Shown piece by piece: positions 1-64,000 of a stretch of 64,000 bases of DNA (position 1 is the first letter of the stretch; each line of letters starts with the position of its first letter). Under the pieces are notes generated by a model, which worked only from the letters and a program-made list of their open reading frames with translations, did no database searches and was not told the origin of the DNA. Location: positions 496,001 through 560,000 of the forward strand of contig NZ_NNRM01000017.1 in assembly GCF_002252525.1 (NCBI RefSeq), given 5' to 3'. The translations under genes and the position numbers were made by a program. The stretch comes from Brucella pseudogrignonensis. Its GTDB lineage: Bacteria; Pseudomonadota; Alphaproteobacteria; Rhizobiales; Rhizobiaceae.

Positions 1-12
1 AAGCCCGCTCAT
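1..12 (-). CDS. pyrD: Start of a probable dihydroorotate dehydrogenase gene (partial)
   Basis: Only four codons lie in the window: Met-Ser-Gly-Leu read on the minus strand. The start codon overlaps the stop of the DUF952 gene as an ATGA junction, which implies translational coupling. From memory, dihydroorotate dehydrogenase of Brucella/Ochrobactrum begins Met-Ser-Gly-Leu and follows a DUF952 gene in rhizobial genomes. Four residues cannot prove this, so the call rests on gene order. Confidence 0.45.
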
Positions 13-362
13 TTGTCCTCAAGCTCCGGGAAGATGTGGAGACCATCTTTGTCGAGCAGCAATGGCTCGACCTTAACCACTGCCGATAGTGGCAGCATTG
101 CATAAAGATGCGGAAACAGCGCCCCGCCGCGCGAGGTTTCAAATTTCAGCGCATCGCCCAAGGCGGCTGTATCTACGCTTACCAGCAGCAGATCCGTTTG
201 CCCGGCAAAATGTTTGGCGGCTGTTTCGCGCACCTGTTCACTGGTGGAGAAATGGATATAGCCATCGGCAATATCAACGGGTGCCCCGGTAAAATTGCCA
301 GCCTCTTCTGCCTGCGCCCAGAGATCGCGCGGGGCGATCTTGTAGATGGTCGTTTTGGTCAT
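9..362 (-). CDS. DUF952 family protein
   Basis: A 117-residue cytoplasmic protein with no signal peptide or membrane segment. It matches the DUF952 family, a small alpha/beta fold of about 110 residues; the typical segments are TIYKIAPRDLW near the N-terminus, DGYIHFSTSEQV at about residues 34-45 and the C-terminal part with FPHLYAMLPL. The biochemical role is unknown; the fold is reminiscent of ADP-ribosyl-handling proteins, but I see no proof of activity. Its stop overlaps the next start (ATGA) in what is probably pyrD, so the two form an operon. The ATG at 362 is the only plausible start. Confidence 0.85.
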   Translation of the reverse strand: MTKTTIYKIAPRDLWAQAEEAGNFTGAPVDIADGYIHFSTSEQVRETAAKHFAGQTDLLLVSVDTAALGDALKFETSRGGALFPHLYAMLPLSAVVKVEPLLLDKDGLHIFPELEDK

Positions 363-452
363 GGCGGCTCTCTAGCCCGAATTTATCAGAAAATCAAAGC
401 ATGACTTGTTCGTTTTTCGCGCATAGCTCCCATATGATGGGGGTAGGCTCAA

Positions 453-603
453 GCGCATCCCGAAAAGTGCAAAGCAGTTTTTGGATAAGATGCGCGAAGA
501 AATAGAGTGCATCCCGAAAAGTGCAAAGCGGTTTTTGGATAAGATGCGCGAAGAAATAGAGTGCATCCCGAAAAGTGTGAAGCGGCTTTCGGACGGGATG
601 CGC
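453..603. repeat. Three tandem units of a palindromic intergenic repeat
   Basis: Three near-identical 43-bp palindromes lie at 453-495, 507-549 and 561-603 with an exact period of 54 bp. Each begins G(C/T)GCATCCCGAAAAGTG and ends in GGATAAGATGCGC or a close variant. The 11-bp linker GAAGAAATAGA is the same both times. Each unit can fold into a hairpin. Single copies of the same element recur elsewhere in the window (24511, 26949, 28766, 53068, 59153). The array sits just upstream of the gene at 632. Confidence 0.9.
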
Positions 604-631
604 TTAAACAGGCTATTAGGGAGACAGAACC

Positions 632-1081
632 ATGTCTGGCAAAAACATGCCGTTGTTTCGCACACTCGCCACGGTTTCACTTCTTGGGACCGGCTTTATT
701 GCCAGCAGTGCTTATGCGCAGGAAAATGGCCGCTATCGCCTTGAAGGCACGGAAACCGGCTATGTGCGGCTCGATACGCGAACGGGTGCGCTTTCAGTCT
801 GCAATGAGCATCAGGGGCAGCTTGTCTGCAAGATGGCAACCGAAGACCGCGAGGCTTATGAGAACGACATTTCCGATCTGCAGGACCGCGTGAAAAGGCT
901 TGAGGATAAGCTTGCAGCAGTTCAGTCGGGTGCTGCATCTGCTATGCCGTCAAAGCTGCCGTCCGATGCAGAGTTCGAACAGTCGCTTGGTTATATGGAA
1001 CGCTTCATGCGCCGCTTCATGGATGTCGCAAAGAGTTTTGACAGTGAGCCTGAGAAGCCGGCGAATGGTGAACAACAGTAG
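632..1081 (+). CDS. Small periplasmic coiled-coil protein, function unknown
   Basis: A 149-residue protein with an N-terminal signal peptide: Lys/Arg-containing start, hydrophobic core at about residues 10-25, and a likely signal peptidase I site after Ala-Tyr-Ala29. The mature part has a short domain with GYVRLDTRTGALSVC and a second Cys about ten residues later, so a disulfide in the periplasm is possible. A heptad-like stretch follows at about residues 72-95 (DLQDRVKRLEDKL), then an acidic, Lys-rich tail. AGGGAG at 618-623 is a good ribosome-binding site for the ATG at 632. I recognise it only as a conserved hypothetical type found in Brucella relatives. It lies between the repeat array and the hybrid kinase on the same strand. 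Confidence 0.75.
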   Translation: MSGKNMPLFRTLATVSLLGTGFIASSAYAQENGRYRLEGTETGYVRLDTRTGALSVCNEHQGQLVCKMATEDREAYENDISDLQDRVKRLEDKLAAVQSGAASAMPSKLPSDAEFEQSLGYMERFMRRFMDVAKSFDSEPEKPANGEQQ

Positions 1082-1186
1082 GCCTGTCGTTATTTAGTAG
1101 TGCTTGCGTGTTTTGCCTGAAAATGCTTGCCTTCCCTAGTCTACTTTACCAATAAAGGGGGGGTGGCAGGGGAGGAAAGTCCGGCA

Positions 1187-4100
1187 ATGCAGGGCTGGGG
1201 AATTATAGGCGTCGCATTTCTGTATCTGTTGATGCTGTTTGCGGTGGCAAGCATCGGTGACAGACGTGCTGCGCGCTGGAGTAGTGTCCCGCGTCCCTAT
1301 ATTTACGCACTCAGTCTTGCCGTTTACTGCACTTCGTGGACCTTCTTCGGCTCGGTCGGTTTATCAGCCCAGCGCGGGCTTGAGTTCTTAGGCATCTATA
1401 TCGGGCCTATTCTGGTTTTCACGCTTGGCAATCGTCTGCTGCGTCATATTGTGCGGCTTGCAAAGGCTGAGCATATCACTTCCATCGCCGATTTTCTGGC
1501 AGCGCGCTATGGCAAGAGCTTTGGTGTGGCGTCGCTGGCAACCTGTATCGCAGCGGTAGGGTCCATTCCTTATATCGCGCTACAGCTCAAAGCTGTTTCC
1601 GGCAGTGTCGGTCTGGTGATGGAGCATTACGGCTCTGCCTTCGATCCTTCGTCCTTTGTGTTTGGCGATATTTCGCTGCCTGTGGCAGCGGTTCTGGCGG
1701 TCTTTGCGATCCTGTTCGGTACGCGCCATACGGATGCAACAGAGCACCAGAATGGGCTTATTCTGGCGGTTGCGCTCGAATCAGTGATCAAACTCTCCGC
1801 ATTCCTTGCTGTGGGACTAGCCTGCACTTTCTTCGTGTTTGGGTCGCCCGGTGAACTGATAGAGAAGATCTCGCAATCGCCCGCAGCACTTGATGCATTT
1901 CACTACGAAACATCCATCGGCACATGGATTGTGCATACGATGCTGAGTGCTGCGGCCATCATCATGCTGCCGCGACAGTTTCATGTAACGGTCGTGGAAA
2001 GCCGCAGCGAAAAAGAACTGCGCACGGCTTCGTGGCTGTTTCCGCTCTATCTGATCTTGATCAATATCTTCGTTTTCCCGATTGCGCTGATTGGCGTGAT
2101 GACGCTTGGAAATACGGTGAGCGGCGATCTTTATGTACTAGCTTTGCCACTTTCAGCCGGTGCACACTGGCTGGCGTTGATTGCGTTTTTAGGTGGGCTT
2201 TCGGCTGCGACCGCGATGGTGATTGTCGCCTGCGTGGCGCTCTCGATCATGATCTCCAACCACCTTGTTCTGCCGCTAATCATCCGCAGATTGGCCGTGC
2301 GCCATCCGACAGAGCAGCGTGATCTGACGATGATCATTCTCAATACCCGGCGGCTGACGATTATCGGTATTCTGGCACTGGCCTTCGCCTATTACCGCAT
2401 GGCGTCGAATAATATTCATCTCGCATCCATTGGCCTCATATCCTTTGCGGCCATTGCGCAATTCGTGCCGTCTTTTATTGGCGGCCTGTTCTGGCGCAAT
2501 GCCAATGGGCGCGGGGCGATGCTGGGCCTTTCGGCGGGCTTTCTGATCTGGGCCTACACTCTGTTGTTGCCGACGGTTGCGCCTGAAAATGCTGCCATTT
2601 TGCGGGATGGATTTCTGGGGTTCACGGCTCTACGCCCAGAAGCGCTGTTTGGCACTGACATGCTACCGCTCACCAATGGCGTGGTCTGGAGCCTGGCCGC
2701 TAATACGTTGTTCTATCTTCTTGGCTCGCTGTCGCGTGCCTCGACGCCGCTTGAACGTATTCAAGCCAGTATTTTCCTGCCACGCTATTTTATAGGCACC
2801 CCCACGCTCAAGCGTTTCCGCACAACCGTTACCGTTGCCGAACTCAAAGCAACCATGGCCCGTTATCTCGGTGCCGAACGTGTAGAGCGCGCTTTCCTGC
2901 GTTTTGAAGGGCGTGAGCAGCGCAGGCTTGATCCGGGCATGACAGTTGACACGCCGCTCATCCGCTACGCAGAACAATTGCTTGGCACGGCCGTCGGCTC
3001 TTCGTCGGCACGTCTGGTTCTGTCCTTGCTGCTCAAGCGCAATGACGCATCAGCACGCGATGCGCGGCAGTTGCTGGATGATGCTTCCGTTGCCCTGCAA
3101 CAAAACCGCGATCTTTTGCAGATCGCTCTCGACCAGATGGACCAGGGTATCACGGTTCTCGATAAGGACTTGCGGCTAACCTGCTGGAACCGTCAGTTTC
3201 GCAGGCTGTTCGATCTGCCTGATGAAGTGATGCAGGTGGGCATACCGGTATCCGAGATTGTGGAGCATCTGGCGCGTAGCGGCGATCTCGCAGCCAATGC
3301 ACAGAACGCCGCCATTCGTTCGCTGGCGACATTGCGCAAACCGTGGCGTCTGACGCTGAAATCGACGGGTAAGGTGTTGGAAATCAATTCCAATCCGATG
3401 CCAGATGGCGGTCTCGTGGCGACCTATACCGATATTACTGATGAGGTCGAGGCGGATATCAGCCGTCAGCGGGCCGCGGAAGTGCTGGAGCAGCGCGTTG
3501 CTGACCGTACGGCAGAACTAACCCATGTGAACCAGAAACTTGCCAAAGCGCAGAGCGTCGCCGAAGAAGCCAATCTGGGTAAGACGCGCTTTCTTGCTGC
3601 GGCTGGTCACGACATTTTGCAACCGCTCAATGCAGCACGGCTTTACAGCACCGCACTGGCCGAAAAACTCGGTCGTGCAGAAACAAGCCAGCTCGCCCGA
3701 AACATCGATTCTTCACTTGAATCAGTGGAAGCCATTCTCGGAATGGTCCTCGATATATCGCGACTTGATACGGGTGCGCTGAAGCCTGAAGTTTCGGCCT
3801 TCCGGCTCGACCGGCTTTTGAGCCAGATCGCCACTGATTTCACGCCGATGGCACGCAAAAAAGGGCTGAAACTGCGCGTGGTTCCATCGAGTATCGTGGT
3901 CAAGACTGATCGCAACATGCTGCGTCGTCTTATCCAGAACCTCGTTTCCAATGCTATCAAATACAGCCGTAAAGGCGGCATTCTCTTAGGCGTCCGTCGT
4001 CGCGGCAATGTTGTGGAATTGCAGGTGCTTGATACAGGTATCGGTATCCCGAAGCCGAAGCTTAAACTCGTTTTCCGCGAATTCACGCGCCTCGATGAAG

Positions 4101-4684
4101 GAATGCGCGAGGCAGAAGGACTGGGGCTTGGTCTTTCGATCGTCGATCGTATCGCACGGATGCTCGAACTACCGCTGACGGTTTCATCGGACCCGGGCAA
4201 GGGTAGCGTTTTCACGCTCTGTCTTCCGATCAGCGATGAAGCGGTGCCGGTTGAGGAAATCGCCAGCCGCAAGGGCGTGAAACGTGCCTCCAGTCTGACG
4301 GGGCTTGACGTGCTCTGCATCGACAACGACGCCAATATTCTGGCCGGGATGGAAACCCTGCTCAATGGCTGGGGCTGCAATGTGACAACGCTGCGCGGTG
4401 GTGCCGGGCTGAAAGTGTTCTGTGTCGAGCGTGAAGTGGCACCGGATATTATCGTGGCTGACTATCATCTCGATAATGAGAACGGGCTGGATATGATCGG
4501 TTTCACGCGCGAGACTTTCGGGCACGAGATTCCGGCTATTCTGCTGACGGCTGATCGTTCCAAGGAAGTTCGCAAACGAGCCGACGACGAGAACGTGACG
4601 GTATTAAACAAGCCGCTGCGTCCCGCAGCCCTGCGCTCGCTTTTATCGAGCGCATTGCATCAGCGCCAATCAGCAGCGGAATGA
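1187..4684 (+). CDS. SLC5-STAC-PAS hybrid sensor histidine kinase (CrbS/MxtR-like)
   Basis: Of 1165 residues, about the first 525 form a polytopic Na+/solute symporter (SLC5/PutP-like) module. It is followed by a STAC linker (about 540-615), a PAS domain (about 645-750, LDQMDQGITVLDKDL), a coiled coil, a HisKA domain with phospho-acceptor His808 in GHDILQP, a HATPase domain with N and G boxes (NLVSNAIKYS, GLGLGLSIV), and a C-terminal receiver with acceptor Asp1092. This order is that of CrbS/MxtR kinases, which pair with LuxR-type CrbR/ErdR and control acetate use in gammaproteobacteria; such a regulator is convergent 4 bp downstream. A TTG at 1127 would add 20 residues, but the ATG at 1187 has a strong GGAGGAAA at 1171-1178. 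Acetate sensing here is inference. Confidence 0.9.
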   Translation: MQGWGIIGVAFLYLLMLFAVASIGDRRAARWSSVPRPYIYALSLAVYCTSWTFFGSVGLSAQRGLEFLGIYIGPILVFTLGNRLLRHIVRLAKAEHITSIADFLAARYGKSFGVASLATCIAAVGSIPYIALQLKAVSGSVGLVMEHYGSAFDPSSFVFGDISLPVAAVLAVFAILFGTRHTDATEHQNGLILAVALESVIKLSAFLAVGLACTFFVFGSPGELIEKISQSPAALDAFHYETSIGTWIVHTMLSAAAIIMLPRQFHVTVVESRSEKELRTASWLFPLYLILINIFVFPIALIGVMTLGNTVSGDLYVLALPLSAGAHWLALIAFLGGLSAATAMVIVACVALSIMISNHLVLPLIIRRLAVRHPTEQRDLTMIILNTRRLTIIGILALAFAYYRMASNNIHLASIGLISFAAIAQFVPSFIGGLFWRNANGRGAMLGLSAGFLIWAYTLLLPTVAPENAAILRDGFLGFTALRPEALFGTDMLPLTNGVVWSLAANTLFYLLGSLSRASTPLERIQASIFLPRYFIGTPTLKRFRTTVTVAELKATMARYLGAERVERAFLRFEGREQRRLDPGMTVDTPLIRYAEQLLGTAVGSSSARLVLSLLLKRNDASARDARQLLDDASVALQQNRDLLQIALDQMDQGITVLDKDLRLTCWNRQFRRLFDLPDEVMQVGIPVSEIVEHLARSGDLAANAQNAAIRSLATLRKPWRLTLKSTGKVLEINSNPMPDGGLVATYTDITDEVEADISRQRAAEVLEQRVADRTAELTHVNQKLAKAQSVAEEANLGKTRFLAAAGHDILQPLNAARLYSTALAEKLGRAETSQLARNIDSSLESVEAILGMVLDISRLDTGALKPEVSAFRLDRLLSQIATDFTPMARKKGLKLRVVPSSIVVKTDRNMLRRLIQNLVSNAIKYSRKGGILLGVRRRGNVVELQVLDTGIGIPKPKLKLVFREFTRLDEGMREAEGLGLGLSIVDRIARMLELPLTVSSDPGKGSVFTLCLPISDEAVPVEEIASRKGVKRASSLTGLDVLCIDNDANILAGMETLLNGWGCNVTTLRGGAGLKVFCVEREVAPDIIVADYHLDNENGLDMIGFTRETFGHEIPAILLTADRSKEVRKRADDENVTVLNKPLRPAALRSLLSSALHQRQSAAE

Positions 4685-4688
4685 ATTA

Positions 4689-5339
4689 TCAGAGTGGCTC
4701 TGAGCTCAACGCATCATTACCAATGCGTGACAGAAGAATGACCGCCTGTGTGCGGCTGTCAACGCCAAGCTTCTGCAAAACAGCGGAGACATGTGCCTTG
4801 ACGGTGGCTTCCGAAACATTCAGCTCATAGGCGATCTGCTTGTTGAGCAATCCCTCGGCGAGCATGGTGAGAACACGCGTTTGCTGCGGTGTAAGCGTTC
4901 TGATCTTGTTGATCAGCGTTTCGATTTCCGGATCATGTGCCTGATCAAGATCGATGTCTGATGGTGTCCAGATGTCGCCGGCAAGAACCGCATGTACGGC
5001 TTCACCAATGGCTTCCATACTGGCCGATTTGGATATGAAACCCGATGCACCGAGTTCGACCGCGTGGCGGATTGTTGCGGCATCATCGGTTGCTGAAACA
5101 ATGATGATCGGGAGAGCGGGCTGAAGCGCTTTAAGCGTGACCAGACCGGAAAGGCCCGTGCCTCCGGGCATCGTAAGATCCAGCAGCAGCAGATCAATAT
5201 CGTCGCGTTCTACGACCAGTTTTTTCGCGGCATCGAAATCTCCGACTTCGATGATTTCAGCCTCTTCAGGCAAACTGGACAGAACCTGCCGCAACGCGCC
5301 TCTGAAAAGCGGATGGTCGTCAGCGATGATAAACTGCAT
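4689..5339 (-). CDS. LuxR/NarL-type response regulator (CrbR/ErdR-like)
   Basis: A 216-residue protein with a receiver domain (residues 1-120; acidic pair in ADDHPLF, phospho-acceptor Asp54 in LLLLDLTMPGG, conserved Lys104 in FISKSAS) and a C-terminal LuxR-type helix-turn-helix (about 150-210, LTPQQTRVLTMLAEGLLNKQ and SEATVKAHVSAVL). It lies tail to tail with the hybrid kinase, with 4 bp between the stops, so the pair very probably works together. In CrbS/CrbR and MxtR/ErdR systems the regulator activates acetyl-CoA synthetase genes. No acs gene lies in this window, so the targets are unknown. Confidence 0.9.
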   Translation of the reverse strand: MQFIIADDHPLFRGALRQVLSSLPEEAEIIEVGDFDAAKKLVVERDDIDLLLLDLTMPGGTGLSGLVTLKALQPALPIIIVSATDDAATIRHAVELGASGFISKSASMEAIGEAVHAVLAGDIWTPSDIDLDQAHDPEIETLINKIRTLTPQQTRVLTMLAEGLLNKQIAYELNVSEATVKAHVSAVLQKLGVDSRTQAVILLSRIGNDALSSEPL

Positions 5340-5564
5340 AAGCCTCGCACGCCATTTTCTATGTCCTCCCCGAGCGATGCATTATTACATGCAACTCTTT
5401 TGTTTTATGCCGATTTTCAATCCGGGCAACCAAAAATAGCGGTATTTGGCTTGAACATATGTCGCATTGCCGCCTTCTGGCCGCATTATGTGCTAATTTC
5501 ACATATGAACGAGAGCGACCCGGCAAAGATGGGAACGGCTCTAACGGGAACGAAAAGGCACTTT

Positions 5565-6515
5565 ATGACGCGCAATACGCTTTATCCTGAAATCCAGCCC
5601 TTCAAGGAAGAGATGCTGCAGGTTTCGCCTCTGCACCGCATCCATGTCGAACAATGCGGCAATCCTGATGGCAAACCCGTTATCATGATTCATGGCGGTC
5701 CCGGCGGCGGCATCACGCCTGCCATGCGTCGTCTGCACGATCCCGAGAAATATCGTATCATCCTTTTCGATCAGCGCGGTTGCGGACGCTCCACGCCTCA
5801 TGCTGAACTGCGCGAGAATACCACCTGGGATCTCGTGGCCGATATGGAGCATATCCGCGCTCATCTCGGTCTAGATAAATGGCAGGTATTCGGCGGCTCA
5901 TGGGGCTCGACACTGGGGCTGGCCTATGCCGAAACTCATCCTGAGCATGTCTCGGAAATCATTCTGCGCGGCATTTTCATGGTGCGCCGGTTTGAAGTCG
6001 ATTGGATGTACTCCAATGGTGCAAGCATCATCTTCCCGGATCACTTTGAGGCCTATCAGGAGCATATTCCGGAAGATGAACGCGGTGATATGATCGCAGC
6101 TTACTATAAGCGTCTGACGGATCGAGATCCGCAGGTGCAGCTTGCTGCGGCTCGTCTGTGGGCGCGTTGGGAAGGATCGGTGTTGTCGATCCAGCCTGAT
6201 CCAGCGCGTGTCGAAGCCTTCGGCGAAGACCTCTACGCGGTCGCTTTCGCCCGGATCGAATGTCACTATTTCCAGAACCGTGGCTTCCTCGAAAGCGATG
6301 ACCAGCTTCTTCGGAATGTCGAGCGTATCCGACAGATTCCGGGCGTCATAGTTCATGGACGGTATGATATCTGCACGCCATTCATTAATGCATGGCAACT
6401 CAAGAAGATGTGGCCCGAAGCCGATCTGAAGATCGTTGAAGATAGTGGGCATTCCGTTACTGAACCGGGCATCACCCACGAATTGATTGAAGCAACAAAA
6501 CGCTTTGCAGCTTAA
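5565..6515 (+). CDS. pip: Proline iminopeptidase
   Basis: A serine peptidase of family S33 that removes N-terminal proline from peptides. In the 316-residue product the oxyanion motif HGGPGGG and the DQRGCGRS signature are clear. The nucleophile is Ser112 in GGSWGS, with Asp268 (GRYD) and His296 (SGHS) completing the triad. No signal peptide, so cytoplasmic. The open frame extends upstream to 5313, but the extra residues look unlike protein and the family normally starts about ten residues before PEIQPF, so I prefer the ATG at 5565; an ATG at 5505 is the alternative. A strong hairpin terminator follows at 6526. Confidence 0.93.
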   Translation: MTRNTLYPEIQPFKEEMLQVSPLHRIHVEQCGNPDGKPVIMIHGGPGGGITPAMRRLHDPEKYRIILFDQRGCGRSTPHAELRENTTWDLVADMEHIRAHLGLDKWQVFGGSWGSTLGLAYAETHPEHVSEIILRGIFMVRRFEVDWMYSNGASIIFPDHFEAYQEHIPEDERGDMIAAYYKRLTDRDPQVQLAAARLWARWEGSVLSIQPDPARVEAFGEDLYAVAFARIECHYFQNRGFLESDDQLLRNVERIRQIPGVIVHGRYDICTPFINAWQLKKMWPEADLKIVEDSGHSVTEPGITHELIEATKRFAA

Positions 6516-6525
6516 GATCAAAAAT

Positions 6526-6555
6526 AAGAGGCGCATTTTCTGCGCCTCTTTCTTT
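6526..6555 (+). terminator. Rho-independent terminator after pip
   Basis: AAGAGGCGCA (6526-6535) and TGCGCCTCTT (6541-6550) form a perfect 10-bp stem with a TTTTC loop, followed by TCTTT. It lies 11 bp after the pip stop. Confidence 0.9.
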
Positions 6556-6756
6556 AGCTAGTTTAAAAAAAGACGCCTCTAATTGGTGCTTTTTGAAAGT
6601 TCATCTTTTCTTTGAATATTTTCGCCTACAATCTAGCGAGCGAACAATTGTGATCGTGGCTGATCGCAGGAGTTCATCGTAGTGATTTATCTGGCGAAGC
6701 TTACCCGCAGCAAAGACGGCCCCGGTTAAGCTCGTGTTTGAGAGGGATACTGGCTA

Positions 6757-7179
6757 ATGTTGAAAGAATTCAGAGAATTTGCTCTCAAGGGCAACATGGT
6801 CGATCTGGCCATCGGTGTTATCATCGGCGGGGCATTTGGTGGTCTCGTTAACTCCATCGTCAATGACATCATCATGCCGGTCATTGGTTTGATCACCGGT
6901 GGTATCGACTTCTCCAACATGTTCATCCAGCTTGCTGGCGATCCAAAGTCCACGCTCGCTGCTGCTCGTGAAGCTGGCGCGACCATTGCTTATGGTAACT
7001 TCGTTACCCTGCTCATCAACTTCCTGATCGTTGCCTGGGTTCTCTTCATCGTGGTCAAGGCGATGAACCGCCTCAAGAAGAAGGAAGAAGCCAAGCCGGA
7101 AGCTGCAGCAGAGCTGCCACGCGATGAAGTTCTGCTGGCCGAAATCCGCGATCTTCTGGCAAAGCAGAGCAAAGCCTGA
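6757..7179 (+). CDS. mscL: Large-conductance mechanosensitive channel MscL
   Basis: A 140-residue inner-membrane channel that opens under membrane tension and releases solutes on hypo-osmotic shock; it works as a homopentamer. The N-terminal amphipathic helix and first transmembrane helix are canonical ([20 protein letters not shown], then [18 protein letters not shown]). The second membrane helix is around residues 85-108 ([20 protein letters not shown]). A charged C-terminal helix ends [20 protein letters not shown] about 15 bp upstream could serve as ribosome-binding site. A single-gene unit: a terminator precedes it (6526) and another follows (7206). Confidence 0.97.
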
Positions 7180-7205
7180 TTGCTTTCAGAATAGTTTCTC
7201 AAGAG

Positions 7206-7233
7206 CGGAGCCTTCGGGCTCCGTTTCTCGTTT
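7206..7233 (+). terminator. Rho-independent terminator after mscL
   Basis: CGGAGCC (7206-7212), loop TTCG, GGCTCCG (7217-7223), then TTTCTCGTTT: a 7-bp stem with a stable UUCG tetraloop, 27 bp after the mscL stop. Confidence 0.9.
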
Positions 7234-7337
7234 GATCTATCAATAAGACTGATCAGATCATCACAAAATACCACATGATTTCATGTGTGCTCCTTGCTAA
7301 TCAGGTGCAAGCACAACCGGATTTTATGTGGGAACAA

Positions 7338-8504
7338 ATGACGCTTATCGCCAAACTTCGACCTGAAGCAGCCCAGTCACCCGAAAGCGGCATTGTTGCC
7401 GTTGCCAATCATGGCCGGGGTAAGCCGGGACTAATTCCGCTATGGGTTGGAGAGGGCGATCTGCCCACTCCTGATTTCATCCGTGAGGCGGCCCAGAAGG
7501 GTATCGCAGATGGTGAAACCTTCTATACGTGGCAGGCTGGCATTCCTGAACTCCGTGAAGCGCTTGCCCGTTATCACGCGCGTCATTTTCCGCAATCCTT
7601 CAATCCTGAAAACTTCTATGTCACCGGTTCAGGAATGCACGCCATTGAAATGGCGCTGAAGGCAACCACTGGTGCGGGTGAAGAAGCAATCTATCTTTCG
7701 CCTGCCTGGCCTAACTTCGTTGGCGCGGCAGGGCTTGCAGGGGCAGTTCCTGTGCCGGTCGAGCTAGAATTCGGCGCCAATGGCTGGGTTCTTGATCCTG
7801 AGAAGATTGCTGCGGCGATTACACCACGCACCCGCGCCATGTTCATCAATACGCCGTCCAATCCGACTGGCTGGACTGCCGATGTTGAGACGCTGCGCTT
7901 CATCCTCAATCTGGCCCGTGAGAAGGGCATCTGGATCATTGCCGACGAGATTTACACCCATTTCTATTATGGCGGTGGGCGTGCGCCATCCTTCATGGAT
8001 ATCATGGAGCCGGATGACCGTATCATCTTCGTCAATTCCTTCTCAAAGAACTGGGCGATGACCGGCTGGCGCGTGGGTTGGATGACGGTACATCCGTCCA
8101 TCGGCCCTGTTGTCGAGAACATGATTCAGTATTCCAATTCCGGTGTGGCGCAGTTCATGCAGCGCGGTGCGGTTGCGGCACTTGACCATGGAGATGACTT
8201 CATTGCCATGCAGGTGGAGCGTGCGCGTTCAACGCGGGACCGTCTCTGCGCGACGTTGCAGGAAACTGGCAGGGTGCGTTTGGCGCCGCCACAGGGTGCT
8301 TTCTATCTGTTCTTCGGCGTCGAAGGTGTGACGAATTCGGTCCAGGCTGCGATCGATATGGTCGATAATGCAAATGTCGGTCTCGCACCGGGCAGCGCAT
8401 TTGGTCTGGGTGGTGAGGGCTTCTTCCGTCTTTGCTTCTGTCGCGATCCGCAACAGGTGGATGAATCGGCAGCGAGGCTGGTGCAATGGATCAATCAGAG
8501 ATAG
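7338..8504 (+). CDS. PLP-dependent class I/II aminotransferase
   Basis: A 388-residue fold-type I aminotransferase of the aspartate aminotransferase superfamily. Visible marks are the N-terminal substrate segment LWVGEGDLPTPDF, the PLP-phosphate loop GSGMHAIEMAL, NTPSNPTGW, ADEIYTHFYY and the Schiff-base lysine Lys237 in NSFSKNWAMTGWRVGW with its downstream Arg. The substrate cannot be read from sequence; LL-DAP/aspartate-like or branched-chain specificity is possible. The frame stays open upstream to 7275, but the family usually begins near MTLIAKLRPEA, hence 7338; the ATG at 7326 is an alternative. It stands alone between mscL and the WYL regulator, so context gives no pathway. Confidence 0.88.
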   Translation: MTLIAKLRPEAAQSPESGIVAVANHGRGKPGLIPLWVGEGDLPTPDFIREAAQKGIADGETFYTWQAGIPELREALARYHARHFPQSFNPENFYVTGSGMHAIEMALKATTGAGEEAIYLSPAWPNFVGAAGLAGAVPVPVELEFGANGWVLDPEKIAAAITPRTRAMFINTPSNPTGWTADVETLRFILNLAREKGIWIIADEIYTHFYYGGGRAPSFMDIMEPDDRIIFVNSFSKNWAMTGWRVGWMTVHPSIGPVVENMIQYSNSGVAQFMQRGAVAALDHGDDFIAMQVERARSTRDRLCATLQETGRVRLAPPQGAFYLFFGVEGVTNSVQAAIDMVDNANVGLAPGSAFGLGGEGFFRLCFCRDPQQVDESAARLVQWINQR

Positions 8505-8546
8505 CGGTTAGCTTCGGATAGGGCTTTATCGCCCAAATCAGCCCTA

Positions 8547-8563
8547 CTGCCACTATCTGGCAG
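8547..8563. promoter_or_regulatory. Palindromic operator upstream of the WYL regulator
   Basis: CTGCCA-CTATC-TGGCAG, a perfect 6-bp inverted repeat with a 5-bp spacer, centred 35 bp before the start at 8590. The same half-sites with the same spacing recur at 9288-9304 before the VOC gene, so this is probably the autoregulatory site of the WYL protein (inference). Confidence 0.75.
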
Positions 8564-8589
8564 CAGGCTAATGCGATACATCTCAGATT

Positions 8590-9285
8590 ATGTCCCGATC
8601 AGAACGTCTTTTTGAACTCTTGCAGGCGTTGCGCCGTCACCGTCGGCCGGTTAGTGGCAAAACGCTTGCCGCGGAAACCGGTGTCAGTATCCGCACGCTG
8701 TATCGCGATATTGCAAGTTTGCAGGCGCAGGGGGCAGAGATAGAGGGTGAACCGGGTATTGGCTATGTACTCAAACCCGGCTTTCTGTTGCCTCCATTGA
8801 TGTTTCGTCCCGAAGAGATCGATGCGCTGGTACTGGGTGCGCGGTGGGTGGCGGAGCGAACCGACCACAAGCTTCAGGATGCTGCAAAAGGCGCACTTGC
8901 ACGCATAAGCGCTGTCTTGCCCGATGAATTGCGGGCAACGCTTGATACCTCAACGCTCCTTGTCGGTCCGAGTGCAAAGCTGCCGACCGATGGCATCGAT
9001 ACTGCAATTCTTCGCGAAGCGATCAGGGCTGAACGCAAAGTTCTGCTCGATTATCAGGACGGCAATGGCCAAGTGACAAAGCGCGTGATCTGGCCGTTTG
9101 CACTTTCATTTTTTGATGATGCGCGCGTGCTCGTTGCGTGGTGCGAATTGCGTGAAGGCTTCCGGCACTTTCGCACGGACAGAATTGCTGCGGTTGACGT
9201 TGTGGAACAGCGTTATCCGAAACGCCGTCAGACTCTGTTGCGTGAGTGGCGTGAGACACAAGGAATTAAACCACGCGAATTATGA
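8590..9285 (+). CDS. YafY-type transcriptional regulator (HTH + WYL domain)
   Basis: A 231-residue DNA-binding regulator. Residues 1-60 form a DeoR/HTH_11-type winged helix (RLFELLQALRRHRRPVSGKTLA, then GVSIRTLYRDIASLQ). A WYL ligand-sensing domain occupies about 135-215, ending in the typical FRHFRTDRIAAVDV. In this family the WYL domain binds small ligands or nucleic acid and the protein often controls an adjacent gene. Here a VOC-fold gene follows 67 bp downstream on the same strand, and identical palindromes precede both genes, arguing for autoregulation plus control of the VOC gene. The first ATG in frame is used. Confidence 0.92.
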   Translation: MSRSERLFELLQALRRHRRPVSGKTLAAETGVSIRTLYRDIASLQAQGAEIEGEPGIGYVLKPGFLLPPLMFRPEEIDALVLGARWVAERTDHKLQDAAKGALARISAVLPDELRATLDTSTLLVGPSAKLPTDGIDTAILREAIRAERKVLLDYQDGNGQVTKRVIWPFALSFFDDARVLVAWCELREGFRHFRTDRIAAVDVVEQRYPKRRQTLLREWRETQGIKPREL

Positions 9286-9287
9286 TA

Positions 9288-9304
9288 CTGCCAAAAACTG
9301 GCAG
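9288..9304. promoter_or_regulatory. Palindromic operator upstream of the VOC gene
   Basis: CTGCCA-AAAAC-TGGCAG, with the same half-sites and 5-bp spacing as the site at 8547. It begins 3 bp after the regulator stop and lies 49 bp before the VOC gene start at 9353, giving that gene its own regulated promoter. Confidence 0.75.
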
Positions 9305-9352
9305 TGTGGTGCTGTAGATCGAGGATGTCACAATTTTACAGAGGACATTTTG

Positions 9353-9724
9353 ATGATCGACAAGAACAGTATCCTGCTTTTCGTCACCGACACAGACGCA
9401 AGCATTCGCTTTTATACAAAGCTGCTCGGGCAGGAGCCGGTAGCGGCCAGCCCGACATTTGGTATGTTCATTTTGCCTTCTGGTCTTGGCTTGGGCCTTT
9501 GGAAAAAAACTGGCGTTGAACCGGCACCAACCGCCGCAGGCGGGGCGGCTGATCTTGGCTTCCGCGTGAATGAACCGGGAATGGTCGATTCAATGTATGT
9601 TGATTGGAAGGCGAAGGGGGCTTCCATCCTCATGCTGCCGACCGACCTTGATTTTGGACGCAGTTTCGTTGCTGCCGATCCGGATGGGCATCGCCTTCGG
9701 GTCTACACAGTCGATGATGAATAG
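9353..9724 (+). CDS. VOC superfamily protein (glyoxalase/bleomycin resistance-like)
   Basis: A 123-residue single-domain VOC protein (two beta-alpha-beta-beta-beta modules), seen in ILLFVTDTDASIRFYTKLLGQEP at the start and SFVAADPDGHRLRVYTV at the end. Such proteins bind metal or hydrophobic ligands and act as lyases, dioxygenases or drug-binding proteins; the substrate cannot be told. The open frame extends to 9098 through the regulator gene, but GAGGAC at 9341-9346 and family length support the ATG at 9353. The upstream CTGCCA-N5-TGGCAG site suggests control by the WYL regulator. Confidence 0.88.
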   Translation: MIDKNSILLFVTDTDASIRFYTKLLGQEPVAASPTFGMFILPSGLGLGLWKKTGVEPAPTAAGGAADLGFRVNEPGMVDSMYVDWKAKGASILMLPTDLDFGRSFVAADPDGHRLRVYTVDDE

Positions 9725-9725
9725 C

Positions 9726-9754
9726 AAAAAGGCCGGTGAAAACCGGCCTTTTTT
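9726..9754. terminator. Bidirectional terminator between the VOC gene and hemA
   Basis: AAAAAGGCCGGT (9726-9737), GAAA tetraloop, ACCGGCCTTTTTT (9742-9754). A-run before and T-run after the stem allow termination from both converging genes. Confidence 0.92.
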
Positions 9755-9775
9755 GATGCTTTATTGCTGAACTTA

Positions 9776-11053
9776 TCAGCCGCCCGCTTTGGAAACCATC
9801 AGCGGAATGATGCGGTCTGAATTAGCAGCTTTCGGTGCATCCGGTTCTGCAAATGGGATGCCAAGCGTGTTCCAGACTTCCAACAATGCATCCTTGAGAC
9901 CATCAATCAGCAGGTCGTCATGCAATGGTGACGGAGTGATGCGCAGGCGTTCGGTGCCGCGTGGCACAGTCGGATAGTTGATTGGCTGAATATAGATGCC
10001 ATGCACGTCGAGAAGACGGTCGCTGGCTTTCTTGCAAAGTTCCGGATCGCCAACCAGAATTGGTACGATGTGTGTTTCCGAAGACATGACGGGGAACCCG
10101 GCGGCCGACAGAACGTCCTTGGCGCGCTGCGCCTGACGCTGCTGGCCATCGCGTTCGACCTGCGAAACCTTCAGGTGACGGATCGCAGCGGTCGCGGAAG
10201 CAGCAACAGCTGGCGGAAGCGACGTCGTGAAAATGAAGCCCGGCGCATAAGAGCGCACGGCATCGATGATTGCGCGAGAACCGGTGATATAGCCACCCAG
10301 CGCGCCAAATGCCTTGGCAAGCGTGCCTTCGATAATGTCGATGCGATCGGCAAGGCCGTCACGTTCGGTGATGCCACCACCACGGGCGCCATACATGCCA
10401 ACAGCATGGACCTCATCGATATAGGTCATGGCGTTATATTTGTCGGCGAGGTCTACAATCTTTTCGATAGGCGCAATGTCGCCATCCATCGAATAAACGG
10501 ATTCAAACACGATCAGCTTGGCACGGGAATGGTCCGCAGCTTTCAGAAGCTGTTCGAGGTGCTCGACGTCGTTATGGCGGAAAATCTTCTTTTCTGCACC
10601 GGAGCGACGCACGCCTTCGATCATTGAAGCGTGGTTCAATTCGTCAGAAAGGATCAGGCAATTTGGAAGCAGCCGTGCAATTGTCGAGATCGATGCTTCG
10701 TTGGAAACGAAACCTGATGTGAAGACGAGACCGGCTTCCTTGCCATGCAGATCGGCAAGTTCTGCTTCCAGCTCTACGAGCGGATGGTTGTTACCCGAAA
10801 TATTGCGGGTTCCACCTGCGCCGGAGCCTGTATTGTTGGCTGTATCGCACATTGCTTTAATGACATCAGGATGGTGCCCCATGCCAAGATAGTCGTTCGA
10901 GCACCAAACGGTGATCTCACGGGCAGTGCCATTGTTACGCCAGGTAGCTCGGGGGAAGCGGCCCACAATGCGTTCAAGATCAGCAAACACGCGGTAACGC
11001 TTCTCGGCGTGCAACTGGTCGATCGCTTCTTCAAAAAACCGGCGATAGTCCAT
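9776..11053 (-). CDS. hemA: 5-aminolevulinate synthase
   Basis: Condenses glycine and succinyl-CoA to 5-aminolevulinate, the first step of heme synthesis in alphaproteobacteria (Shemin pathway). The 425-residue protein is a PLP enzyme of the alpha-oxoamine synthase family. It shows [20 protein letters not shown], the glycine-rich [14 protein letters not shown] segment, the cofactor Asp in [12 protein letters not shown] and the Schiff-base lysine Lys247 in [14 protein letters not shown]. Full length. A perfect Fnr/FixK-type palindrome lies at 11147-11160, about 94 bp upstream, suggesting induction under low oxygen. A shared bidirectional terminator follows it. Confidence 0.97.
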
Positions 11054-11146
11054 TATACGCTCCTTGTTACTGCTCTAGTACCGCTTTTGCTCGATTGCGT
11101 CCATGCCGCAATGACGGGCAATTTGCCACGCTTTCGTGAAGCTGCA

Positions 11147-11160
11147 TTGATCAAAATCAA
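11147..11160. promoter_or_regulatory. Fnr/FixK-type box upstream of hemA
   Basis: TTGAT-CAAA-ATCAA exactly matches the Fnr/FixK/FnrN consensus TTGAT-N4-ATCAA. It ends 94 bp before the hemA start on the minus strand. The same consensus precedes fixN at 62688. It also lies 41 bp from the stop of the deacetylase gene, so hemA is the only adjacent promoter it can serve. Confidence 0.8.
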
Positions 11161-11200
11161 ACAAATAGCCGGTTTTCAGTATCTGAACAAAAAAGGCGAA

Positions 11201-11911
11201 CTATCTGGTCATCAGGCGGTAGATGAATTTTGGTGCCAAATCTCGGCGGCGTACATAGACCCGCGGCATACCGAATGGATCGTCGGATGCTCGTGCGCGG
11301 GCACGGACAGTCGTTGTTGCAGTTTCATATCCGGCTTCGCGGCACATCTCGCGATGCACGGCATGATTCCCGCCATAGGGATAAGCGAAGTTAGTCACTT
11401 CTGATCCAAGCATGTCCTCGAGCATAGTCTTGGATAGGGCGATCTGCTGGCGAGCTTCGTCTTCCGGTATCTGTTCAAGATTGACGTGATCGATTGTATG
11501 CGCGCCGACTTCGTGGCCGAGTGCTGCCCATTCACGCATCTGCGCGACTGACATACAAGGCGTCAGCGGCACACCCATGGCCTGATCCCACACATTGCTG
11601 CCGCCAACTTGATTGGCAACGAAATAGTTGGTTGCTGTGAAGCCAAAATCGGCAAGAACCGGCAGCGCATTCTCATAATTATTGAGAAATCCGTCATCGA
11701 AGGTGATGACTGCGACTTTGCCGGTCTTCTCGCCTTTAATATAAGGCATGGCATCGCGCAGTGAGAGGCCTTGATAACCAAGCCTCTTCAGCCAGGCCAT
11801 CTGGTTTCGAAACTTGTCCGGATGCACCCAAAGCCCGCGAAAAGGAATCTTCTTATGTGGGAGAGGGGCAATCTGATGATAGAGAAGAATCGGAACAGCC
11901 ATTTGTTTCAC
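11201..11911 (-). CDS. Polysaccharide deacetylase family protein
   Basis: A 236-residue NodB-homology (CE4) protein. The motif-1 aspartates are Asp72-Asp73 in ITFDDGF, and the motif-2 metal ligands are His138 and His142 in GAHTIDHVNL. NFAYPYGG follows as motif 3. CE4 enzymes remove N-acetyl groups from GlcNAc-containing polymers. No signal peptide is evident, which fits action on a cytoplasmic lipid-linked or nucleotide-linked substrate. It overlaps the upstream GT25 gene by 4 bp (ATGA), so the two are co-translated; both probably modify a surface glycan. Confidence 0.88.
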   Translation of the reverse strand: MKQMAVPILLYHQIAPLPHKKIPFRGLWVHPDKFRNQMAWLKRLGYQGLSLRDAMPYIKGEKTGKVAVITFDDGFLNNYENALPVLADFGFTATNYFVANQVGGSNVWDQAMGVPLTPCMSVAQMREWAALGHEVGAHTIDHVNLEQIPEDEARQQIALSKTMLEDMLGSEVTNFAYPYGGNHAVHREMCREAGYETATTTVRARARASDDPFGMPRVYVRRRDLAPKFIYRLMTR

Positions 11912-12633
11912 TTCGATCTTGCAGAAAAGCGACGCACACGCATCCGGTAGATTGGGCGCAGGATCTCACGCGCAAGCTTATCTGAGAAGGACTTCTTGTG
12001 CTGGATGGTCGTCCCGCCAAGCTGTGCGGAGATTTCCTTGACCCCGCCTGGAATGACTGCAAGCGGCTGCAGGCCCGTCACCCAGCGCATTTGTACAGTG
12101 GTGTCGACAGGTCGGTCGAACTGTTCTGTCGCTGCAAGTAATTTCTGAGCCGCGTCGAAACTCACAAGCTGCGCCACCATACCAAGCCCGATTGGATTGG
12201 GAATGATGATGCGTATCTGGTCGTTGCGAAACACTTCGCGACCATGTTCGCGATCGTCGCGGAAAGTGAATCGTACGAAGCTGCCTGGCTCAAAATGATT
12301 GGTGACGGCATGGAAGGCGGCGTTAAAAACGGCTGTCAGTTCGATGTCGTCTTCGATGATAAAACCGGCATCGAGTTTCTGATCAACAATGGCCTGCCAA
12401 GCTTTGCGATGCGACAGAAAGCACGCGATTTCATTCTTGCTCAATTCAAAAGGATAACGCGGCGCATGAAGTTTGCGGCGGTAAACGCGTTTGATTTCCG
12501 CGTCTGCGAGTGCGCGGCTGTCAACAGCGTCAATGACTTCTGTTTTGACAGGCAGTTCACGAATGAGTTTGTCGACTTGCGGTCCGCGATCGGTCGAGCG
12601 CGCCAAGTGGATGATAAAGGCCTTGATGTTCAT
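11908..12633 (-). CDS. Glycosyltransferase family 25 protein (LPS-type)
   Basis: A 241-residue protein of the GT25 family (LgtB/Lob1-like, LPS galactosyl- or glucosyltransferases). Marks are FIIHLARSTDRGPQVDKL at the start, LSKNEIACFLSHRKAWQ at about 74-90 and the acidic metal-binding FIIEDDIEL near residue 105. It contains no membrane segment; the C-terminus is basic (RMRVRRFSARSK), which suits binding at the inner face of the membrane. Its stop overlaps the deacetylase start by 4 bp. The sugar and acceptor cannot be deduced. Confidence 0.88.
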   Translation of the reverse strand: MNIKAFIIHLARSTDRGPQVDKLIRELPVKTEVIDAVDSRALADAEIKRVYRRKLHAPRYPFELSKNEIACFLSHRKAWQAIVDQKLDAGFIIEDDIELTAVFNAAFHAVTNHFEPGSFVRFTFRDDREHGREVFRNDQIRIIIPNPIGLGMVAQLVSFDAAQKLLAATEQFDRPVDTTVQMRWVTGLQPLAVIPGGVKEISAQLGGTTIQHKKSFSDKLAREILRPIYRMRVRRFSARSK

Positions 12634-12718
12634 GTAAAACCTGAGCGCGCAAAAAGTAAATTCAGCCGAAGCGGCGTTCTATATCTGCTATGCGCTTAAT
12701 TTTCGCAAGTCACACTTA

Positions 12719-13333
12719 CTAGCCTACTTTATGAAGATCTCCCGCAGCGATCTTTTCTTCGATCCACTTGCGCTCGGCTGCCCAGTCGTGCCGCTTCCAG
12801 CCTTCCCAGCTGAAGCCACAGATTTTGACGTCCCAATCGGGTAAAGAGTATTTACGCAGAACAAGCCAGATACCGAAGAAGCCAGTGCTGGGAAAGACTG
12901 TCTTCATGCGGTCAGCGCCAATGCCAAGCTCTTCACAAACAGCGAAATAATCCTGCGAAGGCATGATGCGGATCTTCTTTCCAGCACGACCGAAATAATC
13001 AATTGCCTGATTGGTCCAGTCAGCGCGGCGGCCTTTTAGGCGTGAGAGAAAATTGGGGTGGTGGTGGAACCGCTTGATGATGCTCGGATGAAATGCAAAC
13101 AGAACTTCAGGGGTCTTTCGAACAATCTCTGAATTTATGAAAGTCGGATCTTTGATCCATTGTTCCATCTGCTTGCTCGATGTTGCAAGCATCAACATGT
13201 CGGTTTTTGTGCCGCTCATTCCGAGAGAGACGCGCGGTTCATTGAAACGAAGGACAAGATCGGCTGCGTCAATTTCAGAAGACAGATCACGGTCGAGAGG
13301 ACCGTTCCCGACAATAAATATCGTTTTGTTCAT
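12719..13333 (-). CDS. Putative GT29 sialyltransferase-like glycosyltransferase
   Basis: A 204-residue cytoplasmic protein. FIVGNGPLDRDLSSEIDAAD followed by LRFNEP resembles the sialyl motif L (GNG...ID.AD.V.R.N) and PSTGFFGIWLVL resembles motif S of family GT29. Homologues in rhizobia are often labelled urease operon accessory protein, a name based on location only. It sits 85 bp upstream of the GT25 gene on the same strand, so the three genes probably form one glycan unit. Activity, donor and acceptor are unknown; the size is short for a GT29 enzyme, so a sugar-binding relative is possible. Confidence 0.65.
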   Translation of the reverse strand: MNKTIFIVGNGPLDRDLSSEIDAADLVLRFNEPRVSLGMSGTKTDMLMLATSSKQMEQWIKDPTFINSEIVRKTPEVLFAFHPSIIKRFHHHPNFLSRLKGRRADWTNQAIDYFGRAGKKIRIMPSQDYFAVCEELGIGADRMKTVFPSTGFFGIWLVLRKYSLPDWDVKICGFSWEGWKRHDWAAERKWIEEKIAAGDLHKVG

Positions 13334-13455
13334 ACGTTGGGGAATCTTATTCTGTTAAGCCAGATAAACAGATTTAGTTAAAATCCGAAGATTACAAGTT
13401 TCGAACGCCCTCCTAACTCTATGGAGAGGTGTTTTGCCGATCACTTTTATCGCGG

Positions 13456-13478
13456 GCAGTAACGAACTGCGTTACTGC
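13456..13478. promoter_or_regulatory. Inverted repeat upstream of the DUF1127 gene
   Basis: GCAGTAACG-AACTG-CGTTACTGC is a perfect 9-bp inverted repeat. A 12-bp palindrome GTCAGCGCTGAC follows at 13493-13504. Both lie in the 291-bp gap between the divergent GT29-like and DUF1127 genes. They could be operators or a leader hairpin; no regulator is implied by position. Confidence 0.5.
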
Positions 13479-13624
13479 GGGTTGCTCATTGTGTCAGCGC
13501 TGACGTCATTGCAGCCATGCAGTTTATGCACTTCTCAAAACGATTAAAAAGACGGAAGCTTCATATTGGGAGGAAGGTAAAAAGCTCAGCGCTTAGAAGG
13601 TGCTGAATATAAGGGGATACCACA

Positions 13625-13774
13625 ATGAACCACCTCCGTACCCAGTTTTCCCGTTGGATGCAGTATCGCGAAAATCTGCGCGAGTTGAGCGGTTGCACTG
13701 ACCGCGAGCTTTATGATCTCGGTCTGACGCGAGATGACATTCATCGCGTAGCCCGTGAAGCAGCTTTCGCCTGA
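13625..13774 (+). CDS. DUF1127 (YjiS-like) mini-protein
   Basis: A 49-residue Arg-rich protein beginning MNHLRTQFSRWM and carrying the DUF1127 core LRELSGCTDRELYDLGL followed by TRDDIHRVAREAAFA. AAGGGG at about 13611-13616 is a fair ribosome-binding site. Members of this family are widespread in alphaproteobacteria; one, CcaF1 of Rhodobacter, binds RNA and acts in maturation of small RNAs that carry CCUCCUCCC loops, while others in Agrobacterium affect phosphate and carbon metabolism. An RNA of that loop type lies 2.6 kb downstream (16310), which makes the pairing worth noting. A 9-bp hairpin overlaps its stop codon. Confidence 0.9.
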   Translation: MNHLRTQFSRWMQYRENLRELSGCTDRELYDLGLTRDDIHRVAREAAFA

Positions 13775-13787
13775 TTACTCAGGCGAA
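13766..13787 (+). terminator. Hairpin overlapping the DUF1127 stop codon
   Basis: TTCGCCTGA, loop TTAC, TCAGGCGAA: a perfect 9-bp stem that includes the stop codon at 13772-13774. No T-run follows, so it may be an RNA-processing or stability element rather than a true terminator. Confidence 0.45.
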
Positions 13788-13804
13788 GCGTCTATAAGGC
13801 AGCT

Positions 13805-13990
13805 TCAAACTTCGCCCGGCTTTTTAAAGCGGATGTGAATGTCGTCGCCTGCAAGATCAAAACCGGCATAGTTGCGCTGAAAGGCGATAAGGGCATCATT
13901 TACGCCCTTTGAATAATCGTCGTCATGCACTTCGACGTGATGCCGGTAAATGATGCGATCGTCTTTGTAGAATATAACCTGACCTTCCAT
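13805..13990 (-). CDS. Small hypothetical protein
   Basis: A 61-residue protein without signal peptide or membrane segment, with an acidic His-containing middle (YRHHVEVHDDDYSKG) and a basic end. It is not assigned to any family I know. It is probably real because a strong GAGGAGG ribosome-binding site (read on the minus strand, 13996-14002) stands at good distance from the ATG and the frame is compact. It converges on the DUF1127 gene with 30 bp between stops. Confidence 0.65.
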   Translation of the reverse strand: MEGQVIFYKDDRIIYRHHVEVHDDDYSKGVNDALIAFQRNYAGFDLAGDDIHIRFKKPGEV

Positions 13991-14081
13991 GATGGCCTCC
14001 TCTTAAAGCCTTATGGTGCCTGCTGAGCAAAGCTCACGCACATCGGTATCTTCTATCGAGATAGGCGTTGGCTTGTTGCTT

Positions 14082-14972
14082 TCAAGCTTTGCCGCTGTCG
14101 TTTTCGCCTTTGCAAAGCGCAAGCCATGCTCTTGCGGCATGGGAAAGAAACGCGCCTTTGCGCCAGATCAAGGCCAAGTCCCAATTCACTTCCGCGTCTC
14201 TGATCCGATGGATGCGAACGCCGGGATTCTTGCGCTGTTCGGCGATCATTTGCGGCAGAAAGCCAATACCCATGCCTGCCGCCACCAACTCGACAATAAA
14301 GTCGATCTGGCTGGAGCGCACGGCGACATGCGGAAACAATCCACGCTGATGACACGCATCCAGAATGATATGATTGAGCGCGAAGCCGCTTTCGAAAAGA
14401 ATGAAGGGCAGGCTCGCAATGTCCGACAAGGGAATGCCACCATCATCGGTGAAACTGTGATTGGCTGGAAGCAGGGCTACGACCGGTTCGCAGCGGACCT
14501 CCTGCCATTCGAAGCTCTCTTCGACGGGCAGAAGCGAGGCGGCAAGTTCCACATCGCCAGCCAGCAAAAGCTCTTCCAGCCGCTTGCTGCCGTGTTCGAC
14601 AAGCTGAATGTCGATATCGGGGTAGAGCTTGGTAAAGGCTGCAAAGACCGGAGCAAACAAAACGCTGGAGCCGATGGGTGGCAAGCCAAGTCGCAAGAGC
14701 CCGCGCTTAAGTCCGCGCAACTCGCCGAGCTCGGTCAGCATATCATCTTTTTCGGTCAGCATCGCCAATGCGCGGCGGTAGACGATTTCGCCTGCACTTG
14801 TCAGGCGGGGTGGGGTGGCCTCTCGGTCAAGCAATGTGAGCCCGAGTTCTTCTTCGAGCTGCCGCACCGTCTTGCTGACGGTGGATTGGGTGGCATTGAT
14901 GGTGCGGGCCGCGGCCGAAAAGCCGCCCTGTCGCACCACTTCCACGAAAGCCTGAAAGCCGCGTAAGTTCAT
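14082..14972 (-). CDS. LysR-type regulator divergent from lrgAB
   Basis: A 296-residue LysR-type regulator: winged HTH at residues 1-60 (MNLRGFQAFVEVVRQGGFSA, then ATQSTVSKTVRQLEEELG) and a periplasmic-binding-protein-like effector domain from about 90 to 290. It is transcribed away from lrgA with 97 bp between starts. Two ATTC-N7-GAAT sites lie in that gap (14978 and 15009), each fitting the LysR T-N11-A rule. In Gram-positive bacteria a LysR protein (CidR) controls cid/lrg operons in response to acetate or pyruvate overflow; a like role here is inference. Confidence 0.92.
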   Translation of the reverse strand: MNLRGFQAFVEVVRQGGFSAAARTINATQSTVSKTVRQLEEELGLTLLDREATPPRLTSAGEIVYRRALAMLTEKDDMLTELGELRGLKRGLLRLGLPPIGSSVLFAPVFAAFTKLYPDIDIQLVEHGSKRLEELLLAGDVELAASLLPVEESFEWQEVRCEPVVALLPANHSFTDDGGIPLSDIASLPFILFESGFALNHIILDACHQRGLFPHVAVRSSQIDFIVELVAAGMGIGFLPQMIAEQRKNPGVRIHRIRDAEVNWDLALIWRKGAFLSHAARAWLALCKGENDSGKA

Positions 14973-14973
14973 A

Positions 14974-15023
14974 AGCTATTCTATTATGGAATAGCTGCAA
15001 TGAAATCAATTCATTTCTGGAAT
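14974..15023. promoter_or_regulatory. Paired LysR-type binding sites between lysR and lrgA
   Basis: Site 1 (14978-14992) and site 2 (15009-15023) both read ATTC-N7-GAAT, 31 bp apart or about three helical turns. Site 1 extends to an 8-bp palindrome AGCTATTC/GAATAGCT (14974-14996) and begins 2 bp from the lysR start codon, so binding there could also block lysR translation initiation or transcription. Confidence 0.7.
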
Positions 15024-15069
15024 GGCGGCGCAGCCCCTATATTGAATTCACAAACACCCGCACTGGAAC

Positions 15070-15483
15070 ATGACCATGACCACCCATAACCTGATGATCC
15101 GCTTTCGCTATGCGCTGCACAACAGCCGTCTGATGCAGATTGCGACCCTGTTCGGCTTCTGGCTGGCAGGTGAGGGTTTTGTCCGCCTGGTTGGACTGCC
15201 GCTACCCGGTGGTATTGTCGGCATGGCGCTGGTTCTGGCGCTGCTCTTAAGTGGTCGCATCAGCCTGTTCAGCATGAAGCGTGGCGCGGAATGGTTTCTG
15301 GCGGAAATGCTTTTGTTCTTTGTGCCTGCGGTTCTCGCCGTTCTTGAGCATCAGGAGCTGCTCGGAATGCTCGGGGTGAAGATCATGGCTGTTATTTTGG
15401 TTGGCACGCTGACTGTGATGACAGTGACAGCACTTACTGTTGATATGTGCTATCGCCTGAGTGTGCGCTATGCCGCTAAGTAA
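15070..15483 (+). CDS. lrgA: CidA/LrgA family membrane protein
   Basis: A 137-residue inner-membrane protein with about four hydrophobic helices and the CidA/LrgA signature GLPLPGGIVGMALVLALL. LrgA/CidA proteins are holin-like and act with LrgB/CidB in murein hydrolase control or, by newer evidence, in pyruvate uptake. The next gene overlaps by 14 bp, as in other lrgAB operons. The divergent LysR gene with its paired sites probably controls it. Two in-frame ATGs lie at 15070 and 15076; the first is given. Confidence 0.9.
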   Translation: MTMTTHNLMIRFRYALHNSRLMQIATLFGFWLAGEGFVRLVGLPLPGGIVGMALVLALLLSGRISLFSMKRGAEWFLAEMLLFFVPAVLAVLEHQELLGMLGVKIMAVILVGTLTVMTVTALTVDMCYRLSVRYAAK

Positions 15484-16165
15484 TCCCTATGTGGCGATGC
15501 TGTTTTGGTCAGCGGCCACAATCCTCCTTTACCTGGCAGCAAAGCGCGTCTACCGCCGCTTTCCAATGTGGTGGCTGACACCGCTTGCCGTTACACCATT
15601 GCTGCTGATGGCGCTTCTCATTGGCATGAATGAAAATTATCGCAGCTACTTTGGCGCAACACATTGGCTTGTGGCTTTACTTGGCCCTGCGACCGTAGCC
15701 TTTGCCATTCCGATCTATCAGCAACGCGCAACCATTCGTCGGTACTGGCCTGTTTTGCTGGTCGGTGTGGTGATGGGCAGTTCGTCGGCGATGCTCTCCG
15801 CATGGGGGCTGGCGCACCTTCTTGGCCTCAATGATGCGATCAGCCTCAGTCTGATGCCGCGCTCGATGAGTACGCCTTTTGCCATGACGGTGTCCGGCGA
15901 TATTGGCGGCACGCCTGACCTGACGGCAATCTTTGTGGTCATCACCGGCGTTTTTGGTGCAGCTCTGGGCGAACTCATGCTCAACTGGCTGCCATTGCGC
16001 TCGACGCTCGCACGCGGCGCGCTGTTCGGCATGGGCGCGCATGGTGCAGGCGTCGCCAAGGCGCACCAGATTGGCAGAGAAGAAGGTTCGATCGCTGGCC
16101 TCGTGATGGTGCTTGTCGGACTGGTCAATGTTCTGGCTGCGCCTTTCATTGCCCATCTTCTTTGA
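15470..16165 (+). CDS. lrgB: LrgB family membrane protein
   Basis: A 231-residue protein with about seven membrane helices and the LrgB marks SLMPRSMSTPFAM, GGTPDLTAIFVVITG and MGAHGAGVAKA. Partner of LrgA in a putative pore or pyruvate transport system. The frame is open to a GTG at 15461, but the ATG at 15470 gives a more usual N-terminus; either way it overlaps lrgA, so translation is coupled. Confidence 0.92.
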   Translation: MPLSNPYVAMLFWSAATILLYLAAKRVYRRFPMWWLTPLAVTPLLLMALLIGMNENYRSYFGATHWLVALLGPATVAFAIPIYQQRATIRRYWPVLLVGVVMGSSSAMLSAWGLAHLLGLNDAISLSLMPRSMSTPFAMTVSGDIGGTPDLTAIFVVITGVFGAALGELMLNWLPLRSTLARGALFGMGAHGAGVAKAHQIGREEGSIAGLVMVLVGLVNVLAAPFIAHLL

Positions 16166-16263
16166 ATCATTGTTTTAGCAGCATATTTTTCTACAAATGC
16201 TTATTTAATGAGCGGAACTCTTATATTCACATTTCTGCAACAAACTTAAGCATCGGCGTATTT

Positions 16264-16278
16264 GCATAACTGTTATGC
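16264..16278. promoter_or_regulatory. 15-bp palindrome upstream of the small RNA
   Basis: GCATAAC-T-GTTATGC is a perfect 7-bp inverted repeat about 45 bp before the likely 5' end of the small RNA. It suits a dimeric regulator near the promoter. No regulator is identified. Confidence 0.5.
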
Positions 16279-16309
16279 GTTATTGGTCGTTGTTGAATAA
16301 AGAGGCTCA

Positions 16310-16430
16310 AGGTAAACATTGCTCATCGGGTTCACTCCTCCTCCCAGAACCCGATGACGAATACGGCACTCCTCCTCCCAGCCGTATTCAAGATCAGGCC
16401 GCGCATCCTCCTCCCGCGCGGCCTTTTTCT
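16310..16430 (+). ncRNA. alpha-r14-type small RNA with three anti-Shine-Dalgarno hairpins
   Basis: Three consecutive hairpins are seen. Hairpin 1 has arms at 16323-16333 and 16347-16357. Hairpin 2 has arms at 16359-16367 and 16381-16389. Both display the identical 13-nt loop ACTCCTCCTCCCA. Hairpin 3 (16396-16404 with 16416-16424) has loop ATCCTCCTCCC and is followed by TTTTTCTTTTTC, so it is also the terminator. This is the layout of the alpha-r14 family (NfeR1/Smr14C2 of Sinorhizobium), trans-acting RNAs whose CU-rich loops pair with ribosome-binding sites; Rhodobacter CcsR RNAs share the loop motif. The 5' end is my estimate from hairpin 1 and could lie some bases either way. No convincing protein frame covers it. 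Confidence 0.88.
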
Positions 16431-16593
16431 TTTTCTAATCTCCCAAAAACACATTCTGATCTGTTAACAGTGCGTCGCCGCATAGCCCCATGGGCATTTG
16501 AGCCGATGTAAACTATCTCTCGGGCAAGTTCACATTTGCGGTGAGTGCCTCTGTCTGAGAGACTTGCCGCCACAAAAGCGGGAGATCGCAATC

Positions 16594-18144
16594 ATGACCA
16601 GCGGCATCCATCACCTCACGCTCATTACGCGCAAGGTTCAGGCCAATGTCGATTTCTATGCAGGCTTTTTGGGCCTGCGTATCGTCAAGCAGACTGGCGG
16701 CTTTGAAGATGCCGAGCAGTTGCACCTCTTCTATGGTGATCGCTCGGGCACGCCCGGCTCGCTGATCACTTTCCTCGTCTGGGAAGATGGTGCGAAAGGC
16801 CGTGTCGGTCATGGTCAGGTCAGCGAAATTGCGCTTGCCATTGATCGTTCTTCTGTTGGCTTCTGGCTGGAGCGGGCATTGCGCTATCATGTGCAGTCCG
16901 AAGGTCCGGTGCAAGAGTTTGGCGAGCCAGTGCTGCGCCTGCGCGACCCAGATGGCGTGATCGTCAAGCTGGTCGGTAGCGATCTTGCAGCCAATGACGC
17001 ATGGGTGTCTGGTGACGTTCCGACAGAACATGCCGTGCGCCGCATCCGTTCGGCCACGATCCTGTCCGAGCAGCCTGAGCAAACTGTCAGCTTCATCGAG
17101 CGTTACTTCGGTTTTCATTCTCAGACGAAAGAAGGCACGATAGATCGTCTCGTTTCCGATTCAGGTGATGCAATTGACGTGCGCGACGCAAGTGGTTTCT
17201 GGCCGGGTATTCCGGGAACGGGTATTGCCGATCATGTGGCTTTCCGTGCCGCAACAACTGACGATGTGACGACACTGGAGAAGGAGCTTTCAAAGCTTAA
17301 CTCCAGCGAAGTGAATGTGCATGATCGCAAATACTTCACATCTCTCTATGTCCGCGAGCCGGGCGGAACTCTGTTTGAGTTTGCCACAGACGCGCCCGGG
17401 TTCACTGTTGACGAAACGGTGGAGACACTCGGCCAAGCTCTTTTTGTGCCGCCGGGCAACGAGCAGCAGGCTGACGCGATCCGTGCTCGTATGCCTCAAT
17501 TTGGTCTGCCGGGCGAGGAGCGGGTGATCTATCGCGAATTGCCGTTTGTGCATCGTATTCATCAGCCGGAAAACCCGGATGGCACGACGCTCATTCTTTT
17601 GCATGGGACGGGTGGCAATGAAAACGATCTCATGCCGCTTGCTCGTCTTGCCGCGCCTCGTGCAACGCTACTTGGTGTTCGCGGACGTAGCACCGAAGAG
17701 GGCATTCAGCGCTGGTTTCGCCGGTTCGACCTGAAACGGTTCGACCAGAACGACATTCGGTTTGAGGCGGAGGCTTTTGAAGCTTTTGTCGAGGGGGCGG
17801 TTGCTGCTTACCGCATCGACCCTGAACGAACTGCCTTCATAGGCAATTCCAACGGGGCGAATTTACTTGCGGCTTTCATGCGGCTGCATCCGCATGTCGT
17901 GCGTAAGGCTGTATTGCTGCGCGCAACGGATGTTTTGGAAGAGCAGCCAATTGCGGACCTTTCGGACGCTTCTGTCCTGTTACTCAACGGGATAGGTGAT
18001 CCATTTGGAGATGCATCCGGCAAACTGGAAGCGGCCTTGCGGGCGGATGAGGCTGCAGTAGACGTTCTTTCCGCAGAAGGTGGTCACGGGCTGTCGGATG
18101 AAGATGTCCGGCTGACCGGTGAATGGCTGCAGCAAAAGCTCTGA
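16594..18144 (+). CDS. VOC-VOC ring-cleaving dioxygenase fused to an alpha/beta hydrolase (MhqO-MhqD-like)
   Basis: A 516-residue fusion. Residues 1-140 and 150-310 are two VOC domains with the pattern of MhqO-type extradiol dioxygenases (GIHHLTLITR, GHGQVSEIAL, IADHVAFR, LFEFATDAPGF). From about 330 on it is an alpha/beta hydrolase like MhqD/YodD: LLHGTGGNENDL, nucleophile Ser in GNSNGAN, acid in GIGDPFGD, His in GGHGLSDED. In Bacillus, mhqO and mhqD are separate genes of one quinone-stress operon. The open frame reaches 16498, but GGGAGA before 16594 and family start favour this ATG. It converges on a VOC paralogue (18203) over a shared terminator. Confidence 0.9.
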   Translation: MTSGIHHLTLITRKVQANVDFYAGFLGLRIVKQTGGFEDAEQLHLFYGDRSGTPGSLITFLVWEDGAKGRVGHGQVSEIALAIDRSSVGFWLERALRYHVQSEGPVQEFGEPVLRLRDPDGVIVKLVGSDLAANDAWVSGDVPTEHAVRRIRSATILSEQPEQTVSFIERYFGFHSQTKEGTIDRLVSDSGDAIDVRDASGFWPGIPGTGIADHVAFRAATTDDVTTLEKELSKLNSSEVNVHDRKYFTSLYVREPGGTLFEFATDAPGFTVDETVETLGQALFVPPGNEQQADAIRARMPQFGLPGEERVIYRELPFVHRIHQPENPDGTTLILLHGTGGNENDLMPLARLAAPRATLLGVRGRSTEEGIQRWFRRFDLKRFDQNDIRFEAEAFEAFVEGAVAAYRIDPERTAFIGNSNGANLLAAFMRLHPHVVRKAVLLRATDVLEEQPIADLSDASVLLLNGIGDPFGDASGKLEAALRADEAAVDVLSAEGGHGLSDEDVRLTGEWLQQKL

Positions 18145-18163
18145 CCGTTTGTAAGAGATAAGA

Positions 18164-18197
18164 AAAAGGGCCGCCGAAGATCTCCGGCGGCCCTTTT
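18164..18197. terminator. Bidirectional terminator between two VOC dioxygenase genes
   Basis: AAAAGGGCCGCCG ... CGGCGGCCCTTTT: stem 18168-18176 with 18185-18193, A-run before and T-run after, serving both convergent genes. Confidence 0.9.
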
Positions 18198-18202
18198 GTT
18201 GT

Positions 18203-19168
18203 TTAATCGAGAGGCTTCAAGCCCTTTTCAATCGCCTGTCGTTTTCCTTCAAGGAATGGCGGCAGTGATAAGCTGTCGCCGAGGGTTTCAAGTGGTTCGT
18301 CAACTGCGAAGCCAGGACCATCGGTTGCGATTTCAAACAGAACGCCATTGGGTTCGCGGAAGTAGAGCGAGCGGAAATAATAGCGCTCGACCTCACCGCT
18401 TGATGGAATACGAAACGTTCTCAGACGATCCACCCATTCCTGCATGGTTTCCTGATCCGGAGTACGGAAAGCAACATGATGCACTGCACCTGCTCCCTGG
18501 GCAGCAGGTTCCAGATTAGGCTGCACAGCGATGTGCAACTCAGCACCCGCACCACCGTTACCCATTTCAAAGACATGGACATGGCCTTCGCCATCAGGCG
18601 ATGCATAGTCGCAAGCTTCACGCATGTTCATCACCTTTTCCAGCACGATTTTTGTCGGTGCCAGATCCGGAACACTTAGCGTGATCGGGCCAAGGCCACG
18701 TATCTGCCGCTCAGCAGGAACCGGGCTTTTCTCCCAGCTATGCGATGCGCCTATGCCACCATCATCGGTCAAGCGCAGCCGCTGGCCTTCCGGGTCCTCA
18801 AAATCGAGAACTGCGCGACCGGCAATCTCGAATATGTCGCCGGTTTCGATACCCTTTCCTTTGAGGTGATTGCGCCACCAATCCAGGCTTGCAACCCCGT
18901 TCACGCGCAATCCTGTCCGCGAAACACTGTGTGTGCCGCGCCGTTCACGATGGACGGGCCAATCGAAAAAGGTAATGTCAGTCCCCGGAGATGCCAGCCC
19001 ATCGGCATAGAACAAATGATATGCGCTGGTGTCATCCTGATTGACGGTTTTCTTGACAAGTCGAAGCCCGAGCGTGTCGGTATAGAAGCGACGATTGCCC
19101 GGTGCATCAGCGGTAATGGCTGTCAGATGATGCAACCCTGTGAGTTGCGGCTTAAGTTCTGAAGTCAT
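18203..19168 (-). CDS. VOC family ring-cleaving dioxygenase (MhqO-like)
   Basis: A 321-residue two-domain VOC protein, the same architecture as the N-terminal 310 residues of its neighbour at 16594. Metal ligand candidates are the His in TGLHHLTAIT, the His in GAVHHVAFR and the Glu in LFEIATDGPGF. Families of this kind detoxify hydroquinones or quinones or cleave aromatic rings. The open frame continues to 19312, but GGAGGA at 19175-19180 and the family start MTSELKPQLTGLHHL support the ATG at 19168. Tail-to-tail layout with the fusion gene suggests duplication, with the hydrolase joined to only one copy. Confidence 0.9.
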   Translation of the reverse strand: MTSELKPQLTGLHHLTAITADAPGNRRFYTDTLGLRLVKKTVNQDDTSAYHLFYADGLASPGTDITFFDWPVHRERRGTHSVSRTGLRVNGVASLDWWRNHLKGKGIETGDIFEIAGRAVLDFEDPEGQRLRLTDDGGIGASHSWEKSPVPAERQIRGLGPITLSVPDLAPTKIVLEKVMNMREACDYASPDGEGHVHVFEMGNGGAGAELHIAVQPNLEPAAQGAGAVHHVAFRTPDQETMQEWVDRLRTFRIPSSGEVERYYFRSLYFREPNGVLFEIATDGPGFAVDEPLETLGDSLSLPPFLEGKRQAIEKGLKPLD

Positions 19169-19413
19169 TGTATGTCCTCCTGCGCAAAAGCGGATTTGCC
19201 CGCGCTGTTGGTTCAAATATCGGGCGCTTGGGATCTGCAGAAAAGTGGCTGTTGCGGAAACAGTGTGTAACCAAGATGCCGCATCGGGACGATCTTTCCA
19301 CAGCCCCCACATTTAGGACTTGGCATATCCTCTCAGGTAAAGAATATATTAACCGCGCGCTCCGTGATGGTGAGAGCGCTCTTCGGTTTGTATCTTGTCA
19401 GGAGAGTTGGGTT

Positions 19414-20655
19414 TTGCGGAGCATCATTCGTCGTACTGCCCCGGCATTGCTTGTCTGCCTGACGCTGATCACCGGCTGTGCAAGCCGTCCGGATGGTGTT
19501 CTCGTTCCTATTGCTGCAAGTGTTCCCGGCGCATCAAAGGTCGATCTTCTGGTGGCAACTACGCGCGCGCCTTCCGGCAATCCAGGAACGCTATTTTCCG
19601 GCGAACGCGATCAGGACATCAGCCTGACTGAGATCATGGTCTCCATCCCGCCTGAAAAGAACCGCAAGGTCGGCGAAGTTCAATGGCCAAAGAAGCTGCC
19701 CGCCAATCCGCTCAAGGATTTTGCCACAGTTGAGGTCAAAGCGATCAATACCGAAACTGGTGCGCGTCAGTGGCTTCAGCACAGCCTGCCGAAATCTCGG
19801 CGTGTGATGGTGTTCGTCCACGGGTTCAACAACACCTATGAGGATTCGGTCTATCGTTTCGCGCAGATCGTTCATGATTCAGGTGCCGAGGTTGCACCTG
19901 TCATCTTCACATGGCCGTCGCGCGGCAGCGTGTTTGACTATAATTACGACAAGGAAAGCACGAATTATTCACGCGATGCACTTGAAACGACTTTGCGTAA
20001 AATCGCCGAAGATCCGCGTGTAAAAGATATCACTGTCATGGCTCATTCCATGGGCAGTTGGTTGACGGTTGAAGCTCTGCGCCAGATGGCGATCCGCGAC
20101 AAGCGTGTTAATCCGAAGATTAGCGATGTCATTCTCGCGTCCCCTGATCTCGACGTGGATGTGTTCAGCAAACAGTACCGCGCGATGGGCAAAGACCATC
20201 CGCGCTTCACGCTTTTCACGTCGCGCGACGACCGAGCCCTGCGTGCTTCTCGTTTCATCTCGGGTAATGTTGATCGTCTCGGACAAATCGACCCTTCGGT
20301 AGAGCCATATCGTTCTCAGCTTGAGACAGCGGGGATAACTGTCATCGATCTCACGCAGCTTAAAGCCGGAGACAGCCTCAATCACGGCAAGTTTGCCGCA
20401 AGCCCAGAAGTCGTGCAGTTGATAGGTCAGCGTCTCGTCACTGGCCAGACGATCACCGATTCCGACATTGGACTGGGTGAGCGTCTCGGTGCTGTGGCTC
20501 TTGGTACGGCGCAAGGTGTAGGCAGTGCTGCATCGCTGGTTGTCAGTGCGCCGATTGCCGTCTTCGATCCAAACACTCGCCGCACCTATAATGAGCAGAT
20601 CGACAGGTTTGGCAGAACAGTGGGCGGCACGGTCAGCGGTGCAGTTGGTAACTAA
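19414..20655 (+). CDS. Alpha/beta hydrolase lipoprotein (DUF900)
   Basis: A 413-residue protein whose first 22 residues form a lipoprotein signal (RRTAPALLVCLTLITGC, lipobox LITG-Cys22). The DUF900 hydrolase core follows: oxyanion segment VFVHGFNNTYED, TWPSRGSVFDY and nucleophile Ser212 in MAHSMGS. The C-terminal 100 residues are Gly/Ala/Val-rich. I chose the TTG at 19414 because it gives the lipoprotein signal and has AGGAG at 19400-19404; longer starts to 19168 would bury the signal. The substrate is unknown. Probably tethered to a membrane facing the periplasm. Confidence 0.82.
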   Translation: MRSIIRRTAPALLVCLTLITGCASRPDGVLVPIAASVPGASKVDLLVATTRAPSGNPGTLFSGERDQDISLTEIMVSIPPEKNRKVGEVQWPKKLPANPLKDFATVEVKAINTETGARQWLQHSLPKSRRVMVFVHGFNNTYEDSVYRFAQIVHDSGAEVAPVIFTWPSRGSVFDYNYDKESTNYSRDALETTLRKIAEDPRVKDITVMAHSMGSWLTVEALRQMAIRDKRVNPKISDVILASPDLDVDVFSKQYRAMGKDHPRFTLFTSRDDRALRASRFISGNVDRLGQIDPSVEPYRSQLETAGITVIDLTQLKAGDSLNHGKFAASPEVVQLIGQRLVTGQTITDSDIGLGERLGAVALGTAQGVGSAASLVVSAPIAVFDPNTRRTYNEQIDRFGRTVGGTVSGAVGN

Positions 20656-20757
20656 GCGCGGGCTCTTTCATATATTCACTAGCAAATGCGCTGTTGTCAT
20701 ATTTGAGGGCGCGCTGTAGGACTGCGACAAAATCTGGTTGTTGGCAGGGAGACCCTC

Positions 20758-21627
20758 ATGCAGATCATCCATACGATTGAAGACTTGCGCTTTGCGCTTG
20801 GCGCAGCCCGCAAGAGCGGTAAATCTATCGGCCTCGTGCCAACGATGGGCTATCTGCACAAAGGGCATCTCGAACTTGTTCGCCGCTCGCGTGAGGACAA
20901 TGACGTCACCGTCGTTTCGATCTTCGTCAATCCGCTGCAATTTGGTGCCAACGAAGACCTCGACAAATATCCGCGTGATCTGGAACGCGATGCAAATCTA
21001 CTCCGCAATGCGGATGTCGATTTCCTCTTCGCGCCTGCCGTATCGGATATGTATCCGCGCCCGATGCAGACTTTGGTTGATGTGCCAGCACTTGGTAACC
21101 AGATGGAAGGCGAGGCGCGTCCCGGCCATTTTGCGGGTGTCGCGACCGTTGTAAGCAAGCTTTTCAACATCGTTGGGTCTGACGCCGCTTACTTCGGGGA
21201 GAAGGATTTTCAGCAGCTCGTTATCATCCGCCGCATGGTGGACGATATGGCAATCCCGGTACGGGTCGTTGGTGTTGAGACGGTGCGTGAGGACGATGGG
21301 CTCGCTTGTTCATCGCGCAATGTTTATCTGACAGCTGAGCAGCGCGCCGCGGCAATCATCGTGCCAAAAGCGCTGGATGAAGCCGAGCGACTTTACGGTT
21401 CGGGCGTAGATGATCCTGAAGCATTGGAAGTAGCTATTCGAGCATTTATTGCGTCAGAACCGTTGGCGACGGTGGAAGTGTTGGCGCTTCGCGATCCGCA
21501 GACGCTAGAGCGCCTTGAGACTGTTCAGGGGAGGCCGCTTCTCGTCGCTCTATTTGTACGTTTTGGAAACACAAAGCTGCTCGATAATCGCGTGATTGCA
21601 CTTGCCGCACAGGAAAAGGCAGCCTGA
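20758..21627 (+). CDS. panC: Pantothenate synthetase
   Basis: Joins pantoate and beta-alanine with ATP to make pantothenate, the coenzyme A precursor. The 289-residue protein has the nucleotidyl-transferase motif HKGH in [31 protein letters not shown] and the KMSKS-like SSRNVYL. Full length for the family. It is followed 1 bp later by panB, so the two last steps of pantothenate synthesis are in one operon. The start ATG follows a G/A-rich stretch (GGCAGGGAG) at good distance. Confidence 0.97.
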
Positions 21628-21628
21628 T

Positions 21629-22450
21629 ATGAGTGTCACCGTTAAAAAGAAGCGCCTTTCGCCGAAGGCAGTTCAAGCAATGAAGGGCGTGCGCCCGATT
21701 GTCAGCCTTACGGCCTATACGACGCCGATTGCCCGGCTGCTCGATCCGCATTGCGATCTTCTTTTGGTGGGCGATTCCGTTGGCATGGTCCTCTACGGCA
21801 TGGATTCGACGCTTGCCGTTACGCTCGATATGATGATTGCGCACGGAAAAGCAGTGATGCGTGGTGTTGAACATGCCTGTGTAACAGTCGACCTGCCATT
21901 TGGCACCTATCAGGAATCCAAAGAGCAGGCCTTCCGCAATGCGGCCCGCATCATGCAGGAAACCGGCTGTGACGGCGTGAAGCTTGAGGGCGGCGAGGAA
22001 ATGGCTGAGACGGTTGAATTCCTCGTCAAGCGTGGCATTCCGGTCTTCGGTCATGTCGGGCTGATGCCGCAGCAGGTCAACACGGTTGGTGGTTTCCGCT
22101 CACTCGGTCGCGATGATGAAGAGGCCAACCGCATCCGCCGTGATGCGCAGGCCATTGCAGAAGCTGGTGCGTTCGCGCTGGTCATTGAAGGCACGGTTGA
22201 GCCATTGGCGCGCGAAATCACGCAGACCCTGTTAATTCCGACGATTGGCATCGGTGCATCGCCTGCCTGTGACGGTCAGATTCTTGTTTCAGATGACATG
22301 CTCGGGCTGTTTCAGGATTTTACGCCGCGTTTCGTCAAACGCTTCACGGAGCTTGCACCGCAGGTGTCGGATGCTGCCAAAGCCTATGCGGAAGAAGTGC
22401 GCACCCGGTCATTTCCGGGACCGGAGCATGTGTTTGGTGTCAAGAAGTGA
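21629..22450 (+). CDS. panB: 3-methyl-2-oxobutanoate hydroxymethyltransferase
   Basis: Transfers a hydroxymethyl group from methylene-THF to ketoisovalerate, giving ketopantoate. The 273-residue TIM-barrel protein shows [45 protein letters not shown] and [18 protein letters not shown] frame begins at 21596 inside panC, but the ATG at 21629, right after the panC stop, gives the usual N-terminus [11 protein letters not shown]. The order panC-panB is the reverse of many bacteria. Confidence 0.97.
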
Positions 22451-22456
22451 CTAAGC

Positions 22457-23062
22457 TTACGATCTGACTGCTTTTAAAAATAGATCCTGAACGCCGCGAA
22501 CCATTTCATCGCGCTCTGTGATGTTTGAGCGGATGATAAAATCATCAACAGCGCCATGCAGCGCATGAAACAGCAGCGTTGCCAGCAAGCGTGTGTTTTC
22601 AATTGACCAAGCACCCGCTATCTTGCCTTCGCTCAACAGCTGATCAAGCCGGATGATTGCCGGGTTTTCCTGCATCACATGGCGCATAGGCGGGTGAAAG
22701 TCATGAAAAACCAGATCATGCAGTCGATAGTTGTCCAGATAGCTCGCAATGCCTGTGCTGGCCCATACTGTGAGACGAGTGGTCCAGTCATTGGCTGGAA
22801 CACTGTTCATTTCGCTATCAAGCCGCTCGCAATAAAAGGCAATGAAGCGCTCGCGTAATGCCACAAGGATATCGTCCTTGCTGCGAAAATGCAGGTAGAA
22901 TGTACCCTTGGCGACATCGGCCTTGCGCACAATCTCGTCGACGCTGGTAGCTACGAACCCCTTTTCCAGAAAGATCGTTTCAGCAGCCGACATAAGCTCG
23001 CTGCGGCGAATTTCCGCCGGTTTGGTGCGGGACTTGGTCTTGGCTGCTGGCAAATCCTTCAC
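22457..23062 (-). CDS. TetR/AcrR family regulator
   Basis: A 201-residue TetR-type repressor with a GTG start. The HTH is at about residues 20-65 (SAAETIFLEKGFVATSVDEI, then ADVAKGTFYLHFRSKDD). The C-terminal ligand domain contains MRHVMQENPAI and LLFHALHGAVDDFI. It is the second gene of a two-gene operon, 8 bp after the gene at 23071, and converges on panB with 6 bp between stops. The operon promoter region holds a 17-bp palindrome (23681-23697) that is probably its operator. Confidence 0.9.
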   Translation of the reverse strand: MKDLPAAKTKSRTKPAEIRRSELMSAAETIFLEKGFVATSVDEIVRKADVAKGTFYLHFRSKDDILVALRERFIAFYCERLDSEMNSVPANDWTTRLTVWASTGIASYLDNYRLHDLVFHDFHPPMRHVMQENPAIIRLDQLLSEGKIAGAWSIENTRLLATLLFHALHGAVDDFIIRSNITERDEMVRGVQDLFLKAVRS

Positions 23063-23070
23063 TCCGGTTT

Positions 23071-23502
23071 TCAGGCTGCTTCCAGTTTTGCGCGGATTGC
23101 AGCTTTGTCAAAAGCAAGCTGGTTGGGTCGAACAACCCGTTCATCAAGCCAGTGCAAGGCGGCATCGATATTTGAGAATGTACCGGCTGGCACGCGGAAC
23201 AGCTTTTCCGCATCCATGCGGCTTGCTTCCTCATACACGGATTCAGGCACAATGCTAATCATGCCCATGACCTGATGGCGGATGCGTTCGGCATTCTGTT
23301 GAAACCATTGCTTGATTTCACGCGCTGCACCGTCTGGATGCTGAAGTGCTTCCGTGTCGAGAAACCGCCGGATCGCAATGAAGGGCTTTCCTTCATCCAG
23401 CCATGCGTTCCAGCTATCGAAGAATGCGCGCAGCTCTTCAATGGATGATGGGCCTTTGGCGAGCGTGACGATATAGGGCCACTGTTCGGTATCGTGAAAC
23501 AT
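23071..23502 (-). CDS. Hypothetical protein co-transcribed with a TetR regulator
   Basis: A 143-residue soluble protein with no signal peptide. The N-terminal part (EQWPYIVTLAKGPSSIEELR, then FFDSWNAWLDEGKPFIAIRR) resembles the STAS/SpoIIAA-like fold seen in small proteins of unknown role; helices follow with NAERIRHQVMGMISIVPE. I do not assign a function. It is translated directly before the TetR gene, which suggests that it is part of the response which that repressor governs. Confidence 0.72.
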   Translation of the reverse strand: MFHDTEQWPYIVTLAKGPSSIEELRAFFDSWNAWLDEGKPFIAIRRFLDTEALQHPDGAAREIKQWFQQNAERIRHQVMGMISIVPESVYEEASRMDAEKLFRVPAGTFSNIDAALHWLDERVVRPNQLAFDKAAIRAKLEAA

Positions 23503-23680
23503 AGGATCTCGCTTTTGCTGCGGCCTTCGAGTGTCGGTTTAAGCGGCATCCAGAAATCTGCGTTGCACGTCTGGAGGCAGCTGAAACCAGCCGCAAGCAC
23601 TCATGTCTCGTGGTTATTGGGGCTGACAACCTGAAAGACCTGCACGCACACATTAGCCCGTCTCTCAGGTCGCCAATTTC

Positions 23681-23697
23681 ACTGACTGATAGTCAGT
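23681..23697. promoter_or_regulatory. Candidate TetR operator
   Basis: ACTGACT-GAT-AGTCAGT, a perfect 7-bp inverted repeat with a 3-bp spacer, typical of TetR/AcrR operators. It lies about 180 bp upstream of the two-gene TetR operon, within the 340-bp gap 23503-23842; the rest of that gap shows only the catB terminator. Confidence 0.65.
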
Positions 23698-23796
23698 CAT
23701 TTAAAACCTACATGAAAATATGAATAAAGCAATCATGTTTCTTAAAAGAAGCTGATGCGACCAGCTGGCAGAGAAGGCGGCCACGTAAAATCCAAA

Positions 23797-23828
23797 TGAA
23801 AGGCCCGCCCGCAACTCGCAGGCAGGCC
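23797..23828 (-). terminator. Rho-independent terminator after catB
   Basis: Read on the minus strand, an 11-bp stem GGCCTGCCTGC/GCGGGCGGGCC (two G-T pairs, 23828-23818 with 23812-23802) with loop GAGTT is followed by TTTCATTT. Confidence 0.8.
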
Positions 23829-23842
23829 TCCCGTGTTTTAGA

Positions 23843-24478
23843 TCACTGGTCGCAAACGTTACTCTGCCAATAGCGATAAAGCGCTTCCACATCGCCATTT
23901 GTCAGCGTCTGCATCGCGCCTTTCAGTTGATGGTCAGTCCAGTCCCACCATTGCATTTCCAGAAGCATACTGACGCTGTTCTCATCGAAACGCGAGCGGA
24001 TGGTGCGGGCAGGGTTGCCGCCAACAATCGCATAGGGTTCAACATCACGCGTCACAAGGGCACGGGTGCCAATAATTGCGCCATGGCCGATTTTCACGCC
24101 CGGCATGATGATCGCTTCAGAGCCAATCCAGACATCATTGCCGATGACCGTATCGCCCGATGGGGCATAACCATTCGCGCTGCCTGCGAATATGTCCACT
24201 TCTGACATGAAGAAGAATGGGAAGGTGCTGATCCAGTCGTGTCGGTGGCCCTGATTGCCCGCCATGATGAAGGCTGCACCTGATCCGATTGAGCAGAAGC
24301 TGCCAATGATCAGCTTGTCGGCACCTTCATCGGGCAGGAGAAAGCGGGCGCAGTCGTCGAAGCTATGGCCATGGTAATAGCCGGAATAATAGCTATAGCG
24401 CCCGATAATGATGTTTGGATTTGTGACCTGTTTGTCGAGAGTGATGCCCTTGAATGGGCTTTCAAAGTAATTTTTCAT
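23843..24478 (-). CDS. catB: Type B chloramphenicol acetyltransferase (xenobiotic acetyltransferase)
   Basis: A 211-residue left-handed beta-helix acetyltransferase (hexapeptide repeats such as [20 protein letters not shown], then [13 protein letters not shown]). The XAT/CatB marks are [27 protein letters not shown], the catalytic His near residues 78-80 in NQGHRHDW, and [13 protein letters not shown]. CatB enzymes acetylate chloramphenicol or related hydroxyl compounds with acetyl-CoA. The length equals the family norm. The frame extends to 24589 through a palindromic repeat, so I use the ATG at 24478. No integron or IS is nearby, so it looks chromosomal. Confidence 0.92.
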
Positions 24479-24510
24479 GAGAATACTCACTGCATGAGTG
24501 CCGGTCTCAA

Positions 24511-24554
24511 GCGCATCCCGAAAAATGGGAACCGGTTTTCGGAATAGGATGCGC
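24511..24554. repeat. Palindromic intergenic repeat copy
   Basis: GCGCATCCCGAAAAATGGG ... TTTTCGGAATAGGATGCGC, a copy of the element arrayed at 453-603. It lies 33 bp upstream of the catB start, between gene and likely promoter. Confidence 0.85.
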
Positions 24555-24600
24555 GTGAAACGAAAGGCTCGGCATTTATCCGCCTGCAAATATGCAAACG

Positions 24601-24633
24601 AAAACCCCGCAAGAAACCAGAGGTTTGCTTGCG
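24601..24633 (-). terminator. Rho-independent terminator after the secreted hydrolase gene
   Basis: Read on the minus strand: CGCAAG-C-AAACC, short loop, GGTTT-CTTGCG, then GGGGTTTTCGTTT. It lies 120 bp after the stop at 24753. Confidence 0.7.
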
Positions 24634-24752
24634 TTCATGCTCCTGGTGATTGATTGCTCAAATCACGGGAGCGCGATGCAGGGGGTACTCGAACATTTTA
24701 TCATGGTGACAAGCATAGCGCCCATCACGGCGAAAGCCAAGCAGGCAACGAA

Positions 24753-25748
24753 TTAGTTCCGCTTCTCCAGATTCTTTTCAAAGAATGTTGCGATTTCAGC
24801 ATTCATGCGCTGGTGCAGTGCGGTTCTCACAATACCGGGATTATCAATGCAGAACCCGGCAACGAGTTTTGTAAGTTCTTCCGAGCATGGCGCGAGGAAG
24901 GTGAAGTGCCCTGCCTTTTCAATGACTTGCAACTGTGCCTTTGGCAGTTCAGGCGCAAGCGCCATGGCATTTTCTTGCGGCGATAATTCTCCATCCTGAT
25001 CACCCACATAGATGAGTGTCGGTGCTGTGACTGACTTGAGAGTCTCGGCCCCGAAGATAACGCTCAGTGGTGCCATCAGGACATAAGCGCTGATGCGCGG
25101 GTCGGCTTGTGGGGCGAGGTCAGGGCGGTCATTTCTGATCTTACCCTCTGCCTCGCAGACGCTATGATCATCTGGTCGTTTTGCGCAGTAAGCTTCAAAT
25201 CGTGACAGGTCCGGCTTAGCACCTGCAAGGATGAGGCCGGTTGTGCCGCCTGCCGAAAAGCCGGCGAAACCGATGCGGTCCTTGTCGATATGGGGGGCGA
25301 GTGCAGCTTCGTCTAAAGCTGCCGTCAATGCTGCTGAAATCTGCATCGGGCGGCCATAGGTCGAACTGACGGTACCCAATCGGCTTGGGTCTTTAAAGTT
25401 GTCGCCGGGATGAGTCACACTCACAACGATGTAGCCATTGCGGGCAAGCGATGCGCCCAGATCGTGATGCCCCCACATGCTGCCCATATTGCCATGCGAC
25501 AGCAGGATCAGAGGAAAGCGGCCTTCTGCCATCGGTGCAGTGGGTGACGCCTGAACCTGATAAGGCCCAATTTTCGTAGCTTCCGTCTTTGCTGCACTGG
25601 GATAGAAGACGACTGCTTCCATGGGACGGCTATCGACCGGATCGACTACGGCAAGTTTCTTGAGACCGCTGCCATTGAAACTCTCGGCATTCGCCACGGA
25701 TACGAGGCATAAAATCGCGGTGACGAGGGCGAATAATCTCAGAAGCAT
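24753..25748 (-). CDS. Secreted alpha/beta hydrolase (PAF-acetylhydrolase/dienelactone hydrolase-like)
   Basis: A 331-residue protein with a signal peptide (MLLRLFALVTAILCLVSVANA, cut after about residue 21). The hydrolase core has LILLSHGNMGSMWGHHDLG, nucleophile Ser in GFSAGGTTG, Asp in VGDQDGELSP and His in KAGHFTFLAPCSE. Four Cys in the mature part may form disulfides, in keeping with the periplasm. The frame opens at 25820, but the signal peptide fixes the ATG at 25748. Similar proteins are annotated as predicted dienelactone hydrolase; the natural substrate is unknown. Confidence 0.85.
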   Translation of the reverse strand: MLLRLFALVTAILCLVSVANAESFNGSGLKKLAVVDPVDSRPMEAVVFYPSAAKTEATKIGPYQVQASPTAPMAEGRFPLILLSHGNMGSMWGHHDLGASLARNGYIVVSVTHPGDNFKDPSRLGTVSSTYGRPMQISAALTAALDEAALAPHIDKDRIGFAGFSAGGTTGLILAGAKPDLSRFEAYCAKRPDDHSVCEAEGKIRNDRPDLAPQADPRISAYVLMAPLSVIFGAETLKSVTAPTLIYVGDQDGELSPQENAMALAPELPKAQLQVIEKAGHFTFLAPCSEELTKLVAGFCIDNPGIVRTALHQRMNAEIATFFEKNLEKRN

Positions 25749-25800
25749 TTCAAAGCACTCCCAATGGCAAATGACGCGTAGTCTGTAAATTCGAATTATA

Positions 25801-25832
25801 AATAACAAAAAGGGAGGCATGAGCCTCCCTTT
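25801..25832 (-). terminator. Rho-independent terminator after fpr
   Basis: AAAGGGAGGC/GCCTCCCTTT, a 10-bp stem (25809-25818 with 25823-25832) with a 4-nt loop; on the minus strand it is followed by TTGTTATT. It lies 21 bp after the fpr stop. Confidence 0.85.
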
Positions 25833-25852
25833 CTATCTTTATGCGGCGCGTT

Positions 25853-26629
25853 TTACTTTTCCACGAAAGCTTTTTCGATCACGAAATGACCGGCTTCGCT
25901 CTGGCTGCCTTCTTCAAGGCCGAGACCTTCCAGAATGACGCGCATATCCGCCAGCATTTCCGGGCTGCCACAAAGCATCATGCGGTCGTCTTGCTCGGAG
26001 AATTTCGGAAGGCCGAGATCTTCAAAAATCTTCCCGGAGCTGATGAGGTCAGTGAGGCGACCCTTGTTGCGGAATTCTTCACGCGTCACGGTTGGGTAAT
26101 AGATCAGCTTTTCACGCACCATTTCGCCGAGGAATTCGTCTTCCGGCAATTCCTTGGTGATCAGATCAGCATAGGCCAGTTCGTTCACTTCGCGCACGCC
26201 GTGCACGAGGATGATTTTCTTATAGCGCTCATAGGCTTCGAGATCGCGGATGATCGACAGGAATGGCGCAAGGCCTGTACCCGTCGAAAGCAGCCACAGA
26301 TTGTCACCTGGAATGAGATTGTCGTAAAGCAGAGTGCCGACCGGCTTTTTGCCGACGATCAGCTTGTCGCCTTCTTTAAGATGCTGCAGGCGCGAGGTCA
26401 GTGGACCATCCTGCACCTTGATCGAGAAAAATTCGAGCTGTTCATCATAGACGCTGGAAGCAATCGAATAGGCGCGCAGCAACGGTTTGCCGTTCACTTC
26501 AAGGCCGATCATGATGAACTGGCCGCTCTGGAAGCGGAGGCCTTGATCGCGCGTGGTGCGGAATGAAAACAGCCTGTCGGTCCAGTGGTGAACGTCAAGA
26601 ACGGTTTCCTGATAAAAATTGCTGCTCAT
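25853..26629 (-). CDS. fpr: Ferredoxin/flavodoxin-NADP+ reductase
   Basis: A 258-residue FAD enzyme that exchanges electrons between NADPH and ferredoxin or flavodoxin and supports the oxidative stress response. FAD-binding RAYSIASSVYDEQLEF and the NADP-binding GTGLAPFLSIIRDLE and LCGSPEML are present; the C-terminus VIEKAFVEK is typical of the bacterial subclass I (Azotobacter-like) enzymes. A GTG at 26659 would add ten residues; the ATG at 26629 matches known lengths. A 14-bp palindrome GCTTCA-AA-TGAAGC lies 38 bp upstream (26667-26680). Confidence 0.95.
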   Translation of the reverse strand: MSSNFYQETVLDVHHWTDRLFSFRTTRDQGLRFQSGQFIMIGLEVNGKPLLRAYSIASSVYDEQLEFFSIKVQDGPLTSRLQHLKEGDKLIVGKKPVGTLLYDNLIPGDNLWLLSTGTGLAPFLSIIRDLEAYERYKKIILVHGVREVNELAYADLITKELPEDEFLGEMVREKLIYYPTVTREEFRNKGRLTDLISSGKIFEDLGLPKFSEQDDRMMLCGSPEMLADMRVILEGLGLEEGSQSEAGHFVIEKAFVEK

Positions 26630-26666
26630 TGTCGGAACTGTCTCTGTTTCGCTTTTCACGGTATTC

Positions 26667-26680
26667 GCTTCAAATGAAGC
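26667..26680. promoter_or_regulatory. Palindrome upstream of fpr
   Basis: GCTTCA-AA-TGAAGC, a perfect 6-bp inverted repeat about 38 bp before the fpr start. It could be an operator; the cognate regulator is unknown. Confidence 0.4.
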
Positions 26681-26903
26681 AAACGTCTTTCATCGCAATC
26701 AAGGGGATCGCGTCTGGCTGCCTTCAGGGTGGCTTCCGCGGAGGTCGTGATTTGCCGGTATGCTGCACCATGCCCGGCCGACGATTACGGAAATCGGAAT
26801 AATGCTTCTATGTCCCGACATCAAGAGTTAATCAGGTTGAATGCGTCGCGCAATTAAATCGAATCCAAACGCAGTCTCAAGGAATGGTGTTCCAATCGTG
26901 AAT

Positions 26904-26931
26904 ACTTCCGAAGCATGGTATGCTCCGGAAG
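26904..26931. repeat. Inverted repeat in the fpr-MFS gap
   Basis: CTTCCG-a-AGCAT-GGT-ATGCT-c-CGGAAG, an 11-bp interrupted stem. Neither side has a T-run, so it is not a clear terminator. The 420-bp gap 26630-27049 otherwise holds only the palindromes at 26667 and 26949. Confidence 0.55.
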
Positions 26932-26948
26932 CGGCATTTTCGGTTTCA

Positions 26949-26997
26949 GCGCATGTCTCGGAAAAGTGGGAACCTGTTTTCCGATAACGACATGCGT
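26949..26997. repeat. Divergent palindromic intergenic repeat copy
   Basis: GCGCATGTCTCGGAAAAGTG ... TTTTCCGATAACGACATGCG, a more diverged member of the family seen at 453-603, with compensating changes in both arms (GCATGTC/GACATGC). Confidence 0.75.
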
Positions 26998-27049
26998 GAA
27001 AAGGAGAAGATAGAGCGAGCATAAAGGGCTCAATTAATAGCGACCCGCT

Positions 27050-28483
27050 CTATTTTGAACTGCGAACCAGTGCTATCGCTGCAAAGAGCGCAATGCTCGA
27101 CATGGCTGCAAAACCGATAAACAGCCAGAGGGCGGCATTCGATATACCTGCAAAGCCACCGGGGTTACTGAGCCCCGCCAGATTGGCAATCATCCCTGCA
27201 AGCGCTGCACCCATAGCTGTGGTGAAAAGCTGTACCGTAGTCAGGGATGCCGAAGCCAGATTCTGGTCCGCTGCTTCCGCACGTTTGAAAACGCGGGTGA
27301 GCAGGTGCGGCCATGTCATGCCGACGCCAAAGCCTATGATTGCCATGGCAAGGCAGATTGGCAGCAGGCTGGTCCAATGTCCCTCGCTGCCCGGCGGAAC
27401 CAGAATTGCAAGTGTTACCATACCTGCAATTCCCATGATGGGCGCTGCAAGGATAACCCGGTTAACGCTTTTGCCCGTTACGCCGGATGAGCCGATAGAG
27501 CCAAGTGTCCAGCTGCCGCCCATGAGTGCTGCAAGATAACCGGCAACCAGCGGCGACTGATTGTGCAGAACCTGGAAAAACAGCGGCACGAAGACTTCCG
27601 AACTCGTGACTGATCCCCCGAGAAAACCCATTGTGAGGTAAAGCGCGCCAAGGCGGCTCAGGCTGAATGTGCCTTTAGGCAGAATCCGCTTTGTCGACTT
27701 GTGCTCGACCATAACAAGCAGCATAAGCACGGCAAATGCGATGGCTACACCTGCAATATTCCAGACGGCACTTGGTGAAATGCTTGCGGCCGAAATGATC
27801 AGAACAGCTGTCGTCAACAAGATCAGCTGCGGCCATGCAAGCCTATCTTTGTTTTCACTATCGCCCGCACGTTTTGGCAGGATGAGTGTCGCCATGAGGG
27901 CAAAAATGCCAATCACCGGCACAAGCGACCAGAAGGCGGCACGCCAGACACCGAGTTCTGCAAAGATGCCACCAATTGCCGGGCCAACCAGTGTTGCCAC
28001 ACCCCACATGCCGGAAACCAGCGCAATGGCGCGTGGCCAGAGCGGTTCGTCAAAGACGATTCGGATCATGGCATAGGAGAGCGCCAGCATCATTCCGCCG
28101 CCAAGGCCCTGCACGACACGGCCTGCAAGCATGGCTGGCATAGAAGGCGCAAGGCCGCAGGCCAAGGTTCCTGCCGCAAAAATCACCGCTGCAACCAGGT
28201 AGGCATTGCGTGGGCCTGCCTGAGACAGAAGTTTCGGGACAAGCGCTGAGCCAAGAATAGACGCTGTAACGAACAGCGCAGTGTTCCAGGCATAATAATC
28301 CATGCCGCCAATATCGGCGACCACGGTTGGCAATATGGTTGTGGCAATGAAAACATTGATGGCGTGAAGCGCTACGCCACCGACGAGCGTTAGCGAACGG
28401 ATCGCATTCTTGCCCGCGAACAATTCTCCCCAGCCTGCGGTAGCCCCTGCTGTTACAGTGGCGGCTGGATTTTCGGTCTGCAT
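27050..28483 (-). CDS. MFS transporter (drug:H+ antiporter type)
   Basis: A 477-residue inner-membrane protein with about 14 hydrophobic helices. MFS motifs are present: ALVPKLLSQAGPRN after the second helix region and GRVVQGLGGGMMLALSYAMI in the antiporter motif C area. It resembles 14-helix exporters of the DHA2 group. The substrate is unknown. The frame opens at 28540, but the ATG at 28483 has AGGGAAAG upstream. It is divergent from nspC with a 396-bp gap. No regulator adjoins it. Confidence 0.85.
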   Translation of the reverse strand: MQTENPAATVTAGATAGWGELFAGKNAIRSLTLVGGVALHAINVFIATTILPTVVADIGGMDYYAWNTALFVTASILGSALVPKLLSQAGPRNAYLVAAVIFAAGTLACGLAPSMPAMLAGRVVQGLGGGMMLALSYAMIRIVFDEPLWPRAIALVSGMWGVATLVGPAIGGIFAELGVWRAAFWSLVPVIGIFALMATLILPKRAGDSENKDRLAWPQLILLTTAVLIISAASISPSAVWNIAGVAIAFAVLMLLVMVEHKSTKRILPKGTFSLSRLGALYLTMGFLGGSVTSSEVFVPLFFQVLHNQSPLVAGYLAALMGGSWTLGSIGSSGVTGKSVNRVILAAPIMGIAGMVTLAILVPPGSEGHWTSLLPICLAMAIIGFGVGMTWPHLLTRVFKRAEAADQNLASASLTTVQLFTTAMGAALAGMIANLAGLSNPGGFAGISNAALWLFIGFAAMSSIALFAAIALVRSSK

Positions 28484-28879
28484 TTCTTTCCCTGGTCCTA
28501 TCCCGCATTTCAGAGGCGGGTTAATGCCCGCTGTCCGCACGCGTTGGCGACCTTATAAAATGCTTTTTCAAACTTCGGAATGGGGAGTGAAGTAAAACAA
28601 CGCCAATAAAAATCAAAAGGGGTTCAATTTAAGATGAAAAGCCCTATATGAAGCACAGAATTCAAAATCCGCCGCTGCGTTGGAGAAATTTTTCTCAAAA
28701 CGTCTGTGGCGGATTTGTGTTTCTGTCACAAGGTTCCTATAAGCCTCTCCAAAGCGGCTTTTATAGTGCATCCCGAAAAGTGTGAAACGGTTTTCGGATA
28801 AGATGCGCGCCAGAGCAAATAACGTGCCCGCCAGCCAGCTGGACAGGCCATCTCCCCTAACTGACGACCCGGAACGACC
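28484..28879. other. Intergenic region between the MFS gene and nspC
   Basis: A 396-bp divergent promoter region. It holds one palindromic repeat copy (28766-28808, GTGCATCCCGAAAAGTGTG ... GGATAAGATGCGC). I see no further gene or clear operator. Confidence 0.7.
28766..28808. repeat. Palindromic intergenic repeat copy
   Basis: A 43-bp copy of the element at 453-603, nearly identical to unit 3 of that array. It lies about 70 bp upstream of the nspC start. Confidence 0.85.
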
Positions 28880-29977
28880 ATGATCCAGACGCCTTATTAT
28901 CTGATCGACAAGACCAAGTTGAAGCGCAACATGGAAAAAGTTGCCTATGTGCGCGAGAAGTCCGGCGCGAAAGCCCTGCTGGCGCTCAAGTGCTTTGCTA
29001 CATGGTCGGTGTTTGATCTGATGAGCGAATATATGGATGGTACGACGTCATCCTCGCTCAATGAGGTGCGTCTTGGCCATGAGCGATTTGGCGGCGAAAC
29101 CCATGCCTATAGCGTGGCCTATGCCGATCATGAGATCGACGAAGTCATTAGCCATGCTGACAAGATCATCTTCAATTCGATTGGCCAGCTCGAACGCTTC
29201 GCTGATAAGGCTGCGCATATCAAGCGCGGCCTGCGTCTTAATCCCGGCATTTCGTCTTCAAGCTTTGACCTCGCCGATCCGGCGCGTCCCTTCAGCCGTC
29301 TTGGCGAATGGGATGTGGCGAAGGTCGAAAAGGTCATGGACCGCGTCACCGGCTTCATGATCCATAACAATTGCGAAAACTCCGATTTCGGTCTTTTCGA
29401 CAAGATGCTGACCGACATCGAAGAAAAGTTTGGCTCGCTTCTCGATCGCGTTGAATGGGTTAGCCTTGGCGGCGGTATCCACTTCACCGGCGACGATTAT
29501 CCGGTCGATGAATTCTGCGCACGCCTGGAGGCGTTCTCGGAAAAGTTCGGCGTACAGGTTTATCTGGAGCCGGGCGAAGCCTCGATCACCAAGACCACGA
29601 CGCTGGAAGTGACGGTTCTCGATACGCTTTATAACGGCAAGAACCTCGCAATCGTAGATAGCTCGATTGAAGCGCATATGCTCGATCTGCTCATTTATCG
29701 TGAAAAGGCGAAAATGGCGCCAAATAACGGCGAGCACAGCTACATGATCTGTGGCAAGTCCTGCCTTGCTGGCGATATTTTCGGCGAGTTCACTTTCGAT
29801 AAGCCGATTGCCATTGGCGACCGCCTCTCATTTGAAGATGCGGCCGGTTATACCATGGTCAAAAAGAACTGGTTTAATGGCGTGAAAATGCCAGCCATTG
29901 CCGTGCGCGAACTTGATGGCACGGTCAAATTAGTCCGCGAATTTGATTATGCGGATTTTGAAGGGTCGCTTTCTTAA
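28880..29977 (+). CDS. nspC: Carboxynorspermidine/carboxyspermidine decarboxylase
   Basis: A PLP enzyme of fold type III that decarboxylates carboxyspermidine (or carboxynorspermidine) to spermidine (norspermidine), the last step of the alternative polyamine route. The 365-residue protein has the PLP lysine Lys37 in ALLALKCFA, the HNNCENSDF segment, WVSLGGGIHFT, the glycine-rich LEPGEAS and CGKSCLAGD with the catalytic Cys. It is followed 113 bp later by its pathway partner. Starts at the ATG after the repeat. Confidence 0.96.
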   Translation: MIQTPYYLIDKTKLKRNMEKVAYVREKSGAKALLALKCFATWSVFDLMSEYMDGTTSSSLNEVRLGHERFGGETHAYSVAYADHEIDEVISHADKIIFNSIGQLERFADKAAHIKRGLRLNPGISSSSFDLADPARPFSRLGEWDVAKVEKVMDRVTGFMIHNNCENSDFGLFDKMLTDIEEKFGSLLDRVEWVSLGGGIHFTGDDYPVDEFCARLEAFSEKFGVQVYLEPGEASITKTTTLEVTVLDTLYNGKNLAIVDSSIEAHMLDLLIYREKAKMAPNNGEHSYMICGKSCLAGDIFGEFTFDKPIAIGDRLSFEDAAGYTMVKKNWFNGVKMPAIAVRELDGTVKLVREFDYADFEGSLS

Positions 29978-30090
29978 AGATCCTTTTGCGGTCCTCAGAC
30001 TGCGAAAAACTCATGTGTTCCGGGTGAGAAGGCAATCGGGACGGTTAACAGATGGCGGGTAACCGCTGGAAGAGGAAGCATCGACAGAAA

Positions 30091-31332
30091 ATGAAGAAGA
30101 ACGTTCTCATTATCGGCGCCGGGGGCGTGGCACAGGTTGTTGCACATAAATGTGCTCAAAACTCTGACATATTGGGCGATATCCATATTGCGTCCCGCAC
30201 GGTTGAGAAATGCCGCAAGATTATCGATAGCGTGCATGAAAAGAAGAGCCTCAAGACTGAGGTGAAACTGGAAGCGCATGCTTTGGACGCGCTGGATATT
30301 GAAGCCACCAAGGCTCTGATCCAGAAGACAGGCGTTCAGATCGTCATCAATGTTGGCTCGGCCTTCCTCAATATGTCGGTCCTTCGCGCCTGTATCGATA
30401 CGGGCGTGGCTTACATGGATACCGCGATCCATGAAGATCCGAAGAAGATCTGCGAGACCCCACCGTGGTATGGCAACTACGAATGGAAGAATTTGCAGGA
30501 ATGCGAAGAGAAAGGCATCACCGCAATTCTCGGCATCGGCTTTGATCCAGGCGTGGTCAATGCCTATGCACGTCTGGCTGCTGACGATTATCTCGATGAA
30601 GTCAAATCCATCGACATCGTTGACATCAATGCCGGTTCGCATGGCCGCTGGTTCTCGACCAACTTCGACCCTGAAATCAACTTCCGCGAATTCACCGGCA
30701 CAGTCTATTCATGGCAAGGCGGTCAGTGGCAGTCGAACAAGATGTTCGAAGTCGGCCAGACTTTCGATCTGCCTGTCGTCGGCCCAAGCAAGGCCTATAT
30801 GACCGGCCATGATGAAGTGCACTCGCTGTCCAAGAACTACCCGAACGCCGATGTGCGTTTCTGGATGGGCTTTGGCGATCACTATATCAACGTCTTCACG
30901 GTGCTCAACAATCTCGGCCTTCTGTCCGAACAGCCGGTCAAGACCGCTGAAGGTCTGGAAGTCGTGCCGCTCAAGGTGGTCAAGGCCGTTCTGCCTGATC
31001 CATCGTCGCTTGCACCGGATTACACCGGCAAGACCTGCATTGGCGATTTCGTCAAGGGCACCAAGGACGGCAAAGAGAAGGAAGTCTTCATCTATAACGT
31101 TGCCGACCATAAGGAAGCCTATAACGAAGTGGGTAGCCAAGGCATTTCCTACACTGCTGGTGTTCCGCCGGTCGCAGCCGCAATCCTGATCGCTTCGGGC
31201 GAATGGGACGTGAAGAAGATGGTCAATGTCGAAGAGCTTAATCCAAAGCCTTTCCTCCACATCCTGAACCAGATCGGCCTGCCATCGCGCATTAAGGATG
31301 AAGACGGCGACCGCGCTCTCGACTTTGCGTAA
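30091..31332 (+). CDS. Carboxynorspermidine/carboxyspermidine synthase (saccharopine dehydrogenase family)
   Basis: A 413-residue NAD(P)H-dependent enzyme with an N-terminal Rossmann motif (NVLIIGAGGVAQVVAHKCA). It reductively condenses aspartate semialdehyde with putrescine (or diaminopropane) to the carboxy-polyamine that NspC decarboxylates. Typical family segments are YMDTAIHEDPKKIC, GFDPGVVNAYA and QGISYTAGVPPVAAAILIA. The frame opens at 30052, but the family start MKKNVLI and AGAGGAAG at 30071 support 30091. A strong bidirectional terminator follows. Confidence 0.94.
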   Translation: MKKNVLIIGAGGVAQVVAHKCAQNSDILGDIHIASRTVEKCRKIIDSVHEKKSLKTEVKLEAHALDALDIEATKALIQKTGVQIVINVGSAFLNMSVLRACIDTGVAYMDTAIHEDPKKICETPPWYGNYEWKNLQECEEKGITAILGIGFDPGVVNAYARLAADDYLDEVKSIDIVDINAGSHGRWFSTNFDPEINFREFTGTVYSWQGGQWQSNKMFEVGQTFDLPVVGPSKAYMTGHDEVHSLSKNYPNADVRFWMGFGDHYINVFTVLNNLGLLSEQPVKTAEGLEVVPLKVVKAVLPDPSSLAPDYTGKTCIGDFVKGTKDGKEKEVFIYNVADHKEAYNEVGSQGISYTAGVPPVAAAILIASGEWDVKKMVNVEELNPKPFLHILNQIGLPSRIKDEDGDRALDFA

Positions 31333-31353
31333 GTCTGAATACAATGAAAAAAG

Positions 31354-31379
31354 AAAACCCCGCTTTAGCGGGGTTTTTT
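31354..31379. terminator. Bidirectional terminator after the carboxyspermidine synthase gene
   Basis: AAAACCCCGC, loop TTTA, GCGGGGTTTTTT: strong stem 31358-31363 with 31368-31373, T-run after and A-run before, between converging genes. Confidence 0.92.
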
Positions 31380-31437
31380 GTTTGTTGGACAAGTGGTGCA
31401 AGGTGATTGAGGTTTTCGTCTTGTCAGCGCGTAAATA

Positions 31438-32466
31438 TCAGTCGTCTCGGGGCCATGTATCGGAAAGTCGATAACCGCCCGGAAAAGGATCACTCGGATC
31501 AAGCATAAGTTGCGAAGTCCCCGTCACCCATGCGCGACCGGAAATGATCGGGCTGATGGCGGGCTTGCCCGCAAGGTCTACAGCCTTATCAAGTCGACAA
31601 TGAAACTCCGTTCCAAGTACAGATTTGCCGATAAATCTTTCACCGACTTTCATCTGGCCCTTAGCGTGTAGTATGGCCATGCGCGCTGAACAGCCAGTGC
31701 CAGTTGGCGAACGGTCGAGCTTGGCCGGGCGGATCGCCACGGTGTTGACGCCGGTGAGTACGTCGCCATCGCGTGTCACTGGTTCAGTGATCTGGCAGAA
31801 TGAAATGTGGTTCCAGTCTTTCTCAGGATGGCGGAAACCAAGTTGTTCATTGGCGGCTTTGGTGATCTTCACGCCGATCTCGGCCAGTTCACGCGCCTGA
31901 CCCGGCTCAATCTTCATGCCGATATGCGTCGCATCGACAATGACGAAACTGTCACCGCCATAAGCAGTATCGACGGTAATTGTGCCAAGTCCTTCAACTT
32001 CCAATGAAGCATCCAGACGATCTGCAAAGGACGGCACGTTGCGGACACTGATGCGCTCGGCCTTGCCGTTGCGACATTCCGCCTCCACTTCAATGATTCC
32101 GCCGGGCGCTTCCAGCACCATGCGGGTTATCGGTTCCTGCATCGGGATGATGCCGCTATCCAGCAGAACAGTGGAGACGCAGATCGAGTTGGAACCCGAC
32201 ATTGGCGGGGTATCAGCGGGTTCCATGATGATGAACCCCATCTGCGCGCGCGGATCTTTGGGTGGGACCAGCAGATTGATATGGCGAAACACGCCGCCAC
32301 GCGGCTCGTTCAACACGAAGTTGCGCAAGGTCTCGTCGCTGGCAATGAAACGCGACTGCTCCCACACGGTATCGCCAGGAGGAGGAGCCACGCCACCGAC
32401 AATAACATCACCGACTTCACCTTCTGCATGACAACCAACAATGTGGATGACTTTGGTACTACGCAT
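31438..32466 (-). CDS. Proline racemase superfamily: 4-hydroxyproline 2-epimerase / 3-hydroxyproline dehydratase
   Basis: A 342-residue two-domain protein of the proline racemase superfamily. In place of the first catalytic Cys it has Ser90 in [10 protein letters not shown], while the second, Cys259 in SPTGTGCSA, is kept. Racemases and classical 4-hydroxyproline epimerases have Cys/Cys and eukaryote-type trans-3-hydroxyproline dehydratases Cys/Thr. Ser/Cys members are reported to epimerise 4-hydroxyproline and in part dehydrate 3-hydroxyproline. It is therefore not the classical PrpA mitogen, which has Cys/Cys. A single gene; a perfect 16-bp palindrome lies 97 bp upstream (32563). Confidence 0.88.
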
Positions 32467-32919
32467 GGCTTTCCTCGCAAATTCGCATCGCCACTATTGG
32501 TAAATCACGCGGCGTCGCGGTCAACTGAAATACGGACGGAAAAATGCCGTTTTGCGACATGTTGGAAATCGATTTCCACGCATGTCAGCAGTTGAGAATT
32601 TACTTCCCAAGGTGTGTTGCTTCTTTGTGCAAGTCTGATATCCATTGTGCTCCAATTTTGTGCAAATCGATGCGCAGCCCGCTTGGCTCCGGATCAGTTT
32701 CTGGAACATACACAACGTTCCCAATAGAAATTGAACAATCCGAAAAGTTGGGGCGAAGTCGCTTTTAGCGATGAACGCTCTTAGCCGGCATGGGGCGATC
32801 GATATTCGTATCACGATGCTAAATTCCTCAGATTGACATGGTCTCTGACGTCATGGCGCGTGTTCTGGCTATGGATTGTCTGGCGGATTGACGGCCCCGG
32901 ACAGTTCGGGGAGTAACTT
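32467..32919. other. Intergenic region between the epimerase gene and norM
   Basis: A 453-bp divergent gap. Besides the palindrome at 32563-32578 it has GGAAC-N9-GTTCC at 32703-32721. No convincing small gene or RNA was seen. Confidence 0.6.
32563..32578. promoter_or_regulatory. Perfect 16-bp palindrome upstream of the epimerase gene
   Basis: TGGAAATCGATTTCCA, a self-complementary 16-mer. It is close to the IclR-type box TGGAAAT-N-ATTTCCA known in enterobacteria. It lies 97 bp before the start at 32466 and is a good operator candidate. Confidence 0.65.
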
Positions 32920-34326
32920 GTGACCAATACAGTTGATGCGGGCTTTCGCGAGCCACAATTGAACAGCGTGCAGCGCTGGACCCGGGAAATGTCGACAGCC
33001 CTTAAACTGGGCTGGCCGCTGATTCTAACCAATCTTTCGCAAGCGGCATTGACGGCAACTGATGTGATTTTCATCGGGCGATTGGGCAAGGATACGCTTG
33101 CCTCGGCGCTGCTTGCGACCAGTTTCTACCATACGCTGATGATCTTCTCGATGGGGCTTGTCTCGGCTGTAATGCCGATGATCGCCATCGCGCTCGGCAA
33201 GAATCGGCATTCGGTGCGCGATGTTCGCCGTACCGTGCGTCAGGGCATGTGGTCAGCGATCATCATCTCTGTCCCAATCTGGATTGTGCTCTGGCATTGC
33301 GAGGAGATTTTCCTCTTCCTAGGTCAGCAGCCGGATATTGCGGCACGCTCAACGGATTTCATGCACACGCTGCAATGGGCGCTGCTGCCATATCTCTTCT
33401 ACATCGTGCTGCGCTCGTTCTTTGCGGCGATGGAAAAGCCGATGTGGACGCTGCTGGTTGCCGCTGCTGCCATCGGGTTCAACGCGCTGGCGGGCTGGAC
33501 ATTGATTTTCGGCCATTTTGGCTTCCCGCGTATGGAACTGCATGGTGCGGGTATCGCCACCACGCTGTCGAGCATCATGATGTTCCTTGGCATGGCCATT
33601 ATCACCGTGCGCCATCACCGTTTTCGTCGCTATCGCCTGTTCGGTCGCTTCTGGCGTCCGGACTGGCCACGCCTGATTGAGCTATGGCGCATCGGTTTCC
33701 CAATGGCGCTGACCTTCGTATTTGAAACCTCGATCTTTTATGCAGCCGTCGTCATGATGGGCTATATCGGGCCGACAGCCATGGCAGCCCATGCGGTTGC
33801 CATTCAGGTGGCATCGCTCAGCTTCATGGTGCCACTTGGATTTGGTCAGGTAGCAACCGTGCGTGTTGGTCGTGCTTATGGTCGTGGTGATCCGCAGGCC
33901 GTGGCCTATGCAGGTTGGAGCGCCTATGCGCTTGGCGTCGGCTTTATGGCGATCATGGGCCTGCTGATGATTCTCATCCCGCGCCTGTTTATCGGCGTAT
34001 TTCTCAACCTTAAGGACCCGGAAAACTTCGCCGTTATCGAACTCGCGGTCACGTTCCTGGCGCTTGCTGCACTGTTTCAGATTGTCGATGGCGCGCAGGC
34101 GGTTGCAGCGGGCATGTTGCGTGGTCTGCGTGACACGCGTGTTCCGATGTATCTGGCGCTGGTCGGATATTGGGGTGTGGGCCTACCGTTGGGCGCGCTG
34201 CTGGCATTCCAGTTCAAGCTTGGCGGTGCGGGTGTCTGGCTTGGTCTGGCAGCAGGGCTTGCTATTGTTTCGGTGCTGATGACCATGCGCTGGCGTCGAT
34301 CGCTCAAGCGCATAGGTGCGGTTTAA
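32920..34326 (+). CDS. norM: MATE family multidrug efflux transporter
   Basis: A 468-residue inner-membrane protein with 12 hydrophobic helices in two halves, of the NorM branch of the MATE family, exporting cationic drugs with Na+ or H+. Visible family marks are GWPLILTNLSQAALTATDVI, FIGRLGKDTLA, and in the second half AMAAHAVAIQVASLSFMVPLG and GQVATVRVGRAYG. A GTG start at 32920 is chosen because GGGGAG at 32908-32913 lies at proper distance and the N-terminus fits. Brucella NorM is of the same size. Confidence 0.93.
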   Translation: MTNTVDAGFREPQLNSVQRWTREMSTALKLGWPLILTNLSQAALTATDVIFIGRLGKDTLASALLATSFYHTLMIFSMGLVSAVMPMIAIALGKNRHSVRDVRRTVRQGMWSAIIISVPIWIVLWHCEEIFLFLGQQPDIAARSTDFMHTLQWALLPYLFYIVLRSFFAAMEKPMWTLLVAAAAIGFNALAGWTLIFGHFGFPRMELHGAGIATTLSSIMMFLGMAIITVRHHRFRRYRLFGRFWRPDWPRLIELWRIGFPMALTFVFETSIFYAAVVMMGYIGPTAMAAHAVAIQVASLSFMVPLGFGQVATVRVGRAYGRGDPQAVAYAGWSAYALGVGFMAIMGLLMILIPRLFIGVFLNLKDPENFAVIELAVTFLALAALFQIVDGAQAVAAGMLRGLRDTRVPMYLALVGYWGVGLPLGALLAFQFKLGGAGVWLGLAAGLAIVSVLMTMRWRRSLKRIGAV

Positions 34327-34406
34327 GGACTGAACCCGAGCCTATTATATTATTCCTTAAACTTGAATCAGTTTGGGGTAAAATTATGCTGTAAATATAA
34401 CGTGTT

Positions 34407-34443
34407 AGAGCACCGTGCGCCCAAAAGGACACACTGTGCCCTA
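34407..34443. repeat. Palindromic repeat, second family, diverged copy
   Basis: TAGAGCACCGTGCGCCCAAA then AGGACACACTG, related to the better-kept copy at 44617-44658 (TAGAGCGACC ... GTGCGCCCAAAAGGGCGCAC). It lies 80 bp after the norM stop. Confidence 0.55.
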
Positions 34444-34462
34444 TTGCGCATCAAGGGTGCGC

Positions 34463-34493
34463 AAAAAAAGCCGTACGGTGGAAGCCGTACGGC
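34463..34493 (-). terminator. Rho-independent terminator after the ialB-like gene
   Basis: On the minus strand GCCGTACGG ... CCGTACGGC (34493-34485 with 34478-34470) is followed by TTTTTTT and lies 57 bp after the stop at 34550. Confidence 0.85.
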
Positions 34494-34549
34494 GTGATCT
34501 TTGATGCTGCGGATATCGTTATGTATCCGCTAAAATCAAATGCCCCCTA

Positions 34550-35071
34550 TTATTTCGTAAGTGCAATAATACGGTCGAGCGCTGCACCATAGCCTTTCAA
34601 TGAAATTTTGAAAGCGACAGCCTGGCTTGGGCTGAGTGCAGTCGCGCTGACGTTCAAATTTGTGCCAGCCTTGAGCGAGGCGACCTGCTTGGCATCAAAA
34701 CTAACTGGCGCCAGACAGCCCTGCGGCAAGCACGTTGAAAAAGTCAAATGCGGGCCATCAACTTCGTCGATCTTGAGAGTGGAACCTTTTGCGAGATCAA
34801 GGCCAAATGGCATCAGAATGACACCTTCGACTTTGCCGCCGTTCACATTGCGCAACTCGACCGTCAGGACGCGCTGACCGGTCTGTGTGCTGCTTTGATC
34901 CTGGCGGACTGCGCAAACTGTGTTGTCTTTTGCAGACTGGCAGGAAACTGTCCAATCCTCATAGGTTTCCTGCAAAGTGCTGGCCCCACCAGGGAGAGGT
35001 GCAGCAATAGCGGGAAGGCTCGAGATTACGGCAAAGCCTATTGTGAGACCGATTTGGCGATAGATTTTCAT
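34550..35071 (-). CDS. Invasion-associated locus B (IalB) family protein
   Basis: A 173-residue exported protein. The signal peptide is residues 1-23 ([18 protein letters not shown]). The IalB domain follows, with [16 protein letters not shown] and the Cys pair in [12 protein letters not shown]. IalB was named for red-cell invasion by Bartonella, but homologues occur widely in alphaproteobacteria as periplasmic or outer-membrane-linked proteins of unclear role. The frame opens at 35230; the signal peptide fixes the ATG at 35071. It is divergent from the porin gene over an AT-rich gap. Confidence 0.9.
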
Positions 35072-35557
35072 AAATAGATTCTCTGTTAATGGGCATTTTT
35101 TAAAAGGTTTTAACTCGAAATCAAACCTTTCCGATGCCAGTGTACATGACGTTAATTCTTTTACAATAGAAATATATTTGCAGAATAATAAATATAAGTA
35201 AATTATGAAATATGAATTATCTAAAAACATTAATTAATATATACTGGTGAATACTTAATTCATCGGGAGTGATGGCTTTTTATGAATACGGTGTGAGCAT
35301 CAATGTAATTGGTGAATCTCAATATTTTAAAATCAATGCCATTAATTTATAGGCAACAAGTCGTATGTAGCAACATATAGGGTGTGCTATTTTTGATAAA
35401 AATTGCTATATTTCAATGTAATTCTAAATAGTGTTTAAATTAACACACAATATTCGATAATTTTGAAATTGTAAAAGTTGCAATTGAGATTGTTGAGTTT
35501 TCTATTCTATCAGTCATTTGCATTAATTAACTTAAATTTGCTGGAGGCATTTTCAAA
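35072..35557. promoter_or_regulatory. AT-rich divergent regulatory region (ialB-like / porin)
   Basis: A 486-bp gap far richer in A/T than its surroundings: by hand count only 8 G/C in 35161-35220 and 12 in 35401-35460. Runs such as TAATTAATATATA occur. It contains no gene that I can support. Such regions are favoured by MucR/Ros-type H-NS-like silencers of this order, so the porin and ialB-like genes may be MucR targets (inference). Confidence 0.7.
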
Positions 35558-36712
35558 ATGACTATTAAGGGACTTCTTCTCGGGTCAGTGGCAACTATCG
35601 CGGTGGGAACTGCTGCTGCGAATGCAGCTGATGCCGTTGTGGCTCCCGAGCCAGAACACGTAGAATATGTACGCGTATGCGATGCTTATGGAGCAGGCTA
35701 CTTCTACATCCCGGGAACTGAGACTTGCCTGCGCGTATCTGGTTATGTCCGCTATGATCTGACCGGCGGTGATGATGTTTACGGTCGCGGATTTACAGAT
35801 CGTGACGGTGCTGCGATTGGTGGCAAAGACTACGAGCGTAAGACCTGGGATAATAAAGCCCGCTTCACGCTGCGCCTTTCGACTGCTTCTGAAACCGAGC
35901 TGGGAACTCTCAAGACCTATGCTGAAACGCGATATGATTGGGGTAATGGCACGCCCGGTACGTCCGGTGAACTGCGTTACGGCTATATCGAGCTTGGAGG
36001 TCTCCGCGTAGGTCTCGACGAATCTGCATTCGTTACCTTTCCGGGTTATCTCGGCAATGTCATCAACGACGACGTCATCCTTGCAGGTGGCTATCGCACA
36101 GGTTTGATCAGCTACACATTCAATGCTGGTAACGGCTTCTCGGCAATTCTGTCGCTTGAACAGGGCAACAACGTCGATACCGATGGCAAGTATGGTTATA
36201 ACGGCGCCATCAAGGATTATACGCCTCATGTCGTTGGCGGCCTGAAGTATGAGCAGGGTTGGGGTAAGATTGCTGCAGTCGCAGCTTATGACGCCCGCAA
36301 TGAAGAATGGGCTGGCAAGGCTCGCGCTGATTTAAACATCACCGATCAGTTCTCGATCTGGGCTATGGGCGGATATAAGTCCAACAAGGACCAATACATG
36401 AACGTAACAGATGGTTCGGGCAATGTTCTCGGACAGGTTCGTGCGATCAGCAGCTTCTACGGTACTTGGGGTGGTGATTGGGCCGTTTGGGGCGGTGCAT
36501 CCTTCAAGGCAACCGAACAGGCAACCCTCAATGCGCAGGCTGCATATGATGGCAGCAGCACATTTGCAGCAACCGCAAATGTTGCCTACGAGCTGGTTCC
36601 TGGCTTTACTGTTACACCAGAAGTTTCCTACACCAAGTGGCAGGATGACAAGTCTTACCTGAAAGGCAAGGATGCTTGGCAGGGTATGGTTCGCTTCCAG
36701 CGCTCGTTCTAA
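35558..36712 (+). CDS. Outer-membrane porin (Omp2a/Omp2b type)
   Basis: A 384-residue porin. Signal peptide about residues 1-23 ([21 protein letters not shown]). The mature N-terminus [20 protein letters not shown], then [15 protein letters not shown], is nearly the same as in Brucella Omp2b, and the chain ends in Phe (VRFQRSF) as outer-membrane barrels do. It forms a trimeric 16-strand barrel for small hydrophilic solutes in that family. Two Cys near the N-terminus are conserved. GGAGG at 35542-35546 sets the ATG at 35558. Only one porin copy is in the window, unlike the Brucella omp2a/omp2b pair. Confidence 0.95.
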
Positions 36713-36720
36713 TACAAAGC

Positions 36721-36757
36721 ATGGCCGCCACATATTGTGGCGGCCATACTTATTTTT
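36721..36757 (+). terminator. Rho-independent terminator after the porin gene
   Basis: ATGGCCGCCACA/TGTGGCGGCCAT, a perfect 12-bp stem with a 3-nt loop (36721-36747), followed by ACTTATTTTT. Confidence 0.9.
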
Positions 36758-36913
36758 GAATTAATACATTAATACTTATCCGTTTTCATATATCTATGAA
36801 AAAATACATGTAATTTTGAATTTAATATTCGATCAACTACATCACGAGATGCCATTGGATAGCGTAGAAGGACTGCGCTGTTTTAAATTCTGATCTCCAG
36901 TCGGAAAATGGCT

Positions 36914-36955
36914 GCGGCGGGCTTAACTATAATGTTAGGCCCGCCGCTTTTATTT
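36914..36955. terminator. Hairpin between the porin gene and allE
   Basis: GCGGCGGGC ... GCCCGCCGC (36914-36922 with 36939-36947) followed on the plus strand by TTTTATTT. It lies just beyond the stop of allE (minus strand), so it may stop transcripts from both sides, though the T-run is only on the plus side. Confidence 0.65.
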
Positions 36956-36961
36956 GCGCTG

Positions 36962-37783
36962 TTATCGCGACAGCTTCATATGACGATTGACGTCCTTGTA
37001 AAGCAGATAGCGGAATTTGCCTGGCCCGCCAGCATAGCAAGCCTGCGGGCAGAAGGCGCGCAGCCACATGAAATCGCCCGCTTCTACTTCCACCCAATCT
37101 TGATTGAGGCGATAGACGGCTTTGCCTTCCAGCACATAAAGCCCGTGTTCCATGACATGGGTTTCGGCAAAGGGAATGACGCCGCCCGGCTCGAATGTCA
37201 CGACTGTCACATGCATGTCGTGGCGCAGATCGTTTGGATCGACAAAGCGCGTTGTCGCCCATGCTCCATTGGTGTCAGGCATCGGCGTTGGTGCAATGGT
37301 CTTCTCGTTGAGGAAAAGCGGCTCCGGCACGTCAAGGCCCTCGACCTTTTCATAAGCCTTGCGCACCCAATGGAAGCGCGCGACGGCGCTTGAATTGTTG
37401 CGAAGCGTCCAGCCGCTCTTTGGCGGCAGATAGGCATAGCCGCCTTCTGTCAGCACATGATCCTGGCTGTCAAGCGTGACGGTGATTTCGCCTTCGACAA
37501 CGAACAACACACCCTGTGCGCCGTCATCAAGCTCTGTGCGGTCACTGCCACCGCCGGGCTGCACCTCCATAATATACTGCGAGAAGGTCTCGGCAAAACC
37601 CGATAGTGGGCGGGCGATGATCCATAGCCGTGTCTTGTCCCAGAAGGGCAGGAAGCTTGTGACGATATCGCTGAATGTGCCTTTTGGAATAACCGCATAG
37701 GCTTCGGTGAACATCGCGCGATCAGTCAGAATTTGCGTCTGTGGCGGCAGGCCACCGGTCGGTGCGTAATAATTACGGCTCAT
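36962..37783 (-). CDS. allE: (S)-ureidoglycine aminohydrolase
   Basis: A 273-residue bicupin that removes ammonia from (S)-ureidoglycine to give (S)-ureidoglycolate, preventing its racemisation in purine breakdown. The C-terminal cupin carries the metal ligands known for this enzyme: Glu207, His209 and His213 in AETHVMEHG and Gln247 in CPQAC. The N-terminal cupin (VQPGGGSDR, GVLFVVEGEITVTL) lacks such a set. Start at 37783, 12 bp after the puuE-uraD stop, so the two are co-transcribed. Purine genes surround it on both strands. Confidence 0.93.
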   Translation of the reverse strand: MSRNYYAPTGGLPPQTQILTDRAMFTEAYAVIPKGTFSDIVTSFLPFWDKTRLWIIARPLSGFAETFSQYIMEVQPGGGSDRTELDDGAQGVLFVVEGEITVTLDSQDHVLTEGGYAYLPPKSGWTLRNNSSAVARFHWVRKAYEKVEGLDVPEPLFLNEKTIAPTPMPDTNGAWATTRFVDPNDLRHDMHVTVVTFEPGGVIPFAETHVMEHGLYVLEGKAVYRLNQDWVEVEAGDFMWLRAFCPQACYAGGPGKFRYLLYKDVNRHMKLSR

Positions 37784-37795
37784 TGTTGCCTCTGA

Positions 37796-39223
37796 TCAAT
37801 ACAGTGTTTCGGGAAGAATATCTTTGAGCCGCAGCAGCGCGATGCGCTCGACCTGTTCGGACGCCGTTTCCAGCTCCGCCTGCTTGCTGTTTTCGACGCG
37901 CCGTTTGAAAGCATCGAGAATCTCATGGCGGTTGCGGCCCTTGACAGCGATGATGAACGGAAAGCCGAATTTCTGCGTATAGGTGTCGTTGAGTTCGGTG
38001 AATGTCTTGCGCTCATCATCTGTCAAAGCATCAAGACCGGCAGATGCCTGCTCAGATGTGGATTCCGGTGTCAGACGCTTCGCCGCCGCAAGCTTTCCCG
38101 CAAGATCGGGGTGGGCACGCAGCACACCGAGCTTTTCATCGTCTGATGCAGCGCGGAATGCGCGGACCAGAACCGTATGAAGACCGGATGCAGAATCGGC
38201 CAGTTCCGTCAGGCCGGTGTCGTAGGCTCGTTCGGCAATCCATGGCGAGTGCTCGAAAATCCCGCCATAGCGTGCAACAAAATCCGCCTTGCTGGCCTTG
38301 GATGGCACAACATCGATTTGTTTCGGTTTGTGATGTTCGTGCCAGTGACGCGCAATATCGACGCGCTTGGCAACCCACACCTTGTCATGGCTCTGTACGT
38401 AATCAAGGAAGCGTTCAAGTGCTGCCACACGACCTGGACGCCCGACCAGACGGCAATGCAGGCCAATCGACATCATCTTTGGCGCGCCTTCTGCACCCTC
38501 GCGATAAAGCACGTCGAATGTGTCTTTGAGGTAGGTGTAGAACTGATCGCCGGAGTTAAAGCCCTGTGGCGTGGCAAAGCGCATGTCATTGGTGTCGAGC
38601 GTATAAGGCACGATCAGATGCGGACCCTTTGGCCCCTTAACCCAATAAGGCAGTTCATCGGCATAGGAATCGGCTGAATAGAGGAAGCCGCCTTCCTCCA
38701 TCACCAGCTTCAGCGTGTTATCCGAAGGCTTGCCCTGATAGATGCCGAGTGGGCGCGAGCCGGTAATCTCCGTGTGCAGACGTACCGCTTCGCGAATATG
38801 TTCGCGTTCTATCTCTTCGGGTACATCCTTATATTCCCACCAGCGCAGGCCGTGGCTGGCAATTTCCCAGTCGGCTTCCTTCATGGCGCTGATGGCCTCG
38901 GGATTGCGCTCCATGGCAAGGGTCACGCCATAGACAGTCACTGGCATGTTGCGTCGCGTAAACGCGCGCCACAAACGCCAGAAGCCTGAGCGGGCGCCAT
39001 ATTCGTAAATGGACTCCATATTGAGGTTGCGCTGGCCGTTCCATGCCTGCGCGCCGACGATTTCCGAAAGCAGGCATTCGGACGCCGGATCGCCATCGAG
39101 GATGCAGCTTTCGCCGCCTTCCTCATAATTGACGACAAACTGCACCGCTATATTGGCCCCACCCGGCCATTGTGGGTCTGGAGTGTTGCGGCCATAGCCA
39201 ACCAGATTGCGCGGATAACTCAT
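37796..39223 (-). CDS. puuE: PuuE allantoinase fused to UraD (OHCU decarboxylase)
   Basis: A 475-residue bifunctional protein. Residues 1-310 are PuuE, the metal-independent allantoinase of the polysaccharide deacetylase fold (YPRNLVGYGRNTPDPQWPGG, EEGGESCILDGD, ASHGLRWWEY, GLHCRLVGRPGR). Residues about 315-475 are 2-oxo-4-hydroxy-4-carboxy-5-ureidoimidazoline decarboxylase (LRAHPDLAGKLA with catalytic His, STSEQASAGLD, FGFPFIIAVKGR). It makes (S)-allantoin from OHCU and opens it to allantoate in one chain. The frame opens at 39283; the ATG at 39223 starts the standard MSYPRNLVG. It is divergent from uraH, which supplies OHCU. Confidence 0.95.
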   Translation of the reverse strand: MSYPRNLVGYGRNTPDPQWPGGANIAVQFVVNYEEGGESCILDGDPASECLLSEIVGAQAWNGQRNLNMESIYEYGARSGFWRLWRAFTRRNMPVTVYGVTLAMERNPEAISAMKEADWEIASHGLRWWEYKDVPEEIEREHIREAVRLHTEITGSRPLGIYQGKPSDNTLKLVMEEGGFLYSADSYADELPYWVKGPKGPHLIVPYTLDTNDMRFATPQGFNSGDQFYTYLKDTFDVLYREGAEGAPKMMSIGLHCRLVGRPGRVAALERFLDYVQSHDKVWVAKRVDIARHWHEHHKPKQIDVVPSKASKADFVARYGGIFEHSPWIAERAYDTGLTELADSASGLHTVLVRAFRAASDDEKLGVLRAHPDLAGKLAAAKRLTPESTSEQASAGLDALTDDERKTFTELNDTYTQKFGFPFIIAVKGRNRHEILDAFKRRVENSKQAELETASEQVERIALLRLKDILPETLY

Positions 39224-39289
39224 ATGGAATTCCCTCGGTTTTTGTCTGTTTTGCCTATGATAATAAAGATTTACGCGGACCATTCCCCC

Positions 39290-39301
39290 TCAAAATTTTG
39301 A
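39290..39301. promoter_or_regulatory. 12-bp palindrome in the puuE/uraH divergent promoter region
   Basis: TCAAAATTTTGA lies 67 bp upstream of puuE-uraD and 177 bp before uraH. It could be an operator shared by both units, but a 12-bp AT-rich palindrome is weak evidence. Confidence 0.3.
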
Positions 39302-39478
39302 AAGACATCCAACGATTATCATCTTTCCCAAGACAGGACTTAGGTAAATACTCACAATCGGGAACAAGTGTGGTTCGCAATGGCTTGAATGTCGCGCGAA
39401 ATAAACCACATAAAAACAAGTGCTTGCAATGGTTCTAACGGTGATGCCGGAAGAATCGTGCAGGCGGCAGGAGTACAA

Positions 39479-39844
39479 ATGGGAAGCCAAGCAAGCGGTC
39501 AGGGCCGGTTAACGACGCATGTCCTTGATACGGTCAGTGGTAAACCAGCCGCAAATCTGCGCATCGAATTACGCCGCATCGAGAATCAGCAGGCAGAGAT
39601 TCTGCGCGAAATCCGCACCAATGCTGATGGTCGCTGTGATGCGCCGCTGCTTGCGGGCGATGCGCTACATTCTGGTTCATATGAGCTGCTTTTCCATGTC
39701 GGCGAATATTTCGGCAAAAGCGATGATGCGATCCCGTTTCTGGATGTGGTGCCGCTACGCTTTGGTGTTTCCGACGAAAAGGCGCATTATCATGTGCCGC
39801 TTCTGGTTTCGCCATTTTCCTATTCAACCTATCGCGGGAGCTGA
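39479..39844 (+). CDS. uraH: 5-hydroxyisourate hydrolase
   Basis: A 121-residue transthyretin-related enzyme that hydrolyses 5-hydroxyisourate to OHCU. It has the N-terminal [14 protein letters not shown] with His14 and ends in the diagnostic tetrapeptide Tyr-Arg-Gly-Ser. The internal HVGEYF and [11 protein letters not shown] fit the family. No signal peptide, so cytoplasmic. The frame opens at 39389, but AGGAG at 39468-39472 and family length support the ATG at 39479. xdhA follows after 5 bp, forming a uraH-xdhABC operon. Confidence 0.95.
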
Positions 39845-39849
39845 GCGAT

Positions 39850-41328
39850 ATGGGTCAAGCAGTCAGACATAATATCCGCTTTCTGCTGAACGGCGAGACA
39901 GTTGAGCTCGACCGCGTTTCGCCGACAGAAACCTTGCTCGATTATCTGCGTCTTTCCTGCAAACTGCGCGGCAGCAAGGAAGGCTGCGGCGAGGGCGATT
40001 GTGGTGCTTGCACGGTGCTGGTCGGCAAGATCGTTGGTGACGAACTCGTCTATGAAAGCGTGAATGCCTGCATCCGCTTCGTGGGCTCGCTGGACAGTTG
40101 TCATGTCGTCACCATCGAGCATTTGCGCGGCTGCGACGGTGGTTTGCATCCGGTGCAGAAGGCGATGATCGATTTTCACGGCTCGCAATGCGGCTTCTGT
40201 ACGCCGGGCTTCGTCATGTCGCTTTATGGTCTGTGGATGCGCAATCCAAAGCCTGCAGATGCTCAGATTGAAAAGGCGCTGCAAGGCAATCTTTGCCGCT
40301 GCACCGGCTACGAAGCGATCATGCGTGCAGCGCGTGTGATTTCTGACTACGGTACTTTGATGGACGATCCGCTTGCTGTTGAGCGTGCGCATGTCATCAG
40401 CCAGTTGACGGAATTGCGTGATGGCGCGCGGGTTGAAGTGGGTAGTGGTAAGGATCGTCTGGTCGTGCCTGCCGATCTTGATGATTTTGCCACTGTTTAT
40501 GCAGCCGAAGCCAAGGCAACAATCGTTGCCGGTTCAACCGATGTCGGCCTTTGGGTTACCAAGATGATGCGCGATATTTCGCCGGTGATCTTTATTGGGC
40601 ATCTCAATGAACTGCGCACAATGAGCGAAGAAGATGGCGTCATCACCATTGGTGCAGGCGTCACCTATACGGAAGCCTTTTCGTTTTTGGCAAAGCGTAT
40701 TCCAACGCTGGGAAGCCTCATCAACCGCATTGGTGGTGAACAGGTACGCAATATGGGCACTATCGGCGGCAACATCGCCAATGGTTCGCCGATTGGCGAC
40801 ACGCCGCCGCCATTGATCGCGCTTGATGCAAAGCTGACGCTTCGCAAGGGAACAGAACGCCGCACCATTCCTCTGCAAGAGTTCTTCATCGCCTATGGCA
40901 AGCAGGATCGTCAGCACGGCGAGTTTGTGGAAGCCGTGCATGTGCCGGTGCCGCTTGAAGGCAGTCAGTTTGCCATTCACAAGATTTCCAAACGGTTTGA
41001 AGAGGATATCACGGCCACGCTCGGTGCCTTCCATCTGACGCTCGATACACAAGGCAAAGTCGCATCTATCCGCATTGCCTATGGCGGTATGGCCGCAACG
41101 CCCAAGCGGGCATCCAATGTGGAAGCAGCGCTGATGGGTAAACCTTGGAATGAGGAGAGCGTTGAAGCCGCACTCGAAGCCTATGGTCTCGACTATCAGC
41201 CTCTAAGCGATATGCGCGCTACAGCCGATTATCGTTTGCTGGTTGCGAAGAATTTGCTCCGCCGCTTCTATGCTGAAACGCAAGGCGAAAGCGAACCTTT
41301 GCGTAAGCCAAACGTTGAAGCTGCATAA
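39850..41328 (+). CDS. xdhA: Xanthine dehydrogenase small subunit
   Basis: Carries the Fe-S and FAD parts of xanthine dehydrogenase (hypoxanthine and xanthine to urate). In 492 residues: the plant-type 2Fe-2S ligands Cys46, Cys51, Cys54 and Cys74, the second cluster Cys114, Cys117, Cys149 and Cys151, then an FAD domain from about residue 190 (TIVAGSTDVGLWV, GGNIANGSPIGDTPP) and a CO-dehydrogenase-flavoprotein C-terminal domain. xdhB begins 10 bp later. Confidence 0.96.
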   Translation: MGQAVRHNIRFLLNGETVELDRVSPTETLLDYLRLSCKLRGSKEGCGEGDCGACTVLVGKIVGDELVYESVNACIRFVGSLDSCHVVTIEHLRGCDGGLHPVQKAMIDFHGSQCGFCTPGFVMSLYGLWMRNPKPADAQIEKALQGNLCRCTGYEAIMRAARVISDYGTLMDDPLAVERAHVISQLTELRDGARVEVGSGKDRLVVPADLDDFATVYAAEAKATIVAGSTDVGLWVTKMMRDISPVIFIGHLNELRTMSEEDGVITIGAGVTYTEAFSFLAKRIPTLGSLINRIGGEQVRNMGTIGGNIANGSPIGDTPPPLIALDAKLTLRKGTERRTIPLQEFFIAYGKQDRQHGEFVEAVHVPVPLEGSQFAIHKISKRFEEDITATLGAFHLTLDTQGKVASIRIAYGGMAATPKRASNVEAALMGKPWNEESVEAALEAYGLDYQPLSDMRATADYRLLVAKNLLRRFYAETQGESEPLRKPNVEAA

Positions 41329-41338
41329 GGAGGGTGAC

Positions 41339-43696
41339 ATGAACAAGCATCCTGCAAACGCAATCAAAGCAGCCCGTATTAAGGGCGGTGTTGCGACCGA
41401 TCAGCGCCATGATTCAGCCCACAAGCATGTCACAGGCGAAGCGGTCTATATCGACGATATTCCGGAACCTGAAGGCACGCTGCATATCGGCGTCGGCTTC
41501 TCGACGGTCGCCCATGCCAAGATCATTGCTACGGACCTGTCTGCCGTGCGCGCTGCTCCCGGTGTGGTCGACGTGCTGACCTATAAGGATGTGCCGGGCG
41601 AAAACGATGTTTCGCCATCTGGTATGCATGACGATCCGATCTTCGCGGTTGATAATGTTCAGTTCCACGGTCAGCCGATTTTTGCGGTTGTTGCCCGCAC
41701 GCGTGATCAGGCGCGCCGCGCAGCCCGTCTTGCCAAGGTCGAATATGAAGAAATGCCGGGCCTGTTCTCGATTTCCGGTCTCGATGGTTACAAGGACAAG
41801 CTGGTTTTTACCCCGCTGACGCTCAATCGTGGTGATGCTCGCAAAGCCATTGATGACGCACCGCGCAAGGTCAAAGCGCGTATGAAAGTCGGTGGGCAGG
41901 ATCACTTCTACCTTGAAGGGCAGGCCTCGCTCGCAATCCCCGGCGAAGATGACGATGTGACCATCTATTGCTCCACACAAGGCCCAAGTGAAACGCAGCA
42001 TCTGGTCGCCCATGCGCTGGGTGTGCCGAGCCATTCGGTGACGGTTGAAGTGCGCCGTATGGGCGGCGGCTTCGGTGGCAAGGAAACACAGGCCAATCAA
42101 TGGGCAGCCATTGCTGCAATCGCAGCCAAGAAGCACAAGCGCGCCGTTAAAGTTCGTCTTGATCGTGATGAGGATATGACCTCGACCGGCAAGCGGCATG
42201 ATTTCATGATCGATTATGAAGTCGGTTTCGACGATGAGGGCAATATCCTCGGTGTCGATTATATGTTCGCACTGAATGCGGGTTTCTCTGCCGACCTATC
42301 CGGTCCGGTCGGCGATCGCGCGCTGTTTCATTGCGACAATGCCTATTTCTTCCCTGCCGTTCATGCGCAGTCCGCACCGCTTTATACCAATACCGTTTCC
42401 AACACGGCATTCCGTGGTTTCGGTGGTCCGCAAGGCATGGTGGGGGCCGAGCGCGTGATCGAGGAAGTGGCTTTTGCTGTCGGCAAAGACCCGCTCGAAA
42501 TCCGCAAGCTCAATTTCTACGATGCCATGGGCACCGAAGGTGGCACGCGCAATGTGACGCCCTATCACCAGAAGGTGGAAGACTGCATCATCCAGCGTAT
42601 CGTTTCCGAGCTTGAGGAAAGTGCGGACTACGCGAAGCGCCGCGAGGCAATCCGCGAATTCAACGCCAAAAGCCGCTACGTCAAACGCGGCATGTCACTG
42701 ACGCCAGTGAAATTCGGCATCTCCTTCACCAAGACGGAATCCAATCAGGCTGGCGCGCTGGTGCATGTCTATAATGACGGCTCGGTGCATATGAACCATG
42801 GCGGCACGGAGATGGGGCAGGGGCTTCATCTGAAAGTGGCGCAGGTTGTAGCCGAAGAGTTTCAGATCGATCTTGATCGCGTGAAGATCACCGCGACAAC
42901 GACCGCGAAAGTTCCAAACACAGCGCCTACGGCGGCATCGTCCGGTGCTGACTTGAACGGTATGGCCGCACAGGATGCGGCGCGTCAGATCAAGAAGCGC
43001 CTTCTTCATTTTGCAGCCCAGCAATATCAGGTGCCGGAAGATCAAGTCGTGTTTCTCCCGAACCGTATTCGGGTGGGCAATCAGGAGATCAGCTTCAACG
43101 ATCTGGTGAAGCAGGCCTATATCGGGCGCGTGCAACTTTCAGCATCGGGTCATTACAAGACACCGAAAATCCACTGGGATCGCGCCAAAGGTAAAGGCCA
43201 CGCTTTTTACTATTACGCCTATGGCGCGGCTTGCTCGGAAGTTTCCGTTGATACGCTCACCGGCGAATATGTGGTGGAACGCACTGATATTCTTCATGAT
43301 ACCGGGCGATCTCTCAATCGCGTCATCGATCTCGGCCAGATTGAAGGCGGTTTCGTGCAGGGCATGGGCTGGCTGACTACGGAAGAGCTTGTCTGGGACG
43401 ACAAAGGCCGACTGCGTACACATGCACCGTCAACCTACAAGATCCCGCTGGCATCAGATCGTCCGAAGATTTTCAATGTGGCGCTGACCGACTGGTCGGA
43501 GGCTTACGAGCCAACGATCCACCGCTCCAAGGCCGTGGGTGAACCGCCGCTGCCGCATGGCATGTCTGTGCTTTATGCGCTGTCGGACGCGGTTGCCAGC
43601 GTTGCAGACCACAAAATCAGTCCGCGCCTTGATGCGCCAGCAACGCCCGAGCGCGTGCTGATGGCTATCGAGCGTTTACGAAGTCAGAAAGGCTGA
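41339..43696 (+). CDS. xdhB: Xanthine dehydrogenase molybdopterin subunit
   Basis: A 785-residue molybdenum-cofactor subunit. It shows the moco-binding GGGFGGKETQ, the substrate-pocket region FRGFGGPQGM, GGTEMGQGLH, and near the C-terminus AVGEPPLPHG with the catalytic Glu of xanthine dehydrogenases. The frame is open from 41243 within xdhA, but AAGGAGGGTGAC before the ATG at 41339 settles the start. XdhAB form an alpha2-beta2 complex in the cytoplasm; XdhC (next gene) inserts the sulfurated cofactor. Confidence 0.97.
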   Translation: MNKHPANAIKAARIKGGVATDQRHDSAHKHVTGEAVYIDDIPEPEGTLHIGVGFSTVAHAKIIATDLSAVRAAPGVVDVLTYKDVPGENDVSPSGMHDDPIFAVDNVQFHGQPIFAVVARTRDQARRAARLAKVEYEEMPGLFSISGLDGYKDKLVFTPLTLNRGDARKAIDDAPRKVKARMKVGGQDHFYLEGQASLAIPGEDDDVTIYCSTQGPSETQHLVAHALGVPSHSVTVEVRRMGGGFGGKETQANQWAAIAAIAAKKHKRAVKVRLDRDEDMTSTGKRHDFMIDYEVGFDDEGNILGVDYMFALNAGFSADLSGPVGDRALFHCDNAYFFPAVHAQSAPLYTNTVSNTAFRGFGGPQGMVGAERVIEEVAFAVGKDPLEIRKLNFYDAMGTEGGTRNVTPYHQKVEDCIIQRIVSELEESADYAKRREAIREFNAKSRYVKRGMSLTPVKFGISFTKTESNQAGALVHVYNDGSVHMNHGGTEMGQGLHLKVAQVVAEEFQIDLDRVKITATTTAKVPNTAPTAASSGADLNGMAAQDAARQIKKRLLHFAAQQYQVPEDQVVFLPNRIRVGNQEISFNDLVKQAYIGRVQLSASGHYKTPKIHWDRAKGKGHAFYYYAYGAACSEVSVDTLTGEYVVERTDILHDTGRSLNRVIDLGQIEGGFVQGMGWLTTEELVWDDKGRLRTHAPSTYKIPLASDRPKIFNVALTDWSEAYEPTIHRSKAVGEPPLPHGMSVLYALSDAVASVADHKISPRLDAPATPERVLMAIERLRSQKG

Positions 43697-43700
43697 TGCG

Positions 43701-44528
43701 ATGCTGGGCAGGCGGGACGACATAAGGGCGTTTCTCAATAAACGGCCCGACAGTGTTCTGATCGAAGTCACTGATGTGAAAGGTTCTGCGCCGCGTGATG
43801 CAGGTGCCTGGATGCTTGTCGCCCGAGACATGATTTTCCGCACTATCGGCGGTGGCCAGCTCGAATATATGGCGATTGACCACGCCCGCAAAATCCTGGC
43901 TGGCGGTAGAGATTCCCCGATGGATGTACCTCTTGGCCCCGAAATTGGCCAATGCTGCGGTGGCCGTGTAGGCCTGAGCTTCCGGCGGGTTAACCGAGGA
44001 CTGGCTGAGGATCTTGTTGCCAAAGTTGATGCCGAAATCGCCACCCGCCCGCATATCTATGTCTTTGGTGCGGGCCATGTGGGCGATGCTTTGGCCTATT
44101 CGCTATCGCTGACACCTGTACGGGTTATTCTGGTGGATACGCGTGAAGCGGAGCTTATGGCAGTGGATGCTCCCGGCGTCGAAACCTGTCTTGCGGCTAT
44201 GCCTGAACAGGTCGTGCGATCGGCACCGCCCGGCAGCGCCTTCATCGTGCTGACCCATGACCATGCGCTTGATTTCTTGATCGTGGCGGAAGCCTTGCAG
44301 CGCGACGATGCTCTTTATGTTGGCATGATTGGCTCGAAGTCCAAAAAAGCCACTTTCAAAAACTGGTTGAAACGTGAAATCGGTAGCGATGATTTATTTG
44401 AAAATCTCGTCTGTCCGGTTGGCGGCTCAGTCGTGAAAGACAAGCGCCCGGAAGTCATTGCCGCATTGGCTGCGGCAGAAGTTTTAACCGCTGTGCTCGT
44501 TTCCAGTAAAGTTTTACAGCCCGCCTAA
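43701..44528 (+). CDS. xdhC: Xanthine dehydrogenase accessory protein
   Basis: A 275-residue XdhC protein, which binds molybdenum cofactor, promotes its sulfuration and delivers it to XdhB. An N-terminal XdhC/CoxI domain (VTDVKGSAPRDAGAWMLV, the GQCCGGRV Cys pair) and a C-terminal Rossmann-like domain (IYVFGAGHVGDALAYSLS) are seen. It starts 4 bp after the xdhB stop and is the last gene of the operon; a palindromic repeat lies before the convergent LysR gene. Confidence 0.96.
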   Translation: MLGRRDDIRAFLNKRPDSVLIEVTDVKGSAPRDAGAWMLVARDMIFRTIGGGQLEYMAIDHARKILAGGRDSPMDVPLGPEIGQCCGGRVGLSFRRVNRGLAEDLVAKVDAEIATRPHIYVFGAGHVGDALAYSLSLTPVRVILVDTREAELMAVDAPGVETCLAAMPEQVVRSAPPGSAFIVLTHDHALDFLIVAEALQRDDALYVGMIGSKSKKATFKNWLKREIGSDDLFENLVCPVGGSVVKDKRPEVIAALAAAEVLTAVLVSSKVLQPA

Positions 44529-44561
44529 TTCAATTGATCAGGCGGGCGTTATTTACAGTAT

Positions 44562-44606
44562 TTCCAGCAAAAGTGCGAAGCGGTTGTGTGTTGGATAATG
44601 CGATAA
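44562..44606. repeat. Degenerate palindromic repeat copy
   Basis: TCCAGCAAAAGTGCGAAGCG ... TTGGATAATGCGA shares the centre of the family at 453-603 (AAAAGTGnGAAGCGG, GGATAA-ATGCG) but the arms have decayed. Confidence 0.45.
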
Positions 44607-44616
44607 AAGCAAAGAG

Positions 44617-44658
44617 TAGAGCGACCTTTGTGCGCCCAAAAGGGCGCACGGCGCTTTA
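44617..44658. repeat. Palindromic repeat, second family
   Basis: TAGAGCGACC ... GTGCGCCC-AAAA-GGGCGCAC ... GGCGCTTTA: a perfect 8-bp inner stem with a partly matching outer stem. It overlaps the LysR stop codon (44656-44658) and may end transcription of xdhC and lysR. Relatives occur at 34407 and 45742. Confidence 0.75.
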
Positions 44659-45570
44659 AGCCAGTGCTTCGCGGATCAAGCGCTGGCAGCGTTCCGTCAT
44701 GAAATCGATGATCAGACGGACCTTCGGGTCCTGAAACCGCTTGTGCGGATAGATCGCAGCAAGCTGAATCGACGCTGGCGGCGTGCTCTCAAGAATTGGC
44801 ACAAGCCTCCCATCGCGGATATATTCCTTCACCTCAAACAGCGGTTTGTTGATGATTCCGCGTCCACCAAGCGCCCATTGCGTCAATACGTCGCCATCAT
44901 CGGAGTCATAAGGACCAGTGACTTCGAACTTACGCAGACCTTCCGGCGTTTGCAGCGACCAGTAAAACTCTTTGGAGCCGGGAAACCGCAGCAGAAGGCA
45001 ATCATATTTGTCGCCCAAAAGCTCTTCCGGCGACTGTGGCGTGCCATGCTTTTCCAGATATTCAGGTGCAGCACAGATCACACGTTCGCAGTTAAGAATA
45101 CCGCGCATCCGCAAGTTGGAATTTTCCAGAACGCCTAATTTGAAAGCAACATCAACGCTTTCGCTCATGATATCGATCTCATGGTCAGATAGTCGCAGGC
45201 GCACTTCGATGTCCGGATATTTGTCGTGAAACTCCGGAATTCCCGATGCGATAAGCCTCCGACCCAGTCCCAGAGGTGCTGTAATGCGAATCGAACCTTT
45301 GGGATTCTTGGCAAGTTCGGCGACGGCTGCTTCGGCTTCATCCACTGCTTCGAGGATCTTTAAAGCACCATCATAAAATATGCGGCCATGCTCGGTTGGC
45401 GTCAGTTTGCGTGTCGTTCTGTTGAAGAGACGCACACCAAGATGCTTCTCCAACTCCTTGATTCGATTACTTGCAACAGCTGGCGAAGCACGCTGGTCAC
45501 GGCCTGCTGCTGATAAATTCCCCAATTCGACAACGCGCACAAAAACGCGCAGATTATCAAGATAAGACAT
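44656..45570 (-). CDS. LysR-type regulator (CrgA-like) in the purine cluster
   Basis: A 304-residue LysR regulator: HTH at residues 1-60 (MSYLDNLRVFVRVVELGNLS, then ASPAVASNRIKELEKHLG) and an effector domain from about 90 (GSIRITAPLGLGRRLIA). It resembles the CrgA/DsdC-like subgroup with the PEYLEKHGTPQSPEEL segment. It lies between xdhC (convergent) and puuD (divergent), so control of puuD-guaD is likely. A 25-bp inverted repeat at 45689 may be its site. The frame opens at 45738; GAGGGG before the ATG at 45570 decides the start. Confidence 0.9.
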   Translation of the reverse strand: MSYLDNLRVFVRVVELGNLSAAGRDQRASPAVASNRIKELEKHLGVRLFNRTTRKLTPTEHGRIFYDGALKILEAVDEAEAAVAELAKNPKGSIRITAPLGLGRRLIASGIPEFHDKYPDIEVRLRLSDHEIDIMSESVDVAFKLGVLENSNLRMRGILNCERVICAAPEYLEKHGTPQSPEELLGDKYDCLLLRFPGSKEFYWSLQTPEGLRKFEVTGPYDSDDGDVLTQWALGGRGIINKPLFEVKEYIRDGRLVPILESTPPASIQLAAIYPHKRFQDPKVRLIIDFMTERCQRLIREALA

Positions 45571-45634
45571 GCGTCCCCTCCACGATTGTCTAGATTTTTT
45601 TGAAAGTGATGGTCGTGTTGTGACGTTCCCATTG

Positions 45635-45713
45635 GTGCAAAGCTTTGGCACATAATAAAGTAACGAACAATGGGGCCGCCGCATTGGGCCAAAAATCAAT
45701 AATGGATTTTTGG
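45635..45713. promoter_or_regulatory. Inverted repeats between lysR and puuD
   Basis: Two elements. 45689-45713 reads CCAAAAATC-N7-GATTTTTGG, a perfect 9-bp inverted repeat ending 86 bp before the puuD start. 45635-45651 reads GTGCAAAGCTTTGGCAC, near-palindromic. Their place between divergent genes suits LysR sites, though this is not shown. Confidence 0.6.
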
Positions 45714-45741
45714 AAAACATGATGCGGCAACAAAACAAGAC

Positions 45742-45781
45742 AGAGTGTCCTTTATGCGTCCTTCTGGACGCGACGCGCTCT
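45742..45781. repeat. Palindromic repeat, second family, in the puuD leader
   Basis: AGAGTGTCCTTTATGCGTCC, TTCT, GGACGCGACGCGCTCT: related in outline to the element at 44617 (outer AGAG/CTCT, inner GC-rich stem), 18 bp before the puuD start, so it would be in the mRNA leader. Confidence 0.55.
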
Positions 45782-45798
45782 GAGAATGGGAGTACCGG

Positions 45799-47034
45799 AT
45801 GTATGATCTTGCCGTGGCCTGGGACTGGCTGGGCTTCGCAGTGCGGTGGCTACACGTCATCACCGCGATTGCGTGGATCGGCTCGTCTTTCTATTTCATC
45901 GCGCTGGACTTAGGACTTCGTCAGCGTCCGGGCTTGCCCGTCGGCGCTTATGGCGAAGAATGGCAGGTCCATGGTGGTGGCTTCTATCATATCCAGAAAT
46001 ATCTGGTTGCCCCCGCCGAGATGCCAGAGCATCTGACATGGTTCAAATGGGAATCCTACGCCACATGGCTGTCGGGCTTCACTTTGCTCTGCATCGTCTA
46101 TTATGCGGGCGCCGATCTCTATCTGGTCGATCCGAATGTGCTCGATGTATCGGCACCGACGGCAATCGCCATTTCGATCGCTTCGCTGGCGTTTGGCTGG
46201 ATCGCCTATAACACCATCTGCAAGCTGATGCTCGGCAAGAGCGATACGCTTCTGATGGTCATTCTCTACTGCATTCTGGTGGTGATGGCCTGGGGCTATA
46301 CGCATCTGTTTACGGGTCGTGCAGCTTTCCTGCATCTGGGAGCTTTTACCGCGACAATCATGTCTGCCAACGTGTTCATGGTCATCATTCCGAACCAGAA
46401 AATCGTGGTGGCCGATCTGATTGCCGGTCGCAAGCCAGATCCGAAATACGGCAAGATCGCCAAGCAGCGCTCAACGCATAACAACTATCTGACGCTGCCG
46501 GTTCTGTTCTTGATGCTGTCGAACCACTATCCGCTGGCCTTCGGAACCGAATTCAACTGGATCATCGCATCGCTGGTGTTCCTGATGGGTGTCACGATCC
46601 GCCACTGGTTCAACACCCAGCACGCTCGCAAGGGTAGCCCGACTTGGACATGGCTGGTGACGGTTATCCTGTTCATCATCATCATGTGGCTGTCGACCGT
46701 GCCGAAAATTCTGACCGGAGAGCCGGAAGAACAAAAGGTTTCATCGCTACAGCAGACTTTCATCTCAGACCCGCACTTTGAAAAAGTGCGGGATACTGTT
46801 CTGGGACGTTGTGCGATGTGCCACGCCAAAGAGCCAGGTTGGGAAGGCATCATCGTGCCGCCAAAAGGTGTGGTTCTTGAAACAGATAAAGATATCGCGG
46901 CCCATGCGCGCGAAATCTATTTGCAGGCCGGTCGTTCCCATGCCATGCCGCCTGCCAACGTCACCGGGGTAAGTAATGAGGAGCGCAAGCTGCTCGCTTC
47001 CTGGTATGAATCCGCGACTTCTGGAGCAAAATAA
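45799..47034 (+). CDS. puuD: Membrane urate hydroxylase PuuD with cytochrome c domain
   Basis: A 411-residue inner-membrane enzyme that oxidises urate to 5-hydroxyisourate. About eight hydrophobic helices fill residues 1-310 (WLHVITAIAWIGSSFYFIAL is the start of the urate oxidase N-terminal domain). A C-terminal cytochrome c domain has Cys338-Ala-Met-Cys341-His342 and a likely axial Met in HAMPPANVTG. Electrons thus probably go to the respiratory chain instead of directly to O2, unlike soluble uricase. guaD follows after 2 bp. XdhABC makes its substrate and UraH takes its product, both encoded next door. Confidence 0.96.
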   Translation: MYDLAVAWDWLGFAVRWLHVITAIAWIGSSFYFIALDLGLRQRPGLPVGAYGEEWQVHGGGFYHIQKYLVAPAEMPEHLTWFKWESYATWLSGFTLLCIVYYAGADLYLVDPNVLDVSAPTAIAISIASLAFGWIAYNTICKLMLGKSDTLLMVILYCILVVMAWGYTHLFTGRAAFLHLGAFTATIMSANVFMVIIPNQKIVVADLIAGRKPDPKYGKIAKQRSTHNNYLTLPVLFLMLSNHYPLAFGTEFNWIIASLVFLMGVTIRHWFNTQHARKGSPTWTWLVTVILFIIIMWLSTVPKILTGEPEEQKVSSLQQTFISDPHFEKVRDTVLGRCAMCHAKEPGWEGIIVPPKGVVLETDKDIAAHAREIYLQAGRSHAMPPANVTGVSNEERKLLASWYESATSGAK

Positions 47035-47036
47035 CA

Positions 47037-48341
47037 ATGACCAAACTTCTCATCCGTGGCCGCGTGCTGACTTTTCGTGACGAACCGCAGAGTCTGGATG
47101 ATGCTCAATCCTATCAATATATCGAAGACGGTGCCGTGCTTGTCGAAAATGGCCGCATTGCGCGCCTGGGCGACTATGCTGATGTGAGCGCTGAAGCAGG
47201 CCATGACGTGCAAGTTGCCGACCATCGCCCGCATCTTATTCTGCCGGGTTTCATCGATACACACATCCATTATCCGCAGACACAGGTTGTCGCGTCCTAT
47301 GCGGCCAATCTCCTTGAATGGCTCAACACCTATACATTCGTGGCAGAGCAGAAATTCGCCGATGAGCAGCACGCGGAATTTATCGCTGAGCGCTTTCTGG
47401 ACGAATTGATCCGCCATGGAACCACCACGGCTGTCGCTTATTGCTCGGTACACCCGCAGAGCGTTGATGCCTATTTCCGCGCGTCGCAGCATCGCAATAT
47501 GCGTATGCTTGGCGGTAAGGTGATGATGGATCGCAATGCGCCGCCAGCACTCTGTGATACAGCTCAATCGGGATATGATGACAGCAAGCATCTGATCGCC
47601 CGCTGGCATGGCAAAGATCGCCTTGATTATGTGATCACGCCGCGTTTTGCGATTACCTCGACGCCTGAACAGCTGGAAGCCAGTCAGGTTCTGGCACGCG
47701 AGCATCCTGAATGCTTCATCCAGACACATCTTTCGGAAAATCACGAAGAGATTGAGTTCACAAAATCGCTTTACCCGGATGCGTCTGATTATCTTGGCAT
47801 CTATGAGCATTATGGTTTGCTGGGCAGCAAGACCTTGTTGGGCCATTCCATCCATCTAGAAGAGCGCGAAGTGAAGGTGATGGCAGAGACCGGCTCGATT
47901 GCCGTTTTCTGCCCGACGTCGAACCTGTTTCTGGGTTCCGGGCTTTTCGATCGCGACCGCCTGAAAGCATCGGGCGTGCGTATGTCAGTTGCCACTGATG
48001 TCGGCGGCGGCACAAGCTTCTCGATGCTGCGCACGATGGACGAGGGCTACAAGGTACTGCAATTGCGTGGAAGCCGCCTCAACCCGTTCCAGTCATTCTA
48101 CATGATGACGCTCGGCAACGCCCGCGCACTATCGATGGAAGACAAGATCGGCACGCTCGACGAGGGCACGGAAGCCGATATTGTGGTGCTGGATTCAGCT
48201 GCCACCTCGCCGATGCGCCTGCGCATGGCAGCAGGGGCCACGCTTGAGCAGGAATTGTTCCTGCTGCAAACGGTTGGCGATGATCGCGCGATTGTCGAGA
48301 CCTATGTTGCAGGCAAGCCGTTGAAATCGGAACTCGGCTAA
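47037..48341 (+). CDS. guaD: Guanine deaminase
   Basis: A 434-residue metal-dependent amidohydrolase that converts guanine to xanthine and ammonia, feeding XdhABC. The zinc motif PGFIDTHIHYPQ, the IQTHLSENHEE His, the GHSIHLEE His and the Asp in SVATDVGGGTSFSML are present. Its coding start is 2 bp after puuD, so they are co-translated. A hairpin with a GAAA loop follows the stop (48370). Confidence 0.96.
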   Translation: MTKLLIRGRVLTFRDEPQSLDDAQSYQYIEDGAVLVENGRIARLGDYADVSAEAGHDVQVADHRPHLILPGFIDTHIHYPQTQVVASYAANLLEWLNTYTFVAEQKFADEQHAEFIAERFLDELIRHGTTTAVAYCSVHPQSVDAYFRASQHRNMRMLGGKVMMDRNAPPALCDTAQSGYDDSKHLIARWHGKDRLDYVITPRFAITSTPEQLEASQVLAREHPECFIQTHLSENHEEIEFTKSLYPDASDYLGIYEHYGLLGSKTLLGHSIHLEEREVKVMAETGSIAVFCPTSNLFLGSGLFDRDRLKASGVRMSVATDVGGGTSFSMLRTMDEGYKVLQLRGSRLNPFQSFYMMTLGNARALSMEDKIGTLDEGTEADIVVLDSAATSPMRLRMAAGATLEQELFLLQTVGDDRAIVETYVAGKPLKSELG

Positions 48342-48369
48342 AAAATCTCTGGAGGAGGGAGGGGGAGGG

Positions 48370-48407
48370 CCCGCGGCGGAGAAATCTGCTGCGGGTTCTT
48401 CTGCTTT
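48370..48407 (+). terminator. Hairpin terminator after guaD
   Basis: CCCGCGGCGGA, loop GAAA, TCTGCTGCGGG: an 11-bp stem with two G-T pairs, then TTCTTCTGCTTTT. A run of G-rich sequence (GGAGGAGGGAGGGGGAGGG) precedes it at 48352-48370. Confidence 0.7.
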
Positions 48408-49225
48408 TACAACTCTTCCGGTCGCTTGCCACCCATGGTGCGGGTCAGCTCATCGGCTGTCGAGCGGATCAGTGGACCGAGTTCGTCAAGCTTTTGTCGG
48501 GGCAGGCGCACCGCAGGTCCGGAGACAGAGATGCCAGCAATCGCTTCGCCATATTCGTTGAAAATGGGCGCCGCGATGCAGCACATGCCGAGCGTATGTT
48601 CTTCGTCGTCAATCGACCAGCCGCGCGTGCGGGTTGCCTGAATATCTTTCAGCAATGCGTGTAAGGTGTTGAGCGTGCGCTGCGTGAAATGTTCAAGCGT
48701 TCTTCCAGAGAGCGTGCGCGCTATTTCCGTATCCGACCATGTGGACAGAACTGCCTTGCCGATACCCGAGGCGTGGATTGGACCGCGACGACCTGGGCGG
48801 AAGAAGGCGCGCATCGGCGCATGGCTTTCGATCTGCGAAATGAACACGACGTCACCGCCGTCCTCAATGCCGATATTTGCGGTTTCGCCGCTCGTTTCCA
48901 TCAATGATTTAAGATAGGGCCGCGCCAGCGTGCCGAGCTTGCGGAAGCGGCGAAAAGCGTTGCCAATCTCGAAAGCCTTGACGCCAATGGTCCAGTCGCC
49001 GGTTTCTACATCATGCGAAACCATGCCGTGATTGGCGAGCGATGAGAGAAGCCGATGAACGGTCGAAGGAGCCATGCCACTGGCGTCGGCGAGGTCGGTT
49101 AATGTCGAGCCGTCATTCTCGGCAATGAGCGCCAGAAGCCTGAGACTGCGATCTAAAACCTGAACGGATGAGGGCGCGGCATTCTCCGCTGCCTTGCGGC
49201 CGCGCTTTGCTTTTGCCTGTTCCAT
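48407..49225 (-). CDS. IclR-family regulator of the glyoxylate/glycerate genes
   Basis: A 272-residue IclR-type protein: basic N-terminus (KAKRGRKAAEN), winged HTH at about 25-80 (VLDRSLRLLALIAENDGSTL, then ASGMAPSTVHRLLSSL) and an IclR effector domain from about 95. In enterobacteria the IclR-type AllR represses allantoin and gcl genes and is released by glyoxylate; the gene order here (divergent from gcl) suggests the same logic. GGAGGCGG before the ATG at 49225 sets the start. Paired sites in the gap (49321-49357) are probable operators. Confidence 0.92.
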   Translation of the reverse strand: MEQAKAKRGRKAAENAAPSSVQVLDRSLRLLALIAENDGSTLTDLADASGMAPSTVHRLLSSLANHGMVSHDVETGDWTIGVKAFEIGNAFRRFRKLGTLARPYLKSLMETSGETANIGIEDGGDVVFISQIESHAPMRAFFRPGRRGPIHASGIGKAVLSTWSDTEIARTLSGRTLEHFTQRTLNTLHALLKDIQATRTRGWSIDDEEHTLGMCCIAAPIFNEYGEAIAGISVSGPAVRLPRQKLDELGPLIRSTADELTRTMGGKRPEEL

Positions 49226-49320
49226 GTGCCGCCTCCGATTCCCTGTTCTTTCATCACTACCCCATGATCGTAATCTCGGGAAGTGTGCGGTGATTATCTC
49301 CATTCCGTTGAAAATCTTTA

Positions 49321-49357
49321 TTTCCATATAATGGTATGCATTTCCATTTTTTGGATA
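49321..49357. promoter_or_regulatory. Tandem IclR-type operator pair upstream of gcl
   Basis: TTTCCATATAATGGTAT (49321-49337) and TTTCCATTTTTTGGATA (49341-49357) share TTTCCA-N5-TGG and lie 20 bp apart, two helical turns. They stand 44-80 bp before the gcl start and opposite the iclR gene. Confidence 0.65.
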
Positions 49358-49400
49358 TAGCTTTTAATTATGGATTAGCTTTCCGCTGGAGGAGATTAAC

Positions 49401-51185
49401 ATGGCCAAAATGCGTGCAGTCGATGCAGCCGTACTTGTGCTGGAAAAAGAAGGGATCAATTGCGCATTCGGTGTGCCGGGCGCTGCGATCAACCCATTTT
49501 ATTCTGCCATGAAGGCACGGGGTTCTATCCGTCACATTCTGGCGCGTCATGTTGAAGGCGCTTCGCACATGGCGGAAGGCTACACCCGCGCAAAGCATGG
49601 CAATATTGGCCTGTGCATCGGTACGTCCGGCCCGGCTGGTACAGACATGATTACCGGCCTTTATTCGGCCTCTGCCGATTCAATTCCAATCCTCTGCGTT
49701 ACAGGCCAAGCCCCCCGCGCGCGCCTCGACAAAGAGGACTTTCAGGCAGTCGATATTGCCAAGATCGCGGCCCCCGTTACCAAATGGGCGGTCACGGTTA
49801 TGGAGCCAGCACTGGTGCCTTTTGTTTTCCAGAAGGCTTTTCATATCATGAAGTCGGGTCGTCCCGGCCCGGTGTTGATCGATCTGCCGATCGATGTCCA
49901 GCTCGCCGAAATCGAGTTTGACATCGATACTTATCAGCCGATGGAAGCATATAAGCCCTCAGCCACCCGCGCCCAGGCCGAAAAGGCCATCGCGATGTTG
50001 AACGACGCGGAACATCCGTTAATCGTTGCAGGTGGCGGTATCATCAACGCCGATGCTTCCGATCTTCTGGTTGAATTTGCTGAAATCACCGGCATTCCGG
50101 TTATCCCGACCCTGATGGGCTGGGGCGTCATCCCTGATGATCACCGCCTGATGGCGGGCATGTGCGGTCTTCAAACCTCGCATCGCTACGGCAATGCAAC
50201 GCTACTGGCCTCCGACATGGTGATCGGCATCGGAAACCGCTGGGCAAACCGTCATACCGGCAATGTCGATACCTATAAAAAAGATCGCAAATTTATCCAT
50301 GTCGACATTGAACCAACCCAGATCGGCCGCGTTTTCGCACCGGATTTCGGGATTGTTTCGGATGCTGGCAAAGCCCTGAAACTGCTGCTGGATGTCGCCA
50401 CCGAATGGAAAACCGCAGGCAAACTGCGCGACTGGTCTGGCTGGGCGCAGGAATGTGCTGAGCGCAAGAAAACCATGCTACGCAAAACGCATTTCGATCA
50501 GACACCATTGAAGCCGCAGCGTGTTTATGAGGAAATGAACAAGGCATTTGGCCGTGACACTTGCTATGTTACGACCATTGGTTTGAGCCAGATTGCCGGC
50601 GCGCAGTTCCTGCATGTTTATCGCCCGCGCAACTGGATCAATTGCGGTCAGGCAGGCCCATTGGGCTGGACATTGCCAGCTGCACTTGGGGTTCGCGCGG
50701 CCGATCCTGATCGTCCGATTGTTGCCCTGTCCGGCGATTATGACTTCCAGTTCATGATTGAGGAACTGGCGGTCGGCGCACAGCACAAGCTGCCTTACAT
50801 TCATGTCGTCGTGAATAATTCCTATCTCGGTCTGATCCGTCAGGCGCAGCGCGGCTTTAATATGGATTTCGAGGTCAGTCTTGCATTCGATAACATTAAT
50901 GCATCGGGTGATGCGGAAAAGGGTTACGGCGTCGATCATGTAGCGGTTGCCGAAGGCCTCGGCTGTAAGGCGATCCGCGTTCGAAGCCCGAACCAGTTCG
51001 CGGAAGGGTTCGAACAGGCAAAGGCGCTGATGGAAGAACATCAGGTGCCGGTCGTTCTCGAGTTCATCCTTGAGCGTGTCACCAATATTTCCATGGGCGC
51101 CGATATCGATCAGGTGGTCGAGTTCGAAGAACTGGCCGAGCGTGGCGAAGATGCGCCAACGGCGATTGCCATGCTGCTGGATTAA
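49401..51185 (+). CDS. gcl: Glyoxylate carboligase (tartronate-semialdehyde synthase)
   Basis: A 594-residue ThDP-dependent enzyme that joins two glyoxylates into tartronate semialdehyde and CO2. It has the usual three domains (ThDP-pyrimidine, FAD-like, ThDP-diphosphate), with [14 protein letters not shown] and [12 protein letters not shown] in the last. Val51 in [12 protein letters not shown] takes the place of the catalytic Glu of other ThDP enzymes, the hallmark of Gcl. GGAGGAG at 49388-49394 marks the start. First gene of gcl-hyi-glxR. Confidence 0.98.
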
Positions 51186-51191
51186 AAATGA

Positions 51192-51235
51192 GCAATTGCA
51201 GGAAAACTGTGAAGCGGTTTTCCCTTCGCAATTGC
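51192..51235. repeat. Operon-internal palindromic repeat between gcl and hyi
   Basis: GCAATTGCAGGAAAACTGTG then AAGCGG-TTTTCCCTTC-GCAATTGC. Its core (GAAAA-TGTGAAGCGG-TTTTC) matches the family at 453-603, but the outer arms are GCAATTGC instead of GCGCATCC. It is in the gcl-hyi intercistronic RNA, where a hairpin could affect stability. Confidence 0.7.
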
Positions 51236-51258
51236 GTAGAAAAATAGAGGAGGCGGAA

Positions 51259-52053
51259 ATGCCAAGATTTGCAGCCAATCTCACCATGCTTTTCAACGAA
51301 GTGCCGTTTATGGATCGGTTCGCTCTCGCCGCCAAAGCCGGTTTCACAGGGGTGGAATATCTCTTCCCCTATGACTTCAACCGCCATGAGCTGAAAGCTG
51401 CACTCGCCAAGCACAATTTGGCACAGGTGCTGCACAATCTGCCTGCGGGTAATTGGGGTGGCGGCGAGCGCGGTATCGCGGTTCTGCCGGATCGTATCGA
51501 TGAATTCCGCCGCGGCGTCGCCGACGCGATTGACTATGCGACAGCACTTAACTGTTCGCAGGTCAATTGCCTTGCAGGCATTGCCCCCCAAGGTGTTGAC
51601 CCGGATGTGTTGCGCGCAACCTTCGTCAGCAATCTCAGGCTTGCTGCAAAGGAACTTGGCAAGCACGGCATTCGCCTGCTGATCGAGCCGATCAATCACT
51701 ATGATATTCCGGGCTTTTATCTCAATACGGTCGAACAGGCGGTGTCGATCATCGATGAGGTGGGCAGCAACAATCTGTTCATTCAATATGATCTTTATCA
51801 CCAGCAGCGCACGCGCGGCGAACTGATTGCCACTTATGAACGCTACAAGCCGCTGATTGCCCACGTTCAGCTAGCCGATAATCCGGGCCGCAACGAACCG
51901 GGCACCGGCGAAATCAACTATCCATATGTGTTCGAAGCGTTGAAAAATGCTGGCTACAAGAGCTGGATCGGTTGCGAATATAAGCCAAAGACAACCACCG
52001 AGGAAGGACTTGGCTGGTTCAAACAGGATGAAGCCGAACGGCTTACCGCATAG
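51259..52053 (+). CDS. hyi: Hydroxypyruvate isomerase
   Basis: A 264-residue TIM-barrel protein of the AP-endonuclease-2/xylose isomerase-like family that interconverts hydroxypyruvate and tartronate semialdehyde. Family segments MPRFAANLTMLFNEVPFMDR, VLHNLPAGNWGGGERG, LLIEPINHYDIPGFYL with its metal Glu, FIQYDLYHQQ and IGCEYKP are present. The frame is open from 51070 in gcl; GAGGAGGCGG at 51247-51256 fixes the ATG at 51259. glxR follows 11 bp later. Confidence 0.96.
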   Translation: MPRFAANLTMLFNEVPFMDRFALAAKAGFTGVEYLFPYDFNRHELKAALAKHNLAQVLHNLPAGNWGGGERGIAVLPDRIDEFRRGVADAIDYATALNCSQVNCLAGIAPQGVDPDVLRATFVSNLRLAAKELGKHGIRLLIEPINHYDIPGFYLNTVEQAVSIIDEVGSNNLFIQYDLYHQQRTRGELIATYERYKPLIAHVQLADNPGRNEPGTGEINYPYVFEALKNAGYKSWIGCEYKPKTTTEEGLGWFKQDEAERLTA

Positions 52054-52064
52054 GGGGAACGGTT

Positions 52065-52949
52065 ATGACAAATATTGGTTTTATCGGGCTTGGCATCATG
52101 GGCAAGCCAATGGCGCAGCATTTGCAAAATGCAGGCCATCAGCTCTTTACTTCGAAGCACACGCAACCGCCGCACAAGGATTTGCTCGATGCAGGGCTGA
52201 GCGTTCTTGAAACGCCAAAGGCAGTCGCAGCCGAATGCGAGACAATCATTCTCATGTTGCCGGATACGCCACAGGTAGCGGACGTTCTGTTCAGCGAAAA
52301 TGGTGTTGCCGAAGGTTTGGGCAAAGGCAAGACGCTCATCGATATGAGTTCGATTTCGCCGATTGAAACCAAGGAGTTTGCAAAGAAAGTCCGCGCAACC
52401 GGTGCCGAATATATCGATGCGCCTGTGTCTGGCGGCGAGGTTGGTGCGAAAAATGCCAGCCTTTCCATCATGGCAGGCGGTGCGCAGGATGCTTTTGACA
52501 AGGCGCTGCCACTGTTGAAACTCATGGGCAAAAATATCACGCTGGTAGGTGATTGCGGCGATGGCCAGACAACCAAGGTCGCCAATCAGATAATTGTCGC
52601 GCTCAATATTGAAGCCGTAGCCGAAGCGCTGGTCTTCGCGTCCAAAGCGGGGGCTGATCCAGCCAAGGTGCGCGAGGCACTGATGGGTGGATTCGCGTCA
52701 TCGCGCATTCTGGAGGTGCATGGCGAACGCATGATCAAGCGCACATTCGATCCGGGTTTCCGAATTTCGCTGCACCAGAAGGATTTGAACCTTGCATTGC
52801 AGGGCGCAAAGGCTCTCGGCGTTTCGCTTCCAAACACCGCAACCGCACAGGAATTGTTCAATTCCTGTGCGGCACACGGCGATGATGGTCTCGATCATTC
52901 GGGACTGGTGCGCGCGCTGGAGCGCATGGCGAACCATGATGTTGCCTAG
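52065..52949 (+). CDS. glxR: Tartronate semialdehyde reductase
   Basis: A 294-residue beta-hydroxyacid dehydrogenase that reduces tartronate semialdehyde to D-glycerate with NAD(P)H. The Rossmann motif GFIGLGIMGKPMAQHL, the substrate-binding DAPVSGGEVGAKNASLSIM, the catalytic Lys in GQTTKVANQI and FRISLHQKDLNLAL are typical. Third gene of the gcl operon; a hairpin after it (52984) may reduce read-through to the kinase gene. Confidence 0.96.
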   Translation: MTNIGFIGLGIMGKPMAQHLQNAGHQLFTSKHTQPPHKDLLDAGLSVLETPKAVAAECETIILMLPDTPQVADVLFSENGVAEGLGKGKTLIDMSSISPIETKEFAKKVRATGAEYIDAPVSGGEVGAKNASLSIMAGGAQDAFDKALPLLKLMGKNITLVGDCGDGQTTKVANQIIVALNIEAVAEALVFASKAGADPAKVREALMGGFASSRILEVHGERMIKRTFDPGFRISLHQKDLNLALQGAKALGVSLPNTATAQELFNSCAAHGDDGLDHSGLVRALERMANHDVA

Positions 52950-52983
52950 TCCCCAAGTTTGATTTCTCTGGAGGGGAGAGGGT

Positions 52984-53027
52984 GGAGCTGGTTATCTGGA
53001 GGGAGATGGCCGGCTCCATTGCTTTTA
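52984..53027 (+). terminator. Possible terminator after glxR
   Basis: GGAGCTGG (52984-52991) with CCGGCTCC (53010-53017), one G-T pair, an 18-nt loop, then ATTGCTTTTAT. The long loop makes it a weak or partial terminator. Confidence 0.5.
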
Positions 53028-53067
53028 TATGCGCAGCACGAAATAGTGCTGATTATCGCTTTCTTAC

Positions 53068-53110
53068 GCGCATCTTATCCGAAAACCGTTTCACACTTTT
53101 CGGGATGCGC
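53068..53110. repeat. Palindromic intergenic repeat copy, inverted
   Basis: GCGCATCTTATCCGAAAACC ... CACTTTTCGGGATGCGC, the reverse complement orientation of the 453-603 element. It lies 31 bp before the glycerate kinase start. Confidence 0.85.
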
Positions 53111-53141
53111 TCTAAAAACAATAATCAATACCGGGAATCTC

Positions 53142-54437
53142 ATGACTGCTATCACCGATCCGAAGAAGTTTCTGACCAGTCTGTTCGATGCAGCGGTTGC
53201 GGCTGCTGATCCCGAACTGGTTATTCGCGCCAATCTGCCTGCCAAGCCCAAGGGCCGGACGATTGTGATTGGTGCAGGCAAGGGCTCGGCACAGATGGCA
53301 GCCGCTTTCGAGCGCGCATGGGCGGAGCGGCATGAGGGCGAGGACGCACCAATCGAAGGCATTGTCGTCACGCGCTATGGCTATGGCGCACCTTGCAAAA
53401 CCATCGAGATCATTGAAGCATCGCACCCGGTGCCGGATGATGCCGGGCTTGCGGCCTCAAAACGGCTGTTCGATGCTGTGTCCAACCTCACCGAAGATGA
53501 TCTTGTTGTGGCGCTTATTTCTGGTGGAGGCTCGGCTTTGCTGCCATCGCCGCCTGAAGGTCTGACACTTGCCGACGAGATTGCTGTCAACAAAGCTTTG
53601 CTTGCCTCTGGTGCGCCGATATCAGCCATGAATGCGGTGCGAAAACATCTGTCGACCATTAAAGGCGGGAGGCTGGCAGCGCATGCACATCCGGCAAAAG
53701 TCTTCTCGCTGGTGGTTTCCGATATTCCCGGCGACAATCCTGCCTTTGTCGCTTCAGGCCCAACCGTGCCTGATGCAACATCTCGCGATGATGCGCTCAA
53801 AATCATCGAACGTTACAAGCTTGAACTTCCCGATGCCGTGCTCACGCATATCAAAAGCGAGAAGGCTCATGCACCAAAGCCCGATGATAAAATCTTTGCC
53901 GATAACGAAGTGCGGGTGATTGCGTCCGCTGCTGTTTCGCTGGAAGCAGCCGTAAAGGAAGCCGAGCGTCATGGGGTCGAGGCGGTAATCCTGTCCGATT
54001 CAATGGAAGGTGAAGCACGCGAAGTAGCGCATGTTCATGCAGCAATCGCGCGCGAAGTGGCGGATCGTGATCGCCCATTCAAAAAACCGATTGTGCTGCT
54101 TTCCGGTGGTGAGACCACCGTGACCATCCGCGCCAAAGGCGGCAAGGGTGGCCGCAACAGCGAGTTTCTGCTGGCTTTTGCGCTCGATATTGATGGTTAT
54201 GCGAATATTCACGCACTGGCGGCTGATACCGACGGCATCGATGGTTCGGAAGACAATGCCGGCGCGTTTGCAGATGGGAAAACGGTTTCGCGGCTGCAAA
54301 AGACTGGCGAAGATGGCGCGGCACGGCTTAACGCCAATGATGCATGGAGCGCATTTGACGCTATCGGTGATCTGTTCGTGCCGGGGCCAACCGGCACCAA
54401 TGTAAATGATCTCCGCGCTATTCTGATAACGGGCTAG
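53142..54437 (+). CDS. ttuD: Glycerate 2-kinase (MOFRL family)
   Basis: A 431-residue kinase of the TtuD/GckA type that phosphorylates D-glycerate to 2-phosphoglycerate, delivering purine- and glyoxylate-derived carbon to glycolysis. Segments include TIVIGAGKGSAQMAAAFE, EASHPVPDDAG, ALISGGGSALLPSPP, VSDIPGDNP and the C-terminal MOFRL domain (LLSGGETTVTIRAKGGKGGR, then ADTDGIDGS). The frame opens at 52959, but the ATG at 53142 fits the family length. It ends the gcl-hyi-glxR-ttuD run. Confidence 0.95.
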   Translation: MTAITDPKKFLTSLFDAAVAAADPELVIRANLPAKPKGRTIVIGAGKGSAQMAAAFERAWAERHEGEDAPIEGIVVTRYGYGAPCKTIEIIEASHPVPDDAGLAASKRLFDAVSNLTEDDLVVALISGGGSALLPSPPEGLTLADEIAVNKALLASGAPISAMNAVRKHLSTIKGGRLAAHAHPAKVFSLVVSDIPGDNPAFVASGPTVPDATSRDDALKIIERYKLELPDAVLTHIKSEKAHAPKPDDKIFADNEVRVIASAAVSLEAAVKEAERHGVEAVILSDSMEGEAREVAHVHAAIAREVADRDRPFKKPIVLLSGGETTVTIRAKGGKGGRNSEFLLAFALDIDGYANIHALAADTDGIDGSEDNAGAFADGKTVSRLQKTGEDGAARLNANDAWSAFDAIGDLFVPGPTGTNVNDLRAILITG

Positions 54438-54467
54438 CGCTCAAGCAAAAGGGGGAGGGGGCGTTAA

Positions 54468-54510
54468 GTTATAACGACTCAGAATCCGTAATCGGGATTC
54501 TGTTATAACG
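54468..54510. repeat. Inverted repeat across the ttuD/fixS convergence
   Basis: GTTATAAC-gact-CAGAATCC, spacer, GGATTCTG-TTATAAC: two matched arms of 15 or more paired bases overall. It overlaps the fixS stop codon at 54503-54505. It could stop transcription from both directions, although no T-run follows. Confidence 0.65.
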
Positions 54511-54673
54511 ATTCCTCCTTCTTTCCGGGAAAGCGGTCATCATCGATTAAAATGCGGTTGGCGGCGCCGTCGAGGTCTTCATACTGACCGTTTTTCAATG
54601 ACCATAGAAAGCCTGCAAGGCCCAGAACACCCAGGCCAAGCGCAATAGGAATAAGGAAAAGCAGTCCGCTCAT
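54503..54673 (-). CDS. fixS: cbb3 oxidase maturation protein FixS/CcoS
   Basis: A 56-residue single-helix membrane protein: MSGLLFLIPIALGLGVLGLA, then FLWSLKNGQYEDLDGAANRI, which is the CcoS signature. CcoS is needed for cofactor insertion in cbb3 oxidase. Its ATG overlaps the stop of fixI by 4 bp, so it is translationally coupled and last in fixGHIS. The tail is acidic then basic (IDDDRFPGKKEESL). Confidence 0.95.
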   Translation of the reverse strand: MSGLLFLIPIALGLGVLGLAGFLWSLKNGQYEDLDGAANRILIDDDRFPGKKEESL

Positions 54674-56928
54674 TTGTGCGCTTCCTTGAGAACAACAGCA
54701 GGTGCGACAGTGGTCTGCGCCTGCTGTTTTTGTTTTCCGGCCCTCAGCCGCATGGCGTTGCTGACAACCACAATAGAGGACAGCGACATCGAAAGTGCTG
54801 CCACCAATGGTGTCACATAACCAAAAATCGCAATCGGCACAGCAATGATATTATAGCCGATGGAAAGTGCAAAGTTCTGGCTGATTAACCGGCCTGCTTC
54901 TTTTGACACGGCAAAAGCCAGCGGCACGGCAGCGAGGCTTTCGCGCAGGAATACGAAATCGGCAGCGTTACGGCCAATATCCGCAGCGGTTGCCGGCGCC
55001 ATTGAAACATGCGCTGCGACAAGGGCGGGGGCGTCATTAAGACCGTCACCGACCATCAGCACTTTACGACCATTGCTGGTCAGTTCCTGCACAAGCTGTG
55101 ACTTGTCCGCAGGCAGCACTTCGCCGCGATAGGTATCGACACCAAGATAACCGGCAAGCTTTTTCACTGCAGGCAATTTATCGCCGGAAATGATTTCCAG
55201 CTTCAAGCCATTGCGTTTCAGCGCGCCGATGGCGCTCGCTGCATCTTCGCGCGGCTGATCTTCAAAGCGGAAAGTTTGAACCAGCTTGCCATCGATGGAG
55301 AGGCAGGTTTCTGGACCATCGGAAGCAGCAGCATTTGCATCGCTGTCCGCCCATTCGCGCTTGCCAAGCCGATAGATTGTGCCGTTCAGTTCGGCTTCAA
55401 TACCAGCGCCCGGAATTTCCTCAATTCGGGTGAAGGCGGTCATTGGCTTTGCGCCTGAAAACAGCGCAAGCGCTCGCGAAAGCGGATGGCGCGAATAAAG
55501 AGAAAGCTCAGACGCGATCTCGAGATTGTTCGGGTTGATTGCATCAAGATCGATCAGGCGGGCCTGACCAAGTGTTAGCGTACCGGTTTTGTCGAATACG
55601 GCGGTATCGATCTCGGCCATACGTTCCATGGCAGAGCCGTCCTTGATCATGATGCCGTTTTCAAACAGGCGACGGGCTGCCACCACCTGAACGATTGGCA
55701 CCGCAAGCGCCAGTGCACAGGGGCAGGTGATGATGAGCGTGCAGATCGCAATATAGATCGAGCGATACCAGTCGCCGCCGGTATAGATCATCCAACCGAC
55801 AAAGGCCGCAAAAGCAATCGTATGCACCATCGGCACATAAAGTTCCGAGGCCCGGTCAGCGAGACGGCGATAAAAAGCGCGGCCACCTTCAGCGACATCC
55901 ATCAGACGCACCATTTCAGCAAGGAAGGAATCCTTGGCTTCAGCGGTTGCGCGAATGACGAGCGGGGCGGAGAGGTTCATGGTTCCCGCACGAATATCCG
56001 AGCCGGGACCGACTGGAACCGCATCGCTTTCGCCTGATGCAATCGCGCAATCAAGCTCTGAACGGCCGTCTTCGACTTTTGCATCAACAGGCACACGTTC
56101 GCCAGCGGCAAGGATGATCCGCTGACCTATGCGGATTTCATTGACCGGTAGATAGTTGCGTTCGTCATTATCGCCAATCACCACGGCACCACGCGGGCTT
56201 AACTGGGCAAGACCTCGCACGGCGGAGCGTGCGCGTGCGCGCATCAGGTAATCGAGCGTGCGGCCAATCAGCAGGAAGAACAACAGCGAGACAGAAGCGT
56301 CGAAATAAGCGTGCTGACCATGGTTCATCGTCTCATAAACGCTCATGCCGAAGGCAAGCGAAATGGCGAGCGCAATCGGCACATCCATGTTCACGCGACG
56401 GGTGCGCAGCGCATTCCAGGCGGAAACATAGAAAATCCGGCCCGAATAAATCAGCGTCGGCAGTGCGATCAGGCCGGAAATCCAGTGAAACATATCGCGG
56501 GTGGCGGCATCCGCACCCGACCAGACCGCAACCGACAACAGCATCACATTGCTCGACGCAAAGGCTGCAACACCAAGCGCGATTAACAGCCGCGTAAAGG
56601 TCGGATCCTTGTCCTGCACCATATCGAAAATATGCGCTTCATAACCGAGACGGCGCAGCGGATCGACCACATCAGGCGGTGTCTCTCCATCCTTCCAGCG
56701 AATGGTGACACGACGCGCTGTCAGGTTGACGCGGACATAGGCAACACCGCTGATTTTGCCGAGCGTATCTTCGATCGTCTTGATGCAAAGGCCGCAGTGA
56801 ACACCGGGAACCGAGAGATCGAGCTGGCGCAAACCATCGCCGAGCGCACGACTTGCAACCTGCATTTCATCCGGCGAAACGGCCTGAATGACGGTGGCTA
56901 TCTGTGCATTTTCAACGCAGCAACTCAT
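54670..56928 (-). CDS. fixI: Copper-transporting P-type ATPase FixI/CcoI
   Basis: A 752-residue P1B-type ATPase that exports copper toward the periplasm for the Cu-B site of cbb3 oxidase. An N-terminal heavy-metal domain (VPGVHCGLCIKTIE), the membrane Cys-Pro-Cys in IITCPCALALAVP, phosphorylated Asp446 in FDKTGTLT, and VGDGLNDAPALVAA are present. The actuator loop reads ASGESDAVP, with Ser in place of the Thr of TGES. It is coupled by 4-bp overlaps to fixH before it and fixS after it. Confidence 0.96.
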   Translation of the reverse strand: MSCCVENAQIATVIQAVSPDEMQVASRALGDGLRQLDLSVPGVHCGLCIKTIEDTLGKISGVAYVRVNLTARRVTIRWKDGETPPDVVDPLRRLGYEAHIFDMVQDKDPTFTRLLIALGVAAFASSNVMLLSVAVWSGADAATRDMFHWISGLIALPTLIYSGRIFYVSAWNALRTRRVNMDVPIALAISLAFGMSVYETMNHGQHAYFDASVSLLFFLLIGRTLDYLMRARARSAVRGLAQLSPRGAVVIGDNDERNYLPVNEIRIGQRIILAAGERVPVDAKVEDGRSELDCAIASGESDAVPVGPGSDIRAGTMNLSAPLVIRATAEAKDSFLAEMVRLMDVAEGGRAFYRRLADRASELYVPMVHTIAFAAFVGWMIYTGGDWYRSIYIAICTLIITCPCALALAVPIVQVVAARRLFENGIMIKDGSAMERMAEIDTAVFDKTGTLTLGQARLIDLDAINPNNLEIASELSLYSRHPLSRALALFSGAKPMTAFTRIEEIPGAGIEAELNGTIYRLGKREWADSDANAAASDGPETCLSIDGKLVQTFRFEDQPREDAASAIGALKRNGLKLEIISGDKLPAVKKLAGYLGVDTYRGEVLPADKSQLVQELTSNGRKVLMVGDGLNDAPALVAAHVSMAPATAADIGRNAADFVFLRESLAAVPLAFAVSKEAGRLISQNFALSIGYNIIAVPIAIFGYVTPLVAALSMSLSSIVVVSNAMRLRAGKQKQQAQTTVAPAVVLKEAHK

Positions 56929-57434
56929 AAGATCCTCCCGTCCTTCACCAGAACACGGATGATGTGGCGATAAGGGTCGTCGAGGCCGTAATCTTTACTG
57001 GCGTCGGCATTGACTTCCATGATCCACGCGCCTTCGCCAAGCTCAAGCGGTGCGGTCAGAACACCTTCTTCCGCAACAGTGAGAGAGACTTTGGTGTCAT
57101 GCACATCGCCGACCGGGCGTTTGAAGTCGACGGTGCCGCCGGTCAAAGTAACGGCCTTGCCTTCACGGTCGGTCAGGCGCCATGTAAATACACCTTCTGC
57201 GAAGGTCGGCTGTGACTGCCATTGAAGCGCCGCCTGTTCTTTGCCGGTCTCGGCTTTGTCGTTGAACTCCTGACTTGCGACATAGGTGTTCTTGACAACA
57301 AGTCCGCTCCAGCTGCTGACGGCCTTGTAAGCCATCGTGACGTTGACGGCGATAATGACGCCGAAGAATGCAACCATGATGCCCAGCATGTGCCATCCGG
57401 TGAATGCGCCTGAAGTCTTCGTTTTCACTGACAT
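56925..57434 (-). CDS. fixH: cbb3 oxidase assembly protein FixH/CcoH
   Basis: A 169-residue membrane-anchored protein: one helix at about residues 13-35 (WHMLGIMVAFFGVIIAVNVT), then a periplasmic domain with AYKAVSSWSGLVVKNTYVAS, the FixH family core. It is thought to hold assembly intermediates of cbb3 oxidase with CcoN and CcoP. Its start overlaps the fixG stop by one base (TAATG), and its stop overlaps fixI. Confidence 0.94.
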   Translation of the reverse strand: MSVKTKTSGAFTGWHMLGIMVAFFGVIIAVNVTMAYKAVSSWSGLVVKNTYVASQEFNDKAETGKEQAALQWQSQPTFAEGVFTWRLTDREGKAVTLTGGTVDFKRPVGDVHDTKVSLTVAEEGVLTAPLELGEGAWIMEVNADASKDYGLDDPYRHIIRVLVKDGRIL

Positions 57435-58984
57435 TATCTGCCCTCCGGAGCCATGAAGGTTGCTTTGTAGCGCGCGTGTTCTGCGCCGTCCGCATCACGC
57501 ACTTCGATTTCGTAATCCTTGCGGTTCTCGGTGATTGCGCTATGCGGCATGGTCACGAAAACGCGCAGAGTTTTCAGGCGATCCGGTTCGACCGGAACAT
57601 CGTAATTGCCATCGGCATCGGGTGTCTCGTCCTGAACCGTGATTTCCGCCCCCGGCAAACCTTCGATCGAAAGCCGGAAAGTACGCGGAACCGGGATCAT
57701 GTTGAGCAGCTTGACCGTATAACCGTTACGGATCGAACCATCGGACAACAACACATATTGCGGCGTCCGGTCGTGCAGCACATTGATGCCGATCCGCTGA
57801 CGCATGGAAAGCGAGATCACCAGCGTCAGGCCGATAAGCGCCCAGACAATGAAATAGAAGATACTGCGCGGGCGCAGCACTTTCTTCCAGGAAAGCTTCT
57901 GCACCTTATCCGAGAACGTATTCGGTGCTTTGTAGACGCGGGCAGGGTCAATGGTTGCAGTGCCGTCATTTGTGGCAAGCGCCATATTGAAATTGTAATC
58001 AGCAAGCGTCGCATAGGAAATGAGGCCGCGTTCCTTGCCAACCTTGTCCATCACACTGTCGCAGGCATCGATGCAAAGCGCACAGGTGATGCATTCAAGC
58101 TGTTGCCCGTCGCGAATATCGATACCCATAGGGCAGGCGGCAACGCAGGCGTTGCAATCCACGCAATCGCCCACGGTTTCGCCCGCAGCAATTGCCTTCT
58201 TGGAATGGCGTGAACGTGGTTCACCGCGCCAGTCATTGTAGGTGACGGTGAGCGAATTCTCATCGAGCATTGCTGCCTGAATACGTGGCCAGGGGCACAT
58301 ATAGGTGCAGACCTGTTCGCGCATCAGACCGCCAAAAATATAAGTCGTAGCGGTGAGGATCGCGACGGTCATATAGGCGACGGGCGCGGCATGGCCGGTC
58401 ACAAAATCCATCAGCAGCGTTGGCGCATCGGCAAAATAGAAGATCCACGCACCACCCGTCAGAACGCCGATCAGCAGCCAGACCGCGTGTTTGGTCACGC
58501 GCTTCCAGACCTTGTCGAAGCTCCATGGGGCCTTATCGAGCTTCATGCGTGCATTGCGGTCGCCTTCGATGGCGCGCTCGACAACCAGATAGAGATCAAC
58601 CCAGACGGTCTGCGGGCAGGTATAGCCGCACCATGCGCGGCCCGCGACAGAGGTGACAAGAAACAGACCAAGGCCCGCCATGATAAGCAGGCCCGCCACG
58701 TAGTAGAATTCCTGTGGCCAGATTTCGATGAAGAAGAAATAGAAACGGCGGTTGGCAAGATCGATCAAGACCGCCTGATCCGGTGCATAAGGCCCGCGAT
58801 CCCAGCGCAGCCAAGGCGTCAGATAGTAGATCCCCAATGTGATGAGCATGACGAGCCACTTGAAGCGCCGGAACTGACCCTGAACGCGCTTCGGAAATAT
58901 TTTCACCCGCGCCGCATAAAGCGACTGGCGGATCTTGGGGGAATTGACTGCCTGAACGTCTATCCGTTCGACATCATCTGACAT
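57434..58984 (-). CDS. fixG: cbb3 oxidase maturation ferredoxin FixG/CcoG
   Basis: A 516-residue membrane protein with about five helices and two 4Fe-4S motifs around residues 255-315 (CVDCNACVAACPMGI and CITCALCIDACD). It reduces Cu(II) for the oxidase copper site. The Trp-rich WCGYTCPQTVWVDLY and the C-terminal immunoglobulin-like domain are typical. First gene of fixGHIS. The 214-bp gap to fixP holds a palindromic repeat and no visible Fnr box, so the set may be served by fixNOQP read-through or a weak promoter. Confidence 0.96.
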   Translation of the reverse strand: MSDDVERIDVQAVNSPKIRQSLYAARVKIFPKRVQGQFRRFKWLVMLITLGIYYLTPWLRWDRGPYAPDQAVLIDLANRRFYFFFIEIWPQEFYYVAGLLIMAGLGLFLVTSVAGRAWCGYTCPQTVWVDLYLVVERAIEGDRNARMKLDKAPWSFDKVWKRVTKHAVWLLIGVLTGGAWIFYFADAPTLLMDFVTGHAAPVAYMTVAILTATTYIFGGLMREQVCTYMCPWPRIQAAMLDENSLTVTYNDWRGEPRSRHSKKAIAAGETVGDCVDCNACVAACPMGIDIRDGQQLECITCALCIDACDSVMDKVGKERGLISYATLADYNFNMALATNDGTATIDPARVYKAPNTFSDKVQKLSWKKVLRPRSIFYFIVWALIGLTLVISLSMRQRIGINVLHDRTPQYVLLSDGSIRNGYTVKLLNMIPVPRTFRLSIEGLPGAEITVQDETPDADGNYDVPVEPDRLKTLRVFVTMPHSAITENRKDYEIEVRDADGAEHARYKATFMAPEGR

Positions 58985-59152
58985 TTGCCTTGCTCCTGAA
59001 GCATGATGCCGGACAGACAGAAGCTGGCTTGCCGGTCATATCACGCTTGCAATGATTGAGAGCGGGGTGGTTATTCGCCGTCCGTTCTGATGCATTTCCA
59101 GTTCGGCTGGCCCTGCTTTTCCGTCTAAGCGGGGCCAGTTACTTTTATTCAC

Positions 59153-59191
59153 GCACATCCCGAAAACCGGTTCCGACTTTTCGGGGTGTGC
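59153..59191. repeat. Palindromic intergenic repeat copy between fixP and fixG
   Basis: GCACATCCCGAAAACCGG ... CGACTTTTCGGGGTGTGC, a diverged but well-paired copy of the 453-603 family, 8 bp after the fixP stop. Confidence 0.8.
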
Positions 59192-59198
59192 TTGTGTG

Positions 59199-60062
59199 TT
59201 ATTCGCCACCACCAAGCGAGTGGACGAAGATTGCGAGCTGTTTAACCGTCGCATCACCAAGGCGCGCTTCCCAGGCAGGCATTACGCCATGCTTTGGATG
59301 AGAGACCTGGCGGGCAATGGCGTCTTCACCAGAACCATAGAACCAGATCGCGTCGGTGAGGTTTGGTGCGCCGAACTCGCGCATACCCTTGGCATCGCCG
59401 CCATGACAGACCGCACAGTTTTCGCTGAAGACCTTCTGGCCTTCTGGAATCATAGCGGGATCATGGGGTGTACCGGAAAGGCTGACCACATAGGCTGCCA
59501 CTTCACGCACCTGCTGTGGTTCGAGAACATCAGCAAAAGCAGGCATCTCGGAAACACGGGTTTCACTGTCGTCAGGCGAGCGAACACCATGACGAATGGT
59601 CGTCAGAATGTCGTCAACCGAGCCGCCCCACAGCCAATCGTCATCGTTCAGGTTCGGATAGCCGGGTGCTCCCTGCGCACCAGAGCCATGGCACTGTACG
59701 CAATTGACGCGGAACGCTGCAGCGCCGCCTGCAATCGCATATTGGCGCAGATTTTCATCCGCCAGAATCTCATGCACATCCTTGGCCTTGATCTGGTCGA
59801 TGATACCCTGACGACCGGCAGCAATCTCTGCGTTTTCTTTCCAGAAATCGCCGCGGCTCGACCAACCGATCAAGCCAGCCGTTGAGTTGGAAATCAGCGG
59901 CCATGCCGGATAAGCGATCACATAGGCAAGAGCCCAGACAATCGTTGCGTAGAAGGTCCACAGCCACCAGCGTGGCATTGGATTGTCAAGTTCCCTGATA
60001 CCGTCCCATTCATGGCCGGTGGTCTCAACGCCACTGACTTCATCAATCTGTTTGTCAGTCAT
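59199..60062 (-). CDS. fixP: cbb3 oxidase diheme subunit III
   Basis: A 287-residue membrane-anchored diheme cytochrome c. The N-terminal helix is around residues 32-55 (PRWWLWTFYATIVWALAYVI). Two heme-binding motifs follow, CVQCH and CAVCH, each with a downstream Met (VSEMPAFADVL; HGVMPAWEAR). It passes electrons to FixO and FixN. The frame is open to 60167, but the ATG at 60062 with AGGACGAG before it gives the usual MTDKQIDEVSGVETTGHEWD start. It overlaps fixQ by 8 bp. Confidence 0.97.
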   Translation of the reverse strand: MTDKQIDEVSGVETTGHEWDGIRELDNPMPRWWLWTFYATIVWALAYVIAYPAWPLISNSTAGLIGWSSRGDFWKENAEIAAGRQGIIDQIKAKDVHEILADENLRQYAIAGGAAAFRVNCVQCHGSGAQGAPGYPNLNDDDWLWGGSVDDILTTIRHGVRSPDDSETRVSEMPAFADVLEPQQVREVAAYVVSLSGTPHDPAMIPEGQKVFSENCAVCHGGDAKGMREFGAPNLTDAIWFYGSGEDAIARQVSHPKHGVMPAWEARLGDATVKQLAIFVHSLGGGE

Positions 60063-60213
60063 TTTTCTCGTCCTTGAATGGAATTTCTTTCGCTTCATCA
60101 GCCTTCTTTTTGCTTCCCGGACGGAAGGCAAAAAGAATGACAAAGACAAAGAAGAGAGCCATGGCAAGCAGGCCCCAGCTATCGGCGAAAGTGCGTAGGG
60201 TATTGTAATCCAT
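60055..60213 (-). CDS. fixQ: cbb3 oxidase small subunit
   Basis: A 52-residue single-helix protein: MDYNTLRTFADSWGLLAMAL, then FFVFVILFAFRPGSKKKADE, which fits CcoQ/FixQ. CcoQ stabilises the complex, especially against oxygen. It lies between fixO (15 bp) and fixP (8-bp overlap), the canonical place. Confidence 0.95.
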   Translation of the reverse strand: MDYNTLRTFADSWGLLAMALFFVFVILFAFRPGSKKKADEAKEIPFKDEKND

Positions 60214-60228
60214 CGCTAAATCTCCGCT

Positions 60229-60960
60229 TTATCTTGCTTTGGGGGACTGATCGTAGGTCGAGAAGTCAACGAGGGTGCCGAGCATCTGCAGATAGGCGAT
60301 CAGCGCGTCCATCTCCGAAATGACCTGCGGGTTGCCGTCAAAATCGCCAAGGCGTGCCTTGGGATAACGACCCTCGATGCCCGACGTATCGGCGTTTGGA
60401 TCGGCCTGTGCCTGAAGGTCAGCCAGCGCGTTGTCGACCATCTCCTGCGTGTACGGAACGCCGACCGCCACATTGGCCTTCAGATTGGCTGCAATATTGT
60501 TGGCATCAAGCGGACGGTCCTTCAGGAAGGCATAGCTTGGCATGACCGATTCCGGCACCACGTCACGCGGGCGGATAAGGTGCTGTACGTGCCATTCATT
60601 GGAATAACGACCGCCAACGCGCGCAAGGTCAGGCCCTGTGCGTTTTGAGCCCCACTGGAACGAATGGTCGTACATGGATTCAGCCGCCAGAGAGTAATGG
60701 CCGTAGCGCTCCACTTCATCGCGGAACGGACGGATCATCTGACTGTGGCAGAGGTAGCAGCCTTCACGCACATAGATGTCGCGGCCCGCGAGTTCCAACG
60801 GTGAATAGGGACGCATCCCTTCCACCTTCTCGATAGTATTTTCGAGATAGAACAGCGGTGCGATTTCAACGATGCCACCGACCGTTACCACGGCAAGCGA
60901 AGCAATCAGCAGCAGCGTTGCATTTCTCTCCAGCTTGGAGTGTTTTTTGAGGATAGACAT
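60229..60960 (-). CDS. fixO: cbb3 oxidase monoheme subunit II
   Basis: A 243-residue membrane-anchored cytochrome c: helix at about residues 15-38 ([20 protein letters not shown]), heme site CYLCH in [20 protein letters not shown], and the axial Met probably in [10 protein letters not shown]. It begins 12 bp after fixN, which is the order of the fixNOQP operon. Confidence 0.97.
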
Positions 60961-60972
60961 AAATCACACTCC

Positions 60973-62598
60973 TTATTCGGCTGGCTGCATTGTGGCGCCA
61001 GCAGCAGGCCGGGCACCGCCCATAGGGGCTTCTTTGCGCAGGTTGCCGCGAATGGTCTGGTAGACGTTCCATGCCATGACCAGTCCACCGGCGAGGTAAA
61101 GCAGACCGCCTGCAGTACGGATCACGTAGTAAGGGAACATGGCGAGCACGGTTTCGGCGAAGGAATAGACGAGGAAACCCTGATCGTCGTATTCGCGCCA
61201 CATCAGACCCTGCTGGATACCTGCAACCCACATGGCGGCGGCGTAGAGCACGATGCCAAGTGTTGCGAGCCAGAAGTGCCAGTTGACCATGCGGATCGAG
61301 TAGAGGCGTTCACGGTCCCACAGCTTTGGTGTGAGGTAGTAAACGGCTGCAAAGGTAATCATGCCGTTCCAGCCCAGCGCACCCGCATGAACGTGACCAA
61401 TGGTCCAGTCAGTGTAGTGGGAGAGCGAGTTGACTGCCTTGATCGACAGCATCGGACCCTCAAAGGTCGCCATGCCGTAGAAGGCAATAGCTGCAACCAT
61501 CAGACGGATGATCGGGTCGGTACGAACCTTGTCCCATGCGCCAGAAAGCGTCATCAGACCGTTGATCATGCCACCCCACGAAGGCATCCAGAGCATGATC
61601 GAGAACACCATGCCGAGCGTCTGTGCCCAATCGGGAACAGCGGTATAATGAAGATGGTGTGGGCCAGCCCAGATGTAGAGGAAGATGATCGACCAGAAGT
61701 GCACGATCGACAGGCGGTAGGAATAAACCGGACGCTCTGCCTGCTTGGGCACGAAGTAATACATCATCGCAAGGAATGGCACGGTCAGGAAGAACGCAAC
61801 CGCATTATGGCCATACCACCACTGGGTCACGGCATCCTGCACGCCTGCGAAAGCCGAATAGCTCTTCACGCCGAGGAACGATACCGGGATCGCCAGATTA
61901 TTGATGATGTGCAACATGGCGATTGTGATGATGAAGGACAGGTAGAACCAGTTTGCCACATAGATATGCGGCTCTTTGCGCTTCAATACCGTGCCGAGGA
62001 AGACGACGAGATAGGCGACCCAGACGATGGTGAGCCAGATATCGACATACCATTCCGGTTCAGCATATTCGCGGCTCTGGGTAATCCCAAGCAGATAGCC
62101 GGTTGCAGCCATCACGATGAAAAGCTGATATCCCCAGAACACGAACCAGGCCAGATCACCACCGATCAGGCGCGCGCGACAGGTGCGCTGCACGACATAG
62201 AACGACGAAGCGATCAGGATATTGCCGCCGAATGCAAAAACAACCGCTGAAGTGTGCAGCGGGCGCAGACGACCGAAGTTCAGATAGGGTTCAAAGTTGA
62301 GATCGGGGAAGGCAAGCTGGGCTGCGATAACCACACCGACCAGAAAGCCAACCACACCCCAGAAGACCGTTGCGATCACGCCGTAGCGGATCGGTCCGTC
62401 CATATAGGTGGACTGATCGACCTTCTTTGGCGCAAGGCCGTAATCGGCATTGCGCATCAGCAAGATGGTGAAGATGGCGAGTGTAGCGAACAGAATCCAC
62501 ATATGGGTTCTGAACAACTCATCATGAGAAAATCCGGCCAGAAGCACAGCAAAAAGTGCTCCCAGACCAGACAGGACTGTTCCAGCGGCGTAGTTCAT
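60973..62598 (-). CDS. fixN: cbb3 oxidase catalytic subunit I
   Basis: A 541-residue heme-copper oxidase subunit with about 12 helices. It carries the low-spin and high-spin heme and Cu-B histidines of the C family ([47 protein letters not shown]). The enzyme reduces O2 at very low concentration and is important for microaerobic life inside hosts. A perfect Fnr/FixK box at 62688-62701 lies 90 bp upstream. First gene of fixNOQP. Confidence 0.98.
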
Positions 62599-62687
62599 TT
62601 AATCCCCTCGCAGCGCAAGTCAGAAGCTGTCTGAGTAACGACAGCTATAGCGATGCCTTTCTATCGGCTCTCTACGAGAGGGTGTCA

Positions 62688-62701
62688 TTGATCTAAATCA
62701 A
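62688..62701. promoter_or_regulatory. Fnr/FixK-type box upstream of fixN
   Basis: TTGAT-CTAA-ATCAA, an exact match to TTGAT-N4-ATCAA, in the gap between fixN and irr. It is 90 bp before the fixN start, about the position expected for activation near -40 with a short leader. Confidence 0.9.
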
Positions 62702-62746
62702 AGAGCTCTAATCGGACCTGCGACGAATTGGGAGTTTTCCGGGAAA

Positions 62747-63247
62747 TCAGGCGATGTCAGTTTCCGGCACCAGATGGATCAGAACGTCCACTTTGCTGAT
62801 CTTGTAGCCAGCAGGCGGAGCGGGCAGCGGGCCAATGCCGATATCGTCTGTTGCAATGTCGATGATCTGGTCTTCGTCGTGGATGTAGAAATGTGCGTGG
62901 TCGCCAGTATCCGTATCGAAATAGGTACGTTCGCCATGCAGGCTTATCTTGCGGACAAGGCCCGCATCGGAAAATTGATTGAGCGTGTTGTAAACCGTTG
63001 CAACGGATAGCTTCTCGCCCAGCAGTAATGCTTCTTCATTCAGCATATCCGGGGTCACGTGCCGGTGTTTCTCCGTGAAAAGCATACATCCTAACGCAAT
63101 ACGCTGACGGGTCGGGCGTAACCCGGCCCGTCTTAAAATCGCTTTGACTGCTGTTGTCTGCTGCTTGGCCCATTCCTTGTCAGAACGAGGGACGGTTTCT
63201 GGCAAGAGCTGCGCGGCTTTAGGCCCAGATCGAGGATTAAACAGCAT
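62747..63247 (-). CDS. irr: Iron response regulator (Fur superfamily)
   Basis: A 166-residue Fur-type protein. Winged helix about residues 35-110 (VKAILRRAGLRPTRQRIALG; VATVYNTLNQFSDAGLVRKI) and the dimer/metal domain with HAHFYIHDED. The LRPTRQR entry and His-X-His pattern fit Irr, which in rhizobia and Brucella signals heme and iron status and represses heme synthesis when iron is low. The GCPWH heme motif of Bradyrhizobium Irr is absent, as in Rhizobium. It sits beside the heme-rich oxidase genes. A Mur/Fur-type box lies 66 bp upstream (63313). Confidence 0.88.
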   Translation of the reverse strand: MLFNPRSGPKAAQLLPETVPRSDKEWAKQQTTAVKAILRRAGLRPTRQRIALGCMLFTEKHRHVTPDMLNEEALLLGEKLSVATVYNTLNQFSDAGLVRKISLHGERTYFDTDTGDHAHFYIHDEDQIIDIATDDIGIGPLPAPPAGYKISKVDVLIHLVPETDIA

Positions 63248-63312
63248 GAACAGTCTCGGCTTCTTTAATCAAAAGCTATGTCTGAAATCTGAATGAATAT
63301 TCTGACCTTAAT

Positions 63313-63327
63313 TGCAAATGATTTGCA
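63313..63327. promoter_or_regulatory. Mur/Fur-type box upstream of irr
   Basis: TGCAAAT-G-ATTTGCA, a perfect 15-bp palindrome, followed by GTTGCAT as an extra half-site. It matches the alphaproteobacterial Fur/Mur consensus. It lies 66 bp before the irr start. Confidence 0.75.
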
Positions 63328-63377
63328 GTTGCATAATACGCCGAAAGCCTGACCCGTCAACCTACACAGGCGGGAAT

Positions 63378-64000
63378 TTATGTCGCAGCCTGAGCAGGGA
63401 TGATGAGGAGGGCGCGCAAGCCACCTTCAGAACGATTATGAAGCTGCACTTCACCGCCCATACGCGTTGCCGCCATCTTCACGATGGCCAGACCCAGACC
63501 GCTGCCATTTTCGCTTCTATTGGCACCGCGATAAAAGCGCTCGGTCACATAAGCCATGTCTTCCGGCGGAATGCCGGGGCCATCATCTTCGACAGTGAAA
63601 ACAACCTGATCATCAGCCTTTTCGAGACTGCATCGCACAGACCCGCCTTGAGGCGAATGATTGACGGCATTCTCGATCAGATTACGCATGGCAAGTGTGA
63701 AGAGATGCGGATATTGCATCGTCACAAGCGGCAGATTGCCGGGCAGCTCGATCTTCACGCCCCGATGTGCGGCAAGCATACGCATGTCGGTCGAGATCGA
63801 AACAAGCAGCTGACAGGCTGGCTCCGGCGATGGTGGCTCCATTTCATCACCAGTCTCAAGGGCTGCAAGGTCCAGCAGCTGATTGACGAGACGGCTGGTG
63901 CGATCAACACCCGATGCAATTTGGCGTACTGCATTGAGGCGCATGGCGTCGTCTTTGGCACCCTCGGCGATCTGTGCCTGTGTCTTGAGGCCTGCAAGCG
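63378..64000 (-). CDS. Sensor histidine kinase, C-terminal part (partial)
   Basis: The frame is open through the window end; about 207 C-terminal residues are visible. They begin just after the His box (reading LAGLKTQAQIAEGAK), then the second HisKA helix (VRQIASGVDRTSRLVNQLLD), an N box (MRNLIENAVNHSPQGG), a G1 box (VEDDGPGIP), an F box (VTERFYRG) and a G2 box (GSGLGLAIVKMAATRMGG). This fits the TctE/QseC/EnvZ-like class. The ATG at 63944 is internal. The signal input domain and any partner regulator are outside the window. Confidence 0.9.
   Translation of the reverse strand, partial: LAGLKTQAQIAEGAKDDAMRLNAVRQIASGVDRTSRLVNQLLDLAALETGDEMEPPSPEPACQLLVSISTDMRMLAAHRGVKIELPGNLPLVTMQYPHLFTLAMRNLIENAVNHSPQGGSVRCSLEKADDQVVFTVEDDGPGIPPEDMAYVTERFYRGANRSENGSGLGLAIVKMAATRMGGEVQLHNRSEGGLRALLIIPAQAAT

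What the first reader, a model, noticed from the sequence alone, without database searches (positions are those of the whole stretch)
16310..16430. Small RNA with three hairpins that each present a CUCCUCCC anti-Shine-Dalgarno loop
Three hairpins in a row have different stems, yet hairpins 1 and 2 share the same 13-nt loop and hairpin 3 a trimmed form, ending in a U-rich terminator. Strong loop conservation over unrelated stems means selection on the loop for pairing. This matches the alpha-r14/NfeR1 family and the loop motif of Rhodobacter CcsR RNAs. The targets in this organism are unknown; genes here with GGAGGAG-like ribosome-binding sites (gcl, hyi, xdhB, the gene at 13805) are candidates.
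Basis: partly seen in the sequence, partly recalled or inferred. Interest (0 to 1): 0.8.

Follow-up and report, generated by a model that had tools for sequence, protein, structure and literature searches.

The report
Known ar14 three-hairpin regulatory RNA
This stretch encodes a small regulatory RNA of a known alphaproteobacterial family (ar14/NfeR1) whose three loops look like the ribosome's own mRNA-binding tail and probably switch off transporter and sugar-metabolism genes; the family is known, while its shared promoter signal and likely targets here are modest additions.

Summary
Rfam ar14 (RF02344) matches window 16318-16429 (+) end to end at 87.3 bits (cut-off 58.8). Three hairpins fold far better than shuffles (z -9.2), with loops of 13, 13 and 11 nt holding CUCCUCCC. 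The genome, an Ochrobactrum-type Brucella, has seven ar14 copies. This one, downstream of lrgAB, is kept in 34 of 35 genus genomes. CTCCTCCTCCCA occurs 14 times in the genome, always inside ar14 copies.

One correction: among orthologues the stems are nearly as fixed as the loops (stems 2 and 3 99-100% identical, lrgB third codon positions 52%). Stems differ between hairpins and paralogues.

Additions: a conserved dyad (16263-16279) before this and three other copies; looser versions precede the three copies that follow DUF1127 genes, and two of three AbcR genes. This suggests LsrB/VtlR-type LysR control, as published for NfeR1; the window box alone does not match the published VtlR motif. Genes with GGGAGGAG before the start codon look enriched in transport (8 of 22 against 1 of 22), a small post-hoc test. 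No expression data were available.

The parts
16318..16429 (+). ar14 (NfeR1-family) small RNA, Rfam RF02344
   Evidence: cmscan 87.3 bits, gathering score 58.8, full model
16323..16357 (+). hairpin 1, loop ACUCCUCCUCCCA at 16334-16346
   Evidence: fold; one pair A-U in 14 and G-C in 8 of 22 distinct rows; its two outermost pairs are not formed in 9 and 13 of the 22
16359..16389 (+). hairpin 2, loop ACUCCUCCUCCCA at 16368-16380
   Evidence: fold; stem 99% identical over 23 orthologues; loop one nt longer in 11 and three longer in 1 of 24
16396..16433 (+). hairpin 3, loop AUCCUCCUCCC at 16405-16415, with U-rich tail: intrinsic terminator (inferred)
   Evidence: fold; stem 100% identical over 23 orthologues
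16263..16279 (.). conserved dyad TGCATAACTGTTATGCG, putative LsrB/VtlR-type LysR box
   Evidence: kept in orthologues (16261-16281 91% identical); a matrix of the six other copies' boxes has its best hit in the window here; same motif at -55/-58 of three further ar14 copies
16290..16319 (+). likely sigma-70 promoter (TTGTTG ... TAAACAT), start of RNA about 16318-16325
   Evidence: inference from position and from conserved CGTTG and TA columns; not found by the consensus scan
13625..13774 (+). DUF1127 small-protein gene, possibly in the same regulon
   Evidence: Pfam PF06568; CATTGCAGCCATGCA, 14 of 15 with the published VtlR motif, at 13507-13521
13566..13577 (+). TTGGGAGGAAGG in the DUF1127 leader; GGGAGGAA invariant in 22 sequences, could pair with ar14 loops
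15461..16165 (+). lrgB, the syntenic neighbour upstream (lrgA at 15070-15483)
   Evidence: Pfam LrgB and LrgA

Best explanation
It is a trans-acting, non-coding ar14 small RNA made from its own promoter. Each of its three loops presents an anti-Shine-Dalgarno sequence (CUCCUCCC). A loop pairs with extended GGGAGGAG-type ribosome-binding sites, keeps ribosomes off and lowers translation of a set of mRNAs, chiefly solute-binding proteins, other transporters and sugar-catabolism enzymes. Transcription is probably switched on by a LysR-type regulator of the LsrB/VtlR kind bound at 16263-16279. Shown here: family membership, predicted structure, exclusivity of the loop sequence, conservation, the shared upstream dyad, and a candidate target class. 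Shown by others for NfeR1 in S. meliloti: silencing through the loops, and LsrB activation. Inferred: that this copy is transcribed, that VtlR binds its box, and which mRNAs it hits.
For: Rfam ar14 at 87.3 bits. Fold z -9.2 with open loops. Seven copies in the genome. 35 of 35 genus genomes and 116 of 121 family genomes (108 over the cut-off) have ar14; 0 of 14 control genomes do. This copy with its upstream box is in 34 of 35 genus genomes. All 14 CTCCTCCTCCCA sites lie in ar14 copies, six of the seven. GGGAGGAG-N3-9-ATG genes: 8 of 22 are transport proteins (5 of them solute-binding) against 1 of 22 with an AAGGAGAA site, Fisher p 0.02 two-sided. For one such solute-binding gene, TGGGAGGAG is kept in 22 of 24 sequences of 94% identity or more, own genome included. 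NfeR1 mechanism and LsrB binding: PMC10746234 (abstract, passages, section 5).
Against: No expression data. The target test is small and was devised after seeing the list; the motif defines the set, so low pairing energy in it is circular. Solute-binding proteins alone, 5 of 22 against 1 of 22, are not significant (p 0.19), and if the outer-membrane protein L197 in the control counts as transport (8 against 2) p is 0.07. Covariation is thin: two pairs with two-sided change, a number that 315 of 500 shuffles reach, although cells with such change and the covariation score exceed all shuffles. The window box matches the published VtlR 15-mer at only 10 of 15, chance level (776 of 3000 random stretches do as well), and its half-site spacing differs from NfeR1's TGCA-N6-GCAT.
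Confidence: 0.85

Rival explanations
1. It is only the 3' untranslated region and terminator of the lrgAB transcript, with no role of its own.
For: It starts about 150 nt downstream of the lrgB stop on the same strand, and hairpin 3 ends in a U tract.
Against: The gap to lrgB is poorly conserved (50% identity) but holds a conserved dyad (91%) just before the RNA. Three other copies sit at other loci with the same dyad at nearly the same distance (-55 or -58). Two more hairpins than a terminator needs, each with nearly the same loop.
Confidence: 0.06
2. It is a general ribosome decoy or translation damper: the loops mimic the 16S anti-SD and pair with any Shine-Dalgarno sequence.
For: The loops contain CCUCC, as the 16S tail does (recalled); a canonical SD still pairs at -10.5 kcal/mol.
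Against: Pairing is much stronger with GGGAGGAG sites, and these genes look enriched in transport functions. NfeR1 silences chosen mRNAs in S. meliloti (PMC10746234, passages).
Confidence: 0.06
3. It mainly binds a protein, for example a DUF1127 RNA-binding protein, through its fixed stems, as a sponge or for processing.
For: Orthologous stems 2 and 3 are as invariant as the loops; three of seven copies lie directly after DUF1127 genes; CcaF1, a DUF1127 protein, binds RNA in Rhodobacter (PMC10253847, passages).
Against: Stems differ strongly between paralogues, so a common protein would not read their sequence; no binding data.
Confidence: 0.08

Closest known systems
ar14 family (Rfam RF02344), founding member NfeR1 of Sinorhizobium meliloti
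   Same: Three hairpins, aSD motif in every loop, terminal U tract, similar length (112 nt matched here; NfeR1 115 or 123 nt in two papers), several copies per genome, LysR-type dyad upstream
   Different: Dyad at -55 to -39 from the Rfam start rather than -72 to -60 from the mapped start, and with another spacing of half-sites; no NtrC site was looked for here; lrgAB neighbourhood; targets untested
CcsR1-4 / 'cuckoo' RNAs downstream of DUF1127 genes (CIN1 locus, Rhodobacter)
   Same: aSD loops (CcsR loop motif recalled); three of the seven copies in this genome follow a DUF1127 gene
   Different: The window copy has no DUF1127 gene directly before it; one is 2.5 kb upstream
AbcR1/AbcR2 (ar15, RF02345)
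   Same: aSD-type motifs, transporter targets, LsrB/VtlR control published; two of three AbcR genes here carry a similar box
   Different: Different Rfam family; AbcR1/2 interact with Hfq, NfeR1 is Hfq-independent (PMC8844928, PMC10746234, passages)

Membership tests
ar14 (RF02344) | covariance-model score at or above the curated cut-off | tested here: met
   87.3 against 58.8 bits, positions 1-123 of 123
ar14 (RF02344) | three hairpins with the aSD motif (CCUCCUCCC) unpaired in each loop | tested here: met
   (predicted structure)
ar14 (RF02344) | stems variable between members, loops ultraconserved | tested here: met
   met between the seven paralogues for stems; loops are trimmed or altered in three of them, C14, C42 (48814) and C36. 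Between orthologues the stems are nearly fixed too
ar14 (RF02344) | sigma-70 promoter CTTAGAC-N17-CTATAT with an upstream LysR box | tested here: inconclusive
   a dyad is conserved; the consensus promoter scan found no site
ar14 (RF02344) | Hfq-independent silencing of mRNAs through the loops | not testable with these tools
   needs an experiment; published for NfeR1
CcsR / CIN1 locus | co-transcribed with a DUF1127 gene directly upstream | tested here: not met
   upstream gene is lrgB; three other copies of this genome do lie directly after DUF1127 genes

The most novel reading that the evidence does not exclude
In this genus one LysR-type regulator (VtlR/LsrB) controls a whole anti-Shine-Dalgarno RNA regulon: stand-alone ar14 RNAs, ar14 RNAs carried behind DUF1127 genes, AbcR, and DUF1127 genes whose own leaders carry an invariant ar14-pairing site. 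The VtlR-regulated 'DUF1127 genes' of Brucella would then be, at least in part, carriers of ar14 RNAs. In addition, the invariant stems of this copy would carry a second, sequence-specific function.
Probability: 0.3. Interest if true: 0.5.

Novelty: new member of a known kind. Interest (0 to 1): 0.3.

Why it matters
It places a genus-wide ar14 copy and six paralogues of one genome into a testable circuit: LysR-type regulator, a family of aSD RNAs, transport and sugar genes. If VtlR drives the ar14 RNAs, the vtlR phenotype, which overexpression of AbcR2 and of three DUF1127 genes did not reverse (PMC12595884, passages), has a further candidate cause. The RNA kind and its way of acting are already known.

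Tried and rejected
In-window targets: ranked 94 start regions (frames of 100 aa or more with a GGAG-like site) by duplex energy with the loop; gcl, hyi and xdhB, and separately the 13805 ORF, fall between a canonical SD and the GGGAGGAG genes, so I do not support them.

A 12-nt perfect match between a loop of the C36 copy (L007) and the leader of the window's DUF1127 gene looked striking. The loop variant TTCCTCCCA was found in 2 of 46 ar14 clusters examined, both of this genome, so it is not shown to be conserved; low-scoring orthologues of the C36 copy may be missing from that sample. Only the 7-8 nt core could be a general pairing site.

A published-motif test of the window box was negative: 10 of 15 to the VtlR 15-mer is chance. 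The link to VtlR rests on the other copies (12 of 15 for three of them), on AbcR, and on analogy to NfeR1. The three DUF1127-side boxes were picked as best match in 520 nt; the C36 one is weak (10 window positions score as high in the leave-one-out test). The DUF1127 box of the window ranks only seventh in the window with the ar14 matrix. NCBIfam named no equivalog for the LysR gene over its cut-off among the 25 rows shown, so it is called VtlR-like from its place after trxB only.

Rows dropped: of 27 GGGAGGAG hits, five with reading frames under 60 aa, one of them inside an ar14 copy; of the 30 control loci fetched out of 44 hits, six short and two duplicates. In one search the script picked the neighbouring gene for L170; I used the gene and left L170 out of the energy list. 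Of the loci, the six more distant or partial ones (L237-L242) were not counted; L237 (77% identity) lacks the site. Control pattern AAGGAGGT gave 11 hits against 9 backwards and was not used.

Papers not held, hence not read: Reinkensmeier 2015, del Val 2012 (the first id was a wrong guess), Grutzner 2021. Searches for an ar14 report naming this locus: (listings), in an open-licence library only. DUF1127 with NfeR1: no paper. A Brucella sRNA review and a Brucella sRNA-regulator paper had no hit for ar14 or NfeR.

Full report
What is there. The loops are 13, 13 and 11 nt and each holds CUCCUCCC. The predicted energy is -51 kcal/mol against -23.2 +/- 3.0 for shuffles. cmscan of the whole window against Rfam 15 gives one match over its cut-off: ar14, RF02344, 16318-16429, 87.3 bits.

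Where it is. The neighbours are lrgA and lrgB upstream and a glyoxalase/esterase-like gene downstream. A named-genome search with LrgB returned 49 loci, the nearest B. grignonensis and B. pituitosa (95% protein identity). A loop-motif cluster follows lrgB in 23 of the 49; these records are titled Brucella, Ochrobactrum or, in three cases, Rhizobiales bacterium. It is absent from the other 26, among them Mesorhizobium, Paramesorhizobium and B. endophytica. The species of the window is not determined. The genome has seven ar14 copies. All 35 genus genomes and 116 of 121 sampled family genomes have ar14, 108 of the latter over the cut-off; none of 14 control genomes does. A DNA search with 16255-16432 finds this particular copy nearly full length in 34 of 35 genus genomes at 81-100% identity; the one without is 72% complete.

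Loop and stem. The 12-mer CTCCTCCTCCCA occurs 14 times in 5.53 Mb, every time in an ar14 copy; six of the seven copies have it. In 24 orthologous sequences (window and 23 relatives; 22 distinct) all three loops keep CUCCUCCC; loop 2 is one nt longer in 11 and three longer in one, loop 1 one longer in two, loop 3 one shorter in one. In hairpins 2 and 3, 17 of 18 pairs never vary. Hairpin 1 has two pairs with a change on both sides, one of them A-U to G-C in 8 rows, and its two outermost pairs are unpaired in 9 and 13 of 22 rows. Against shuffles the covariation score (0 of 500 reach it) and cells with two-sided change (0 of 500) stand out, the number of such pairs (315 of 500) does not. Identity to the window over the 23 relatives, insertions not counted: loops 99.6-100%, stem 2 99%, stem 3 100%, stem 1 87%, against 52% at third codon positions of the last 104 lrgB codons and 50% in the gap after lrgB. 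So both stems and loops are constrained within this copy. Stems differ between hairpins and between the seven paralogues, as the literature says of the family (PMC10746234, PMC7143759, PMC3927594: passages). Why stems 2 and 3 are frozen is not explained.

Upstream signal. A dyad, TGCATAACTG(T/A)TATGC(G/A), at 16263-16279 is largely kept in the orthologues (91% identity). TGCATAACNGNNNTGCA with at most one mismatch has 12 places in the genome; four begin 55 or 58 nt before the Rfam start of ar14 copies and one lies before a DUF1127 gene followed by ar14; the Rfam scan saw no ar14 in the loci of the other seven. Three copies (C14, C42 at 48814, C36) follow DUF1127 genes, the known CIN1 arrangement (PMC10253847, passage); 26 of 46 non-lrgB clusters looked at in the genus do so, this genome's six included (not a random sample). 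A matrix of the boxes of the six other copies finds the window box as the best of 63,984 window positions. A matrix of all seven finds similar boxes before two of three AbcR genes, which were not used to build it. The genome has a trxB-LysR pair, the published order of trxB-vtlR (PMC7486931, passages). LsrB activates NfeR1 through a T-N11-A box (PMC10746234, abstract and section 5), and VtlR activates abcR2 and three DUF1127 genes in Brucella (PMC12595884, passages). Against this, the window box itself is no better than chance against the published VtlR 15-mer. VtlR/LsrB control is therefore likely by analogy, not shown.

Targets. Genes with GGGAGGAG 3-9 nt before ATG: 27 hits, 22 with frames of 60 aa or more. 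Eight are transport proteins, five of them solute-binding proteins; some others are sugar or alcohol enzymes, and several are unrelated, such as Cox11, a GntR regulator and a UreG-like GTPase. Of 22 genes with AAGGAGAA, one is a transport protein. Fisher p 0.021; solute-binding alone p 0.19; p 0.07 if an outer-membrane protein in the control is counted as transport. For the RbsB-like gene L167, TGGGAGGAG is kept in 22 of 24 sequences of 94% identity or more; the other two keep TGGGAGGA. TGGGAGGAG-N3-9-ATG has 376 hits against 17 for the pattern read backwards in 35 genomes, part of which simply reflects Shine-Dalgarno sequences. This fits NfeR1's known targets, periplasmic components of ABC transporters (PMC8844928, passages).

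A neighbour worth noting. The window's DUF1127 gene (13625-13774) has CATTGCAGCCATGCA upstream, 14 of 15 with the VtlR motif, and TTGGGAGGAAGG in its leader. A DUF1127 gene was found at this place in 21 of 24 lrgB loci checked. GGGAGGAA is in all 21 and the window; a VtlR-like 15-mer (third and last base free) is in 11 of the 21, and the others keep most of its core. The distance from GGGAGGAA to the start codon varies. TGGGAGGA occurs nowhere else in the window except as the complement of the RNA's loops. It may be a pairing site, or an element of the start of transcription; I cannot tell.

Verdict. A member of a known family, acting most likely as known for NfeR1. What is added here is the genus-wide conservation of this copy, the fixed stems, the shared upstream dyad and a transport-rich set of candidate targets.

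Noticed in passing
window 13625-13774 (+), box 13507-13521, leader site 13566-13577: DUF1127 gene with a near-exact VtlR motif and a GGGAGGAA in its leader that is invariant in 21 lrgB-linked relatives.
   Followed up: partly
window 16359-16424: Stems of hairpins 2 and 3 are essentially invariant across the relatives aligned, although structure alone would allow compensatory change.
   Followed up: partly
L247:15022-16917 (G000 C49): trxB followed by a LysR gene, the published trxB-vtlR order, with a box-like site (TCCAGAGCAGCCATGCA) at 15995 just before the LysR gene: possible autoregulation.
   Followed up: no
L127:1840-1929 (+): Glycine riboswitch near the DUF1127-linked ar14 copy of contig C42.
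   Followed up: no
G011:C44:231332-232162, G018:C4:189199-190031, G033:C71:183309-184141, G002:C2:1477799-1478625, G009:C2:255132-255957, G034:C2:1855581-1856412, G029:C20:96436-97243: Two ar14 copies with 5' ends about 0.6 kb apart in divergent orientation in at least seven genus genomes (capped list).
   Followed up: no
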